Source: Glaciozyma antarctica PI12 (lineage: Eukaryota > Basidiomycota > Microbotryomycetes > Kriegeriales > Camptobasidiaceae). From it: a stretch of DNA of 64,000 bases. The notes below the pieces were generated by a model. The model was given only the letters and a program-made list of their open reading frames with translations. It was not told the origin of the DNA and ran no database searches. A program made the position numbers and the translations under genes. The number at the start of each line of letters is the position of its first letter. Positions within the stretch are counted from its first letter, which is position 1. The DNA lies in the NCBI GenBank assembly GCA_002917775.1, contig KZ627154.1, positions 561,474 to 625,473 of the forward strand. The letters run 5' to 3'. This document shows, in pieces, positions 1 to 64,000 of this stretch.

Positions 1-328
1 TGCCGAGAGCAGAAGCCTGAAAAAGGAAACTGGGCTTGAGTGGGGCTCAGCGCGAGAAATCAAATTGGCCTAAAGATTAGAACTTCATCCCCTCAGCTTC
101 ATCTCCTTCTTGTGCTCCTACATCCCCCAGCCAACTCCTTCGCCCTTTCATCTATCGTCCCTTCGCCCATCAGCTCGCCACTTCTTATCTACCACCAGGT
201 ACGCTTCCTCCCTCCTTCCAACGCCGGAATCGCCTCGTCGTTTCCTTATCTCCACCCCGCTCACCTTTCAAGACCCGATTCCTGACCCTCACTCCCTCGT
301 ACAGGCATCCATCGACTCGCTCTCAGCA
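1..328 (+). promoter_or_regulatory. Upstream region and 5' leader of the ammonium transporter gene, with GATA-factor sites
   Basis: No gene is visible here. The stretch before the start codon is pyrimidine-rich, as in many leaders of this window. Two copies of CTTATC (GATAAG on the other strand) lie at 184-189 and 245-250, and a third lies inside the first intron at 346-351. GATAAG is the core site of fungal nitrogen-regulatory GATA factors (AreA/Nit2/Gln3 family), which activate ammonium transporter genes when good nitrogen sources are scarce. The motifs are seen; binding is inference. Confidence 0.5.
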
Positions 329-2548
329 ATGGTACGTACTCAAATCTTATCGCGGCTGTTAGCGAGCTGACTCCTGTCGAAATCGCAGCCCAACGTCTCC
401 TACGACGCCTCTGGTACTCTGGTCGCGCAATGGTCTCCAGATGAGGATGCAGCAGTCTACAAGTACGTCCGCTCTTGCAGGGAGTAATGAGACACCAGCT
501 AACCTTCCCGCGCTCTCACAGCAACGGAGACGTCGCCTTTATCGTGAGTACCGCCACCGTGTCTTGGCTCCTTTGTATCAGGCTAATCGCGAGTTCTCCT
601 GCAGCTGGTCGCCGCTGTACTGGTGATGATCGTGCGTTCTCTCGTGCTGGAAGACGGGAAAGAGCTAATCCTATGAGCAGATGGCTCCTGGAGTCGCATT
701 CCTCTACTCTGGCTTGCTCCGACGCAAGAACGCCCTCTCGATGCTCCTCCTCGGGCTAGCGGTTTACTCGGTAGCGACAATTCAGTGGTTTTTCTGGGGT
801 GAGTTCGAGCACCTTATCAAGTCCAGACATCGCTGACATCGTTGCGCCAGGATACTCGCTCGCTTTCAGCACCAGCGGACCTTTCATCGGCGACCTCACC
901 AAGTTCGGTCTCATCGGCGTCCTTGACGCTCCCTCCGTCGGCTCAACCAAGATTCCTGAACTTCGTACGTCCATCCCTCCTGTCGTCACCGCAACCAATG
1001 CTGACCCTCGCCTTCGCGCGCAGTCTACGCCTTCTACCAGGTGAGCCCTCTCAAGGCGTCCTGCGCTAGACAAAGCTAACATCCTCCTGCAGAGCATGTT
1101 TGCCGGAGTAACCGCCGTCATCCTCATCGGCGGCATGGCCGAACGCGCTCGCATCCTCCCCATCCGTACGTCCTCCTTCGCAAAACTTATCGCGGAGCCC
1201 CACTGACCCTCGCTCCAGTCGTCTTCACCTTCATCTGGGGAACGATCGTCTACGCCCCTGTCGCTCACTGGGTCTGGGAAGCGAGCGGGTGGCTCTTCGT
1301 TCTCGGCGACCTCGATTTCGCCGGCGGAGGACCCGGTGCGTGTTTTCGCGTTTTCGCTTTTCGTTCGCGAGCTGACGATGGTCGCAGTCCACATCACGAG
1401 CGGAACCGCTTCTCTCGCCTGGTCGATCTACCTCGGCAAGCGTCGTGGCTACGGTACCTCCAAGCTCGCGTACGTCCCTACTCACCACCCTCTCTCTCTC
1501 GCTCACCCTTCGCGAACAGCTACCGCCCTCACTCCGTCTCGCACATCATCCTCGGTACCTGCCTCATCTGGTTCGGATGGTTCGGCTTCAATGGAGGCAG
1601 TGAGCTCGCCGCCAACTTGCGGACGGCGCAGGCTATGATTGTCACGAACCTCGCTGCTGCGATGGGAGGCCTTACGTGGATGTTCATGGATTCCTTCTAC
1701 ACCGGGTCCGTTCTTCCCTCCTTTCCTCGTTCGAGAAGGGAGAGCTGATGCGCCCGAGAGCAGAAAATACTCGGCCGTCTCCCTCTGCTCTGGAATTCTC
1801 GCAGGCCTCATCTGCGTCACCCCCGCCGCCGGCGTACGTCCCTCCCCTCCCCTCCCCTCCCCTTCCCTCCCCTCCTAACGCCCCATCACACAGTACATCG
1901 GAGCTCCCTCCGCCCTCGCCTTCGGACTCCTCGGTTCCATCGCGTGCAACTACGCCACCTCGCTCAAGATTCTCTTCAAATTCGACGACGCGGTCGATGG
2001 GTTCGCGCTCCACGGGATCGGAGGACTCGTCGGATCGCTCCTCACTGGCCTCCTCGCCGACGACCGCGTAACTTCTTTCGATGGCTATTCCTCGGGTGGA
2101 GGATGGGTACGTTTTTTTCGCAAGGGTTCCGGAGCGATGTACTGATGCCTGCGCGCAGATCAATGGGAACTACCGCCAGTTGGGCTTGCAGCTCGCTGGA
2201 AGCGTCACGATTATGGCGTATACGTTCGTGGTTACGTACCTCATTATCTTCGTCATCGACCATATCCCTGGCCTCAAGGTTCGCTGCAGCGAGGAGCAGG
2301 AGATCCTCGGTATCGACGAGACGCAGGTACGTCCCTTTCTCCCTCTCACCCAGCGGAGAAGCTAACCCCACTCTCCACGCAAACAGTCAGGCGAAACGAG
2401 CTACGACTTTGTCCACCTCTCCCGCGATATCGACCACCCCCACGAGCATGACGAGTTCCTGGCTCAGCGTCCTAAGGAGGAGGAGATGGAGAGGCCTACT
2501 TCGAGTGCGGGATCGGGGACGGAGGGGAAGGGAAAGGAGACGGTTTGA
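329..2548 (+). CDS. MEP: Ammonium transporter (Amt/Mep/Rh family)
   Basis: Plasma-membrane ammonium permease of the Amt/Mep family. About 14 short introns interrupt it. The first exon is only the start codon: ATG at 329-331 is followed at once by a gtacgt donor, and coding resumes at 389 (PNVSYDASG). The spliced protein, roughly 490 residues, shows the family landmarks in order: APGVAFLYSGLL in an early membrane helix, SMFAGVTAVILIGGMAERAR, the first pore histidine in VHITSGTASLAWS, WFGWFGFNGGS, and the second pore histidine in FALHGIGGLVGSLLTG. The cytosolic tail begins with a GLKVRCSEEQEILGIDE segment typical of the trimer-gating C terminus and ends in a Glu/Thr/Ser-rich stretch. GATAAG sites upstream suggest nitrogen-repression control. 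It converges with the next gene. Whether it is the high- or low-affinity member cannot be told. Confidence 0.96.
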
Positions 2549-2985
2549 GGACCGGATGTGCTGCTTTTGGGTTAATATAATGCCGCTGTTTTGGCTTGCT
2601 CGAGCGTGAGTTTGCGGAGAGTGCGAGCGAGGAGAGAGATTTGGCTCTGCAAGGGGCCGAGAAGTGATGAGCTCCGCGTGTGAACGAAAGTCCTGAGGCG
2701 GCGAGATAATCTCGGTAGCGAGCTCCGCTTCCAATCTTCGCCCGCGACGCGTCCTGTCTTCCTCTCGTTCGTTCTCTCAAGTACCGCGTCCATTCTGGAA
2801 AAAGCACGTATCAAACGAGTGTCTATCCTCTAAAGAGCGGGAGGGGAGCGGCGGGGGGTAGCGATAACACAGCTAAACAACGTCGGTCCCTCGAACGAGC
2901 GTATGAGTGAATGGAGGGGTACAAAGATACAGAAGATGCGTAGTACGAGAAATGAATCTAAACGAGCGTGGTGTGAACGGGGAAT
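2549..2985. other. Convergent intergenic region (two 3' ends)
   Basis: About 440 bases between the stop codons of the convergent ammonium transporter and Thr-rich membrane protein genes. I see no coding signal and no clear polyadenylation motif. Confidence 0.6.
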
Positions 2986-4843
2986 CTAATCTGACCCTCC
3001 AGGAGTCCTGCTCCTCCCCGACGGCTCAAAGGAGCGGTACGAAGGCGCGTCGGCGGAATAAGCGTTCTGAGGGCTTGGGACGCGGGCGAAGGGATCTTCT
3101 TGAGCGAGGATGTCGAGAGAGGAGGTAGGGATTGCGGGGAGGGTCGACTGGTATGGGATGGAATAGTGGTCTTGAGGAGGGGGTGGGTAGATGTTGTGAG
3201 GCGGTGGGTAGGGAGCGGAGGAAGGGCCGAGGTACGGGTCGTCTGCGAGGAGTCAGCGAGGTTTGGCAGCGAGGGAGGGTGAACGTACAGTAGCCTCCTG
3301 CGCCGGTGGAAGAAGCTCCGTACCCCTCTGGGAGGTTCTCGTACGTGTTCACGCTCTCCGTCCTCGAATGTCCTCCCCAAGCACTCTCCTCGTGATCGCC
3401 CATCTCGACGCCTGCGCCGCCGGTGCGTCGAGTGCCGAGAGGGTTGAGCGTAGAAGCTTGCGCCGAGATCGTTTGGCCGTCGGGCTGCAGTTCGGGCCAC
3501 TTGAATTCTTCGGTGTCGTCGTCGAGTGAGTCGAAGCGTTTTTGGGTGCAGCGCCAGACGATGAAAATGACGGCGCAGAGAACTACGATGCCCTGCGAAG
3601 TGGCGTTAGTGATCGGGATCGCAGCGAGAGAAGCAGGAAGGCGGACTCCGACGACACCCTGCGTTCGCATAATCGTCAGTATTCGGTTGTTGGAGGAGCA
3701 AGAGAGGAGAGAGTGACGCACACCAACGATTCCCCAAGTCTTGCCCGTGTTCGACCCCGACGCCTTTGGAGTCGAGGACTGAATCACCCCAGTCGTAGTG
3801 CTAGTCGTTCCGTCCGAGTTGGTGACCACGCTCGTGTACGTGCTGAGAATTTCGGATTCGGCTGCAAAGGAGAGGCATGAGCGGAGGTCCCGAGAAGCGA
3901 GAGCCGACGAGCGCGTGGCTTACAGGTTGCAGCACTAATCGGTGCGCTCGTCAAAGTGGTGGGAGAGGCAGTGGTAGCGGTCGTCGTTAGGGCGGTGGAC
4001 GTGGTGGTTTGCGCATCGTCGAGTCGTCGAGTCAGAGGTAGGCGCCGTCGTGGGTTCGGTCGGCTGTGCGGTCGTCTCCTGCGTCGTCTGCTCCGTCGTT
4101 GGTTGTGCCGTAGTTTCTGCAAAGAATACAGTGAGTCACTTTCCGTAATCACGCGCCGATAGAGATTGTGGTTGCGCCTTCGCAGCGGATCCTCCGAGTC
4201 GGCCTCCCAGCTCGCAATGGAGCGTGTAGTCCCCCTGCAGGTCCCAAATCACTGCTCCCATCCCATCTGACTGCCTCCCACTTTCGAGAGAAGCTGCCAG
4301 GAGATCGATTGCGCTGAGACCAGCTGGGTCCACCGGCCCCCCGCCCTTGGCGACGTCCTTGCACAGCTCGAGCAGCACTGGACGAGCAAAGATCCCGTCG
4401 AAGCGATGGTGCAGCTCCGTCAGCTTCGACTCCCGAAATTCAGGCTCCGCCCCCTCCCGAATCCTCCCCAACCAGCTCCTCTCAAAAAAAAGACGCCCCT
4501 GGGCCCGAACGCATCGCATCGCCCCCTTTGTCACGTCGTACTCACCAGCTGTAGTCGTAGCAGCCGTCGTAGTCGGCACCGTAGTCTCGCTGGTAGTCTG
4601 CTGTGTCGTCTGAGCCGTCGTTTCGGCCGTGGTCGTGCCGGTGGTGTCCTGGCGACGCTCGAGGGCGAGGAGCTGGGGCGGGAGAACGGTGGTTGAGCGA
4701 GCGGTGGCGGCGGTGCGGAGGATGCGGGAGGGGGTGGAGCTGAGCTGCTGGAGTGCAGTCGCTTCTGGAACGGCGAGAAGGAGGAGTTGAACGATGAGGC
4801 CGAGCTGGGGTACTGAGCTCCTCCGAGTCGAGTGAAGGCGCAT
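2986..4843 (-). CDS. Thr-rich single-pass surface protein, copy A (sensor- or mucin-like)
   Basis: The start at 4843 gives a signal peptide (hydrophobic LIVQLLLLAVPEATA), then a Ser/Thr-rich stalk, one membrane helix near GIVVLCAVIFIVW followed by basic RCTQKRF, and a cytosolic tail with WPELQPDGQ, STLNPLGTRRTGGAG and a tyrosine/proline-rich end (DPYLGPSSAPYPPPHNIYPP). This architecture resembles Wsc/Mid2-type wall sensors, but no family was recognised. The first intron is unusually long (4117-4545, 429 nt) and phase 1. A 12-nt exon (3647-3658) coding GVVG precedes the helix. All of this is shared with a paralogue at 24288-26206. Within exon 2 the Thr-rich reading frame changes by one base near 4011-4030, and no GT lies there to allow an intron, so this copy carries either a sequence error or a real frameshift in the stalk. 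Function is inference. Confidence 0.75.
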
Positions 4844-5625
4844 CGCTGGTGAGGTGGCTAGGGTTGCGCTGATGCGGAGGTGGTGCTGGTGATCAAGTCG
4901 GTCTCAGAGGCTTCACCGTCAAGCTGCTGTCCCGGGAGAGAGTTTTCTTTCAGCGAGGGCAAGAACAGAGCGCGCGCAGCAGCCAGCGCGTCAGGAGCGG
5001 CTGTGCTGTTTTGGGGACAGATTCTCCTCCTCGTCTGACTGGCCTGAGATGGTATTTTCCTGCTCTTATACTGCGTCCAAGCAGGAGCTGCTTTAGGAAC
5101 GGAGGAGAGAGGCGAGAGAAGGAAGCAAAAGAGACCGCGTCGGATTTTGCGTCTTCCTCTCACTTGTCTTCCTCTCGCGCGGCTTTTAAGCAAACTTGAC
5201 TCCAAAGCAGCCTTTGAACAGCCTGAGTGAAAGAGATGGACCTGGAGTAGACCCAGCGAAGAGCAGACACGAAGGAAGCCACCCTCAGCGCGGCGCAAGA
5301 CCGCATGCACTCGCCTTCGCAGGTCCCAGATCAACGCGCCGTTACTTGTTGAGAGACTCGTTCCTCTCGAAGATTTTACCTGTAAACTCCGTGCCGAGCG
5401 CTTCTCGCACCATCGCTAGGGCTCCAAGCTACATTGGAACCCAAACTCGTCGCTTCGGCCCCCTCGCTCTCTCGCTTCGCAAGCACCAAACGACGTCTCC
5501 AGAGGCCTTCTTTTCTGTCGCGAACTGCTCTCAACTTTGCAAAGTAGACGACCTATAAGCTCAAGCTTTTTTTTACCTCATCCCTGCTACAAAAAGACAC
5601 TCAATAAACATCAAGCCCGACAACC
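4844..5625. other. Intergenic region upstream of surface protein A
   Basis: About 780 bases between two genes on the minus strand: promoter and leader of the Thr-rich protein and 3' end of the NCS1 permease. An open frame at 4858-5334 on the minus strand has no recognisable domain and I do not call it a gene. Confidence 0.5.
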
Positions 5626-7952
5626 CTAAACAAGCACAGGAATGACTCCACTCATCGTCTCCGACTCCTTCCCCAAGCTCTTCGTCTCGGACTCTTCGTC
5701 CCAAACAGCAATCTCAGTTCTCCAAGCCGCCGTACCAACGGTGATGAGGTCGCATTCCTCCTTCGAAGGCTGCTCGACGGGGAAGAGCTTGTTGAGGATG
5801 ATGAAAGTGATGAAGGAAGCTCCAAAGCCGGTGAAAAAGGACATCTCGTACACTGCGAGAAGGGGGTCAGTTCGTTATGAAGAGGGCGCAAGCGAACGAC
5901 GTACCTCGTGTGGCGGCGATGGGGACAGGCTTGCCGATCGCGCCGACAAACCCGACAATGTTGGGGAGGATACCGCAGATGTAGGCTGCGTAGGCGCGGA
6001 GGTTGATCCCGTACCAGTAGCGGTAACATCCTTCGCGACTTTAACGAGGGTCAGCGAGGCTCGCTGAGAGTGGGAAGAGGGGACTCACGACATGGTGTAG
6101 AGATCGTCGACCTTGACTTTGCGCCCGCTGACAACCCAGTAGTTGGCGATCATGACGCCGATAATAGAGGAGAGGAAGACGGAGTAGGCGGAGAGGTAGG
6201 AAGCGAACGAGTTTGAGTCCTTGGTCCTTCTGCGAGCGATGAATAATCAGCGATGAGATCAACGAGCGGCGCTGAAGTGTGCACGTACGTTCCAGGGACA
6301 CATAACGAGGCCAACAAAGGCGGCAACGTAGCCTCCGCGACGAATCGTGATGAAGCGAGGGAAGAGAGCCGTCAAATCACATCCGGCGGAGATGGAGTTC
6401 GCGGCGACGTTGGTACCGAGCTGGGCGCTTTTAGAGTGCGAGGTCAGCTTCTCGCAAGCGATATAAAGGTGGAAAGTGGACGCACAGGATGAAGGCGGCG
6501 GAGATGAAGAACACGCCGGCGCGGGTGCCAGCTGAAGGGGAGTCTTGTAGGAAGCGCGCCATGATCTGAGGAGCGGAATCGTTAGCGACGCGAATCGTCT
6601 CTGATCAAGCAAGTGCGCACCTCGTTAGGACTCCAAACGAACTCCCCAAAGATCTCGACCGAAGACGATCCGATGAGGATTCCACTGCGTTGTCGTCGCG
6701 TCAGCGTGAGGAAGGAAAGGGCGCGAAAAATGCACGAACAACAGAGAAACAGTGGCGAAAGTGAACGGCAAGGCGATGAGCTGAGGGAGCACGACAGCGG
6801 AGGGTTTGTCGGCGCGAGAAGCAAAGTCCGTGGCGTTGGTGATTAGGGTCGCCATGTTGCCTAGGCATCCCATCATCGCGGCCACAAACGCCCATCCAAA
6901 CTCGCTTCCGGACTTGGTAGCGCCTTGGGAGACAAGAGGTCCTACTCCACCAGCCTTGGAGATGCACCAGCCCTGCGGAGCGTTTTTTAGCGACCGAGCA
7001 GCGAGACCGAACGAACAAAGCGCACGAAGAGAGCGAGTCCACCGATGGGTGCGACAATCGCCTTGATCGTGAAGAGATGGCGAATTGTGTGCAGGGGAAA
7101 CCAGAGAACGACGAGAGATCCGCCGGAGAAGAGGAGGAAGCTGACGAGATGGGCCGTGTCGGTTCCCGAGTTGGGAATGCCGTTGGGAAGGGTAGCAAAC
7201 GACGGAGCCATGGCGACGATCAGGGTGAAGACGCACTCGCCACCTGCCGAGGTGGTAGTCAGCGGTATAGTCTTTTCGAGTATAGTATGGGGAGGAACGT
7301 GCCGATCCATGCCTGCGGAGGTCGTCAGCGGTGTTTCCTATCCACAACGGGCAAACGCCAAACCTGGACCCCATACCAAATCGCCGCCATAGAGGCGCGA
7401 TTGAATACTGGCCATAGAGAGCCGACAGGGCCCCAGGAAGCGCGCAAATAGGCCGGGAAAATGATATGGTGCTTCGCTCCTGGCACAGCATTCAGTACGA
7501 GGAACGCTGCCGCAATGCTGTCTGCGATGGGGAAGTAGGGAGTAAGCTCGAGGCGAAGAAGAGAGGTTGAAGGACGCACAGCCAGCCCACACGCAGCCCC
7601 AAGCTTGCCACACAGACAGCCCTTGCGCCAGCATTCCGCTGGCGATCATGAACGTTCCTAGATTGAAGCTATCTGCGAGCCAGAAGGCCCAGTAGTTCCT
7701 GGCTTTCCACTGATGAAGAGCCGGTCGTAAGTATCTGCTGAAGTCGAGGATAAGAGATTGACGCTTACCAGCCGCTCCTCCTCAGGAACGGGGAGCAGAT
7801 CCTTGTTCAGAAGGCGCATGTCGGCGTTGGTGGCGCCCTCAGGACGAGACACCTACTCGCAGGCATCAGCGGGATCTCAGACGCCGACGCCTGCAAGCTG
7901 ACGGCCGACTGACTTCGAGGAACTTGACGACGCGAGCGAAGAAAGTCGCCAT
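5626..7952 (-). CDS. NCS1-family permease (nucleobase, nucleoside or allantoin type)
   Basis: Nucleobase:cation symporter-1 of the fungal Fur group, a 12-helix plasma-membrane transporter. Exon 1 is short: ATG at 7952 reads [13 protein letters not shown] and splices to [20 protein letters not shown]. The signature follows: [13 protein letters not shown], then [21 protein letters not shown] (helix 1), [32 protein letters not shown] and IWYGVQAWIG. Later helices include [20 protein letters not shown] with an [15 protein letters not shown] loop, then [20 protein letters not shown] and [16 protein letters not shown]. The tail is acidic and ends IPVLV. It is split by about ten introns. The class covers uracil, uridine, allantoin, cytosine and thiamine transporters, and substrate cannot be read from sequence alone. 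A Zn2Cys6 regulator lies directly upstream on the same strand, and GATA-type motifs lie between them. Confidence 0.92.
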
Positions 7953-8331
7953 ATTTTGACTGGTCGAGGGAGGCGGTCAGGCGGAGAGGGATGTAGCGGT
8001 GAGCGCCGAGGAGAGAGAGGAAGCTGCTCTTGTAGTAGTCGTCGAGATAAGGGAGACAGCGAACCTGCGGGGAACCGAATCGGACAAGGTCGAAAGTTCC
8101 CGTCGTCTCCGCTCCGCCACCTCCGCTCGAGCTCGAGGGTGATCTTGACCCACTTTCGCCTCCGACGTAGAGGCAGCTTCGCCAGGTGAGGGCCACGGCC
8201 GCGCGTATTCGCCCTTCGCGCCGAGATAGCGTTCCTGATTCCCGACGGACAAGGCGGCGAGGACGGTTCGGCGGCGAGGACTGACGAACGATAACCAGCG
8301 ATAACGTTCGCGCAAAGACAAGCAGCTTGAA
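7953..8331. promoter_or_regulatory. Spacer between Zn2Cys6 regulator and NCS1 permease, with GATA motifs
   Basis: Promoter side of the permease and 3' side of the regulator. On the plus strand it holds GATAAG at 8046-8051 and GATAAC at 8290-8295 and 8300-8305, candidate nitrogen GATA-factor sites. Open frames across it on both strands are Arg/Ser-rich shadows. Confidence 0.4.
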
Positions 8332-11300
8332 TTACCACGTCGCCGCCATCTGCCCCAACAGCCCCGTCGACTCCCCGCCTCCATCCGACCCCGTTACCGC
8401 CGTCGAAGCCCAATCCTCCGACGCGAGCGTCTCGAAAAAGGACGAGTAGTCGTCCTGCGATGGCTCAGCGGCGATTCCGTCCCAGTACTCGAAGGTCGGG
8501 AGGTCTTGCGATTGCGATTGCGTTAATGGCGAGGGCTCGTGGGCGTAGGAGGATAGGACGGTAAGGGATGCTGAGAGAGGGGCGAAGGTGGCGGTGGGGC
8601 TGGCGGCGTAGCTTGTCGTGGAAGGGATGTGCTCTTCGGCGAGCTCGTGCGAGATGCGTTTGAGAACCTGCGACCGAAAAACTCAGCGAGAGTAAAGGAA
8701 TGCCGAGCGACGCATACTCACTTGAGCGAAGGACTCGATGGAGGTGGAGGCGGGAGCTGATGACCCCGTCGCAGAGACGAGGGTGTGAGCAGCTCTCGTC
8801 ATCCTTCTCGACTCCTCGGCGTGGAACAGTCCACTGCACGAACGACAAAATCAGTGCAGGGTTCTCGGAGACGCGAAAGGAAAACGCACCCAAGGATTCT
8901 TCTCCCCTGCTCGACGACGGCGCGCAGTGCGGGAGATTGGACCTGAGTGCCGAAGATGATCGAAGCTTTGGCGAGAACATCCTTCCGCTGCGAAAAGCGA
9001 GGCGTCAGCGAGATACCATGGTGACTGAGAACGCTACGCACGTCCTTGATCGCATCGTCATGGAGATCAGTGTCGATAGCGCGAAAGAGGTCCATCATCA
9101 GCACGATGCTGGAGGCAAGCGTCTCGGTGTACACTGCGAGAGCACATCGTTAGCGAAACGGTGGTAGCGAGCGAGTGAGCAGCGGGAACGCACTCCACCA
9201 CAGGGACGACGTGACCCCCATTAGCTCGTAATTCGTGGCGATGATGAACCCCGCCGCGCGAATACACTGCTCCGTCGAGTACCTGAACGGAGAGCCAGGG
9301 TTGTATCCTCGCGACAAGAACGGTCGATGAAGTCGCAGGAGCCGAGCATGGACCTGCGAGCGATAATCAGCGTCATGGCGTGACGACGAGATGGATAATG
9401 GAACGCACGCTGGCGTGCAGAATAAAACGCTGGTAGTCCAGCCGTGGCGATCCGATCCCAGTCCCAGTCTTGAAAAAGAGGTCGGGGAGCTCGTCAAGCA
9501 CTCGGCGAAATTCCTGCATGGCACTCGTCAGTCCCGGCTCCTCGTCGCACCAGCAGACTGAAGGACTCACCCGGTCTTGCTCCAGCACAGCAGGGTAGCC
9601 AGCTGGCGGCGAACAAAGCACGAGCTCGTCAAGCGCGCGACGAACTTGGGCCGCAAAGTTGGTCTGAGCGATCTCGAAGCTCGCGTCGGTGAGGACGGAA
9701 GGCGGGGCGGGAGCGACGGTGCGCCATTCGGTGCGAGAGAGGTCCGAGTAGTTGATGTTGAGAGGGCGAGCGGTGTTGTCTGCGAAAGGAGTGAGCGGGG
9801 AAGGGAGATGAAAGCACGCGAGACGGACATTGCGAGGGGTGTAGAAGCTGCGAAGAAGATTAGCTGGGGTTGACGTCGACGCGGTATGAATCTCACATAA
9901 CAGCGGAAAATAGCCGAATCGCTGAGGAGCGAGTCGATATTAACGAGCGAATGGAACAGTCGGACGGCCGTCTCGCGCTTGAGTGAGTTGCAGCCAGGCG
10001 GCAAAGCAGGGTCGTCCGGTGGCATGCTGCTCTCTCGACGTCAACAAACGAAGCGAGAGAGATGAGCTGTATACGCACGTTTCGGGGTTGCTCCCAAGTC
10101 GATGTAAGCCAAGTCGTTGTGCGACGCGAATCGCAGAGGCAGCCCAGCCGAGGAAGCGACCTTGCTGCCCGCTTGACGAAGCGATTTGAATGTACTGCGA
10201 TTCGGCACGTCAGATGAGAGGAAGCACGTCAGCGACAGCCTAGAGACGCACCTGTCCGAACAGAACGACAGTCCTTCGCGAGGTATCAGCCTCTGCCTCA
10301 CCCAGATCACAAAGAAGACGCACTGAATCGTCCGAATTCTCGGCGTTCCACCCCATTCCCCAATTTGCAACGCTCGTAAAGCCGCATCGTGCCATACGCT
10401 CGGAAGGTCCATCAACCCCGTCTCCGAGAGTCCTCCGAACAAGCTCAAGTCCCTCACGCCTCCAGGGCGGTTCCAGAAGCCTTCGAGGGAGAGAGCGAGA
10501 ACCTGCGGAGGAAGAGGATTAGACAGAAAAGTGGAAGAAGCGGCGAAAGGGACGAACCATGCAGAAGACCGCGACCCACAGAGGATCTATCGAGTCCTGA
10601 CGGCCGGCGACGATCATCTCGGTGTAGCGCTCGTGCTCCTGGATGAACGCCTCTGGGTCGACGACATTGAAGTGCCAGTTCATCTGCGCGAGAGATCAGC
10701 AAGGAGGATTGGCAGCGTTCGAGAATGCGCGCCTCGTTGAAATACTGCAAGCCACGTCAGCCTCGCCTCCTCCTCTACTTGGCGCAGAGAAACTCGCCTT
10801 CCGCAACAGAAAATCGGAAATCGCCTTTCCAGGCAGCACCGCAAAGATCTGCCTCATACTCGCACTCCTCGCTCCCAGCAGCTCGCTTGTCTGGACGGCG
10901 AGATCTAACCCCAGTCGCACGCTACTCCTGGGGCGTCCATCCTGATCGAACGACAACGGCTCCGCAAGAATGCTCGTCAACGCCGAATTCAGCTCCAAAC
11001 CCTGTGCGCAGGTTCTGGTTCGTCCATCCTGGATCCGCTCTGCGCCGCGGTAATGGCCCTCAAAACTGGTACGCGCGCACCGAAAGCAGACTCCTCCGCT
11101 TCGACCGCTGCGTCCTCCGTATCCGAATACAGCCTCAAATCTTCTGGGATTGGATTTGGGAGAGGGCGAGAGACTCTGGGAGAGGGGAGGATGGGGTGGG
11201 AGGGGTTGGCGGCGGCGAAGAGGGATTCGAGGTGCGCGAGTCGGCGGGCGAGATGGCGAACATCGGAGGAGAGCGCAAAGGATTGGGAGGGGTTGGGATC

Positions 11301-11734
11301 GTCGTCCCAGTCGCAGGAGTCGACCATCTTGCGCCGGATGCATGAAGAGCAGGGCTGCTTGCGGTCCTGCGAAGTTGGCGCGCTCAGCTCTCGTCCTTCC
11401 TGCCTCGCACTAGCGCTGTACTCACGCATTTGATCTTCCTGCTCACAGCACCGAATCAGCTCCGTCGTCGCCAGAAGAGAGAGAGGACTCACCGTCGCTT
11501 GCACTCCGAGCAGCTCAGCGCCAACCTCTTCTTCCTCGCACCCTCCCCTTCCTCTCCATCCGGACTGGCAATCGCGTTCCCATTCTCCGCGCGCACACGC
11601 TTCCTCGGCACTGCTGGTTGCGAGGTGGAGCCTGACCCAGAAGCGACGGGCGACTGCTCCGCCTGTTGCATGACGTGGTGCGCAAGGAGAGGGCCGGGTG
11701 ATTGGGCGTGCGGGAGATAGCCGTTAAGCTCCAT
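8332..11734 (-). CDS. Zn2Cys6 fungal transcription factor
   Basis: Nuclear DNA-binding regulator of the Gal4 type. The zinc cluster is CSECKRRKIKC, then DRKQPCSSCIRR and a last cysteine in MVDSC, preceded by a basic RKKRLA. KIKC is coded by a 13-nt microexon (11426-11438). Further on is a fungal-specific regulatory domain (PF04082-like): NWHFNVVDPEAFIQEHERY, WVAVFCMVLALSLEGF, RVAQRLGLHRL and ETAVRLFHSLVNIDS. The frame changes after the cluster region; a 65-nt gtattc...ccag intron there joins the two frames exactly. I start it at the ATG at 11734 (MELNGYLPHAQSPG). The frame is open further upstream but has no ATG I could splice in. The tail ends GLLGQMAATW. It lies upstream of the NCS1 permease on the same strand, so control of that gene is a reasonable guess. 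Confidence 0.85.
11426..11438 (-). other. 13-nt microexon inside the zinc cluster
   Basis: Read on the minus strand, gagcag precedes GAAGATCAAATGC and gtgag follows. The 13 bases complete the codon of the preceding arginine and code KIKC, including one zinc-ligand cysteine. Without them the Zn2Cys6 motif is broken and the frame shifts. Confidence 0.8.
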
Positions 11735-11996
11735 CTTGGCGGGGGGAGGAGAGTCCTTATCGGCGCGAAGGACGAGAGGAGGTGGAAGCGCGCCGTGGTC
11801 AAGGCAGGCGGGCGAGAGCCGGCCTGGCTGGGCGAGGGCGTGCTGAGGAGCTGGAGGGTTCCAAGGAGAGCTCACTGCTAAGCCGCAGACCTCTCAGCGG
11901 GGAGGGAAGAGGTAGAAGGAGAAGGGGAGTCCGCGAGAGGATCCGCCGACGTCTCTCTTCCTCGTTCACTTCGCCAGCTCCTTCCACCGACCTACC

Positions 11997-12595
11997 ATGG
12001 ACGCCTTCCCCCTACCACACGAGCTCCGTGCTCTTCTCACCAACCGCGCAGCCACACTCGCCGCCATCCAGCAGCACCAAGACCTTCTATCGCGGCTCTC
12101 CTACATCGTTGCGGCTCGAGCAGCAGGGAACGCGCAGATGAACTTGGACGTGGATCTAGGCATGGGGTACAGCATTGAGGGCGTCGTGTGAGTTTCCCTT
12201 TTGGCGAGGAGCGAGGTGGGAGCTAAAATGTGAGCAGGCCCGATACGAGGAGGGTGTATGTTAGCTTGGGATTGCAGGACGTGTGGCTGGAGTTGGAGCC
12301 GGAGAAGGCGGAGGGGTTTGTGAAGAGGAAGCTGGAGTTGCTAGACAAGTGAGTCTGGCCAGCTAAGTTGGGAGGGGGAGGTGCTGATGCTGGCTTCGTC
12401 TCGAGGAAGGTCGCCGCGCTCGAGGAGCCTATATCGAAGCTCAAGGAGGAGTATGCACTGGTGAGTTGGTACGAGATGAAACCTGTGGTTGAGAGATCGC
12501 TGACGATACTTGCGACAAAGGTCTCAAAGACGCTGCGAACAGCACTGCAGCTGGGAGACGACGACGAGGACGCCGCAGCGAAGAGCACGCCGTAA
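11997..12595 (+). CDS. UXT-like prefoldin-family protein
   Basis: Small alpha-type prefoldin-like protein of roughly 145 residues over four exons. After an N-terminal helix comes VDLGMGYSIEGVVPDTRRVY, then VSLGLQDVWLELEPEKAEGF and VKRKLELLDKKVAALEEPIS. This matches the human UXT/ART-27 pattern (VDLG...V-VPDTSRIYVALG..F-LELT..EA..F..RK). UXT works with URI1, PDRG1 and other prefoldin-like subunits in the R2TP/PAQosome assembly pathway, and the yeast protein would be expected in cytosol or nucleus. The helix-beta hairpin-helix layout fits prefoldins. Start at 11997 follows a pyrimidine-rich leader. It is divergent from the zinc-cluster gene with about 260 bases between starts. An acidic tail (GDDDEDAAAK) ends it. 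Confidence 0.85.
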
Positions 12596-12772
12596 TCTAC
12601 TCGACAGCTCGAGGGATACGAAGGACCCGTCGGCTTCTTTTCTGCTCCTGGTTGGGCTGCTCGTCGCACACGACGCGGACGACCCGCTGCTCGGCATCAA
12701 AGCTCGCTGTTCCTCTCAAACCCGCTCCGAATCCTGCGCTTCGTAAATCTAATGCACACGTTCCACCACTCC

Positions 12773-15221
12773 TTAAGCTCCAATCGCCAACACCGACATC
12801 CCTCCATCCATCGTCAACCTCTTCCTAATCTGCACTACCAAGTACCCCCTCCCAATCCTCGCGACCTTCCCCCCCTCCCTCCCCCTCCAACCAGCCCCCA
12901 CCACTTGAGGGGGAGAACAAGCACGCCTCTCCGATCCTAAGGTTCGCCACCGCGTCGAACCATCCCATCCCCGTATCCGCGCGCGTGCAAACGTGCTTAT
13001 CGAGATGACTCGCCCACGCAGGGGAGGAGAACCTGTTTCGGGGTCAGTAGGCGTGAGTGGGAGGAGTGGAGACGGACCGATGGGCGAGAATGAAGCTGAC
13101 GAGATCGAGGATGGCGGAAGGGACACAGGTGGGCTCTTGGGTGGAGATGATGGTGCGGACGCCGAGGTGGCGTTGGAGGCGGATGATGGAGGTGAGGGAG
13201 GCGATGAGCTTGGAGGAAGAGGAGGAGGAGAGGAAGGTGTGCGCTTCGTCGAGTGCTGCAAGCGAGGTCGTCAGTCGAGCTTCGCAGGAAGTGGCGAACG
13301 GCGTACCAATGATTTTGCCCTTGCAGCCGGTGTCGGCTTCGAGGAACAAGCCCAGCATAATGTCGAATAGCGTGCATGCCGCTGCTTCTCCCAAGAACGG
13401 ATCGGAGAGGTCGATGATGGTCAGACGACCCGCAGCGAAGAAAGTCTTGACGCTCCGCTTCGTCTTAGCGGAACAGAAGCTGTCGAGCAAGCTGAGGCGG
13501 AGAGCGAGCATCTTCTGCTGAGCCTCGTTGAGGTCTTGAATGCTGAGCGTTTGGATTTGCTCGCGGAGGCCTTTGTCTGCGGACGACGTGGCGTGAGCTG
13601 CGATTTAGGGTAGGCTCAAGGTCGGCACGCACAGTTGAATCCGTCGCTGCCTTGAGCGCGAATGAGAGCCAGAACGGAAGTCATGTAGAGCGGAATCTTG
13701 GACTCGTCCTCGTTCGCCATCAGCGCCAGGAGTCGAGAAGCGTTAAGGTCCGAATGCGAGAGCTGCAGCGCATCGACGCGGACGTGAGGGAGAGTCGAGT
13801 AGGTTCGGCGCATAGTCTCGAGACTTGAAGGTCTAGTAGAAATAGATGTTAGAGCGTACGCTGCGAAACGAGCGAGGAACGACGAACGAGACGAGAATCT
13901 GGACTTCGGGCGCCTTGCTGCCTTGCTTCGCAAATTCCTTTTGCATCGTGCTGAGATATGCAGCCTCACTGGGCTGTCCCGTGCCAGTGGAGCCGTAACA
14001 GAATCTGCAAATACCGTTAGACGAGTGCTCACGCGCAGCTGGCGAGCGACGACGTACGCGAGACCGGCGAGTGGGGCAGGGACGACTCCGACGGAGGGGT
14101 GGGAGATGAAGCAGCTCTCGAGTACCGACGAGAGCGAATGACTCTTCCCGGATCCCTGCGCAATCGATCAGCTGGAGCCAGAGCTCTGAGAGAGAGGGGT
14201 CCACGGACTTGCACGCCACAAATCACCGCGCTGAAGGGAGCGGCGACGTTGCAATAGATCTGCGGGTTCTCTGCGGAGCGATTCAGCTGTCTTTACTTAC
14301 GAATTTGCAACGCACGTACGAGTGTTGGAAGGGAAGCCAGCGGCGCACTGCTCCCGGACGCTCCCCAGCAGACTCTTGAACGGGTAGTGGCCCGCAGGGG
14401 ACGCGGCGAAAGCATCGCGGGTGACCAGCGGCGCCGTCTTCGAGTGGAGATCTGCCGTGTCACTGGGAAGACCGTGTCCGAGAAATTCGAGCTCGGCAGC
14501 GTGCGAGTCCACGGCTTCCGAGAGAACCTCCGACGCGGGCGTTTCGACGGAGCTGCGAGGGGATGAGGATCCACTGGACGATGACGGATGTGTCGCGGCC
14601 ATCTTGGTACGCTTGGAGGTGGAGAGCGGCGTGAAGAAGAGAGGTGTTGTGTTCTTGTCCGAAGGGTTCTGGAACGCGATGCGGATTAGCTCGCAGCAGA
14701 GGGGGTCCAGCTTGTGATACGGCGTACCTTGGTCGGCGTGTCGAGCTTGAAGGCGCTGAGACCAGGTACAAGAGCCGCAACTGCATCCTTCCTGGGAGAC
14801 GCGAGCTTTTTGGGAGACTTTTTGAGCGAGGGGGAAGGTGTTGCTCCAAAGCTCGCCGTGAATGTAAATTCCTTCGCCGGAGAAGGTTTGATAGAGCCTG
14901 CGCGGAGAACGTTAGCCTGGTCGAGGGAAAAGGGCAAGCTCACCTTTGGACTTCGTCGAAGGCGGTGAGAAGACCAAGGGAGTCTCCTGCTTCGTCTTCG
15001 AAGGCGTAAGCGGCTTGGCAAGCACCTTGATTTCTCCTGAGATTCCGAACTTGAAGGGCGAAGGAGCGGGGACGGCGGCAGGAGCCTTGCGGGCAGGACT
15101 TCGCTTAGGAGCTGGCCTATACTAGCTTGACTCCTCCGAACTTGACTACTTCAGCCGAGCTGGAATCCTCCGAGCTGGACTCTGCCTCCGCCCATATTGA
15201 CTGCGCTCGAGGACCAGGCAT
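12773..15221 (-). CDS. HerA-like P-loop ATPase, uncharacterised
   Basis: The N-terminal half is disordered, Lys/Pro/Ser-rich with repeated short Ala-Pro and Thr-Pro motifs. The C-terminal half is a P-loop ATPase: Walker A in VICGVQGSGKSHSLSSVLES, a Walker B with catalytic acid in IIALDEAHTFLSS, then VRTIISTQEPTCVPSAILDL and VSFILAHRFSSPAW. The order Walker A, DEAH and T-Q-P followed by a late H-R arginine resembles HerA/FtsK-type ATPases. Function in fungi is unknown to me. The expected end (KVARIGRGYLVVQIRKR, then LTMDGGMSVLA) is one base out of frame with LRIGEACLFSPS, across a run of seven C (12869-12875, plus strand). If that run is correct, the protein ends at 12825 instead. The start is tentative: 15221 needs a weak gtccag donor, and the frame before it is interrupted. 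Confidence 0.7.
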
Positions 15222-15799
15222 GGAGCAGAGAGGTTGGTGCGAGTTGGTAGGAGCGGAAGGAGCATCGCCCGCAAAGTTGAGTGAAGACTTTAGGAGGGCC
15301 GTGTGAGCTCGTTGTTGGAGAGCAGGCTACGCGATACGAAAAAATGCTTCGTAGAGAGTGATAACGCGTACCACTTGAAGCTTAGCGGCTGTAGCTTTGA
15401 TCCTGAGGCACCAACCCCTCCAAACGGCTCCAAACCGGACTGCGAAGGTCCGAGAGACTTCCTCCCCCATTTCTCAGCGCTCAGCTTGCAAGCCTCCCTC
15501 TGGAATGAAGTTACGCGTGCTGCAAGGCATTCTTTCCCGCCAAAAGACCCTTTGATACGACTCCAGAGTCTCAGAGAAAGCCAACTCCGCGGACGTCGAC
15601 TGTCGCATTCCTCTGCTCCTCCCAACTCCTCCAGCCTCTGCTTCAGCCAAGCCCTCACCCCGCTCTCATCTTCACTTCTCTCGCTCGAGAAGGTGGAAGT
15701 CGAGTGGCACGGCGAGCAATCTGGAGGGGTGACCAATATCGTCGCGCCCCTCAGCCGCTCCTCTCTACCTCCTCCCCTCATCCTCCTCTTCAACCCAAG
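15222..15799. other. Divergent intergenic region
   Basis: About 580 bases separating the ATPase gene (minus) from the SDR gene (plus), so probably both promoters. Open frames on both strands (15290-15803) overlap each other and show no domain. Confidence 0.5.
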
Positions 15800-17020
15800 A
15801 TGACTCTCGAAACCTCCGGCGCCATCCCCTCTGGCTCCACCGTCCTCGTCACGGGCGCGAACGTGTGCCCCTCCTCTCCCTCTCCGAAGCGCAGCTGACC
15901 AACTCCGAGAGCAGGGCTACCTCGGTTCTCACATCGCGAAAGCTCTCCTCGCCGCTGGCTACCGCGTTCGAGGCACCGCCCGCTCGGAGGAGAAGATGGA
16001 GGCGGTCAAGAAGCTGTTTGATGCAGAGTTTGGAGAGGGCAGGTTTGAGGCCGCGGTCGTAGAAGATATGGCAGCTGAGGGCGCTTACGACGAGGCTTGC
16101 AAGGGTACGTCGCGTGCAGAGAATAAAGGGGCATAACTGACGAGGAAGCAGGCGTCAGCGGAATCGCCCACGTCGCATCTGTCCTCACCTTCAGTCGAGA
16201 TGTTGAGGAGGTCATCACGCCCGTCATCGCGGGGACTCTCTCGATCCTCCGCTCCGCCGCCGCCTCTCCCTCCGTCAAGCGATTCGTCCTCACCTCCTCG
16301 TCCTGCGCGGGGACGATGCCGAAGCCGGACGTCGAGGGGATCAAGCTCGATGAAAGCAGCTGGAACGCGGAGAGCTCGATTCTGGCGAGGGAGTTGGACG
16401 TTGATAGCCCGGGGAAGCCGTGGCACGTCTACGGAGCCAGTAAAGCCGAGGGAGAGATGGCTGCATGGAAGTTCATGCAGGAGGAGAAGGTGCGTCGTTC
16501 CCCGTCCTGCGAAGCGAACCTCGCTGATCCCTCTCGCAGCCCTCCTTCGTCCTCAACACCGTCCTCCCCAACTGCAACTTCGGAACAGTCCTCGAGCCCT
16601 CTCAGCCCGCCTCCACCGCCGGATGGATCAAAGCTCTCTGGGCTAACAACGTTGCTCCTCTCGCCGCCACTCCCCCTCGTCCGTCCCCCCTCTCTCCTCC
16701 ATTCCTCACTAACCGTTTCACCACTAGAATGGTTCGTCAACCCCAAGGACACCGGACTCCTCCACCTCGCCGCTCTCACCTTCCCCGCCGTGACGAACGC
16801 ACGAATCTGGGCCGTCGCAGAGACGTTCAACTGGACTCAAGTGCAGGAAATCTTCCGCAAGATCGCGCCGGGGAGGGAGTGGACGGAGCTTGGAACGCTG
16901 GGGAGGGATTTGAGCGAGATTGATAACAGCCGAGGGACGGAGATCCTCAAGGCGTTGGGGAGGCCGGGGTGGAGGGGGTTGGAGGAGAGCGTGAGGGAGA
17001 ACGTCGCGGGGCTTGCGTAG
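15800..17020 (+). CDS. Extended short-chain dehydrogenase/reductase (NAD-dependent epimerase/ketoreductase type)
   Basis: Cytosolic NAD(P)-dependent reductase of the extended SDR group that includes Gre2-like aldehyde/ketone reductases and dihydroflavonol reductases. The start MTLETSGAIPSGS leads to the Rossmann fold: VLVTGANGYLGSHIAKALL has the TGxxGxxG motif at about residue 20, and the next strand reads YRVRGTARSEEK. Catalytic serine sits in RFVLTSSSCAG, and YGASKAEGE carries YxxxK. An ILARELDVDSPGKPWH segment lies between them. The C-terminal part (ELGTLGRDLSEIDN, ILKALGRPGW) is substrate-binding and gives no specificity. Length is close to 340 residues, usual for the family. Four introns are seen, one within the TGAN-GYLG motif. 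It is convergent with the sterol desaturase gene, about 250 bases apart. Confidence 0.88.
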
Positions 17021-17269
17021 TAGCTGAGCTCATATCATATCGAAGAGTCTGCACTGCAGCAGTTTTAAGGACGTGCGAAGCTGCTGTGAGCGAGAGTAGC
17101 GAACGCCATCGTCTGTTCTGCGTCGGCGAAAGTACTCTTCGCTGTCCTCTCGAACACCTCTCGCTCTCTCTTCCAAAGACTCGACTCCTCATTGCACAAA
17201 CCACCAAGCCAAACGAGGGGAGACATGCTCGTATTAAGGGTATCATCACATCGTCTAATCCACATCGCT

Positions 17270-18524
17270 CTACCTATCCTTCTTCGCCTCCACCTCATCC
17301 CCACTACTCTCACTCTCACTAACGACCTTCCTCTCCAACCCCAACGCCTTCTTCTTCTCAATCCCCGCGAGGATGGTAATGAGGGGATCATCCTCCTTTG
17401 CCGGCGCGCGGAAAGATCCTCCCATCTTGTCGGCCCAGGTGAAGCTGCGAAGGGTGTTAGCGCGGAAGGAGGGAGGGAGGGGGAGAGCGTACTATTGGCC
17501 GTAGTTGACGGTGAAGTGGATGTGGTGGAGGGTCTGTGGAGGGAGGTTAGAGAGGGAGTGGGGAGGGAGAGGGGAGGACGTACGTGGTGCGAAGGCCCGT
17601 TGATGTAGTTCTCGAGAGGCGAGTCACAGATCATGTCCGAGTCGTGGATCTGCGCGTGCGTTCGTCAGCAAAGGTCGGAGGGAGGGAGAGCGAGAGAGAC
17701 GCACAAAGATACTCCAGAGGTTGACGAAGGAGAAGAGGCCGATGAAGAGGTACTTGTGGATGGGGAAGAGGTAACAGGAGAGGTGGTACGGGACTGATTG
17801 GAGGTAGCCGTCGACGGGGTGGAAAGCGTGCGACGCGAAGGGGGAGGGGACTGCGAAGTCGAATCAGCGCCCTGTTATCCGCCACGAAAAGAGAGAGAGA
17901 GAGCGACGCACTAATCCACTTGTGATGAGGCTTGTGTAGCTTCTTGTACAAGAAGGGGATGTGGAGCCAGCGGTGGACCCAGTAGATGCAGAGGTCGGTG
18001 AACCACAAGAAGAACATGGCTGAGAAAGCCATGTACGCCCAGGGCTTCCATCCTCCGACCTCTCCCCAAGGTCCCTCCGCCACCGAGTCGTAGAGCTTGC
18101 TGTACCCGCGCACGTCGCCGAGGAACCAGGGGAGGGTGAGGAGGTCGAGCATCGGGAACGCCTCGAGGGAGAACATGATCTCCATATAAACTTGGTTCTT
18201 GAGGAACCGCGGGTGGAGCTTCATCCGGTGGTCGAAGATGCAGTAGTAGCTGAACGAGGCGACGCCAAAGTAGAGGAGGAGGATTCCGATGTAGGTGATC
18301 GCGTAGAGGGAGATCGATTGGCGGAGGATCGAGTCGCGGGGGAGGTTGGAGATGGAGGGGAGGGCGGAGAGGAGGTTTGTGAGGGCTGATGGTGGGGGAG
18401 AGGCGGTGAGGTTGGAAAGGAAGGGGGAGGAGACGACGGGGGCGAGGGAAGCGAAGGGGTTGGATAGGCGCGAGTAGATCGCGTCGCCGGCGTACACGTC
18501 AAAGTAGTGAAGTGCGATATCCAT
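17270..18524 (-). CDS. ERG3: Sterol C-5 desaturase
   Basis: Endoplasmic-reticulum membrane enzyme of ergosterol synthesis that puts the C5-C6 double bond into episterol, with iron, oxygen and cytochrome b5. The three histidine boxes of the fatty-acid hydroxylase superfamily are present: [22 protein letters not shown] and, after an intron, [17 protein letters not shown]. Hydrophobic segments include [20 protein letters not shown] before the boxes and [19 protein letters not shown] between them. [10 protein letters not shown] and [12 protein letters not shown] are typical of the family. The start [17 protein letters not shown] is the first in-frame ATG and resembles Erg3 N termini. The C-terminal tail is charged and lysine-rich (EAKKDR), consistent with ER retention. 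About five introns. Confidence 0.94.
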
Positions 18525-19209
18525 CTTTTGCGTCTAGTTCTGCGCAGAGAGGACAGAGTCAGCTGGGGTTCTCAGAATGACTGAGTAGGCCGTTGAGAGC
18601 GCGACCGACACGGGCCCCTCCTCGAGCAGATCCAGGGCAGCTCCAACGTCCTCCGTAGTTCTCAGCTCCCTTCCGTCCCATCCCAACTCCCTCTAGACCA
18701 CCTCCCCACCAAGATCGCAGCACCAGCGCCACTCACAAGGTCGCTGAGTAAGGAAGCGGTGGGAATCACGGAGAAGCGGGTGCACTCGATTAGACCTCGT
18801 CCGGCGCGTAAGGAGGAGTGTAGGCTGTAGGCTGGCAAGGGGGTATGACGAAGGGCGTAAAGACTGTGTCCGTGTCTGTGGAAGGAGAGGTGGGATCAGC
18901 TTTGCGGCTCTCGTCCCACGCCGATCAGCAAAACAAGAGCCTGCGTCCATCGAGCGGTCTCAACGACGCTAGGCCGTGCTGGTGGCTGGCGGTGTGCAGC
19001 AGGAGTGTACGTACCCTGTTTTGAAGCTGAAAGAAGAGACGGAAGAACGGAGACCGAGGGGGGGAAGAGCCAAAAGACGAAGTCGCGCCCGTACTCAAAA
19101 TCTCAACTGCCGCAATGGGCGCGCCGAGGACAACCTCCGCCCTCGCACGCGTTGGTTGACCTCTCCTTTCTCTCGCTCGAACGCCAGATATAAACAGTGA
19201 ATGCAACGT
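18525..19209. other. Intergenic region upstream of ERG3
   Basis: About 690 bases between two minus-strand genes: the ERG3 promoter and leader plus the 3' end of the peptidase gene. No coding unit seen. Confidence 0.5.
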
Positions 19210-21538
19210 CTACTCGCTCGCCTCAATCCCAAACGTCTTCCTGTAGAACGCCAACTCCGCCTCCGTCGCCCTCTTCTTCGAATCCGCCCTCCTGAACCCA
19301 TGTCCCTCTCCCTCAAACATGATCATCTCGGCACTCCCACCCGCTTTCCTAATCGTCTCGACCATAATAGTCGCCTGAGCCGGGGGTACGACTCGGTCCT
19401 CAGTCCCCTGGAGGACGAGGAGAGGCGCGGAAATGTGGGCGGCGTTGTTGATGGGAGAGCGGTCGTGGTAATTGGCGGGAACTTCCTCGGGAGTACCGCC
19501 GAGGAGGTTGAAGAGGTACTGGGATTCGAACTGCGAAAGTGGATGAGTGGTGGAAGTGGGAGGAGAGGTAGGGACGCACCTTGTGGGTGTCGCCGGCGAG
19601 GAGCGCGAGATCGGAGACGCCGTAGAGGCTCGTTCCTGCTCCGAAAACCTTGCCAGCACACAGCGCAGCAAGCACCGTAAATCCACCTGCACACGATCAT
19701 CAGCAAGCGAGCGAGTGGAGAAAAAGCAAGAGAGTCGACGCACCAGCACTACCGCCAGTGATCGCCACGCGCTTTGCATCCGCCTTGCCCTCCTTGACGA
19801 GGTATTCGACGCACGCAATCGTATCCTGCACATCGACGATCCCCCAGTTCTTGTCGAGTCGCTTGCGGAACTGCCGACCGAAGCCAGTCGACCCGCCGTA
19901 GTTGACGTCGACGAAGGCAAAGCCTCGGGAGGTGAAGAACTGGACTAGCCAGTCGAGGCCAGACTTTGCAGAGCTCGTGGGACCGCCTAGAACGAGATCA
20001 GCGAACTTTTCGAGAAAAGAAAGGAGGGAACGTACCATGGCAGCGAACGACGAGAGGGGGGAGCTCACCATCGAGTCCCACTGCACGCTTGTTCGCAGGC
20101 TCGTAGAACGTCGCGTACGCCACCTGATCGTCCGACTCGCCCGCCGCCGGCTTAGTGGGGTAGGTGATGGCCTTCCCCTCGGAGATGTAGTCCTTGTCGA
20201 CGCTCGCGCTCGACGAGCTCTTGAGCACTTCGACGCTGACGTCCTTCTCGCCCAGCGTGAGAATCGAGAGGAATGCAGGAGAGGCTGAAGGAGATCCGGT
20301 CACGAGGAGCGAGGTCGGGGAGAGAGTGCGGAGGGAGGCGATGGATTGGTACGGCGTGTCGAGGAGGGTGGAGGTGCGGGAAACGAGGTCGATAACGCGG
20401 AGCCGACCTTTCGAAGCTACTGAGATCCACTTGTTCGGCGCGAGGGAAGCGTTCGTGCTCTGCCCGAGTACCCAGTCCGGTCCTGCGAAGGAATCAGCAC
20501 CTCACTCCGCAGAACGAATAGCACAACTCACCTCCTGCATCCGCACCCGTCGGCTCCTCCAGCACTAATCGCACTCCACCCTCCTGCGTCCATTCATAAA
20601 GCTCGTAGAACCCCGTACGATCGCTCAAGAACAGCAGCTTCTCCTCGTCCTCCGCCCAGCGCGGCTGGCTGACGCTCTCGACGCCCTTCCCCTCTCCAGC
20701 AACTTTCTTCGCACTGCCAGCCTTGAAGACGTTCTCCAGATCCACCTCTCCATCCTTTAACCCCACCTCCGCAACCCAGAGCTCGCTCCCCTCCCACGGC
20801 ATATCGGGGTGCTTCCATTGAATCCAGCAGATTCTGCCTCCGGCAGACCAGCGCGGGGAGGAGTAGAAATCGGTTCCAGAGACGACGGGGTAAAGAGTCG
20901 AGGTGGGGAGGGAGAGGAGGACGATCGAGTTGAGCACGGCGGAGGGGAGGTCGGTCGTGTGGTCCTCCAGGATGGATAGGATTAGGGAGGGGTTGGTAGG
21001 GTGAGGGGAGAGGTCGGCGTAGCGGTTGACGGAACTCTCTGCGAGGGCGTTAGGGGCGTTTGGGGAGGTGGGAGGGAGCGCGCACCTGGCGAGACCTGCG
21101 CAGGAGTGCCCCAGGCTCCCCCCGCGTGGTCGACCTTGTAGAGCGGTCCTTCGACAGAGCTGAACACGACACTCGTTCCCATCACCGCAGCGCAGGCTCC
21201 GCCATATTCCTGCAGCACTGGCTCAGCTTCATCCACCTCTCGAAGCCCAGAGATGAGCTCACATGTACCCTCGTGCGGGCGTTCCACTTCTCCTCCGGAA
21301 GCACCTCCTGCACCTTGCCATCGATCCGCGAGACCAGCGCGTTCCTCCCTCCTTGCTCTGGTCGCTGTTCCGTCCAAACGAGGGCCTTGGGACCCACGTA
21401 GTTGTCCCCTAGGGCGATGGCGGAGGCTAGCACGAGGTCGGTTGAAAGTGGGGAAGGCCAGGCTCCGTAGGGCAGCGGCGTCTTTTGAGTCATGCTGGAG
21501 AGAAGGCGGCTGGAAGCAGTGAAGGCTCTGCTGAGCAT
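19210..21538 (-). CDS. S9-family serine peptidase (prolyl oligopeptidase superfamily)
   Basis: Alpha/beta-hydrolase peptidase with an N-terminal beta-propeller, like acylaminoacyl peptidases and dipeptidyl peptidases. Catalytic serine is in ITGGSAGGFTVLAALC, the aspartate in LQGTEDRVVPPAQA and the histidine in FEGEGHGFRRAD. FVDVNYGGSTGFGRQFRKRL is characteristic of the family. Propeller repeats include FYSSPRWSAGGRICWIQWKH, QPRWAEDEEKLLFLSDRTG and ASLAPNKWISVASKGRLRV. Two in-frame ATGs are close together: 21538 (MLSRAFTASSRLLSS) and 21493 (MTQKTPLPYG). The upstream one adds a basic, serine-rich amphipathic-looking leader that could target mitochondria, while the inner one would give a cytosolic form. 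The gene starts only 86 bases from a divergent acetyltransferase gene. Its substrate is unknown; a protein-quality or peptide-scavenging role is likely. Confidence 0.9.
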
Positions 21539-21624
21539 CCGGTGGAGGAGGACAGGCTCGGCGCGTAATCAACTCGCGAAGTCGACTCCGGCTCTTTCTC
21601 CTCCTTCTGCAGCTCTCGAAAACG
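21539..21624. promoter_or_regulatory. Very short bidirectional promoter
   Basis: Only 86 bases separate the upstream start of the S9 peptidase (minus strand) from the start of the triple-GNAT gene (plus strand); from the inner peptidase ATG the distance is 131. Both promoters and both leaders must fit here or overlap the coding ends. No TATA-like box is seen. It is C/T-rich on the plus strand. Confidence 0.55.
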
Positions 21625-23860
21625 ATGGACAAGTCAGGGATAACGTGCTCGATAGTCCAGCCGACCGAGGACCTCGAGGCACTCGCCTCCATCCAGCTCG
21701 CTGCGTTTGCACCGGGTGAGATCCACCAGGTCATCTTCGGCAAGGTGACCCGAGACGACTTCGTGGCAACCGCGATCCTGCGCCTCCGGGTCGATACGGG
21801 CAAGGATCGAGGACCGAAGCGCGTAGTCAAGGCGGAGCGGGATGGGCAGCTGCTCGGCCTCTCAATCTGGGAGGTCCCGGATGCAGAAGTGGGGCCGGAG
21901 AAGGTGCTGAACAAGGAGGAGGAGGCCGAGCGGAAGCGTCTGCGGTGGCCCAAGGGCACCAACGTTCCGTTGGCGGAGGAGTTCTTCAGCCAGGCGGACG
22001 ACAACGTTACCATTCCTCATTTCCGTTAGTACCGGATGAGCTGATGCGGAGCTCCTCCGCTAACCCTCGAGGGCGCAGATCTCAGCATCCTCGTCGTAGA
22101 TCCTGCACACCAGGGTTCCGGAGCAGGAAGAGCTCTCCTCGACTGGGGTCTCACCCAAGCCGATTCGCAAGGCGTACCCACGTATCTCGAGTCCTCCCCT
22201 ATCGCTCTCCCTCTCTACACCTCTGCGTCCTTTACCCCTGCCCGCCCTCTTATCATTAGCGCTTTCAACGAATCCCTCATCGTACGCTCCGCCTCCTCTC
22301 CTTCCGACCGCGCTGACCCACCCACAGCTTCACCCACTCGTTCGCCTCCCCCCTCCCCCCGTCATCCTCCCCGCTACCCTCGCCGACGTCCCCCATCTCG
22401 CCCGCCTCCACCGTCAAGCCTTTTCTCCCGGAGAAGTCTACCAGCACCTCTTTGCCAACGCCGATGCGGACGAGCTCGACGCACGCATGGCGAAGCGCCT
22501 CGGTTCGCTCATCGGCAAGAAGAAGCATATGGTGCTCAAGGCGGTGAGGGGCGGACGGATTTTGGGGTATGCGTACTATGAGCTGCCGGGGGAGGTGGAG
22601 GAGGAGGTAGAGGAGGAGGGAGCGGGAGGTTTTGCGGCGGGGTCGAATGAGGAGCGGGCGTCGAGCTTCTTTGCGGCGCTTGATGAGCATGCGAAGGAGA
22701 TTCAGGGACCTCACTACCGTGCGTTAAATTACTCTCTGCGTTTCTGGTCGCTGCTGATGGCGTTCTTGCAGACCTCCATATCCTCGCGACCGATCCTGCA
22801 TTCCAGCGGACTGGCGCCGGCATCGGGCTGCTTAAATGGGGCATCGATCGCGCAGAGAAGGAGGGTCTCAACGTTCATCTCGACGCTACGGAAGGTGCGT
22901 CCCCTCTCCAGTTTCACGGAACCGATCTGACCTTTTCCCAGAGGGCCTCCCCGTTTACTTGAAGCGCGGATACGAGCTCTGGGGTCCTCCTCTCTCCCCC
23001 TCCGACGGCTGCGTCTCCGTACGTCCCCTCCACTCCCTCCTCAATCCCCGACTAACCCAGCCCAGGTCCTCCCCATGATCCGTCGCCCAACCCTCACCAT
23101 CTCTCCCGCGACCCTCGACGACGTTCCCACCCTATCCCGGATTCACGTCTCCGCCTTCTCCTGCGGAACCTTTTACCGCTCTCTCTACTCCGCCGTCGCT
23201 CCCGCTTCGCTCGAAGCCCTCTGGGCCAAGCGGTACGCGCGATGGGTCTCTGGCCCCGAATGGAGCGTGTACAAGGCCGTTCGCGCGGGGAAGATCGTCG
23301 GGTTCTCGCATTGGGATTTGCCGGGGGGAAAAGAGGTGCAGGAGGCTCAGGCGGCGGAGGGGGAGGGAACGGGGTTTGCTATGGGGACGAATTTGGAGTT
23401 GGCGAAGGACTTTTATGGGAGGTTGATGGCGCATGAGAAGGAGCTTGGAGGGAAGGGGTATCGTGAGTCTTTCGCTCTTTCTCGTGAGGAGAGGCTGAAC
23501 CGTGGTACAGATCTGCAGAATCTAGCTACGGCGCCAGAGGCCCAGAGGACGGGGGTTGCGAAGGCGTTGTTGAACCACGGACTCGCGATGGCGGACGAGC
23601 AGGGCGGGGACGTCCATTTGGATGCGACGCCTGGTGCGTCACTCCTCAATCCTTTCCAGCGTGGAGACGTTGCTGACGTCGAGTACAGAGGGCGAGCAGG
23701 TGTACGTCAAGGTTGGATTCAAGCGAAACGGTGCCGCTATCGTTGCGAAAGATGGGTCTTTCGAGGTGCGTCTGCTTCTTTGTCTCTCTGTACTTCTTTG
23801 AGCTTACGAGCTGCTCCTCAGGTCCACCCCATGGTCCGCAAGTCGCCTTCGTCGGCGTAG
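21625..23860 (+). CDS. Protein of three tandem GNAT acetyltransferase domains
   Basis: One frame, after removal of eight short introns, gives about 620 residues made of three consecutive GNAT domains of roughly 205 residues. Each has the same order: a VxPATLxDVPxLxRLHxxAF-type opening, an I-LG/VG-F-E/D-P strand, a long acidic insertion, then H[YF]HLxILxxDPxxQxxGxG (the acetyl-CoA binding motif A), a helix xLLxWGLxxAD, a YLxDATPEG-like strand and an exit xHPMVR. The exits are LHPLVRLP, VLPMIRRP and VHPMVRKS. An intron splits the codon before HL in all three copies, another splits the codon before EG in copies 2 and 3, and one precedes xHPMVR in all. Acetyl acceptor is unknown. Three separate genes are unlikely: no stop lies between copies and splicing stays in frame. 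Divergent from the S9 peptidase. Confidence 0.85.
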
Positions 23861-24287
23861 GAGGGGCCTCTCCAATGCTGTCGATGGAGCGGAGATCTCG
23901 ACATCGTTCGCGTGGTGGTGCTGTTTGTTCAACTCGGACGGGGAGCGAAGCTGCGATCGCGACGCGACTCGCCCTCGAAAACGCGCTTTCAAAGTCTGCA
24001 GAGCGGAGGAGCTACGGTGGCAAAAGCCGCGATAAGCGGCGTATCGAGAGAGGGAAAGGCAGACCAGTAGAGCAGAGTAGAGCTGAGCCAACGCACCCAA
24101 AGGGAGAGTGGGGGACAGCGTGCTCCTCTTTCGCCGACCACAACTCTTCCCTTTGTTCAAGCTCTTTCGATTACGACCACGGCGTTCATTCAACACACTT
24201 CAGCCCACAACAGCACGCCCAAACCAACCAGCCTGGTCAAGACCAGCTCTCGCACCCTCTCTCCTTTTCATCGGCCCACCCTCCGCC
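23861..24287. other. Intergenic region upstream of surface protein B
   Basis: About 430 bases: 3' end of the triple-GNAT gene and promoter of the second Thr-rich membrane protein. Pyrimidine- and adenine-rich just before the ATG. No gene seen. Confidence 0.5.
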
Positions 24288-26206
24288 ATGGCGCCATCAC
24301 GACGCAGCAACCGCCTACGCCCCGTCCTCCTCGCCCTCCTCCTCGCCTCCCCCCTCCTCGCCTTCCCCTCTCCCACACCGCCTTCCCACCTTCCACGCCA
24401 ACTAGAGCACGAGCGCCGGCAGCTCGTGGGCGGTATCCTCAGTGGGATCCTGGGGCCTGGCTCGACGGCAGGCCCGACGACGGGGACTACGACGGCGGCT
24501 ACTACGGCGGCGGAGACGACGACGGAGGATACGCCGACGGAGGGGACTACGCGTGAGTCGAGGGCTGTGCATTGTTCGTGCGGGGAGGACGGGGGGCGTG
24601 AGCTCAGGGGCTGAGGGCGTGTGGGATGTTGGTGGAGTGTTGGTGGAGTGCTTTGCGCTTGGGATTAGCTGGTGTGCTTCTCAGGAAGCTCAGTGGCGCG
24701 ATGAAGAACCCGCGTTGATGAGACGTGCGCGTGCGGTGCTCTCGGGCTCGCTGCTGGCGTTCTCTGAGCTCTCGCGGTTGTGGAATGGCAGGGGAGACTT
24801 CATTCTGGTACTTGGGTCTTAGGCCACGCAGGCGGTTCGCTGGCGGGCTGGGTTCAGGAGCTTGTTGGAATGTCGAGCGTGGGTCGGAAGGCGCGACGCC
24901 GTGGGCGCTAGCACTCCCGCAGGTCGCCAAACTTGCAAGGTGCTGTTTTGTTGGAGGGATGCACCTGGGACGACTTGGGGCCGAGCAGAGGGACGAAGGC
25001 AGCTCGATGGGAGGGGAACAGCTCGCTGACCATGACGATTCCGTTCCCTCAGCCGCCACGACGGAAGCCACCACAGCACCGACCACGAGCGCTCCAACCA
25101 CCACGACCTCTAATACTCCGACGAGCACCACCTCTAGTGCTACCACCTCAACCCGTTCGTAACCAGTCGCATTCCGACGCTCGGGCTCTCCCTCATGCAA
25201 CTTTCCTTTAGCAGCTACGGAATCTACCGTCGTTATCGTTACTTCGGTGAGCTCATCACTCCTGCTCGCACTCCTGATCGCACTTCTGGCTTTGAGATAC
25301 TCACTCCCTGCTATAACAGATCATTACCAACGAGGACGGAACGACGCAGACCTCGACTGGAGTTCCTGCAGAGCAGACTGGCGGCAACAGCAGCAGTTCC
25401 AACACTGGAAAGACCTGGGGTATCGTCGGCGTGAGTAGCTCTTCCCATTTAACCCTTTCTGCGAGGTACTGACGAATCTACGAAACGCAGGGTGTCGTCG
25501 GAGTGCGTTCCTCCCCCCTTCGCGGCGTTCTCGCAAACTCACGCTCTTCCGCAGGGTGTCATTGTTCTCGCTGCGATACTCTTCATCATCTGGCGCTGTA
25601 CCCAACGCCGATTCTCCGAGATCGAAGACGGGCGCGACGAGATCAAGTGGCCCGAACTCCAGCCCGACGGTCAGAACGTTTCAGCGGCAACTTCAACGCT
25701 CAACCCCATGGGCACTCGCAGGACGGGCGGAGCGGGGTTTGAGATGGGCGAGAGAGGGGAGAGGGAGGACAGTCAGTGGGGAGACGGGGAGATGGCGAGT
25801 CAGGGGAGCGAGTACTACGACCATCACGATCCGGGGTACGACCAGAGCGGGTACGGCAGTGGGCACGGCGGGAGCTCGTATTGTGCGTTCCTTTTCTCTC
25901 TTCTCAAGCGACGAACCACTAACGACGAACGAACCAGACGACCCCTACCTCGGTCCCTCCTCCGCGCCCCACCCGCCTCCTCAGAACATCTACCCCCCAC
26001 CTCCCCGCTCCTACTCGCCCTACTACCAAACCGCCGACGCCTCCAACTCGTCTCTCAATTCATACCAGGCCCCTCCGACGATCTCGGTTCAGGGACCGGG
26101 AGGACAGCTCAGGAGCCATTCGCCCGCGTCGGAGGGGATGATGGGACCGCTGAGAGGAGAATCGAGGAGGGGAACGACGCCGCCGTTGCCGGGGCCGTTT
26201 GTGTAG
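24288..26206 (+). CDS. Thr-rich single-pass surface protein, copy B (sensor- or mucin-like)
   Basis: Paralogue of the protein at 2986-4843, on the opposite strand about 20 kb away. It has a signal peptide (VLLALLLASPLLAFP), a Thr-rich stalk, a glycine-rich membrane helix (GGVIVLAAILFIIW), basic RCTQRRF and a tail with KWPELQPDGQ, STLNPMGTRRTGGAG and DPYLGPSSAPHPPPQNIYPP. Its first intron is also long (24553-25052, 500 nt) and phase 1 at the same place, and the 12-nt exon coding GVVG recurs at 25491-25502. The reading frame is intact. The tail conservation between copies (WPELQPDGQ, GTRRTGGAG, GPSSAPxPPP) is much higher than in the stalk, so the cytosolic part is probably the constrained, signalling or binding part. 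A wall-stress sensor role is a guess from architecture. Confidence 0.8.
25491..25502 (+). other. 12-nt microexon of surface protein B
   Basis: GGTGTCGTCGGA lies between an aacgcag acceptor and a gtgcgt donor and codes GVVG at the start of the membrane helix. The identical 12 bases form the equivalent exon of the paralogue (3647-3658, minus strand). Its length is a multiple of three, so inclusion or skipping leaves the frame unchanged. Confidence 0.75.
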
Positions 26207-26441
26207 GTGCGGAGGAAGGAGAGGGGAGGTGTATCTTGCAGCAGCACGGACTTTATTCAATCGCAACGTATTTTGGAAGCAGTTTGGAGGCTGCAGTGCT
26301 TGAGAGTACCTGTCGTGCGAGGCTTTACTTGCCTACGATTTGGGAGAGAAGGACTAAACGAGCGGGAGGAGGAGGTCAAAGTGCCCCCCTACGCCGGGGC
26401 AACTCCGGCTCCTCTCTTATCCTCTCCCAACACCGCTCGCC

Positions 26442-29198
26442 ATGGCTTCTCCACCGCTGGGCGACCTGCTCGCGTCTCAGCATCTAGCAGAGGGCGAAGA
26501 ACCCGTGCGCGTTTCCTTGCGCCACCCAAATCGCCAAGCTGACCCTCGTCCCGCGCGCCTCAGTGGGAGCTCGTCGAGCACCCCGACTCAGACGACGACG
26601 ACCCCGAGGGCGATGATCCTAGGAACTACTGCTTCGTAATTGAGAACTCTTCTGGCCTCCCAATCCAGGTACGTCCCCTCCAGCGCGCTCCACAACAGCT
26701 AACCCCTTTCAGATGGCCACCTGGCCCGTCCGCGCCTCCACGCACAGCCCCTACGAACTCTCCACCCACCGCGGCACCAATTTCCACTCCTTCCGTCCTT
26801 CCCAGCTCTACCCTCTCCACCTCCGTCACGTTCTCAATCGGTTCGATGCGAGGTCCTCGTCGCTTTGATCCCCGCGAGCGCTGGGGGTGGATCTACTTCG
26901 ACCTCGTTAGGGACGATAGGAAGATTCATTTACAGGCGTTCTTGAGGCTGGATCGGAGGGGGGTGGTGAGCGCTTCGATGGGGAGGATGGATCTCGAATC
27001 GAGTAGGGACGAGCCGATGCCGAGTGGTGAGGTGGGGGAGGTCGTGCTGGAGGGACGGACGGTGCGGATAGTGTTATATAAGAATGCTGGAGAGGTGAGG
27101 AATGGCGGGTGGGAGGAAGTGCAGAGGGGGAGAGAGTTCTCGGGGAAGGGCGTCGAGACGAGCACGTATGTTTCGTACGAGCGAGGGAGGGCTTCGTTGG
27201 TCGTTGGGAGCGAGGCGAGGTATCATGAGTACGAGGTTAGGGAGACGGGAGGGAGGTTGGGTGAGATGAGGACGAGCAGACATAAGCTCGAGGGGATTAT
27301 GACGAGGTACACCGACGCGTTCGTGGAGCGAGATGGGCTGCCTTGGTTCCATGGGCATATCAGGGTACGTTCGACTTCCTCCTTTATTTGTTTGAGATTC
27401 TGACCTGGAACTGGGAACAGGTGCATCCGCTCACTGGAATCGCGTACGTCCTTCGCAGCCCTCGTTCGTAGTTCGCATTCGCTCACGCTCTCGCTTCGCA
27501 GGCGAGGGAACGGATTCGAAAGCACGGCCGACACCACTGCAGTATTCACTGAAGGCGCAACGCTCAACTACGGCTTTCACGACGCGGGCCAAGGACGCCA
27601 CGACCAGGTGAGCCCGTCCTCGCTGCCTGCGAACCCACCCTAATTCACTTGCAGATCTACATCTACGCAACGGCAGATCATCAAAGCTGGCTCGGTGATC
27701 TCCTCGCTTCCAACTCTGCGTCCGTCCATTCTTCCAAGCCTTCCACTAAAACTGACCTCCTTCGCAGCTGGCGTGACCTCCCGTTCAGCCGACTCGCTCT
27801 TCCCGCCGCTCACGATGCTGGGATGTACGGGCCTCTCGACGCTGGTCTTCTACTCTTGATCCAGCAGGGCCAATTGGGGAACGCATTGGCGAATCATGCG
27901 CAGACGACGCTGGCGACGCCGGTCGTTCATTTGCTTGTGAGGATGCTGGAGCACGTTAGGTTGAAGCCGGAGCGAGGTGGGTCGTATCTCGCAAGTGTTG
28001 TGGAGCGTCGTGGAGCGTCACTGATCCGTTTCGTTGGCAGTCATCAACAACATCGCTTTGACGCAGAAGGACGACTTCCCGAGCCAGCTCAAGATCGTGC
28101 GTACTCTCAAGACGTGTTTGATCTTCGCAGCTGAGCAGGCGCAGGGTGTTCGCTTCTTCGATTTCCGACCAGGATACTGCTTTCACGACGTGATTCATGC
28201 TCGACGAGGAGATATCCACCACCAGGCGAGCTTTCCGTGGTTGTCGCGAAGCAGCTTGGCTCACCTACCACTCTCCACAGCATGCGATGGTCCCAGGTTC
28301 GTCTCTAGGCTCCTTTCTCGGCCAACCGTCGCTGACAGGATCCCTCGCTTTCCCCAGGCTGCAAGTACATCGAATTCCTCACCCACGTCCTCGACTTCCT
28401 CGCCACCCACCCCAACGAAATCGTCTTTGTCGAGCTCAAATCCGACGGCTTCGTTGTCCGCAACGACAAGTTTCACGACGGGAAACTAATCATCCTGTCG
28501 ATGATCCCATCCGAGGAGGAATTGGCGACCTGCCTCGAGGAAGCAAAGAAAGCGACTAGCGACGCAGGTCGCGCTATCGTCCTCGGCTCAGCGCAAGATC
28601 TCGACCGCTCCATCGGCTCGCTCATCTCCTCGCAAACGCGTCTCGTCATCGTCGACAAGATCCACCAACCCAGTTCCTGGCCTCGCTCAGATAGCTACAG
28701 TCTGTCCCTCCTCCCCTCCTCGCTCCTCGACTCATTTCTCTCGCAGATCACACAGCGTACAACACCTCCGACCCCACTTCAGTCCTTGCCGCTCTCGCAG
28801 TCACTCACTCTGAATCTTCCCGCCCCGCTCCTACGATCCCAGGGATTCCAGCGCGAGGATGTATCTACCAACTCCAAGCGACCCCCACTGCGAACCTCCG
28901 AAACGACCTCCTCTCCTCCCTCACGTACGTCCCTTCCTCCTTTCGCTCAACGCCGCTGACAGCGACACAGGTTCTCCGACTCCTCCTCGCTGCTGACATA
29001 CATGAAGCCCCGGATGGATCGAGTGACCTACCCGTGGCTCGGGAAGACGAGGTTCGAGGAGCCGGGGAACGTAGCGCTGTTGAATGATTTCGTGGATGGG
29101 GTGCTGGTGCGTTTTTCTCGTTGTGGTGGTTGAACAAGGGCTGATGAGAGCAGGTGGAGCAGGCGCTGGAGATTTCGAGGCGGCGAGCGGGGATTTGA
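26442..29198 (+). CDS. PLC-like phosphodiesterase (PI-PLC X domain)
   Basis: The first exon reads MASPPLGDLLASQHLAEGEEP and splices to WELVEHPDSDDDD. An N-terminal region of about 330 residues with beta-rich segments (MATWPVRASTHSPYELS, ATADHQSWLGD) precedes a catalytic domain of the bacterial-type PI-PLC X superfamily. The first catalytic histidine lies in LPAAHDAGMYGPLDAG, the next motifs are QLKIGVRFFDFRPGY and HHQHAMVPG (second histidine), and FVELKSDGF follows. Fungal homologues are poorly characterised secreted or cytosolic phosphodiesterases; no signal peptide is seen here. About 12 introns split it. One, after HHQ, appears to use a GC donor (CAG followed by gcgagc) and a cag acceptor. 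The exact N-terminal domain is not recognised. It faces Tlg2 convergently. Confidence 0.8.
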
Positions 29199-29683
29199 GT
29201 GGGTGAGGAGGAGAGGTGCTGTTGTTGTAGATGCGGGTGGTGCAAGATTTGATGTGCGTTGAACGAAGCAGGAGAGTCGCAAGCAGGGAGAGAGCGAGCG
29301 AGCGAGACAGCGACGACGCAGACGCCGGATGCGGAATGAGGTGCATGCCGTGCTCTCCTACTGCGACCCTGTTCCTCAACACCTAATCCCCACGTTCCCA
29401 TCACGGAGAGAAGCGTCGCGTGGGCCTTCGCTCGAAGCTTCGCAGGTACTCGTCTCCGGGAACGACGCGGTGTCGGCTCTGCGAAAACAGTCATCAGCGA
29501 CCGTGACCACTCGACGCCTTGCTTCTCCTCCTTCTCTCCTCTCCCGATCTCCTACCATGCTCAATCCAGCGTGAGAGCCAACTCGGCGCCTCTCAAGATT
29601 CCTCAGAGCCGAGCACGCCAGGAGCAAGCGCCGAACCAACCCCTTCATCCGCACTAAACCGCAATCCATTCCCAAAAGTCCCT
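29199..29683. other. Convergent intergenic region
   Basis: About 480 bases between the 3' ends of the PLC-like gene (plus) and Tlg2 (minus). Overlapping open frames (29329-29574 and others) have no domain and are not called. Confidence 0.5.
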
Positions 29684-31416
29684 TCACAGCCCCCTCTCCC
29701 CCTCCCGAAACGGCCACGTCCACTCCTTTTTCTCCCCTCCTCTTCGCCGCACCACCACCGGATCCACCACGCTCCTCCTCCCCACGAACCTCCTCGCGTT
29801 CCTAATCGGTTCCTCGAATTCGCTGGAGATACCGAACGTGCCGTCGGTGGGAGTGAGAGGTGGTGCGTTGGAGAGCGTAGTAGGTGATGAATCGGAGGAG
29901 GAGGAGGAGGGTTTGTAGATGAGGATGAGGAAGGCTCCGAAGACGAGGAGGAGGAGGAGGAAGATGAGCTGGCATTTACCTGAGCGTCGTTGGTACCTGT
30001 ACACTCTTCGTTAGCGCGTCCATTTGAGATGCTGAGAGGAATGAACGCACGTCGTAGCGACCTTGAGCTCCTCAACGGCGCCTTTGACTTCCACCCCCAT
30101 CTGCTCGACGTTGTAATCCACTCGGTCCAGCAGCGTTCCCTGGTCAATCACGAGGCTCGAAAGGTCCTTGAACATGTCCGCCAGGTCCGTGATAGACTGA
30201 GCGATGGACGAGATCTCGGCATCACGTTGAGCGAGGTCCGGTCCGCGGAGGGTCGCTTGTTGAGTTTGAACGGATTGGGACTGCACCGCGAGTCAGCATG
30301 GAGAGGGCGGAAGAGGTGGAGGACGCACGTATTGCTCGTCGTCGTAGAGGGATGCGAGAGGGTCTTTGGAACTGGAGAAGGAGAGGTGATCTTGCGCGCG
30401 ACCTTCGTGGCCCTTGAGTTCTGCTCGCGAGGTCAGCGTCGCCGTAGGGAAGGACAGAAAAGAGCGCACGGCGTAGGTAGGCTGTCTGCTTCTTCCGGAA
30501 CTCGCCGCTCAGCTCCTGGACCTTGGTCGCCAGGCTCGTCTGCACGTTCGCGGCCATGATAAGGTCCAACCGCTTCGCTTCGGCACCGGAGCTCGAAGTG
30601 TTGGACTTGAGTAGGAGAGCTGACATCTCGGCAATTTGGCGAATGTACTTCTGCGTAGCGCGGAAGTCCTGCGCGATCAAGGAGAGGGTGAGCTGGGATC
30701 GAGCGAGAGGGGGAGAGAGGGGCGAACCCGAGTGATATCGGTCGCTACGGCGTCAATCTCTCGTTCTTCGAGCGTACGGTCCTTGAACCCTGGTAAGAGG
30801 TGCTTGGCGTGCAGCTTGTCGAGGTGCAAGACTGCGTAGCGGGCCAGCGCATCAGCTCCACGTCCCCCGTACACCGCCAACCGCAAGACTCACTCTTCGG
30901 CCTGACCTTGTCCACAATCTCATTCACCCTATCCGCCAGATCCACCCACCGTGGCGGCAAGGCGTCCTCCGCGTTCCCCATCTCCAGCACCGTCTCCTCC
31001 CCTAGGAGCCCCCGACTCTCCTCCCCTTCATCCCGGTACCGCGAAGTCGCTTTCCCTTTGCCGTTGGAGAGGTAGGAGGAGGTACGGACGGGCGAGTCGC
31101 GGTAGGAGAGGAAGAGGTTGGTCCGAGAGCGCGAGTATGGGGTCGAACTGGACGCCAGCTTGGGAGGCGGTTGGCGGGAGGTGGTGGTTTCGCTGGAGGT
31201 GGTTTCGCTGGGCGGATCGTGTTCGTGCTTGAGCCTTGGATCCTGTTGGCCTTGGCTGGTCGGGTTGGGCTGCGAGAGGGAGTGGAGGGGCAAAGGCCAG
31301 GCCCGGCGCTCTGCTGCGCGACTCCAGGGAGCCTGTTCCCTCTTTCCTTCCCCCCTTCCACCTCTTTTGCGCTCCTCAGCTCTCGCCCTACGCCAAACCA
31401 ACAGGCCTCCCACCAT
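29684..31416 (-). CDS. TLG2: Syntaxin t-SNARE, Tlg2/syntaxin-16 type
   Basis: Qa-SNARE of the trans-Golgi network and endosomes, anchored by one C-terminal helix. Seen in order: SRSRTNLFLSYRDS (the conserved Tlg2/Stx16 N-terminal motif that binds Vps45 in the family), a Habc segment (PPRWVDLADRVNEIVDKVRP, LDKLHAKHLLPGFKD), the SNARE helix (RDAEISSIAQSITDLADMF, LSSLVIDQGTLLDRVDYNVE) with the zero-layer glutamine in QGT, then LIFLLLLLVFGAFLILIY as membrane anchor. The C-terminal tail after the anchor is long for a syntaxin (about 65 residues) and Arg-rich. The first 100 residues are low complexity and the start at 31416 is uncertain; other ATGs lie upstream. Five or so introns. Head to head with SYS1. 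Confidence 0.9.
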
Positions 31417-31643
31417 ACCATCGCCTGCACCAGCAGGAGCGCACCACTTTTATCCTCCAGCTCGTTTCTCTCCCGGCGCAGTAGTTGGCACCGTTCGAAC
31501 GAGGGCAAGCTCCCTCGGACACGAGAACGCCTTCATTTGCCCAGCATAGAATAGGTGAGGAGTACGGTGCTGCTGGAGACTGGGAATACGCTTTTGCAGG
31601 GCGTCGAACGGGGCGCCAGCTCAGTACTGGCGTTCAGCAGGGG
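31417..31643. promoter_or_regulatory. Divergent promoter shared by TLG2 and SYS1
   Basis: About 230 bases between the assigned starts. Both genes act in trafficking at the trans-Golgi, so shared control is possible. No motif stands out. The TLG2 start is uncertain, so the gap may be different. Confidence 0.4.
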
Positions 31644-32824
31644 ATGCCTCGTCGGAAGGCTCCTCTGCTCGATGGATCTCATCCGGGGCAGTCGTTTACC
31701 CACCTTTTGCCCACACCGTTCATTCTGGGAAGGAGGAACCAACTAACCTTCTGACCCTCCTTGCAGATCATCGCATTTAGACACCTTCCTTCCTCCTCGA
31801 CCCACGACGCGCGCGACGACGACTCTTTCCTCTCCTCACACCGGGCGAACGCCTTCGCCATCCAAGCTGTCTCCCCCAGCCCCCTTGTCCCTCGTCTCCA
31901 ACCTTCGAATTCCCTCCGTACCCGTCCCTCGCCTCTCAGCTCCAGCACGCTTTCGAATCCAAGGATGGGATCCTCTCCTCATCATTTCTCAAGTGTGTCG
32001 TCCTCGCCCTCTTCCTAAAGCAAGGCGGAGCTAACGACGATCCGCAGATCGTCCTCTTCCAGTGCCTCCACTACCTCACCCTCTCCTTCATCCTCCCCGC
32101 CATCCTATCCTACTTCGCTTCTCCTCTCCTACTTTCCTACGAAGGCGGTCCGACAGCCGTATCGATGGTGATGGACTGGCGGGAATTTACAGGGCTTAGC
32201 ACGGTCGGCGTACCTGCTGCAACTATGGGAGCTATGGGAGGGTTGGTGGGGCTCAAGGGGGTGCCGGTCGCGGGGGAGGAGGAGCTGAGAGAGGGGTTGT
32301 TGCGTGTTGTGGAAGGTGATATGGGGAGGGGATGGGCTGTGGCGCTGGGGTGGATGCTCTCGAGCTTAGTCGAGTGCGTTCGTTTCGCTCTTTGGGAGGA
32401 GGGACGGAGCTGATGGAAGTGCTGCAGCGTCGTATATCTTTACTACCTCGTTCGACGCCCGACCCACATCCTCGACTTCTCCATCACTCTCATCTTCAAC
32501 CACGCGATCCTAACAACCTACTACTCCTCCTCCTTCCCCACCTCCCTCTTCTTCTGGACCACTCTCACCCTCTCCACCGTCGCCCAAGTCGTCCTCGCCG
32601 AACAATGGTGCGTTCAACGCGAGATGCGGGACGCGTTCGTCGTGGATTCAGATACGGCGCAGACGCCCATGTTAGGGAGTAGGGAGGAGCGGAGAGGGAG
32701 TCTGAGAGATGACGAACCGAGGGGGAGCGTGAGAGGGGAGGAGAGGAGAGGGAGTTATGATGTCGAATTGGGGAGGAAGAAGGCGACTGGGGGTTATGAA
32801 CGAGTACCGGGGGAGGAGCGGTGA
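31644..32824 (+). CDS. SYS1: Golgi membrane protein SYS1
   Basis: Four-helix Golgi protein that recruits the Arl3/ARFRP1 GTPase in trans-Golgi tethering. After splicing the family motif is clear: GWDPLLIISQ joins IVLFQCLHYLTLSF across an intron, and later come VVYLYYLVRRPTHILDF and FSITLIFNHAILTTYYSSSF, then PTSLFFWTTLTL, AQVVLAEQWCVQREM. These match SYS1 (W-D-P..II-Q, VRRP-ILDF.LT, E..C..RE). The proposed start, ATG at 31644, reads MPRRKAPLLDG and needs a gtcgtt donor to an acceptor at 31764; the exon then stays open to GWDP. A longer N terminus than in yeast is thus inferred, and a later start cannot be excluded. The tail after the fourth helix is long, charged and low complexity. Roughly 360 residues; yeast SYS1 has about 200. 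Confidence 0.88.
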
Positions 32825-33661
32825 CCAGGCTGGGTCTGTGTTGTAACCTTTTTTTTCTTGCGACGAATCAGCTCGAGCAGGAGGGGCAGAGTCGTTGGTC
32901 GCGCGTTGATCGGGTCTGCGGCAAGATTCGTTCTGCGACGCAGCTGGGGGTGCTCCTCTCTCTCTCTGAGAGTGAATCCTTGCTCAGGTTCCTCTGCCTC
33001 ATCGCGAACCATCCGAATCCAGCGAGAGTTGCGAGATGGATTTCGTTCGTCGTCGTTCAAACGCGTTTTTCGCTCTTGCTTCTCGCGTGTCCTGTTTGAG
33101 AGTTCTGTACAGCGTCTGCCAGCTTCCTGCTCGCGTTCCATAAAATGAAGAAACGAGGGCACCGTTTTCGGGAGAACTTCGCGTTCGAGTTTTGGCCTAG
33201 AGCGCTGCGACTCAAGCCGTTGGGCGAGCGTCTCCTTGCTCTCTCCACCTCTTCGGCCACTTTGAGCAGGAGCGTCGACCTCTTCCCCTCTTCCTCGTCA
33301 ACCGCCCCACTCCTCAGGACCACGGCTCCATCACCTCGCTCAGGAAAGACGAGTCGCCCATCACGCCCACACGGCCAACCTCCTTTTGTCCCCCCTGCGC
33401 CCCCTTCGCGTTCAATCCTCGCTCAACTCGTTCCATCGCTGTGCGACTGATCCGAATCACTAGAAAGCAGCAGGTGAGTGCTCTCAGCACCGCGAGCACG
33501 CATCCAGGGCGACCACACCGACTCCAAGATCGCGTGGCAGCTAGCTGACCCACCGTCTTTTGTTCATCCCTCCCAGTCCAATCTCCCTCCTCAACCCGCT
33601 CGACGCACTCCCCCCATCCACGGCAATTGCCTTCACCACGCGCCACCAGCAGCAGCGGCAA
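32825..33661. other. Promoter and leader of the GT49 gene, with a leader intron
   Basis: No protein gene seen in about 840 bases. A likely untranslated intron runs from a gtgagtg donor at 33474 to a tcccag acceptor ending at 33576 (103 nt), with ctagctgac before the acceptor. An 87-codon open frame on the minus strand has no domain. Confidence 0.45.
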
Positions 33662-36600
33662 ATGGCGCTCCCTCAGCAGGTCACTACCACGTCGACTCCG
33701 ACCTCCAACCGTCGAAGCTCAGTCACCTCCCGCCGCATCTCCGCCACCATCGTCCACGCCTCCAAGGCACAGGCTTTCTCCGCCGAGTTTGACGACGCGA
33801 TGCAAACTTCGCCCACGTCCAAGGGCGCCTCCATCTCTTCCAACGACTCTCCCCTCCCCTCTCCACCTCTCCTTCGCCCTCTTTCCTCCTACGTCTCCGC
33901 CGTACCAGAAGACATGGTCATCGATGAGGAGGGAACGAGTACGGGAACGACTTGGCCAGCACGCGCCCCCTTATCACCTCCTAGGTCCGCTTCCACGAAC
34001 CCAGCGGCACCAAGCACCACCACCCTTCGACCACGTCGCACCTCCTCTCTCAGTCGATCGTACTCTCCCGACCCGCTTCACTCCAACCGCCGGGACGACG
34101 TCGGACTAGGATTGAGCATTGACGGATCGGGAGCAGAGTTAGGAGCTTCAGTGGGCGGAAGGGCGGAGACGACGGCGGTGAGCAGGGCGAGGGAGATGAT
34201 GGCCAAGCTGGGACTTGAGGCGGATGGGGACGACGGCGAGTGGGCCTCGTTCGAGCGGCCTGCGGCCGCTGCTCAGAGCCGCGACAGTCGGAGGGAGACG
34301 CTCCCTCGATTGACGACGAGCAGCGCAGGCGCAGGCGGGACTTCTTCTCCCCTGCTGGTCCTCTCTGGCTCCCCCGTCGGCTCTCCCAGGTCCTACTCGC
34401 CCAGTACTCTCCGCGCACCTTCCCCCTCCATTTTCCCATCTCAGCCCTCCCCAACGGGATTCACCCCGCACGCATCCTACACCATGCCTCTCCCCTCGAG
34501 CAACAACAGCAACACTCTCTCGGCCACGCAACTCTCCGCCCGACTCTCCACCACGACCTCCCCCTCCTTTCCTCCCGCATCGATGCCTATGAGCCGCCCA
34601 GGCTCGTACCAGAACGCCCCTTCCATCCCTATGGACCGCACGACGACTTCCTCCAAATCCTGGGACCACCACTCGCGGCACCAATCCCTCTCGTCCGCTT
34701 GCGCCCCCGTCACTTCCAACTACACCCCCGAACTCCTCTCGGGCGCGACGCTCGGCGCTAATGGTTTAGTGAGCCCGTACGGTCAACCGAGCCCGAAACC
34801 GCGCGGATGGAAAGCGTACGACTGGGGCGTCTCAAAGGACGATCCCTCGTCGCCATCGCACCAAGCGCGTCCCTCGGACCCCCGTCAAGGCGCCAAATCT
34901 CACGCGTCCTCCCATCTCTCGACCTTCCTTTCCCTCCCCACGACTCTCCTATCCTTCTTCCTCGCACCCCTCTCCAACGCTCCTGCGCACCACCATTCGC
35001 CAGCGCTAAACGCCAGTACAGCCCCAACGACCAAAGGGAAGCGGTACCCCCTCCCTATCCGACTTCTCACCATCTCGTACCTCGTCTTCTCCTTCATCTT
35101 CTTCGGCGCTCAGATGTTGGGATGGAGAGGGAGCGACGCGGGGACTCGTGGGCTGAAAGCGATTAGGTTGGGACCGAGAGCGGATGCGGTGGGAGAGGCG
35201 GGGGCGTTTGGGTTGGCGAAAGTTGCTGGAGCGGGGGCGGAGTGGGCGCAGAGGGTTGCCGAGGGGGTGAGGTGGAGGAAAGTTGAGGAGCATGGAGGAG
35301 GAGGAGGAGATGGAGGAAGAGGAGGGGGAGTGGGATACGGTCAAGAGGATCGGCAGTGCTTGTGAGTCGGGCGTATACTGGGGAAGGGGAGAGCGCTAAT
35401 GAGGTTGAGACGCAGCGGCTGAGTCGAGACTGCCGGCGTTGAACCCGCTTACGCCCCTCACGCACACGTACCGGTTCGCCAAGATGCACGACAAGCTTCA
35501 TTGGGACACGCACGACGAGATTGAGCCGTGAGCAGTCCTCTCCTCCCAGCGGTCCCTCGGCAGCTGCTAACCCAGGCTCCTCAGGCACCTCTTCCGCGCA
35601 ATCCGCACGGCCGACCCGGACGACATCACCGCCTGCCTCTACTCGAACGAAGCGTGGCTCTCGACTCTCCCCTCCTTCGTCCACGCCTGGGGCGGTCCCG
35701 TCTCCCTTGTTTTCGAAGCTTCGCACTCGCGTTTCTCCCCTCGCCGCGCCGCCCTCCTCGACGCTATCGCCGCCCTTCGCGAAACGGACGCCCTCGTACG
35801 CGAACTGGTCGACTTCCACGTCGTCGGAACGCCCGATTCGACGAGCTTTAGGACGCAGAGCAAGACGCGCGAACGCTTCATCCAGAAACCCATCGCGCTC
35901 AACTTTCACATCAACCTCGCGAGGTTCTTCGCCCCTACCGATATCATTTTCGTCGTCGGCGACGCTAGGACGACTCCGTCCGTCGGGCTTCGACGACGTC
36001 TCCTCGGCGAGTCGACCAGGGACCTCGTTCTCGAGCGAGGTGACGCCGTTGTCGTCCCTTCGTTCGGGTTCATCCGAGACCCCAGCGGCGACATCGCGAA
36101 CCCCAAGACGCCCACGATCCACGACCTTCGCGCCAAGCTCGACCTCCCTCGCGCCGGTCAATGGGACGGAGTCGGAGAGGATGAATTCGACCTCCTCGCC
36201 GCCGAGAACGTTCTCGCCCTGCACGAAACTCTCCCCCTCTCCCCCGACCAATGGCCGCAGAAGAAGTCGGCGCTCGTCAGCCTCGTCAACACGCGCGTCG
36301 GGACGCTCGAATCTCCTACGCCCGCTTCGCTAGCCCTCTTCGACGCGCGGTGGGACCTCAATCGCGGACCGACCAACTGGTACCTCTGGCGCAAGGCTTC
36401 GACGGATCCTCGACTGGTCGATACGGCGGAACGAGGAGGAGGATTGGGGCTCGGCGTCGACGGGACGGTCGGAGGAGGGACGGACGTTTATCGCGTCGTC
36501 GATTACGACCTTCATTACGCGCCCAACGTCGTTATGAGCAAGAGGGGGCGAGCCGTGGTGCTCGGAACGGTTCGAGCATCTTCAGGCGGCGTGCACGTAC

Positions 36601-36991
36601 CAGATGTACCTCTCTGGAGCGGAGCTTTGGGTCCTTCCGGATGAGTGGACGTTCACGGTCGAGGTGCTGGAGAAGAGTCCCGAGGGGACCAAGATCGACC
36701 CTGCGGAGAAGCTCAAGGTGCGTGCTCGTCGTTAGGTCTTCGTCGTCGGAACGAGCTGATCATTGTATTCGCAGATCTCTATCTCGTCGAGGCTGTACGG
36801 CAAGTTCCATCAAGAAGCCTGCATGCACTACGGACGCGAGTTCCTCTCGATCCAGATGTGGGACAGCGAGAAGGCTCAGAACCTCCGTGCGATGTGTGTC
36901 GAGGTACGTTTCGCTCCTCACCTTTGCAAATCCGACTTCGCTCACCTCGCTCCTCCTGCAGACCCTCGCTTCGTGGGGAATGGGGCTGTAA
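33662..36991 (+). CDS. LARGE-type glycosyltransferase, GT49 family
   Basis: Type II Golgi membrane protein. About 470 N-terminal residues are disordered and Ser/Pro-rich, followed by one membrane helix (LLTISYLVFSFIFFGAQMLG) and a luminal catalytic region. The GT49 domain (PF13896 family; LARGE/B4GAT1 glucuronyl- or xylosyltransferases) is recognised in FAPTDIIFVVGDA, DYDLHYAPNVV, EPWCSERFEHLQAACTYQMY, LSGAELWVLPDEWTF and CMHYGREFLSIQMW. Near 36540-36556 the frame changes by one base: SKRG and EPWCSERF are adjacent in family spacing but out of frame, across gggggcgag, and no plausible intron lies between. This is a sequence error or a true lesion. Upstream, the exon joining to AAESRLPALN works if a gtcaag donor is used; with the stronger gtgagt donor a second break would be needed. 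Sugar substrate is unknown; wall or secreted glycoprotein modification is likely. Confidence 0.78.
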
Positions 36992-37376
36992 TGCAGCAAC
37001 GGTGGCAGTAATGCGCCGGTCGCTTCGCCTCTATCTTCCCTCTCTTAATCGCTCTTCTTTCCTCCGGGCATCACCTCTTCTTGGTCCTCGATTTTATCTG
37101 CACCACCCCCATTTATCCAGATACCCCCTCTACACGAACCCTCCATAGCAATTTGCAAGAGCCCTTGAACTCACGTCCGTCCCACACCTTGAGAGAACGA
37201 GTTCGAAGGAAAGGAGAGTCGCGCTCTTCGCTCGTTTGTCTCCTACCACACTTCTCCTCTCTCCTCACGCGTTTGACAGCAACGCGAGGCCTGGTGAGCT
37301 CTCTTCTCGAACGTGAGCAAGAGCACACGAGCTGACCTCCTCCTGCAGCTTCCTCGCTCACCTCCTCCGCACCAAG
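36992..37376. other. Promoter and leader of an F-box gene, with a leader intron
   Basis: About 385 bases. A gtgagct donor at 37294 and a ctgcag acceptor ending at 37348 (55 nt, with gagctgac inside) mark a likely 5'-untranslated intron before the ATG at 37377. No other gene is seen. Confidence 0.45.
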
Positions 37377-38506
37377 ATGGCGACCATCCACTCCCTCCCA
37401 CCCGAGATCCTTCTCCGTATCTTCCGCCTCGCCAACCGCTCCCCACTAGCCGCTAGCGGTCCCTTGACCTACGTCGACACGAACTTCCGGGAGCACTGCA
37501 CGACTCTTTGCGCGGCGGCGGTCGTGAGCCAGGCGTGGCGGACGTTAGTGCAGCAGGCGCTTTGGGAGGAGGTATTGCTGGAGAACAAGGAGCAGGTGGA
37601 GGGGTTTGTGCAGGCGTCGAGTGGGAGGGGGTGCAGCACGTTCAACCTGCGGCTTCAGCTGAAGGACGTCGAGGGAGCGGCGGGGTTGGCAGCGGCTGCG
37701 ATTTGGGCGTGCCGTGGGCTGAGGACGCTTCGTATCGAGAGCGTCTCGGCGATGGACGTGGAGGTGCTGTGTGGCGCCGAACTCGCTGGTGAGCTCCTCT
37801 CCTCCTGCCTCGCTTCATGCTCTAACCCTTGCTCGCGCAGGCCTCAAAGAGCTAGAGCTCATCAGCACCACTTTCATCCCTACTAAATCCCTCCCCTCCC
37901 TCCCCTTCACCCTCTCCCACCTCTCCCTCACCATCGGCGGTCCGTCCTTCGCTACCCCCGGTTCCCTCCCCTCCTTCCGCCTCTTCCTCCAACCCACCCT
38001 CACCCACCTCGCTCTAAACGCCGAATGCACGCCTCATCAATTAAACGACTACCACCGGCACCTCCTCCCCCGCCTCTCCATCCTCGCTCCCCGTCTACGA
38101 TCCCTCACGTTCTATTCGCAAGATGTCCTCGGAGAGGTTCTCTTCCCCTTCCTCGCCAAATGCACTCGCCTAGAGCATTTCCGTTCCCTCGACAACGCTT
38201 TCCTACCTATCCTACCCTCGGCTCTCAAGAGCTGGACGTACGATACGCGCGCGCAGAAAATCATGGAGCGCATGCCGGTGCTGCGAGATGAGGAGTGCGT
38301 GGCGCTGTCCAAGATTGAGACGCTCTTGCTACCGGCGTGCACGAAGGAGTGTCTCGGTATGGGGGTGGATTGGGATTTGCTCGAGGCGGCGGCGGTGGAA
38401 CATGGGATTCGGATTGTGTTGACGGACGATTGGGGTGCGTCGTTCGTTTTCGTCGCTTGTGAGGCATTGCTGACGGCTTATTCTAGGAGCACAAGGACGT
38501 CTTTGA
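37377..38506 (+). CDS. F-box protein with leucine-rich region
   Basis: The N terminus MATIHSLPPEILLRIFRLAN is an F-box (LPxEIxxxIF), expected to bind Skp1 in an SCF ubiquitin ligase. The rest holds leucine-rich repeats of irregular length: LRTLRIESVS, LKELELISTTF, LSHLSLTIGG, LTHLALNAEC, LRSLTFYSQDV, LEHFRSLDNAF. It has two introns. The last exon depends on the splice after DDW: with a gtgcgt donor and ttctag acceptor the protein ends AQGRL at 38506; unspliced it runs to 38544. I take the spliced end. Substrate is unknown. Similar F-box/LRR proteins are numerous and fast-evolving in basidiomycete yeasts; a second lies at 61583-63122. Confidence 0.78.
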
Positions 38507-38913
38507 GGGAAGCAGGGGACGCCCGACGTGCGAAGCCGCCGTAATTTATCGCGAGTGACCGATACGTTGAGCGACCGTCGAGATGAACGTGGCGCGCGCG
38601 TTCTCCCTGCCTGCGGTTGCGTATCTGCTCTGCCCTCTCCCCTGCGCTTTCTCTCCGTCACACCGCGTGCTCTTCAAGCTCGAAAGCGAACGAGCGAAGG
38701 GAAGAGCAGAGCGTTTCGAACCAGGAGAGCGTCGCATCGCCAACGTGCTGTTTGCTAAGGGTGCTTGCCAAATGTCCATGAATACGATAAACTACGAGCT
38801 ACAAGCAGTACACGGAAAGAATCCTGCAATCGTGCCAATCCTGCATCAAAAACAATCAGTTCTCCCTCTTCGCAGCGCGAGTAAGCGAAAAGGACGAACC
38901 TCGCCCTCCCTCG
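38507..38913. other. Convergent intergenic region
   Basis: About 400 bases between 3' ends of the F-box gene (plus) and the GH76 gene (minus). An open frame at 38583-39065 runs antisense over the GH76 3' end and is not called. Confidence 0.5.
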
Positions 38914-40854
38914 CTACATCAGCAGCCCCAACCCCGCCCCCAACAACCCCAGCACCGCCAGCCCTCCGACTCCGCCGTTCGTTTTCGGCGCCCCACCCAG
39001 CGGCCTACTCACGACATACGGGTTCGTACTCCCATTCGCCGCCGGCCTCGTCCCCGTCCCGCTAACCGTCGTATTGAGAGTATCGACGTTAATATCCGTG
39101 AGAAGCCCCTCCCCAGTCCTCGTGACATGAATCCCCATCGCCGCTACCAGCAACGCACTCGAGACGTACTGACTTTGAGAGTAGGCAACGGGCGCTACGT
39201 CCGTCGTCCAGTTCCCACCGCAGTTCCAGTCCTTGTCGCACGAACGATCCACCATGCCCATGACGGTCGTGTCGATAGCGGTACGGATCTTGCTTCGCAC
39301 GCTTTTGTCCGAAGAGGCGCGGTAGAGGTAGGCCATGTTGCGTGCGAGGATACCTTTGAAGGTCATTTGGTCGCGGTTGCATTGCCGTTCGGTTTCGCAT
39401 TCTTCTTCCATGACGCCGGTGACGGGGTCGAAGAAGTGTTGGAGAGCGACGTCGAGGAAGGGAGTGGCGATATCGAGGTAGGTCGCGTTGCCAGTCTAAG
39501 GAGCGAGGCGTTAGTGCGCGCCGAAGTAGGGAAGAGACGGAGGGACGAACGGCTTCGTGCATCCATGCTAGCGAGCCAATGAGCTGTCCCCAGTTGTACG
39601 ACCACTGGGAGACTTCGAAAACGCCGCAGTTCTCAGTCTCGACGCCGTCGTAGACTGATCCCGTCTCGTAGTTGGCCATTCCCGAGGACCAGAGCCAGTT
39701 GATGGCGTCGTTGGTGAGGGCGAAAGCGGTCTCATTTCTGCACGGGTGTTAGAACGACGAGTGGAGGCGAGAGTGCCGACGGACCCGGTTTGGATGTAGT
39801 TACGAGCTCCTTGCGAGATAAATTCGAGGTTGGTGATCATAGATATGTACGATGAGCTGCCTGTGAGCGAGCAAGGAAATCAGCGACGAGATGAAGCAGT
39901 CGAGTCTGGGTGCGTACGACTATTCCGGTCTCGAGACTGCGATCCGAGCAGTCAGCTCCTCTCCCTATGCCGTTCTTCCGCTACAACGCACCCAATAAAT
40001 CCCTCCTCCACAGATCGTGTTCCACTGCTGGTACGCCTGGTCGAACGTTCGTTGCGCCGAGGTGATCCAAGGTCCCTCCGATGATCCCATGATCGTTTGA
40101 GGGCCATAGATTTCGGCTCCTGCGACGACTGGAGCGAGGGGATCAGCTGACGGTTCGCAAGGCACGACACCGGCGACGTACCTGCTTGTGAAGGCCATAG
40201 GATGTCGTCGTTCTGGTGTCGTACGGTTAGCGAACAGCAGTCGAGAGACCGAGCGAGCGTACCCAGCGACCGAGAATCGTCTCTTGGAGCGGAGCCTGCG
40301 CGCCGTTCCTGCACCGTTCGTCAGCTTCCCACCCTCGTTCCCCGCTCCCACTCAGCAACGCACAAGAAGTCTCTGCGCACGAAAGTAGGCATCAGCTCCC
40401 CTCCCGATCCCTCTCAAACATCAACTCACTGCTCCGTCCCATAGCTCATGTTAACGAGCGCATCGGTCACCGTATTCGTGAACTGCCCGTCTCCAGAGTA
40501 CTTGAGGTAATCCTGAAACGTACTCCAAACCATCCCCGACGTCGCCCTGTTCCTCACCCAGCATCAGCTCCTCCTCGGCCAGGCCAAGCTCTTGGCTGTT
40601 CCTGAGTCCACTCACCACGGCATCGTCACCTGTGGGAACACGCCGGTCTATGTGCACCAGCTCAGTGCGTGCTTTGCGCGACGGAGGAGAGGACGTACGC
40701 CATCGAGAGGGAAGTAGAGGAGGAGCTGCTTGAGAGCCGTGGCCGCCGCGTTCGTGAGTTGTTCGGGGTCGGAGACGTCGAGAGAGGGAGAGTAGGGGGC
40801 TGCGATGACGCCTGTTGTTGCCCAGAGGAGGGGGAAGAGCAGGGAGAGCAACAT
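38914..40854 (-). CDS. GH76 family protein, Dfg5/Dcw1-like (GPI-anchored)
   Basis: Cell-wall enzyme of the alpha-1,6-mannanase family; yeast Dfg5 and Dcw1 are thought to transfer GPI proteins from their anchor to the wall glucan. Seen: a signal peptide (LLSLLFPLLWATTGVIA), LNNAAATALKQLLLYF-type start of the barrel, GRWNDDILWPSQ with the paired aspartates of the active site, GIYWSRDRN, GSVYDGVETENCGVF, WSYNWGQLIGSLAWM, YLDIATPFLDVALQHFF and CNRDQMTFKGILARNMAYL, and near the C terminus NPYVVSRPLGGAP followed by a hydrophobic stretch (GLAVLGLLGAGLGLL) typical of GPI attachment. A 16-nt microexon (39921-39936) codes part of WSRDRN. About nine introns. Convergent with the F-box gene. Confidence 0.9.
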
Positions 40855-41150
40855 CGGCGGTCGGCGTGAGGGAGGAGAGCAAGGAGGGGAAGTAGACGCT
40901 CGTTCGGCGAAGTCAACTCGAACGAGTCTGGGTGAGTCTCAGAATTCGATCGCTCATTTTCCGCTCTCTCCAAGTGCTTCCTTCGCCTGATGCTCAGGGC
41001 TACAGTGGTTAATGAGAGAGAATAAGGAAGCTACACTAAAGTCCGGCAGAGAGGAGGAGAGGAACGAGAAATACCGTACCTCGCTCGCCGATTCCTCTCG
41101 CTACCTTCGCTTGGTCACCATCTCCAACTCCAGTGCAAAGCCGCTCTACA
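40855..41150. other. Intergenic region upstream of the GH76 gene
   Basis: About 300 bases between two minus-strand genes. It holds the GH76 promoter and leader. Nothing else seen. Confidence 0.5.
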
Positions 41151-42574
41151 TCAAAGCTTCCTCTTGTCATCCTTCTCCACCGCAATCACAATCTTGCCAA
41201 ACTGTCCTCCAGCCTTCATGAGCGCGAACCCTTCCTCGGCATTCTCCAGCCCCTCAATCGTCAGCGAGACGACCGGGCGGATCTTGTGCTTGTCAATGAA
41301 CGCCACGGCAGCTTTGAATTCCTCGAAAGATCCCATCGTAGATCCTGTGAGTTGGGTTAGCGAGGAATGAGGGAGAGGGGGGAGGGACGGACCGCGGAAT
41401 TCGAGGTTCTTGAGGATGAAACCCATGCCGATTTGAACGTCGATACCGGTCGTGCTGCCGTAGCAGGAAAAGATCCCTCCGTCCTTCATGATCTGTGTGC
41501 GAGTCGTCAGCTCTACTTCCCCCTCGCAAAGAGGAAAGACGCACTCGGGTAACCTGGTTCGCAATCGGTCCTCCGCCGGAATCGACGACGGCGTCAAGGT
41601 AGGGTCTTTCCTTGGGGAGAAGAGATCCGAGGGTCTTGGGCCAGGTGGCTTCGGAGAGAGTTAGCCAGGCTCACTGGGGTGGGAAACGAGACGCACCTTC
41701 GCGGTAGTTGACTCCGCCCTTCGCTCCAAGAGCGACGGCGCGAGCGATCTTGTCCTCGGAGCTCGAGGAGACCCAGACGTTTGCGCCTGCGTTTCGAGAA
41801 CGTCAGCTGCTTGCTCAGTCTGAGCTGGGACGGAACGCACCGAGAGCGATGCAGTACTGGAGCGCCGTGATCGCAACACCTCCTCCAATCCCAGTGATGA
41901 GGACGTTCTGCCCCTTCTGCACGTTCGCCTTCGTGAACACCGCCCTGCGCAAACCTTATCAGCTCTCTCCCTCCTCACAGCCCACGCCAACTCACCTATA
42001 TGCCGTCAAAGCTCCCAACGGCGTCGCAGCCGCCTCACTCCACCCCTCCCTCCCCCTGCCCACAAAGTGCTCGGGACACTTGACCACGTCCTCCTCCCCC
42101 ACCACAATATACTCCGCAAACGTCCCCCGTCCACCAGTCTGCTTCACGCTGCCTAGGATCCCGAATGGCGCTTTGCAGTCGGGACCGGTGGGGGAGGAGA
42201 GCCAGTTGATTGCTGGGGCGATGAGGACGGGCTGGGAGGAGAGTGGGTGACCAGGGGAGATTACGAGGCCCACGGCGTCGGCGCCCATGACGGAGGGAAC
42301 CTCGGCAGAGTTGAAGATGAGGCCGGGGTACTGACCTGCGTGCGGGGAAGAGCGTCAGCAAGGCGGCTTGTGGGTAGGATGCGAAGAGCGTACTCTGGCG
42401 GAGGAAGATATCGCGGTGGTTGAACGCTGCTGCGATGACCTTGACGAGGATTTGGCCGGGCCCGGGGATGGGGATGGGGAGGTCGACGAGGGGGACTGGG
42501 TGGTAGCAGGTTGGGCCGGGGGTGAACGCCGTAGCGCTCTTCTCTAGGACGATGGCTTTCATCCTGTCGGGCAT
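41151..42574 (-). CDS. Zinc-less MDR alcohol dehydrogenase/quinone oxidoreductase-like protein
   Basis: NAD(P)H-dependent oxidoreductase of the medium-chain superfamily. The GroES-like half is PIPGPGQILVKVIAAAFNHR, then a VMGADAVGLVI segment and GTFAEYIVVGEEDV. The nucleotide fold starts at VLITGIGGGVAITALQYC (GxGxxG), with ALGANVWVSSSSEDK after it, and the substrate loop LDAVVDSGGG and CYGSTTGIDVQIG follow. The quartet of zinc-binding cysteines is not seen, so a YogA/quinone-reductase-like enzyme is more likely than a classical zinc alcohol dehydrogenase. The ATG at 42574 (MPDRMKAIVLEKS) is chosen; a second ATG lies four codons on. Seven introns or so. Substrate unknown. Confidence 0.87.
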
Positions 42575-42942
42575 GCGCGTTGAGCGAGGTGTTGGGGGAG
42601 AGAAAGAAGCGTGAGTAAGCGCAAAAGGTGAGGCCGGTGAGGGGCTCCGCGTCGGCGTCTCCCTTCTTCTTCTTCTGCTGCATGTGCCAATGTGGACTCT
42701 GAGAATGCACAAACGACGGCTGAAGGTCACTCCATCAAGTTGCGCTCGCGGTCCTGGGCTTCATCGCCGTTCTACTAATCTCGAACTCCTCATTCGCCTC
42801 CGACGTCGTCGCCGACGAGATGGCGTTGGAAGCTCACTGGCCACCACCGAGCACAACGAGAGCTGAACGCCATGCACGCAAACCGTCCTTGTTTCCAACA
42901 ACTGTGCTGCCAGCCCGCACGAAATCCCCAATGAACAACCGT
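42575..42942. other. Intergenic region upstream of the MDR gene
   Basis: About 370 bases between two minus-strand genes: the MDR promoter and the 3' end of the kelch gene. No gene is seen. Confidence 0.5.
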
Positions 42943-45900
42943 CTAATCATAATCATCCGGGTTCGCAACATACAGCACCGGCTTCCTCACCAGCCCATGT
43001 CCAACCCTCACCTTCCCCTTCCCCTCCAGCCCACTTTTTCGCACCGGCGAATCCCCCACCGACTCCTCCGATCCCTCGCGCCCCGAATTCCGCTTCTCAA
43101 TCTTCCGAATCAGCGCCTTGACGCCCGTCCCGTCCTCCTCCATCGCTCTTGGCCCTTGAACCCTCCTCGATCCCCCCCTCGGCGTCGTCGGCGGATCCTC
43201 GGACGGGTCCACCTCGGGCGACTCCTCCGGTAATCGACCGAACGCGTGCCCGTCGTCGCTCGCCATCGTAGGCGTCTGCGAAGCCGTACTACCGCTTCCG
43301 ACTCGAATCCGTTCGACGACGTCCATCCCTCGCATTCGCTCCTCGAGGACCGAACTCGTCGCGGTGGCCCCAGAGCGGTTCGACGAGATTGATCGCCCGT
43401 GTCGTAGCGCCATCGTCGCAGCGTCGAACCTCCCTTGCTCATCCGGTTTTCCGTACGTAGGCGAAGCGGAATCGGCGAAAGGGTCGGGAGATTCGACGAT
43501 AGCCGCTAGGGCGGGAGCGGGGGTAGGGTCTCGGATCCGTTCGTTCGCGGTCGAGGTGGCGGTATCGGCGGGGAGGGGTTTGGCGATCCGACTCCACCAG
43601 GTTGAAGAGCGGGAGAGCTTGTCGGCGTGTGAGAGGGAGGAGGAGGAGGACTGGGAGAGGCGGGGAGCGAGGGCTGGTTGCGGGGCGAAGGAGGAGCCGT
43701 ATAGTGATGAAGGAGGGGAGAACGGTCTTGAAGGCGTCGAGAGGAGTCGGTGCGAGTCGTTCGAGGTCGTCGTAGGTCCCGTCGAGAACGATAACTGCGT
43801 GCCGACCGACCTCGCTCCCCCACTCTCCGTCGTCCGTTCGTCCTCGTGCGATTCACTCCTGTCGTCCTCCTGCTCGTCCCACTCCTGAATTGACGCCAGC
43901 ATCGGATCCCCCCCTCCTGCCCGTCCCGCCAGATCACCCTCTTCGTCCCTTGAACCAAGCGCAACGAACCCGCCCAGCGCGCCACCCAGAAACGAAGTCC
44001 TCGACGCCGTCGTCCCCTCCCCTCCAAACGCATCCCAAACCCCCATCCCCGCCCTCCCCTTCAAGCCCATCTCCCCCTCAAACGTCTCCCACTCTTTCCC
44101 CTCCTCGTCCCTCAGCATATCAAACCTCGCTCCCCCCTCCTTTCCAGCCCACATCCCCGAAAAAGCCCTCTTCATCCCTCCCCCATTCCGCATCCCCACT
44201 GGCAAAGCCTTCTCCATCACGTACGCCTCCCCCGGTGGGCCACGATGATCAGCCATGAGGCTTCCGCTACCTTCGGCGCCCGAGGCGTGCCACCCTCCGC
44301 GGCCTTGACGAGGGGAAGGATAACCGCGCTGAGAGCGACGACGGAAGAGGAGGGCTCCGCCGGCGAGGAGGACGAGAGCGGCGAGAGAGCCACCGACGGC
44401 GCCGATGATGGTGGTTTTCGAAGAGGAGGAGGAAGGAGGGGGAAAGGGGTCGGAGGAGGTGGAAGTGGGAGAGGTGGGAGCGGCGGTGTGGACGCCTGGA
44501 GTTATCCAGGCGGCGCTGGATTTGGATTTGGTCGGCGGGGTGGCGGGGTTGGGAGTGGAGGAGGGGATGGCGCCGGATTTCGGGTTGTCGATGACGGCGA
44601 GGTAGGAGGGGATGTAGGAGGAGAGGTAGGTGTCGTTGGCGGGTGCGTAGACGACAAGATCCGACGAGGCAGGGTTGTTGAGGCCGTATCCTGTAAAGTC
44701 ACGTCAGCGAATCGCTTCGCACAGCTGTAGTGAGAACTCACCGAACGCTATTAGGACCGTTTCACCTAGCACGACCGCCGAATGACCCCAGACTTGTTCC
44801 CCCTCGCTTGTCGCCGTCCAAATCCCAGTCGAGACGTCGAGGAGCGCACTATCGCTCCAGACCTCCGTCCCATCTAAGCTCCTCCCTCCCTGGATCCAGA
44901 TGTTCCCCTCAAATCCGACAGCGACGTGGCCTCGTCGTCCTACGGGTGCGTCCGAAAGCGCCACCGTCGACCACGTTCCTCCTCCGAGCGCCGAAGAAGG
45001 GCTAAAGACCCATACCTCGGCGAGCGAAGCAAGGGACTCGACGCCATCAACGCTCTGCACGCCTCCAACGAGGTAGATCGCCGGTCGTCCCCTCGCATCA
45101 TTCATCATCACCGCCGAACCATCCCACATCGGCGGCGGTCCTCCCTCCCCACTCCATGTCCCCCACTCTCCCTCCCCTACTCCACCCTCCCGTACCGCCG
45201 CTCCAAACTCCCACATCTCGTTCATAGGCACTCTGCTTCCGTCACTCCGCATCCCGCCGAAGATCCACGCCCGCGTCCTCGTCCCATCCGTCGCAGAAGC
45301 CGCGAACGCTCGTTCCCTCCTCATCGGCTGCCCTCCCCCTCTCCCCTCGTGCGTCCAATCCGGGTACTCGAGGCTCCACAAGCTGTCGTTCCCGCTTTGT
45401 ATAACGACTTCTGGATCCCCAGTCGCGTCTCCTCCGAAGAGGAGGGCCGAGGAGGAGCCGAGGGGGAGGGCAGCGGCGTAGGCTGCTGTAGGACCGGAGA
45501 GGGAGGTCCAAGGAGGTGAGGAGAGGGGAAAGGCGGAGGAGAGGGAGAGGGAAAGGGTTGTAGAGGTGGTGGGGGTTGAGGAGAGGGTTTGGCCGGGGGT
45601 GTAAAACTTGCCGGAGATGATGAGGAGAGTCGGGGAGGAGGGGGTGAGGAGGAGAGTCGAGTGGGCCCACCTGCGGTTGTGTTCGTTAGACGAGGTCTTG
45701 TCAAGTCTTTGCTCGCTGCAGGCTGGCGAGGAACAGGTCTAGTAGGCGGAGAGGAAGGCGAGGCCGAGTGTCAAGAGGAGGTGAGGCCCTCGTGCTGCTC
45801 TCTCACCCTCACCACAGCAACAACTTCGTCCCTCGAGTTAACGCCACGTACGAAGGCCCAGAAGGTAGGCATAACAGCACCCAGCACGACCGCAAGCCTA

Positions 45901-46003
45901 CTCACCTTCCAACGACTTGAGCACCCACACCTCCTATCGCTGTTCCCATCCAGTCTCCTGCTCCCCACAGCGCCACCACGCCCAACCATCTCGTAAAGCG
46001 CAT
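42943..46003 (-). CDS. Kelch-repeat single-pass membrane protein
   Basis: The start MRFTRWLGVVALWGAGDWMG is a signal-peptide-like stretch. After a long first intron (near 45674-45936) come kelch repeats forming a beta-propeller: RWAHSTLLLTPSSPTLLIIS, RAFAASATDGTRTRAWIFGG, AIYLVGGVQSVDG, RRGHVAVGFEGNIWIQGG, WGHSAVVLGETVLIAFG. Then a Ser/Thr/Pro-rich linker, a membrane helix (TTIIGAVGGSLAALVLLAGG) followed by RRRSQRG, and a cytosolic tail of about 430 residues, Ser/Pro-rich, ending YVANPDDYD. Fungal proteins of this architecture are little studied; some are implicated in cell-surface signalling or polarity. No enzyme active site is seen. Divergent from carboxypeptidase S across a large spacer. 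Confidence 0.78.
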
Positions 46004-47367
46004 CCGAGACTTTATGCAATGCTTCGCTCGTCCGTAGGCTGGCCGGGGAGGCGGAAGGGGTTATGACGGGGCAGCGTTGAGTGATGGGCCGAGAGGAGAG
46101 GGGGGGATAAAGGAGTGGTTCTCAATGGCCTGAGGCGTGACCTGGAGTAGTAAAGAGTGATAGAGTTGGCGTGCTGGTCAAGCTGAGACTGGCTAGAGGA
46201 TGGGACTGGCTGGAGAAAGAGCCTTGTTGACGCGCAACGCGAAGTCCTTCTTCGGCCTTTGCTTCTCTCCCCCCTGAAGGAACCTCTGCCCGTTGGATAC
46301 AACAAGCGCACGGTTTGGTCCTCCAGCTCGGCGCGCACATCGTGTCCTTGCCCCTGCGCCGGTCGCTTGCGGGCTGCCTTCTCGGGCCGCCTTCCACCTC
46401 CCATCGACCGCCATCCTCTCAATTCTCGCGCCCTGCTGCTTCGAGGAAGACGAATCAGTCGTTCTTCCCTGGTGAGTTTTGGCCACACAGTCGAGCAGCT
46501 CGGAGGAACCCCCGCGCCTTCTGCTCCTACAAGCCGCACGAGCAGATCAGCGGGGAGTCCTCAGGCTGCGCAGCGAAGGCCTGCTGCTTCGTTTTCAACG
46601 CTTTTGCTCTGTTCCACACGAGGATACCACAGTGCTCCCAGAAATATCTCTTGGACCTCGTCTTGCACTGCTTCGAGAGACGTCGCCGATTCGCCTCCGT
46701 TCCATCCGGCTTCCTGCTCTGGTGCTCAGTTCGAGCTCTCCCGTAGCTGTATCGAGAGCGTCCTCGCTCGTCGGCATTCAGCCTGCTCGAATCTGCGTTC
46801 AGGCGTCCCTCCTTCGTGTTCTGCGCTCTCGCGTAAGCTTCGCTCTCCTCGTTGCTTGCGCCTCGCGTCGCGGACTTCCTTCACCTCTCCATACCAACGG
46901 TGAAGAGGCGTAAGACACTCTCGCGCTGCAGAAATTCAGTCTAGCGGTGTACTCAGCTCGGAATCGTCCTCCCCAGGAGGAGCCTCGGCAGCGAGATTTC
47001 GAGCTGGTGCCTTCGGCTGTGGTATTCCTGTAATCTGCTGCGCTGGTATAAAACGTGTTGGACTGCTCCTTACACCTCCTCCTCTCCAGCGTCGCCAGCT
47101 CCACCGTCTCGCTCAAATCCTCGGAGCCAGAACGGCTGCTTCCAGCTTGCTTGACATGAGTTCGGATGGGGCTGAAATACGACAAGTCGCTCTTAGACTG
47201 ATAACGCTCACTGCTGCCAGCTACTGCCTCTAGTCAGCGACTTTTGGGCCGAGTATATTGTAAAGCGGAGACAGCAGCGGAGCTACATAGGCTCGGCCGA
47301 GCGAGGTCTTCTGGCGCCGACCTCGCGGTCAATTCTCCCTCCTCCACCCCGTCCAGCAGCAACAGCA
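46004..47367. other. Large divergent intergenic region, 1.36 kb
   Basis: The longest gap in the window, between the kelch gene (minus) and carboxypeptidase S (plus). It holds no recognisable gene. Several unspliced open frames exist, the longest 214 codons at 46259-46903 on the plus strand, Ser/Arg-rich and without a domain. It probably contains two promoters with long leaders; a noncoding or unrecognised small gene is possible. Confidence 0.45.
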
Positions 47368-49740
47368 ATGAACGACGACAAGAAAGCCTACCTCTCCTCA
47401 GCGCACGACCTCCCCACCAGCCACCCCGCCCCTCTCCCCACCGCCAGCCTCCTCACGCGGCTGCGTCTCCCAGCCGCCCTCGTCCTCGCCGCGTTCGCCC
47501 TCACCCACATCGTCCCTTCGCTAAGCCCGTTCGAAGCGCAGCTCCCAGCTGTATCGCCTGGAGCGCGCTGCCCGGCGCAGGTGGAGCCGCTGAACTTGGG
47601 GCTTGATTGGCGTCCGGCGGAGGATGGGGAGTATACGGCGCTAGCGGTTAAGAGGCTTCAGGGAGCTATTCAGATTGTGAGAAAACGTTTCTGCGAGCGG
47701 TATATGGGTAGCGGGCAGAGGGTATGGCGGGGAGCTGGTCGCGAGCGTGTGGAGAGGAGCTGGGGCCGGTCAGCTTGGCTCAGCGCGGCGGAGGACAGCA
47801 CAGCGAGCGGAGCTGACCAGCGCTCACTTCCTACAGCCTACTCAGTCGTTCGATGATATGGGCGTTCCCGGCCAGGACCCACGGTTCGGCCAGATGGAGA
47901 AGCTGAACCAGTACCTCGTCGAGACGTTCCCTTTGACGTGAGTCTTGATCACTGTATCGTCTCGAGAAACGATGCTGAGAAAAGTGCTTGCAGGCACACG
48001 GCGGTGGAGCTGGAGAAGGTCGCGCTGTACGGCCTGCTCTACACCTGGAAGGGATCCGACGAGTCCCTCAAGCCTATCGTGCAACGCTCCGACTCCCTTG
48101 CTCGCCTCCTTCGTGCTGACGAATCGTTAAATAGGTGCTCATGGCTCATCAAGACGTCGTCCCTGTCAACCCGTCGACCGAGGACCGCTGGACTTACCCT
48201 CCCTTCTCTGGACACCAAGACGAGGCCGGATGGATCTGGGGTGTACGTTCACGTTCCCCTTTCTCATGCTCCTACGCTCACCATCAATTGCTCAGCGAGG
48301 TGGAGCCGACTGCAAGAACACTGTGAGATTTCTCTTCCAGCTTCGAGGCCAGAGCTCGTGCTCACCCTGCTTCCTCTTCTCCAGCTCGTTGGTATCCTCG
48401 CTGCAGTCGAGAAGCTCGTCTCGGACGACTTCAAGCCCACTCGGTTCGTCTCTTCCAACGCACCGCGAATCTCCACTCACACCCGCTCCGCAGCACCATC
48501 ATCCTCTCCTTCGTCCGTCTCCTCCTCGCACTTCCTTCGCAACCACTAACCCCCTCCGCAGGGCTTCGACGAAGAGATCAGTGGCCCTCGCTCCGCCGCT
48601 CCTCTCTCCGCTCTCCTCCTCTCGCGCTACGGTCCCTCCGGCGTCTCCCTCGTGCTCGACGAAGGCTTCACGGGCGTCGACACCTCGTACGGCGCTCTTT
48701 TCGCTCGACTCGGCATGGCAGAGAAAGGAGCGATCTCGCTAAAGCTTTCGGTCGCGACGCCTGGTGGACATTCGAGTGTCCCGTCGAAGCATACGGGGAT
48801 TGGGATGCTCAGTCTGCTGCTGGTCGAGTTGGAGAAGAATAGGGATGAGCCGAAGTTGAGGGAGGGGAACCCTATGCTCGCGTACCTGGACTGCGCGAGG
48901 AAGTTCGGAGACGTGGGGAAGAAGATGGGCAAGAAGATTAGGGATTCGAGGAAGTGGAAAAGGCTCGGCAAGGAGTTGGCGGAGAACGACGATGTCGCTG
49001 CTGCGTTCTTGGGGACGACTCAGGCGATTGATCTCATTCAGGGTGGTGTCAAAGTACGTCGCTCCCGTCCTGTTCGCGATCCCCTCTTGACTCCTTTCGT
49101 CGCAGATCAACGCCCTCCCTGAGGTACCTCAGGTCTCTCTCCCTCCTCAAAACACCGCTAACATCCCCCAGTTCACCTCGGCGATGATCAACTACCGCAT
49201 CGACTTCCTCGAATCGACCACCTCAACCTTCTCTCGCATCTCTTCCCTCCTCGCCCCCGTCGCCAAATCTCTCAACATGACCTTCGCTCCCAACGGCACT
49301 TTCCCCGAGATCGACAACCATATCATCCGACTCGATATCGTCGAAGGCTCGGCGCTCGAACCGGCGCCTTTGACGCCTAGTACGGGAGCGGCCTTTGAGT
49401 TGATGAGTGGGACGATCAAGCATGTCTTTGAGGGAGCGGTCGTGGCGCCTAGTGCGATGATTGGTGAGTCGTCTTTCGCTTCGGGGGAAGGAGGGAGCTG
49501 ATGAAGAGCAGCGAACACGGATACAAAGTGGTACTGGGATCTCACCAACAACATATATCGGTTCGCGCCCGCGTCCACGGAGCTCATCAAGAACTTCCAC
49601 ACGGTCGACGAGAGGTGCGTTGCGTGCAAGACTGGCTGGAACGGAGCTGATGCGACGACAGGATCCACATCGATGCGCATTTGAGCAGCATCCAGTTCTT
49701 CCACAAGCTTATTAGCAACACGGAGGGGTGGACAGACTAG
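47368..49740 (+). CDS. CPS1: Vacuolar carboxypeptidase S (M20 metallopeptidase)
   Basis: Zinc carboxypeptidase that releases C-terminal residues from peptides, giving nitrogen from vacuolar peptides. It has an N-terminal membrane anchor (LPAALVLAAFALTHIVP) as expected of Cps1, which travels to the vacuole as a type II membrane protein. Zinc-site motifs: LMAHQDVVPVNPST (ligand histidine and nearby aspartate), WGRGGADCKNT (bridging aspartate), GFDEEISG (catalytic and ligand glutamates), VLDEGFTG and GGHSSVPSKHTGIGML. The C-terminal part ends with HIDAHLSSIQFFH. The start at 47368 is the first ATG before the anchor. Nine or so introns. Length about 580, usual for Cps1. Confidence 0.93.
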
Positions 49741-49987
49741 GAACTGGAATGATGTACATAACAAAAGCAGTTCGCAAACCGCTCGACTCTGCTTCCGCCG
49801 CTTTCCTCTCGGCTCCTCTCCACGTACGAGTGCCGTTTTCAAGAGATAGATACTGCGAGAAGCCACAGCAGACCATCCGCGTCTCGATTAACTTGGTCCC
49901 TTGCGAAGCTCCTAACCTCCCTCTCCCTCCCTCTGCAACCTCCTCAACCTCTCCGCCTGCATCCTCAACTTCCCTCCTCTCTCCTCC
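49741..49987. other. Convergent intergenic region
   Basis: About 250 bases between carboxypeptidase S and the DENND6-like gene, convergent. It becomes C/T-rich toward the DENND6 stop. Nothing else seen. Confidence 0.5.
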
Positions 49988-52265
49988 TCAACCACCTACA
50001 CCAAGCCCATCAGCTCTCTCCTCCCTCCTAAAAAAAAAACGCGCACTCACCGCCTCATTCTCCAACCTCTCCACCATCTCCCTCACCTCCCCTCCCTCCT
50101 TCCCCCCCCATCCAAGCCCTCAGATCGACCCCCTCCAACCGCCCCACAAATCTTCTCCTCACCTCCTCCCCCGCTCTATCCATCCGCTCATGCAACCAGC
50201 TCGCGAAATTCGGGCTCTTAAGGAATTTCGCATAGAAGCGTTCGATGGTAGATCCGGCGGAGAGGTTCGGGCGGAATTCGAGAGGCGTTCCGTGCGCTTT
50301 TAGGGAGGCGAGGAAGTGGGAGGGTTGGAAAGAGCGCGAGAGGGGTGGGGTGATGAGGGATCTGTACGGAGGTTAGTGGAGTTGGATGGGGGAGGGAGGA
50401 CGTACGTGGAGGATGAGGGGAGGGTGCTGAAGTAACGATTTAGAGGCGAGAGAAAGCGTTCAGTGAGGCTGACGAGGTGTTGGAAGATGAGGGCGTCGGA
50501 TTTGAGGTCTGTCTTCCGCGTGATCAACTGCAGTTCAAGCGCGCAGGGTAGGAACGTACAGTCTCCGTTCGTGAACGCCGCCTCGACAGCTTTCGCGACG
50601 CTCTCGTCCTTCTTTAGATGTAGTTTTCGGGAGCTCGTCAGTCCGGCTGGAGTCGAGTCCAATTTAGTGGCGTGCGTGCGAAGGACGTGCGGCCAGGATT
50701 TGAGCGTTGATAGGAGCATCGGGTTGGTAAAAGAGAGGAGCATGCCTGGAAGGGGCTGTTGGCGACGAGTCAGCGAGGAGGAGGACCGAGCAGAGGAGGG
50801 ACGGACCTTGGACGCGGTCGAGATGCGAGGGAAGTCCTTGTCGTGGATGTGGAAGTAGGGTCGATAATCGCTCGCAAAGAGGATCTATCGATCTGTATCA
50901 GCATCCTGTTCGCGAAGAGAGAGGGAGGTCACGCACGGGTCTGATGAGATTTCGTAGGTGGTGAACGAGTTCGCTCCCTGCGCTTGGATCTCTTGAGAAG
51001 ATGATGATAGGCTCGCCGAGAAGTACGAGTTCCCAAAGGAGAAGGATCTCGGTGAAGGAAAGGGTATCGTGGAATGCGACCGAGAGTGGAGTGAGAGGTA
51101 CTGCTGCCGGGATCTGCGAGCCGGGTTAGCTCAGCCAAGCGACGAGAGCGACGAAAGGAACGCACGATACTGATTGATAATGAAGTGGGATGTGGGGTAG
51201 CAGGGAGATGCCATTGAGGCTGTTGTGCGAGAGGCGCGAGGACCGTCTGAACTGAGCCGAGGAAGGGGAGGTCGGTGGGAACTCCAGGTACAAGATCTGG
51301 CCTGGAAAGAGCTGTCAGCTGGCGTGCATTTCGCGCTGAACAGGAGAACGCACCACTGAGCGATGTTATGGCACGCGGATTCAACCATTCCGCCCGAGCT
51401 ATGCTTGAAGTGGAGCGGGCCGAGGACCGACATGGTGCTCGAAAAGAGGCCGACGAGTGAAGGAAGATGCGTAATCTGCGACAGTGGTTAGCTAGAGAGG
51501 CAGGAACGACTAAGCAAGACGCACGAGGACAAGAGAGCGCTGCGAATACCCTCGTCTCAAGAGCTCGTTCTGTGGCGCGCATGGCATCAGCGCCCCCTCC
51601 GTACAGATAACCACAAAAGCTGACCTTCTCCTGAACGAAATACACGAAGCCGTACAGGAACCCATCCACATCAGGCAGCTTGTCGGGCCTCCTGAGCGTT
51701 CGGTCGCGCTCGACCGCGTCAGGCGGGACAGGGATGCGCCAGCTGTAGCTGTGCCGACGGCCGACGGGAAAGTCTCCTTCTGGAAGAGAGGAGAAGGCGA
51801 TGTTGGCTCTCAGGGCGGGGGAGAAGTCGGTGGGAGGGTAGACGTTGTCGAGGTTCTGCGCGCCGCCAGTCAGCTCTGTCCCTGGCGTATCTCCTACTGC
51901 CCTCTTTGTCTACGCCTTCCATCCTTTCCTGAAGCACTCTCGCTCTGCACTCCTGGCCCCGGTCGATCCCTCGCACGCAGCTCGACTCACCGGTCCCACA
52001 TCAACATCGAACTCGACCACGGCGAAGCAGAGGAGGTACCTCCTCAATCGCGCCAGGATGTCCTCTCCCAGCTCCGCGTTGGGGAACTCCAACGCGCGCG
52101 TGAGGGTCTGGCGCCGGTGGGCATCGGTTGGTGACGATCGGCCGGAAGAGGTGGGGTGGAGGTTCGGGAGCGTCGAGCTGCGTGAGGGGCGGCGGTAGTT
52201 TGAGGTCGAGGGGAGTGATAGGCCGACGTCCCCGTCGCGGGCTAAAGGGTCCTCAAAGGGAACCA
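49988..52265 (-). CDS. DENN-domain protein, DENND6 (FAM116) type, putative Rab GEF
   Basis: DENN-domain guanine-nucleotide exchange protein; animal DENND6 activates Rab14 on endosomes and yeast Afi1 has a related domain. The tripartite order is visible: an N-terminal longin-like part (YLLCFAVVEFDVDVGPNLD, NVYPPTDFSPALRANIAFSS), then GFVYFVQEKDELLRRGYSQ, SLVLVTHLPSLVGLFSSTM, ACHNIAQWPD, then the central DENN region with LTPLSVAFHDTLSFTEIL, LLWELVLLGEPIIIF, then dDENN (YFHIHDKDFPRIS, MLLSFTNPMLLSTLKSWPHV). It starts at 52265 (MVPFEDPLARDGDVG). The tail runs through a ten-T run coding FFF and ends DGLGVGG. There a gtgagt donor and an ag acceptor bracket only 23 bases, too short for an intron. 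Seven or more introns. Confidence 0.85.
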
Positions 52266-53068
52266 TAACTGAGTGAGGAGGTGAGAGGTGTCGGGCCGTT
52301 CGAACCCCTCGGCGAAAGCGGCGAAGTTGAACCAAGGAAAGGCGTCCGTCTCTTCTCCTGCTTCGCTTTCTTCTGAGCGGTCGAAGCAAAACCAGAGATT
52401 CATCAGAGAGATGGAGTCAACACCTTCAAGTGTGAGCTCAAGGGGAGGACTGGGTCGGCCAGCGACGACGGCTCTCGGTGTGTTCCTATCTCTTTTGTAC
52501 GACGAAAGCGGTCCTTTTCGCGATTTCTCCTCCGTTTCTGGCTCTTTTCTCTTCGTCCCAAAGGCAAATTGTAGATGTACCCACGAGCAAGCCGAGTCCA
52601 GGCACAGGCGTTGGGAGAAGGGGAACTGAGGGTGCAAGGCCTCGCCGCGACCGCCTGCCGCGGACTTCCGGGGTACATTTCTACACCGCCTCAGCGTGAG
52701 ATGAAGGGCTGCGAAAGCCCAGATTCCTTTGTAGATGCTCTGTGCACATGGGCCAATCGGCTCGGCTTACAACTGCTGTTGAAAGGAGATCTCGCTCAGC
52801 GACACGTTCACATTCCCATTGCGGAGAAAGGGTCATATTCCGGACGGTTGTAGCTGCCCAACCGTATCTCAGTCTCTACTGACACTTAAGGTTCCTGTAC
52901 GAAGACGATTTGCTGTTGTGAATCTGCAGATGAGGTCGCTTTCCACCGCGAGATCTCTTCTTCTTCGCTTTTTTCTCCTGAGATGGTGACGACGAGCCGA
53001 CGACGACGAGCTCGCAAGCTTCTCCAAGCGCAACGTATCCTTTGTCTTTTACACAACCAGGCAAGCTC
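52266..53068. other. Intergenic region upstream of the DENND6-like gene
   Basis: About 800 bases between two minus-strand genes. Open frames here (52288-52629 plus; 52242-52678 minus) are low complexity. I see no supported gene. It holds the DENND6 promoter and the acetamidase 3' end. Confidence 0.5.
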
Positions 53069-55077
53069 CTACGTCTCCCAGTCATTTCCACGGAGTCCAT
53101 CGCTCCTGATCGCCGCCTGTCCGTAGTCTCGCTTCTCAAGCCCATCAGGGTGAGGCATGATGTCGCGATCAAAAATGGCAGTAGGCAGGCCAATAGTGAC
53201 GCACGCGTTGGGCGTATCGACCAACGCAGCGACGTGGGACTCGATAGGAGCGGCGCTCATGAGGAGGTGAGCTCTGCGCGCGATGTTAGCGATGATTGGG
53301 TATGAGGAGGAAGGAACGGACTGCTCGCGAGTGTAGCCAAGCTTCTTGAGGTAGTTCATGCAGTTGAGAGCAGCCTGCTTGTACGCGACGGTCGCGTCCA
53401 TCGAGTACTGCTTTCCATCGCCGTGGACGTCTGCGAAGTATTCCTAGCGTCAGCAAGGATTCTCGGCTGGGTGCCGGTATGCGTAGCTACTTACCGACTG
53501 AGATGCCTTCGAAGACAATCTGAGAAGCGTAGATTGGCTCGACGGGGGAGGGCTGAGAAAAAATGTGGCGTCAGTGACGGGGAATCCAGCTTTAAACGGA
53601 GATGAGAGAGCGCACAAGGAAGATGGGCTGCTTGAGAGCAAACTTCTCGATCCCGCCCTTGATAATGCTGCACTTGAGCTGGATGACTCCCGCCTGCACG
53701 GACAAGAGATGAGCTCGCCGAATCAAACCACCAGCGAGCTAGCGATGCTCACCATCTCGATCGCTCCGCAGAAGCTTAGTTCCCCATCGCCCTGCGAAAA
53801 GTGGAGGTCGCCAACAGAGAGGTTCGCTCCAGCGATGTAGACGGGGAAGTAGCACTTGGATCCCTTGGTGAGGTTCTGCCCAAATCATCATCAGCGCGAG
53901 CCTCAAAAAAGAAACCATCGCAGCCCACCTTGATATCGACGTTCCCACCGTGCTCGCGACCAGGCACAGTCCTTGCTCCCTCCTTGTAGATCCTCTTCCT
54001 GAGCTCCGCGTCAATCTCCTGTCCGACGTACGCGCCAATAGGCTCCGGGGGAAGCGCGACGGCAGGGCAGCAGCCGGGGTGCTGATCAATGAGTCCCTGC
54101 TCGCGCTCGTTCCACGTCTTGAGGAGCTCAGTGGAGGGAGCGGTACCGATGAGTCCCTGCGTCGGGTTAGCGAGCGGAAGGAGGGGGTTGGCGAGGACGT
54201 ACGGGGTGCGAGATTCCGGCGAAACGAACGCCAGGAATGTGGCGCGAGGAAGCGTATACGCCCTCTGCGACGCTCATAATTAGCGGGGTGGAAGATGGAA
54301 GGAGAAAGGGGGACGTACCGAAATCCCAAATCGCTTTCGCGGCTCTCGTGTCGAAATCTTTCGCAAACAGCCCCCCACCATTGTTGAGCTCGAACACTCC
54401 TGCGCAGGTCAAGCGAGGTGAGCGAAGCCGTTGAAATTGAGGAAGAGACGAACCGGTGTAGCCCCAAGGCATCTCAGGCATCGGTCCGACCTCAAGGATC
54501 TCAACCACAAGTGCGTCTCCGGGCCTGCGAAGCAACGATCAGCTCGCGCTTCGGGGTTCGCAAGAAGATTAAAACGCACTCGGCTCCCTCCACGGCGATA
54601 GGTCCAGAGAGGTAGTGAATCTAGCAGCAGGCAGCATCAGCTATTCCACTCGTCAAGTCGGAGTCCGGGAGAACGAACAACGCACCCTGTTGAGATCCAC
54701 GTCCTTCAAATCGTCCGAGTTATCATTGTTAAGGACCTGTCCACCCGTCCACTCGTGGCACTCAATCTTGAACACCTCTCCCTGCTGAACAGTGCACACC
54801 GCCGGACTACAATCTCGTTAGTCATGCTCCTCGATAGCTTGGCGTCGAGGGAGCCTACATATCAGGGCTGCGACGTTCGTTAGCTCTGCGTGCGTACGCG
54901 AGAGAGGAGAGAGGACGCACTGCCAGCGGTTCATGAGGCCCGCTTGCTCGGCGGCGGGCTTGAACGGGTCGACCTGCGCAGCGCGGTTAGCTCTGTCGGA
55001 GATGCGCTGATGAGGAAGCTCACCTTGATGAGGGTTGGGTGGGCAGCGCCATAAGCTTGAGTAGGAGCTGAAGTCAT
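53069..55077 (-). CDS. Acetamidase/formamidase (FmdA/AmdA family)
   Basis: Cytosolic amidase that hydrolyses formamide or acetamide to ammonia and acid, a nitrogen-scavenging enzyme. The start MTSAPTQAYGAAHPTLIKVD is the first ATG. Landmarks: GEVFKIECHEWTGGQVLNND, GPIAVEGAEPGDALVVEILE, GVRFAGISHPGLIGTAPS, PGREHGGNVDIKNLTKGSKC, VYIAGANLSVGDLHFSQGDG, ELSFCGAIEMAGVIQLKCSI. Near the end come YTREQAHLLMSAAPIESH and DTPNACVTIGLPTAIFD. These fit the FmdA_AmdA family across its whole length (about 430 residues). Ten or so introns. Its promoter side has one GATAAC (near 55133). It lies downstream of an amino-acid permease on the same strand. Confidence 0.93.
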
Positions 55078-55382
55078 CCTGGTAGTGCTTGAAGCGAAGG
55101 AGAGAGACGAGAGCAATCACGGCACGAGGGCGATAACGAACACCCCGCAATTCGGCCGCGAGAGCAGTACCAATCAGGCTGACGAATGGGGGTCATGGAG
55201 CGGTTAATCGCCGCAGGAAAGCGCAGAGAGCGAGAGTCCAAGGCGCCGGGGGAAGCTGGGCGAGGAGAGCTCCCGCTCGGAGAGGAGTCGGAGCCGCTGC
55301 TCCGAGAGTGTTGTGGCGCTGTTCCCTTTTTGCAGGCCTGTAATCATCTATACAAATCTACAATCTACGATCTACTCGAACT
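55078..55382. promoter_or_regulatory. Promoter region of the acetamidase gene
   Basis: About 305 bases between the permease stop and the acetamidase start, both minus strand. One GATAAC at 55133-55138 is a candidate GATA-factor site; a single copy is weak evidence. Confidence 0.3.
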
Positions 55383-57487
55383 CTATGCCGAGTTGTCGGC
55401 GCAGCTGAATGGCTGGGTCGTGTCTCCTGCGTCAAAGCCCGCCTTGATCCCAACGATACTTCCGTACCTTCGAGCGTTCAAAGAGAGTCAGCACGGCCGC
55501 TGAGGCGAGGGAGCGAGGAGAAGGACGTACGTTCCGGAGACGCAGAGGAAGCAGCCAGCGACGATGATGAAGACGTTCCAAACGACGAGCGCGCGGAACT
55601 TGAACGACTTGTCCGTGACGCGGTGGTGCCAGTTGTCGAAGAGCCACATGCAGCCCATAATCTGCATGCTGAGGAAGGTCCCGAAGAGCGCGCCGATGAG
55701 TCCTGCGGGCGAGGTTAGCGGGGAGAACGGGCTGCGAAGATGAGCGACATACCAATCAACCCATTGAAAAACGGCACCGCTGCTGCGATAATGAACGAGA
55801 ACGCGACGCAGAAGCCGACAGAGGCGCTGGTGTGGAGAGATCAAGTTAGAGAGGATGCGGAGGAGGAAGGGAACGGAAGACGCACGTCCAAAGGACGTAA
55901 TGAAGAGGGGTGTTCGTTCCCAAGTGCCTGCTGCCGCGAAGGAGGCGAACAAAGATGTACTTGGCGGGAAGATGAGCGTAGAGGATAGCCCCGACCTTTC
56001 GGAACGAGGGTGAGTGCCTTGTTCGCGATCAGAGGGAAAAAAGAACTCACGAGGAGTCCGGGGATCGCGATACCGTAGCAGATCTTCTTGAGCGTGTCTC
56101 CCGCGGTGCCGAGCGCAGGAGAGGCAACGTACTGACCCGCGTAGACGTATACGACGATTCCGACGACCTGTGTGTGATATGGGCGTGAGCAGAATCCCCG
56201 AGAGCGAAAAAAATGGCAACGCACGACGTAAACCGCCGTCACGAAGCTCTGGCAAGTGAGCATAGCTTTGGTGTACAACTTGGGGTTGCGCATCTCGCTA
56301 ACGATGGTAAAAAACGCTGGTACACCGCCGTATGCCACTACGATGAAGAACGACGTAGAAAGGAGGAGGGGAGCGAGGCGAAAAATCAGAAATGTTCGCT
56401 TCGCACGCGAGGAAAGCACGTACGGACGACGGTAGCGACGGCATTGGAGGCCTCAGCAAACGTAGGGCTAGCGAAGATCTTGAGGTTGGTCGACCACTCT
56501 CCGACGGCGGGCGCGAGGAAGGGACGCGTGACAGTGACGGCAATTACGAGGGTGAGGACTGCAGGCGGGAGTTTAGCTTTCACGCAATCGCTCGGTAGGA
56601 ACTGCGTACTGGCTGACATGATACTGACGAGACCGATCCAGCCGAGGAAGGAGAGCTTGTCGAGAGTTTGAATCACGGAAAAGAGGAAGGTCGCGAGTGC
56701 TGAGACCAGGACAAAGACGACGGTGCAGGTGCCGTGGTTTGAGATCGAGTTGAGGGCGATGGAGAGTCCCAGCATACCGGAGCCGGAGATGAGGACCATG
56801 TCTGAGCGGAGGGAGAGAGAGGGGTAAGTGCATGCGACGCGACGAGGAAGGAAGCTGTTTACAGAGCCAATAGATGCCGCCCAGGATCTCGCGGCCGATG
56901 GGTCCCCAGATGATGAAGCCCACGTCGGCGACAGTATGCACGCTGCAGCGTGGGCGACGTTAGCTGCTCGCTCGCTGCGACCGAGAAGGAACACGCACCC
57001 GCGGTTGTTCTGCTTGAAGGTGAAGATCACGTAGTCGCTCCAGGTGGTCATGGCTGCAATGATGAGGATGGCGAGAAGACCTGGCACCAAGCCGATGGTC
57101 TCGAGAACGTCTACGGAGGAAGAGTCGTAAGTACCCAGGCTGAGGTGAGAAGGCAGCTGGCGACGTACACGGAATGGAAAGCACGCCGAGTCCGATCTGG
57201 GTCTTCATCATGATGATCGACGTTGAGAGAGAGCCGACATTGGTGTATCTGTGGGAGGAGGACGGAGGAAGAAGGCCGAGGAGAGGGGGGGAGGAGAGAG
57301 GGGGGGAAGGGCCAGGTCAGGGACGACCACAGCGAGAGAGGATGGCTCCGTACTTGGGACTGTTGGCGTCGAGCTTGCCATAAACCTCGTCAATCCGCTC
57401 GACGTCGCCGACGTCCTTCTCGTGCTCTTTTTCCTCGATGGCTATGGACGACTCCTCGATGATATCGTGCTCGACAGGACGGTCCAT
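55383..57487 (-). CDS. Neutral amino-acid permease, Mtr type (AAAP family)
   Basis: Proton-coupled amino-acid transporter of the amino acid/auxin permease family, close to Neurospora Mtr and related plasma-membrane permeases. An acidic cytosolic N terminus (MDRPVEHDIIEESSIAIEEK) is followed by the helix 1 motif MMKTQIGLGVLSIPYVLETI. Then come GLLAILIIAAMTTWSDYVIF, VADVGFIIWGPIGREILGGI, FASPTFAEASNAVATVVFAY, GGVPAFFTIVSEMRNPKLY, AMLTCQSFVTAVYVVVGIVV and YVYAGQYVASPALG, and about eleven helices in all. NSA ends the protein at 55383. About nine introns. It sits next to acetamidase, hinting at a nitrogen-scavenging pair; co-regulation is a guess. Confidence 0.9.
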
Positions 57488-58330
57488 GGCGGGGTAGAGA
57501 GTGGAGGGAGTATGAGAGTGGATTGACGCGGTGGGAGATAGAGCGAAGGCGGGGAGATAGGCGAGGAACTGGAGCAAACGAAGGAACGAAGGGGCCCGCA
57601 GAAAAACTGTTGACCAACTGGGACGTAAGCACGCTGTCCTTTCGCACTAGGAGCGCGGAGGAATCGGCTCAGATTGGCCCTGAAAGAGCGGGACACCGCT
57701 GTTTAGCCCAGCTGGTGACGACGAGCAGAATCGATACGAAAGGGGAGTTTCGCCCCGGCCCGCCGGATGCCATGCGGAGCCTCTGCACAGCTCTTCGGTC
57801 TTCCCCCACGGCCGAGTACACCGAGGGGAGCAGAGCCCAGCGGAGGAGGAAGGAGGGAGGTTGCGAAGCGGTGTGAGCGAAACGAGCAGACGGCGAGGTT
57901 CGTGCACGATTGAGAGAGAAGGAGCCCCGCAGTCGAAGCGAGAGTCAGGTCGGCGAGAGGGATCCGGCGGGCAGCGGGTATGCTTGAGCAGTTCCTGGTG
58001 AAGCAGAATGGGCGTCCACTGGCGTACGGCGGCTGGCGAGGGGAGAGGAAGGAGGAAAGAGCCCCGAACAAAAGGGGCGTCTTCGGCCGTGTTGTCGGCC
58101 CACGAATTCGCTCAGCAGCCTTGACAAGACAAGGCGGAGCAGCTGCGTTTGAGGTGGCCAACCAGTTTACGCTACCAGCGCGATTCCACCACTGAAGCGA
58201 GCAAGGGACCGTGGACAATCGAGTGTCGCGAAGGAGACCTGCGGCGGAGTGAATCTGGAGCTGCAGGCCAGGCCTGCGCGACGGCGCGCGTCCTTCTTCC
58301 TTCCTCCCACACCTCACTCGATCCGACGCG
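57488..58330. other. Large divergent intergenic region
   Basis: About 840 bases between the permease start (minus) and an unrecognised gene (plus). Open frames on both strands (57703-58518, 58172-58825 minus) show no domain and are shadows or chance. Confidence 0.5.
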
Positions 58331-60164
58331 ATGCCTCCTCGCAAAAAGCGCGCCTCCGAGCCAAGCACACCAGGAGTAGTCCCCGCGCACACCCCAGCTC
58401 TCCCCTCCGCCCTCCTCGCCGAAGCACACGACCTCCTCCCTCCTGCAGCATTCTGGTCCCTCCTCCACCCCTTCCTCCCCGACTTGGACCTCCTCCCCAC
58501 CCCCGTCTTCGCTAGCATAGAATCCGCATTCGGCGCGGCGATTCGGGCACAGAAGGCAAAGTCGGCGCCGAGGGACCTGCGATACGCGTCGCGTCAGACC
58601 AAGTGGAAGGCGCGGATCAAGGCGCTGGAGAAGGACTGCGAGGAGGAGGGTTCGAACTATGAGCAGCAGGTGCATCGCGTTGGAGAAGGGAGGAACAGGA
58701 GGGGAGCTGATCGCTTGACTACAGTGGGAAGACATGAACACGATCGCAGAAGAGGTCGTCGCGTGGCTGAAGGTGCTCTTTGCTGTTGGGATCGAGGAGA
58801 AGGACCAATTCCTGCTCGTGCACAAGTGCTTCCTGCTTGCGGACGAGGTGATGCAGAACCTGAGCTCAGTCGACAGCGAGTGAGCTGCGTTCTTCCCGCT
58901 GAGACGTGCCTGAGCTGACGCGCTCCTTCACGCAGGATGCCGTTCAAAGGTCGCGAGAACTCGTACCAGCTTGATAGCGCAACGCTGGGAATAGTCTACA
59001 AGACGAGCTCGTGGAAAGAGTTGCAGATCAAGCTGTGGCGCGACCTTCTGCTGGCGATCCTCGGCGAGGCAGGCACGGAGAACGCTGCGATTGCGGTGCG
59101 ACTTACTGCGGAGCTTGCGAAGAAGGAGCGGGCCCAGTGGGTTTCGTTGCTCGTGAAATATGTACGACTAAGGTCTAAGTTACGTTCCTTCGTCTTTCGT
59201 TCGCGAGATGCGGAGCTAACGATAGTGACTCCTCAGACGACGACTCCGAGGTACATTACGATGATTCCTGGCATTCAGAAGCGATGCAAGGTGCGTCTCT
59301 TTCCTCAACGAAGCGCCTCCCACTGACTTCCTCGCAGATGTGCTCCCTGCTCTCCGCGCCCTCCTCAATCACCACATGCTCGGCGACTTCAAGTCCAACC
59401 CCTCGATCCCTCTCTACACCACCCTCACCACGTCCACTCCATCCCTCGTGCCCACTCGAACCGCCTTCATCCGCAAAAGCGTCTTCGACCCGCTCACCCC
59501 TCCCTCTCCCTCCCTACTCGCCCTCGCTCACCACATCTTCACCTCCCGCACCGAACAGTTGGAACTCCTTCCTCTCCTCCCCCTCTCCTCCCCCTCTCCT
59601 CCCCTCTCCTCAGGGAGATCATCACGACCCTCTCCTCGAACCCCAAACTCCGTCCCAAACTCTTCCCCTACCTCGCTCAAGGACTCGAAAGCGCCGAAAA
59701 CGCCATTTGGTCCTCGATGAAGCGCCCGTTCCCCGGTATCGACGATGCGCTCGAATCGTTCGAAGACGAGCTCGAGGAACGAAGAGTCCCACTCATCGTG
59801 CCCAAGACCCAGAGTCAGAGCGCAATGGCTAGGCGGCAAGTCGCGATGGAGAATTTATGCGTACGGCGACGTTTGGGGAGTATAATGAGTGTGGGAAAGA
59901 GGAGAAGGGGTGCGAGTTGGTGAGGCCGCTGGAGGGGTGGTTGGAGGTGCTGGATGGGTGGCCCGAGGCGGAGGAGGTGGAGAGGTTGTTAGGGAGTAGG
60001 GAGGAGGATCCGTTCTTTATGAGTCCGGAGATTTCGAAGGCGATGGCGAAGAAGTGAGTACTTTGCTTTGAGGGTCGAGGTCAGGAGCTGATGAGCGCAG
60101 GTGCAAGGGAAAGTTCCCAGAGTTGGCGAAGGCGATCCTTTATTTGTATACGGCGTTTTCGTAG
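58331..60164 (+). CDS. Unrecognised protein, mostly helical
   Basis: I do not recognise this protein. It starts MPPRKKRASEPSTPG, then FWSLLHPFLPDLDLLP and a charged helix (RQTKWKARIKALEKDCEEEG). Next is a conserved-looking middle: FLLVHKCFLLADEVMQNL, PFKGRENSYQLDSATLGIVY, WKELQIKLWRDLLLAILGEA and ELAKKERAQWVSLLVKY. A DSSDDDSEVHYDDSWHSE acidic loop follows, then ALRALLNHHMLGDFKSN and LESFEDELEERR. The last part (MRTATFGEYNECGKEEKGCE, EGWLEVLDGWPEAEEVERLL, FPELAKAILYLYTAFS) joins in frame if a 47-nt gtccca...ctag intron near 59784 is removed. Eight introns or so. The lysine-rich N terminus suggests a nuclear protein, but this is weak. No catalytic motif, membrane helix or signal peptide. Confidence 0.6.
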
Positions 60165-60568
60165 GATCTTGCAAAAGCGCATCAGACTTGCGGGATTAGA
60201 CTTGGAACGTCGTCGCTGTATCGTCGCAGCGCGTCTCGTCGTAGGGGTGGCTGGGGAATGAGGAAGAGAGCGAGCGAGCGCAAGTGGGGCTGAGATCACA
60301 ACTCCAAAATGGCGGGTGACGGAGATGAGGGAGGGAGTGGTGATGCTCCTTGGGAACAATGCACGAGCAGAGTGTGCAGCAGAGCGTGCGGTAAGGTCCA
60401 GACTTGTGGAGTGGAGCGGAGTCGCAGGGAGCAGAGCAAGGAGAAGAGCAGCGACCAGCGCACCACCTCAAGCCTTCCTCCCTCCACGACACCAACGAAC
60501 GACGCAACCACAACTGCAAACTCTTGCTCTGTATTCCCCAACCCTGTACTGCGTCATCCCCAAACCTC
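60165..60568. other. Convergent intergenic region
   Basis: About 400 bases between the unrecognised gene and the acyl-CoA-binding protein, convergent. Overlapping open frames are not supported as genes. Confidence 0.5.
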
Positions 60569-61291
60569 TTAAGCAGACTCGATCTGCGCTCGAACCCATC
60601 AGCTCCTTTCTCTCCTCTCTTGCACGCACTGAACGGAACTCACGGCAGCCTTGAGCGCGGCAGCCTCCTCGGAGCCAGACTTCTCGAGGACCTCGAGGAA
60701 GTAGGCGACGTACTTGGACTTGGCGTCCTCGGTGGAGAGACCGGCGTTCTTGTTCCACGCCTCCCTGCGCGTTCCGAGGGGCGTTAGCTCGTGGGTCGTT
60801 GGCGGGCGGTCGACGCGGGAGTGGGATAGCAGGAGTACGTCGGCAGGGTGGTGGGGTGGAGGGAATGGGAAGGGGAAGGGAGAGGGAGGCAGGGGCGGGC
60901 AAGGGGAGCTGAGGGAGGGACGCACCACTTGTACTTGCCGGCAAAGTCGAGCATTCCAGGCTTGGGCTTGGTGTTGTCACCCTCCTTGGCCTGCTTGAAG
61001 AGTCCGTAGAACTGCCGAACGGAAACCAGCTCATCAGCACCGTCCCCTTCCGTCCCAACGCCCCAACCGCCGTGCTCCGAAGCAAGAAGGTGATTCCGAC
61101 TGAGAAGGAACGCGACGTACGACGAGCTGGTCGTCTTGGGTGGGCTTGACGGGTCCGTCCTTGGGGAGCTGGCCGCTGTTGGGGGGAGTTAGCCAAGGAT
61201 GGATGGCACGTGGTGACGCGCAAGGGAGGAGGGAGGAAGCGTACATGATCTCGACGGCCTTGTCGAACTGAGCGGAGGTGTAGGATGCCAT
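60569..61291 (-). CDS. ACB1: Acyl-CoA-binding protein
   Basis: Small cytosolic protein that binds medium- and long-chain acyl-CoA esters. Four exons give about 95 residues: MASYTSAQFDKAVEI, then GQLPKDGPVKPTQDDQL, FYGLFKQAKEGDNTKPKPGM, LDFAGKYKWEAWNKNAGL and STEDAKSKYVAYFLEVLEKS. The YGLFKQA(T/K)xGD and KWxAWxxxxGxSxEDA motifs with their acyl-CoA contacts are typical and complete. The last exon is tiny: a gtgagt donor after ALKAA, gctgatg branch-like sequence and gcgcag acceptor lead to five codons, IESA and stop at 60569. Reading through that donor instead would end at 60599 with a less likely tail. Confidence 0.93.
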
Positions 61292-61582
61292 TGGGGAAGT
61301 TTGAGGAGAGTGTTTGGAGGGTGATGGTGATGGGAAGAGAGGAGAGGAAGTCGGGAGGAACTTGGCTGGGGAGAGGCAGGAGTCGACCTCTTCCTCCTAC
61401 CTCGCGCTCGACTGGACTTGGATCTGCTTCTGCTCAGTTTCAAGGTACGCGCGAGCCTGAGTATCCCGTCGAGGAGTGCAGCTGATCGCAGCACGAACCA
61501 GCGCGCCACGACGACTCTCTCCCCTCCTCGAAGCTCTCCTCGAATCGCACCTCTCCACCCACGCAACGCCCCACACGTCCAC
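61292..61582. promoter_or_regulatory. Divergent promoter between ACBP and an F-box gene
   Basis: About 290 bases between divergent starts. Plus strand becomes pyrimidine-rich toward the F-box gene. No motif stands out. Confidence 0.4.
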
Positions 61583-63122
61583 ATGCCAGCGAATATCCGA
61601 GAGAAGGAGCGTCAAGCCATCTGGGATGGGTGGACTAAGGAGCGGAGTCCGCCTGTGAAGCTGAGGAGGAGGTGGAGCTGGCCGTCGGGCGAGCATGCTG
61701 GAGAGCAGTGGCGCGGAGAGCAGACCAGTACGTCGTGTCCATTGCAGATGCGCGGATCAGAAAGAGCTGACTCCTTTTGCAACAGTCCTGGACAGCTCCT
61801 CCCACTTCGTCGAGACCGCCTTCTGCACCGCGCCTGGCACGCTGCCGACAAAGCCAACGTCGCTCATCGCTTCCCTCGGCACCGGAATCCCTCAGCAGCT
61901 CTTCAACAACCTCGCCGAACTGGTTGCGTCGAACGAGATCAGCAGGCGGGAACTGCTCAAGTTCGGACTCGTCTGTTCGGACTGGGCGACGATTTACCGC
62001 AAATGGCTTTGGGAGACCGTCACAATTGACGCTTCGCGACAGGGCGAGGCGAGAAAGAGCCTTTTGTCACAGGATCTCGGCCTCAAGAATCTTGTCAAGA
62101 TGCTGAAGATATTGTGGAGGCCGTCGCATTGCTGCTTGTCGTACGAGCGCCGCCTTTCGGGGAACCTGAGGCACCGAAGGAAAGCTGCCCTTGCGAGGGG
62201 CGCCCTCTCTGTCGTCCGGTTCTTGTTCAACCTCCGACACCTCGAGCTGACCGTCACGCACGGCGGCAGTCGTCAAAGCCTTCGACCCTTCTACAATCAC
62301 CTCGCCCTTCTCCGCCTCAATTCCTTCACCTTCACGCTGGAGTTCAGGGACGCTGGTCGCCTAGCTTAACCGCCGACGGGAGGAGTCTTCCCGAGCACGC
62401 GCGTCTCGACACCCGTCGCCACCTCAGTGTCCTTCACCGTCGGAACCCTCTTCCAAGTCCTTGCGAGTCCTCGATGGTGCGGAATCACTCAGCTTTCCCT
62501 CTACTTGACGATCTTTAGCCTTCCGGTCCCGCGAGCGGAAGGCGCAGGGCGACCATCGTACCGACGTGAACGCCTCTCCCTCGTCGGCCTCCCCCTCACC
62601 CTCTCCGACCTCCTCTGGTTCTCAGGCGTTTCGTCAACCTCCCTCACCAACTTTTCTCTCATCGACTGCACCAGCCTCAACCCTCCCGAACTCGCCGCCT
62701 TTCTCAACATTCACGCGAACCTCTCCCACCTGACGCTCCACAACCTCTCCTCCCCTCACCCTCACATCTTCAACACCACACTTTCTTCCCTTCCTTCAAT
62801 CACCCACCTCGGTATCGCCGGAACAGCCTTCAGCGAAGCCGTTCTCCGCTCTCTCGACCCCTCCTCCCTCACCCACCTCCGCCTCGACATCCCTCTCCAC
62901 TGTTCCACCCTCTTCAATTTCGTCAAGACGTGCGAAAAGATTCGCTCGCTCGAGGCGCCGAACTGCGATGAGGACTGGCATTTGGTGGAGGAGCATGAGG
63001 CGTTTAGGGAGGGGATGGACAGGGAGGAGAGCAGGGGATTGGTGTTTAATGGGCAGCCGGCGAGGGCTTTGGAGGCGTTTAAGGAGGATGAGGATTTCGG
63101 GATCGCGGGGCTGTTTGCGTAG
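61583..63122 (+). CDS. F-box/LRR-like protein
   Basis: The N terminus MPANIREKERQAIWDGW is charged. It is followed by an F-box-like segment (PQQLFNNLAELVASNEISRR, ELLKFGLVCSDWATIYRKWL). A leucine-rich region follows: LFNLRHLELTVTHGG, LALLRLNSFTFTL, LLWFSGVSSTSLTNFSLIDC, LAAFLNIHANLSHLTLHNLS, SLPSITHLGIAGT, LTHLRLDIPLHC. The frame carries a stop at 62369. A 54-nt intron from gttcag to cccgag with a gcttaac branch-like site removes it and joins FTFTL to DTRVSTPVATS in frame, so I regard the stop as intronic. The acceptor is GAG, unusual in this window. A Skp1/SCF adaptor role is inferred. Compare the F-box protein at 37377-38506. Confidence 0.72.
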
Positions 63123-63398
63123 AGTCGAGTCGACGAAGCTGGGAACGAACAAGGTTTCGCCTCGGAGAACGTCCCCCATTCCTCGCATCTTCGCTCTCTT
63201 CTTCTCGTTTGGCTCGCTGTCCTGCATCGTTGTACGAGAGCACGAGGTATCAAACATCGACGACGGAGCTTGTAGCGTCAACATCGGCGTGATCCTTGAG
63301 CCTAGCCAACCTTCACCACCCTCGCTGTCCTCGAGTGCCTCTAAAGGCAACAGCCCTCGACGACTCTTCTCCTCCTACCACCACCCCAAGCAAACACA
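63123..63398. promoter_or_regulatory. Promoter and leader of the T-protein gene
   Basis: About 275 bases between tandem plus-strand genes, becoming rich in C and A before the ATG at 63399. Nothing else seen. Confidence 0.4.
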
Positions 63399-64000
63399 AT
63401 GAGCCTAGCCCGTCTCCCCCGCCTCAGCCACCTTGCCCGTCTAGCGCCCGCCTCTGCGCGCCTCTCCAGCACCACCACCGTTCGTCCCCCTTTCCCTCCT
63501 CCTCGAACGAAAGCCGCGTTAACTAACAAGCGGTACGCTCCGAGCAGAAGTACAACCGTACGCCGCTGTACGATTTCCACACTAAGCCTGAGCATGGAGG
63601 GAAGATGGTCCCGTTTGCGGGGTACGAGATGCCGCTCAGTTATGAGGCGCCTGAAGGGAGCAGCGTCGCGGGTTCACCGGGTGAGTTAGGCTTTGAGTTT
63701 GTGCGGGAGGCTTGGAAGCGGGGAGGGAGGGCGGAGAGAGTGCGGTGGGCAGGAGCGCGTAGGAGGGAGGGCGGCAGGAGCGCTTGACGTTGGTGCTGCC
63801 TGGCCGGGGCTTGCTGCGGCTACGAGCTCGTAGCAAACTCTGCGCTCGAGTCGGCTGTATAAGGCATTCTTCAGGCTTCAACCCGCACACGAGGAGACTG
63901 CGTGCTGACCACCCGCCTCCTCCCATCAGTCGCAGAGCACCACCAGGTCCGCACCTCTTCCGGCCTCTTCGATGTTGGACACATGGTCCAGACTGTGTGC
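63399..64000 (+). CDS. GCV1: Glycine cleavage system T protein (aminomethyltransferase), 5' part
   Basis: Mitochondrial enzyme that takes the aminomethyl group from the H protein and passes it to tetrahydrofolate, releasing ammonia. Only the first part lies in the window. The N terminus MSLARLPRLSHLARLAPASA is a presequence rich in Arg, Leu and Ser. Then comes NRTPLYDFHTKPEHGGKMVP, FAGYEMPLSYEAPEGS and, after a 250-nt intron, VAEHHQVRTSSGLFDVGHMV, all family motifs. The first intron (47 nt) is inferred: a gtcccc donor after TTTV, a ttaactaac branch and an aag acceptor put the two frames in register (VRSEQKYNRTPLYDFH). Without it the frame does not join. Confidence 0.88.

Follow-up and report, generated by a model that had tools for sequence, protein, structure and literature searches.

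The question raised by this locus is whether positions 21625-23860 of the window, i.e., the whole stretch of 64,000 nucleotides of Glaciozyma antarctica PI12 DNA that we analyzed, encode a single protein with three tandem GNAT domains or several separate proteins and, if a single protein, how its three copies arose and what they might do. We observe that three homologous GNAT domains are encoded by one open frame, and the sections below set out the evidence for this and the readings that it allows.

Gene model and splicing

The coding region begins at an ATG at 21625 on the forward strand, ends with the last base of a stop codon at 23860, and is divided into nine exons by eight introns. When spliced, it forms a coding sequence of 1830 nt, i.e., 610 codons including the stop, which encodes 609 amino acids in one frame with no internal stops; an in-frame stop is present 93 nt upstream of the ATG. 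The initial annotation of this DNA had proposed eight introns and a single frame running through three domains, and the spliced sequence bears this out, in that no stop is present between the domains. The features of the locus, taken from the splice model and, for intron columns and active-site residues, from the alignment of the domains, are as follows:

21625-23860 (+): whole coding region, nine exons, 609 aa, single open frame
21625-22024 (+): exon 1, N-terminal half of domain 1
22025-22078 (+): intron 1, 54 nt, phase 1, at the column 145 site common to the three domains
22079-22281 (+): exon 2, domain 1 acetyl-CoA loop QGSGAG (residues 145-150), E171 and Y180
22282-22327 (+): intron 2, 46 nt, phase 0, at the common column 213 site
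22328-22718 (+): exon 3, domain 1 tail HPLVR directly into the N-terminal half of domain 2
22719-22771 (+): intron 3, 53 nt, phase 1, at the common column 145 site
22772-22894 (+): exon 4, domain 2 acetyl-CoA loop QRTGAG (residues 343-348) and D369
22895-22941 (+): intron 4, 47 nt, phase 1, at column 186, present in domains 2 and 3
22942-23018 (+): exon 5, domain 2, Y378
23019-23065 (+): intron 5, 47 nt, phase 0, at the common column 213 site
23066-23462 (+): exon 6, domain 2 tail LPMIR directly into the N-terminal half of domain 3
23463-23510 (+): intron 6, 48 nt, phase 1, at the common column 145 site
23511-23633 (+): exon 7, domain 3 acetyl-CoA loop QRTGVA (residues 542-547) and D568
23634-23688 (+): intron 7, 55 nt, phase 1, at column 186, as in domain 2
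23689-23765 (+): exon 8, domain 3, Y577
23766-23821 (+): intron 8, 56 nt, phase 0, at the common column 213 site
23822-23860 (+): exon 9, tail HPMVR and stop

All eight introns are short (46-56 nt), a type that we take to be compatible with a fungus, and all eight start with GT and end with CAG. Seven contain a CTNAY motif whose A is separated from the end of the intron by 10-15 nt; the eighth has CTGAA instead, at 12 nt. For comparison, CTNAY occurs within a wider range, 8-40 nt upstream, at 251 of the 1489 YAG sites on the forward strand of the window. Third-position GC of the coding sequence is 0.741 overall, versus 0.579 for all intron bases. Intron 6 (48 nt) contains no in-frame stop; if it were retained, domain 3 would be longer by 16 residues, placed immediately ahead of the acetyl-CoA strand.

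Homology of the three domains

Cutting the protein after each PMVR-type tail gives domains of 207, 197 and 205 aa (residues 1-207, 208-404 and 405-609), with almost no linker between them, since each tail is followed within a few residues by the first strand of the next domain. A Pfam search with the full protein identified three GNAT stretches (PF13673, E 2.9e-23; PF00583, 2.8e-20; PF13508, 3.3e-19). Each domain searched alone, a check proposed for PF00583 and PF13673 in the initial annotation, scores above the gathering thresholds of both families, and domain 3 alone also passes that of PF13508; NCBIfam gave no match near its cut-offs. Pairwise identity is 62/186 (33%) between domains 1 and 2, 55/188 (29%) between 1 and 3, and 88/196 (45%) between 2 and 3, with alignment scores 33-70 standard deviations above shuffled sequences (200 shuffles for each pair).

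The domains are homologous throughout, and these results agree with the earlier description of three complete GNAT domains of about 205 residues, each with an acetyl-CoA motif (QGSGAG, QRTGAG and QRTGVA). Two motifs described as present in all copies proved less uniform: the HL-x-ILxxDP strand is found in domains 1 and 2, but domain 3 reads HLQNLATAPE, and the HPMVR tail is exact in domain 3, but is LPMIR in domain 2 and HPLVR in domain 1.

Shared intron positions

Placing the introns on the domain alignment demonstrated that two sites, column 145 (phase 1) and column 213 (phase 0), are occupied in all three domains, and that a third, column 186 (phase 1), is occupied in domains 2 and 3 only, with exon 2 of domain 1 running uninterrupted through this site. 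The probability of such a coincidence is about 5e-13, a rough figure that assumes 600 equally likely sites per domain. The shared columns and phases therefore indicate that the three copies descend from one unit that already contained at least two of these introns. Introns at equivalent codons and phases had been claimed previously; the columns and phases are indeed the same, but the introns described as lying before HL and before EG split a codon (phase 1) rather than preceding it. Chance or misreading as the source of the three-domain pattern was considered, and is ruled out by the homology, intron and splice statistics.

One gene or several, and the origin of the copies

On the sequence evidence, this is very probably one gene encoding a 609-residue protein, with three complete GNAT domains arranged head to tail. 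In each of the two exons that span a domain boundary, the coding frame contains no stop, and the other two forward frames do (0/2/4 and 0/2/1 stops). Domain 2 begins at residue 208, and after the initial methionine no other is encountered in frame until residue 255, 48 residues into that domain. Domain 2 thus cannot be made alone from this frame, and, because no stop separates the domains and no start is present near the beginning of domain 2, three independent genes are unlikely; we rejected independent genes as the main reading on these grounds. A weaker form of this idea, in which two or three adjacent genes are present or separate proteins are made by alternative splicing, e.g., domains 1-2 apart from domain 3 when intron 5 is retained, we consider improbable. 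Retention of intron 5, the only arrangement we found that could split the protein, would bring the frame to a TGA (23076-23078) after 417 residues; this stop shares bases with an ATG at 23075 (Met402, as ATGA), a possible start for a complete domain 3. However, intron 5 has good signals (GTACGT, and CTAAC 10 nt before its end) and matches introns 2 and 8 in column and phase, its retention would replace LPMIR by a different tail on domain 2, and domain 2 would still have no start of its own. We regard a pseudogene, or an assembly artefact in which tandem copies were collapsed or misjoined, as very improbable indeed; nothing observed speaks for it, and against it stand nine exons in one frame, splice sites in place and third-position GC of 0.725-0.756 in the three domains; the copies differ at more than half of their positions, which excludes a recent assembly duplication.

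A single gene of this kind could have formed in more than one way. The initial annotation proposed that an intron-bearing unit was duplicated inside one gene, and the part of this proposal that stands is common descent from one such unit, with duplication inside one gene not settled against a fusion of paralogous genes. Fusion, by which one protein would have formed by joining genes that had already diverged, is a serious possibility that we nevertheless place somewhat below even. It fits between-domain identities of only 29-45% and domains with seemingly full N and C ends, as for genes joined end to end, and the intron sites could be common to the copies because single-domain relatives had them too. 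On the other side, there is no direct evidence for fusion, and a search with the three-domain profile against six-frame pieces of at least 25 residues gave seven matches (E ≤10), all inside this gene, with no further GNAT gene in the window, and therefore no cluster of single genes left beside it. A tree of five sequences joins domains 2 and 3 (support 90) and leaves domain 1 outside them; additional fungal paralogues could separate the three domains from one another. Given this grouping, gain of the column 186 intron on the stem of domains 2 and 3 is as parsimonious as its loss from copy 1; the intron described earlier as missing from copy 1 is indeed absent there, but loss is only one of these two options. 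The history that we propose would start from a single-domain, intron-bearing ancestor related to the 2QEC/puromycin N-acetyltransferase type, which would have undergone tandem duplication and joining; domain 1 would have been the first to branch off, and domains 2 and 3 would have parted later.

Neighbouring genes

A divergent gene for a peptidase of the S9 (prolyl oligopeptidase) family is present at 19210-21538 (-), where two unbroken pieces match PF00326 (3.6e-21 and 1.2e-17), and upstream pieces without a Pfam match are joined to it by inference. Its possible starts, 21538 or 21493, are 86-131 bp from the GNAT start, so that the two genes perhaps share a promoter. Elsewhere in the window, tblastx relates a gene at about 24200-26050 (+) to another at about 3130-4750 (-), at E 4.75e-60 and with 60% over 85 aa in the best stretch; by eye, these encode Ser/Thr-rich proteins with one membrane span, and the pieces of this pair that were scanned gave no Pfam match.

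Relationship to 2QEC and puromycin N-acetyltransferase

When the three-domain profile was compared with sequences of solved structure, the closest was 2QEC, listed as an HPA2-related acetyltransferase, over positions 3-192 (190 of 200; E 6.3e-16), and puromycin N-acetyltransferase (PAC, PDB 7K09) matched over positions 6-183 (E 7.7e-07). Both matches thus span almost the full domain. A further 44 were obtained up to E 10; the majority of these lie chiefly in the acetyl-CoA half, and some are clearly due to chance. Each of these two proteins is one GNAT domain of about 205 residues, whereas three are present here, and their identity to the three domains is 23-29%. PAC has a helical hairpin inserted between strands 3 and 4, and the stretch found here at that place aligns to it with few gaps. 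An AlphaFold2 model of one contiguous piece of domain 3 has a mean pLDDT of 51.5; in this low-confidence model the strand-helix order fits the N half only, the expected strands of the acetyl-CoA (C) half are absent, and the hairpin stretch forms helices at 89-101 and 109-122, mostly at pLDDT below 50.

According to PMC7933286, CoA is bound in PAC by the QxxGxG loop, the role of general acid very probably falls to Y171, and E161 is a candidate distal base, although the authors think that a general base may be unnecessary for puromycin. All three domains here likewise contain a loop of this kind, QxxGx[G/A], and the positions of PAC E161 and Y171 are occupied by E171/Y180, D369/Y378 and D568/Y577. 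PAC Tyr30, which is near the active site, is Gly in all three domains, and nothing therefore points to puromycin as the substrate. The chemistry looks PAC-like, and the acceptor is probably another compound; we do not class this gene with the puromycin enzymes, although its product may act in a similar way.

Active sites and proposed function

In each domain, the Q-x-x-G-x-G/A loop is the predicted site of acetyl-CoA binding. Transfer of the acetyl group to an amine would then be direct: the conserved tyrosine would donate a proton to the CoA thiolate, and the E/D would assist at the amine. From the PAC-like type of these domains, our guess is that histones are not the acceptor, and that a small amine or amino compound probably is. 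Divergence of the acceptor pockets is also probable; the protein may therefore act on two or more substrates, or else the weaker domains may have a structural or regulatory role as partners.

Catalysis in each of the three domains is predicted from three aligned features. The Q/R-x-x-G-x-G/A loop, the E/D and the Tyr are present in three of three domains, so that three active sites are possible; in domain 3, however, the loop ends in GVA and AP replaces DP, and domain 1 has YTSASF where domains 2 and 3 have YxxxG[YF], differences that may have weakened or abolished activity. It is nearly an even prospect, if slightly short of one, that catalysis is confined to a single domain, the others being pseudo-GNAT partners that help to form the substrate groove or hold acetyl-CoA but do not consume it, a reading compatible with a single gene. 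This would follow the general rule of published tandem GNATs, as these are presented in PMC12219266, PMC10936415, PMC9054821 and PMC4680927, and would fit the GVA loop and the YTSASF segment, but leaves the loop, acid and tyrosine retained in all three domains to be accounted for. A GNAT with three active sites, in which each domain would have working acetyl-CoA and acceptor sites, the pockets would have diverged, and no domain would be inserted between strands 6 and 7, we put forward more tentatively, as a rather unlikely reading. If it were true, one chain would acetylate several amines, or several positions of one polyamine-like molecule, with a topology unlike that of the double-GNATs.

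Relatives in other collections

Searches of prokaryote genome contigs (67 and 587 pattern stretches) and of viral contigs (43, 600 and 11 pattern stretches) confirmed no relatives of this protein (tblastn, E 1e-3), and plasmid records gave one weak partial match, covering 64 of 197 residues at 30.6% identity (E 8e-4). These scans cover prokaryotes, viruses and plasmids, and say nothing on the spread of the protein among fungi.

Comparison with multi-domain GNATs

Several known proteins likewise contain more than one GNAT domain per chain, for example, mycothiol synthase (MshD), N-myristoyltransferase, HisAT/NAT16, PamZ and the GNAT region of the fungal RmNag. In characterized two-domain GNATs, typically one domain is active, as outlined in PMC12219266 and PMC10936415; the latter also states that an earlier report of two active domains in tandem enzymes has since been revised, and PMC4680927 describes one functional domain in the two-GNAT region of a fungal glycosidase. 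What differs in the protein described here is the presence of three domains rather than two, with the signature residues in all of them. The arrangement of the domains also differs: PMC12219266 places the second domain of double-GNATs as an insert in the first, between its strands 6 and 7, whereas here each domain would be completed by a PMVR-type tail, taken as its last strand, ahead of the start of the next, in what looks like a simple head-to-tail order, although strands may be swapped between domains. The three-domain profile matched MshD entries only weakly (E 0.33), and the tandem GNAT 6WQB over the acetyl-CoA half (E 7e-05).

Several GNAT domains without a regulatory domain are also described for the class III or type V lysine acetyltransferases, such as Eis (PMC6456759, PMC11254643). 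These share with the present protein the possession of several GNAT domains but differ from it in that they are about 400 aa long and prokaryotic, as characterized in PMC6456759. No entry named Eis is present among the 46 solved sequences matched by the three-domain profile, and weak matches were obtained to GNAT entries of 388-396 residues (2OZG, E 0.031; 3N7Z, E 0.57).

Among the papers listed by our searches of an open-licence library, we saw none on a protein with three GNAT domains. Why tandem GNATs were duplicated is called unclear in PMC10936415, since one domain alone appears to work. Compared with these known systems, a three-copy chain that carries the signatures in every domain, and whose introns record the duplication, would allow a direct test of what repeating the GNAT fold is for.
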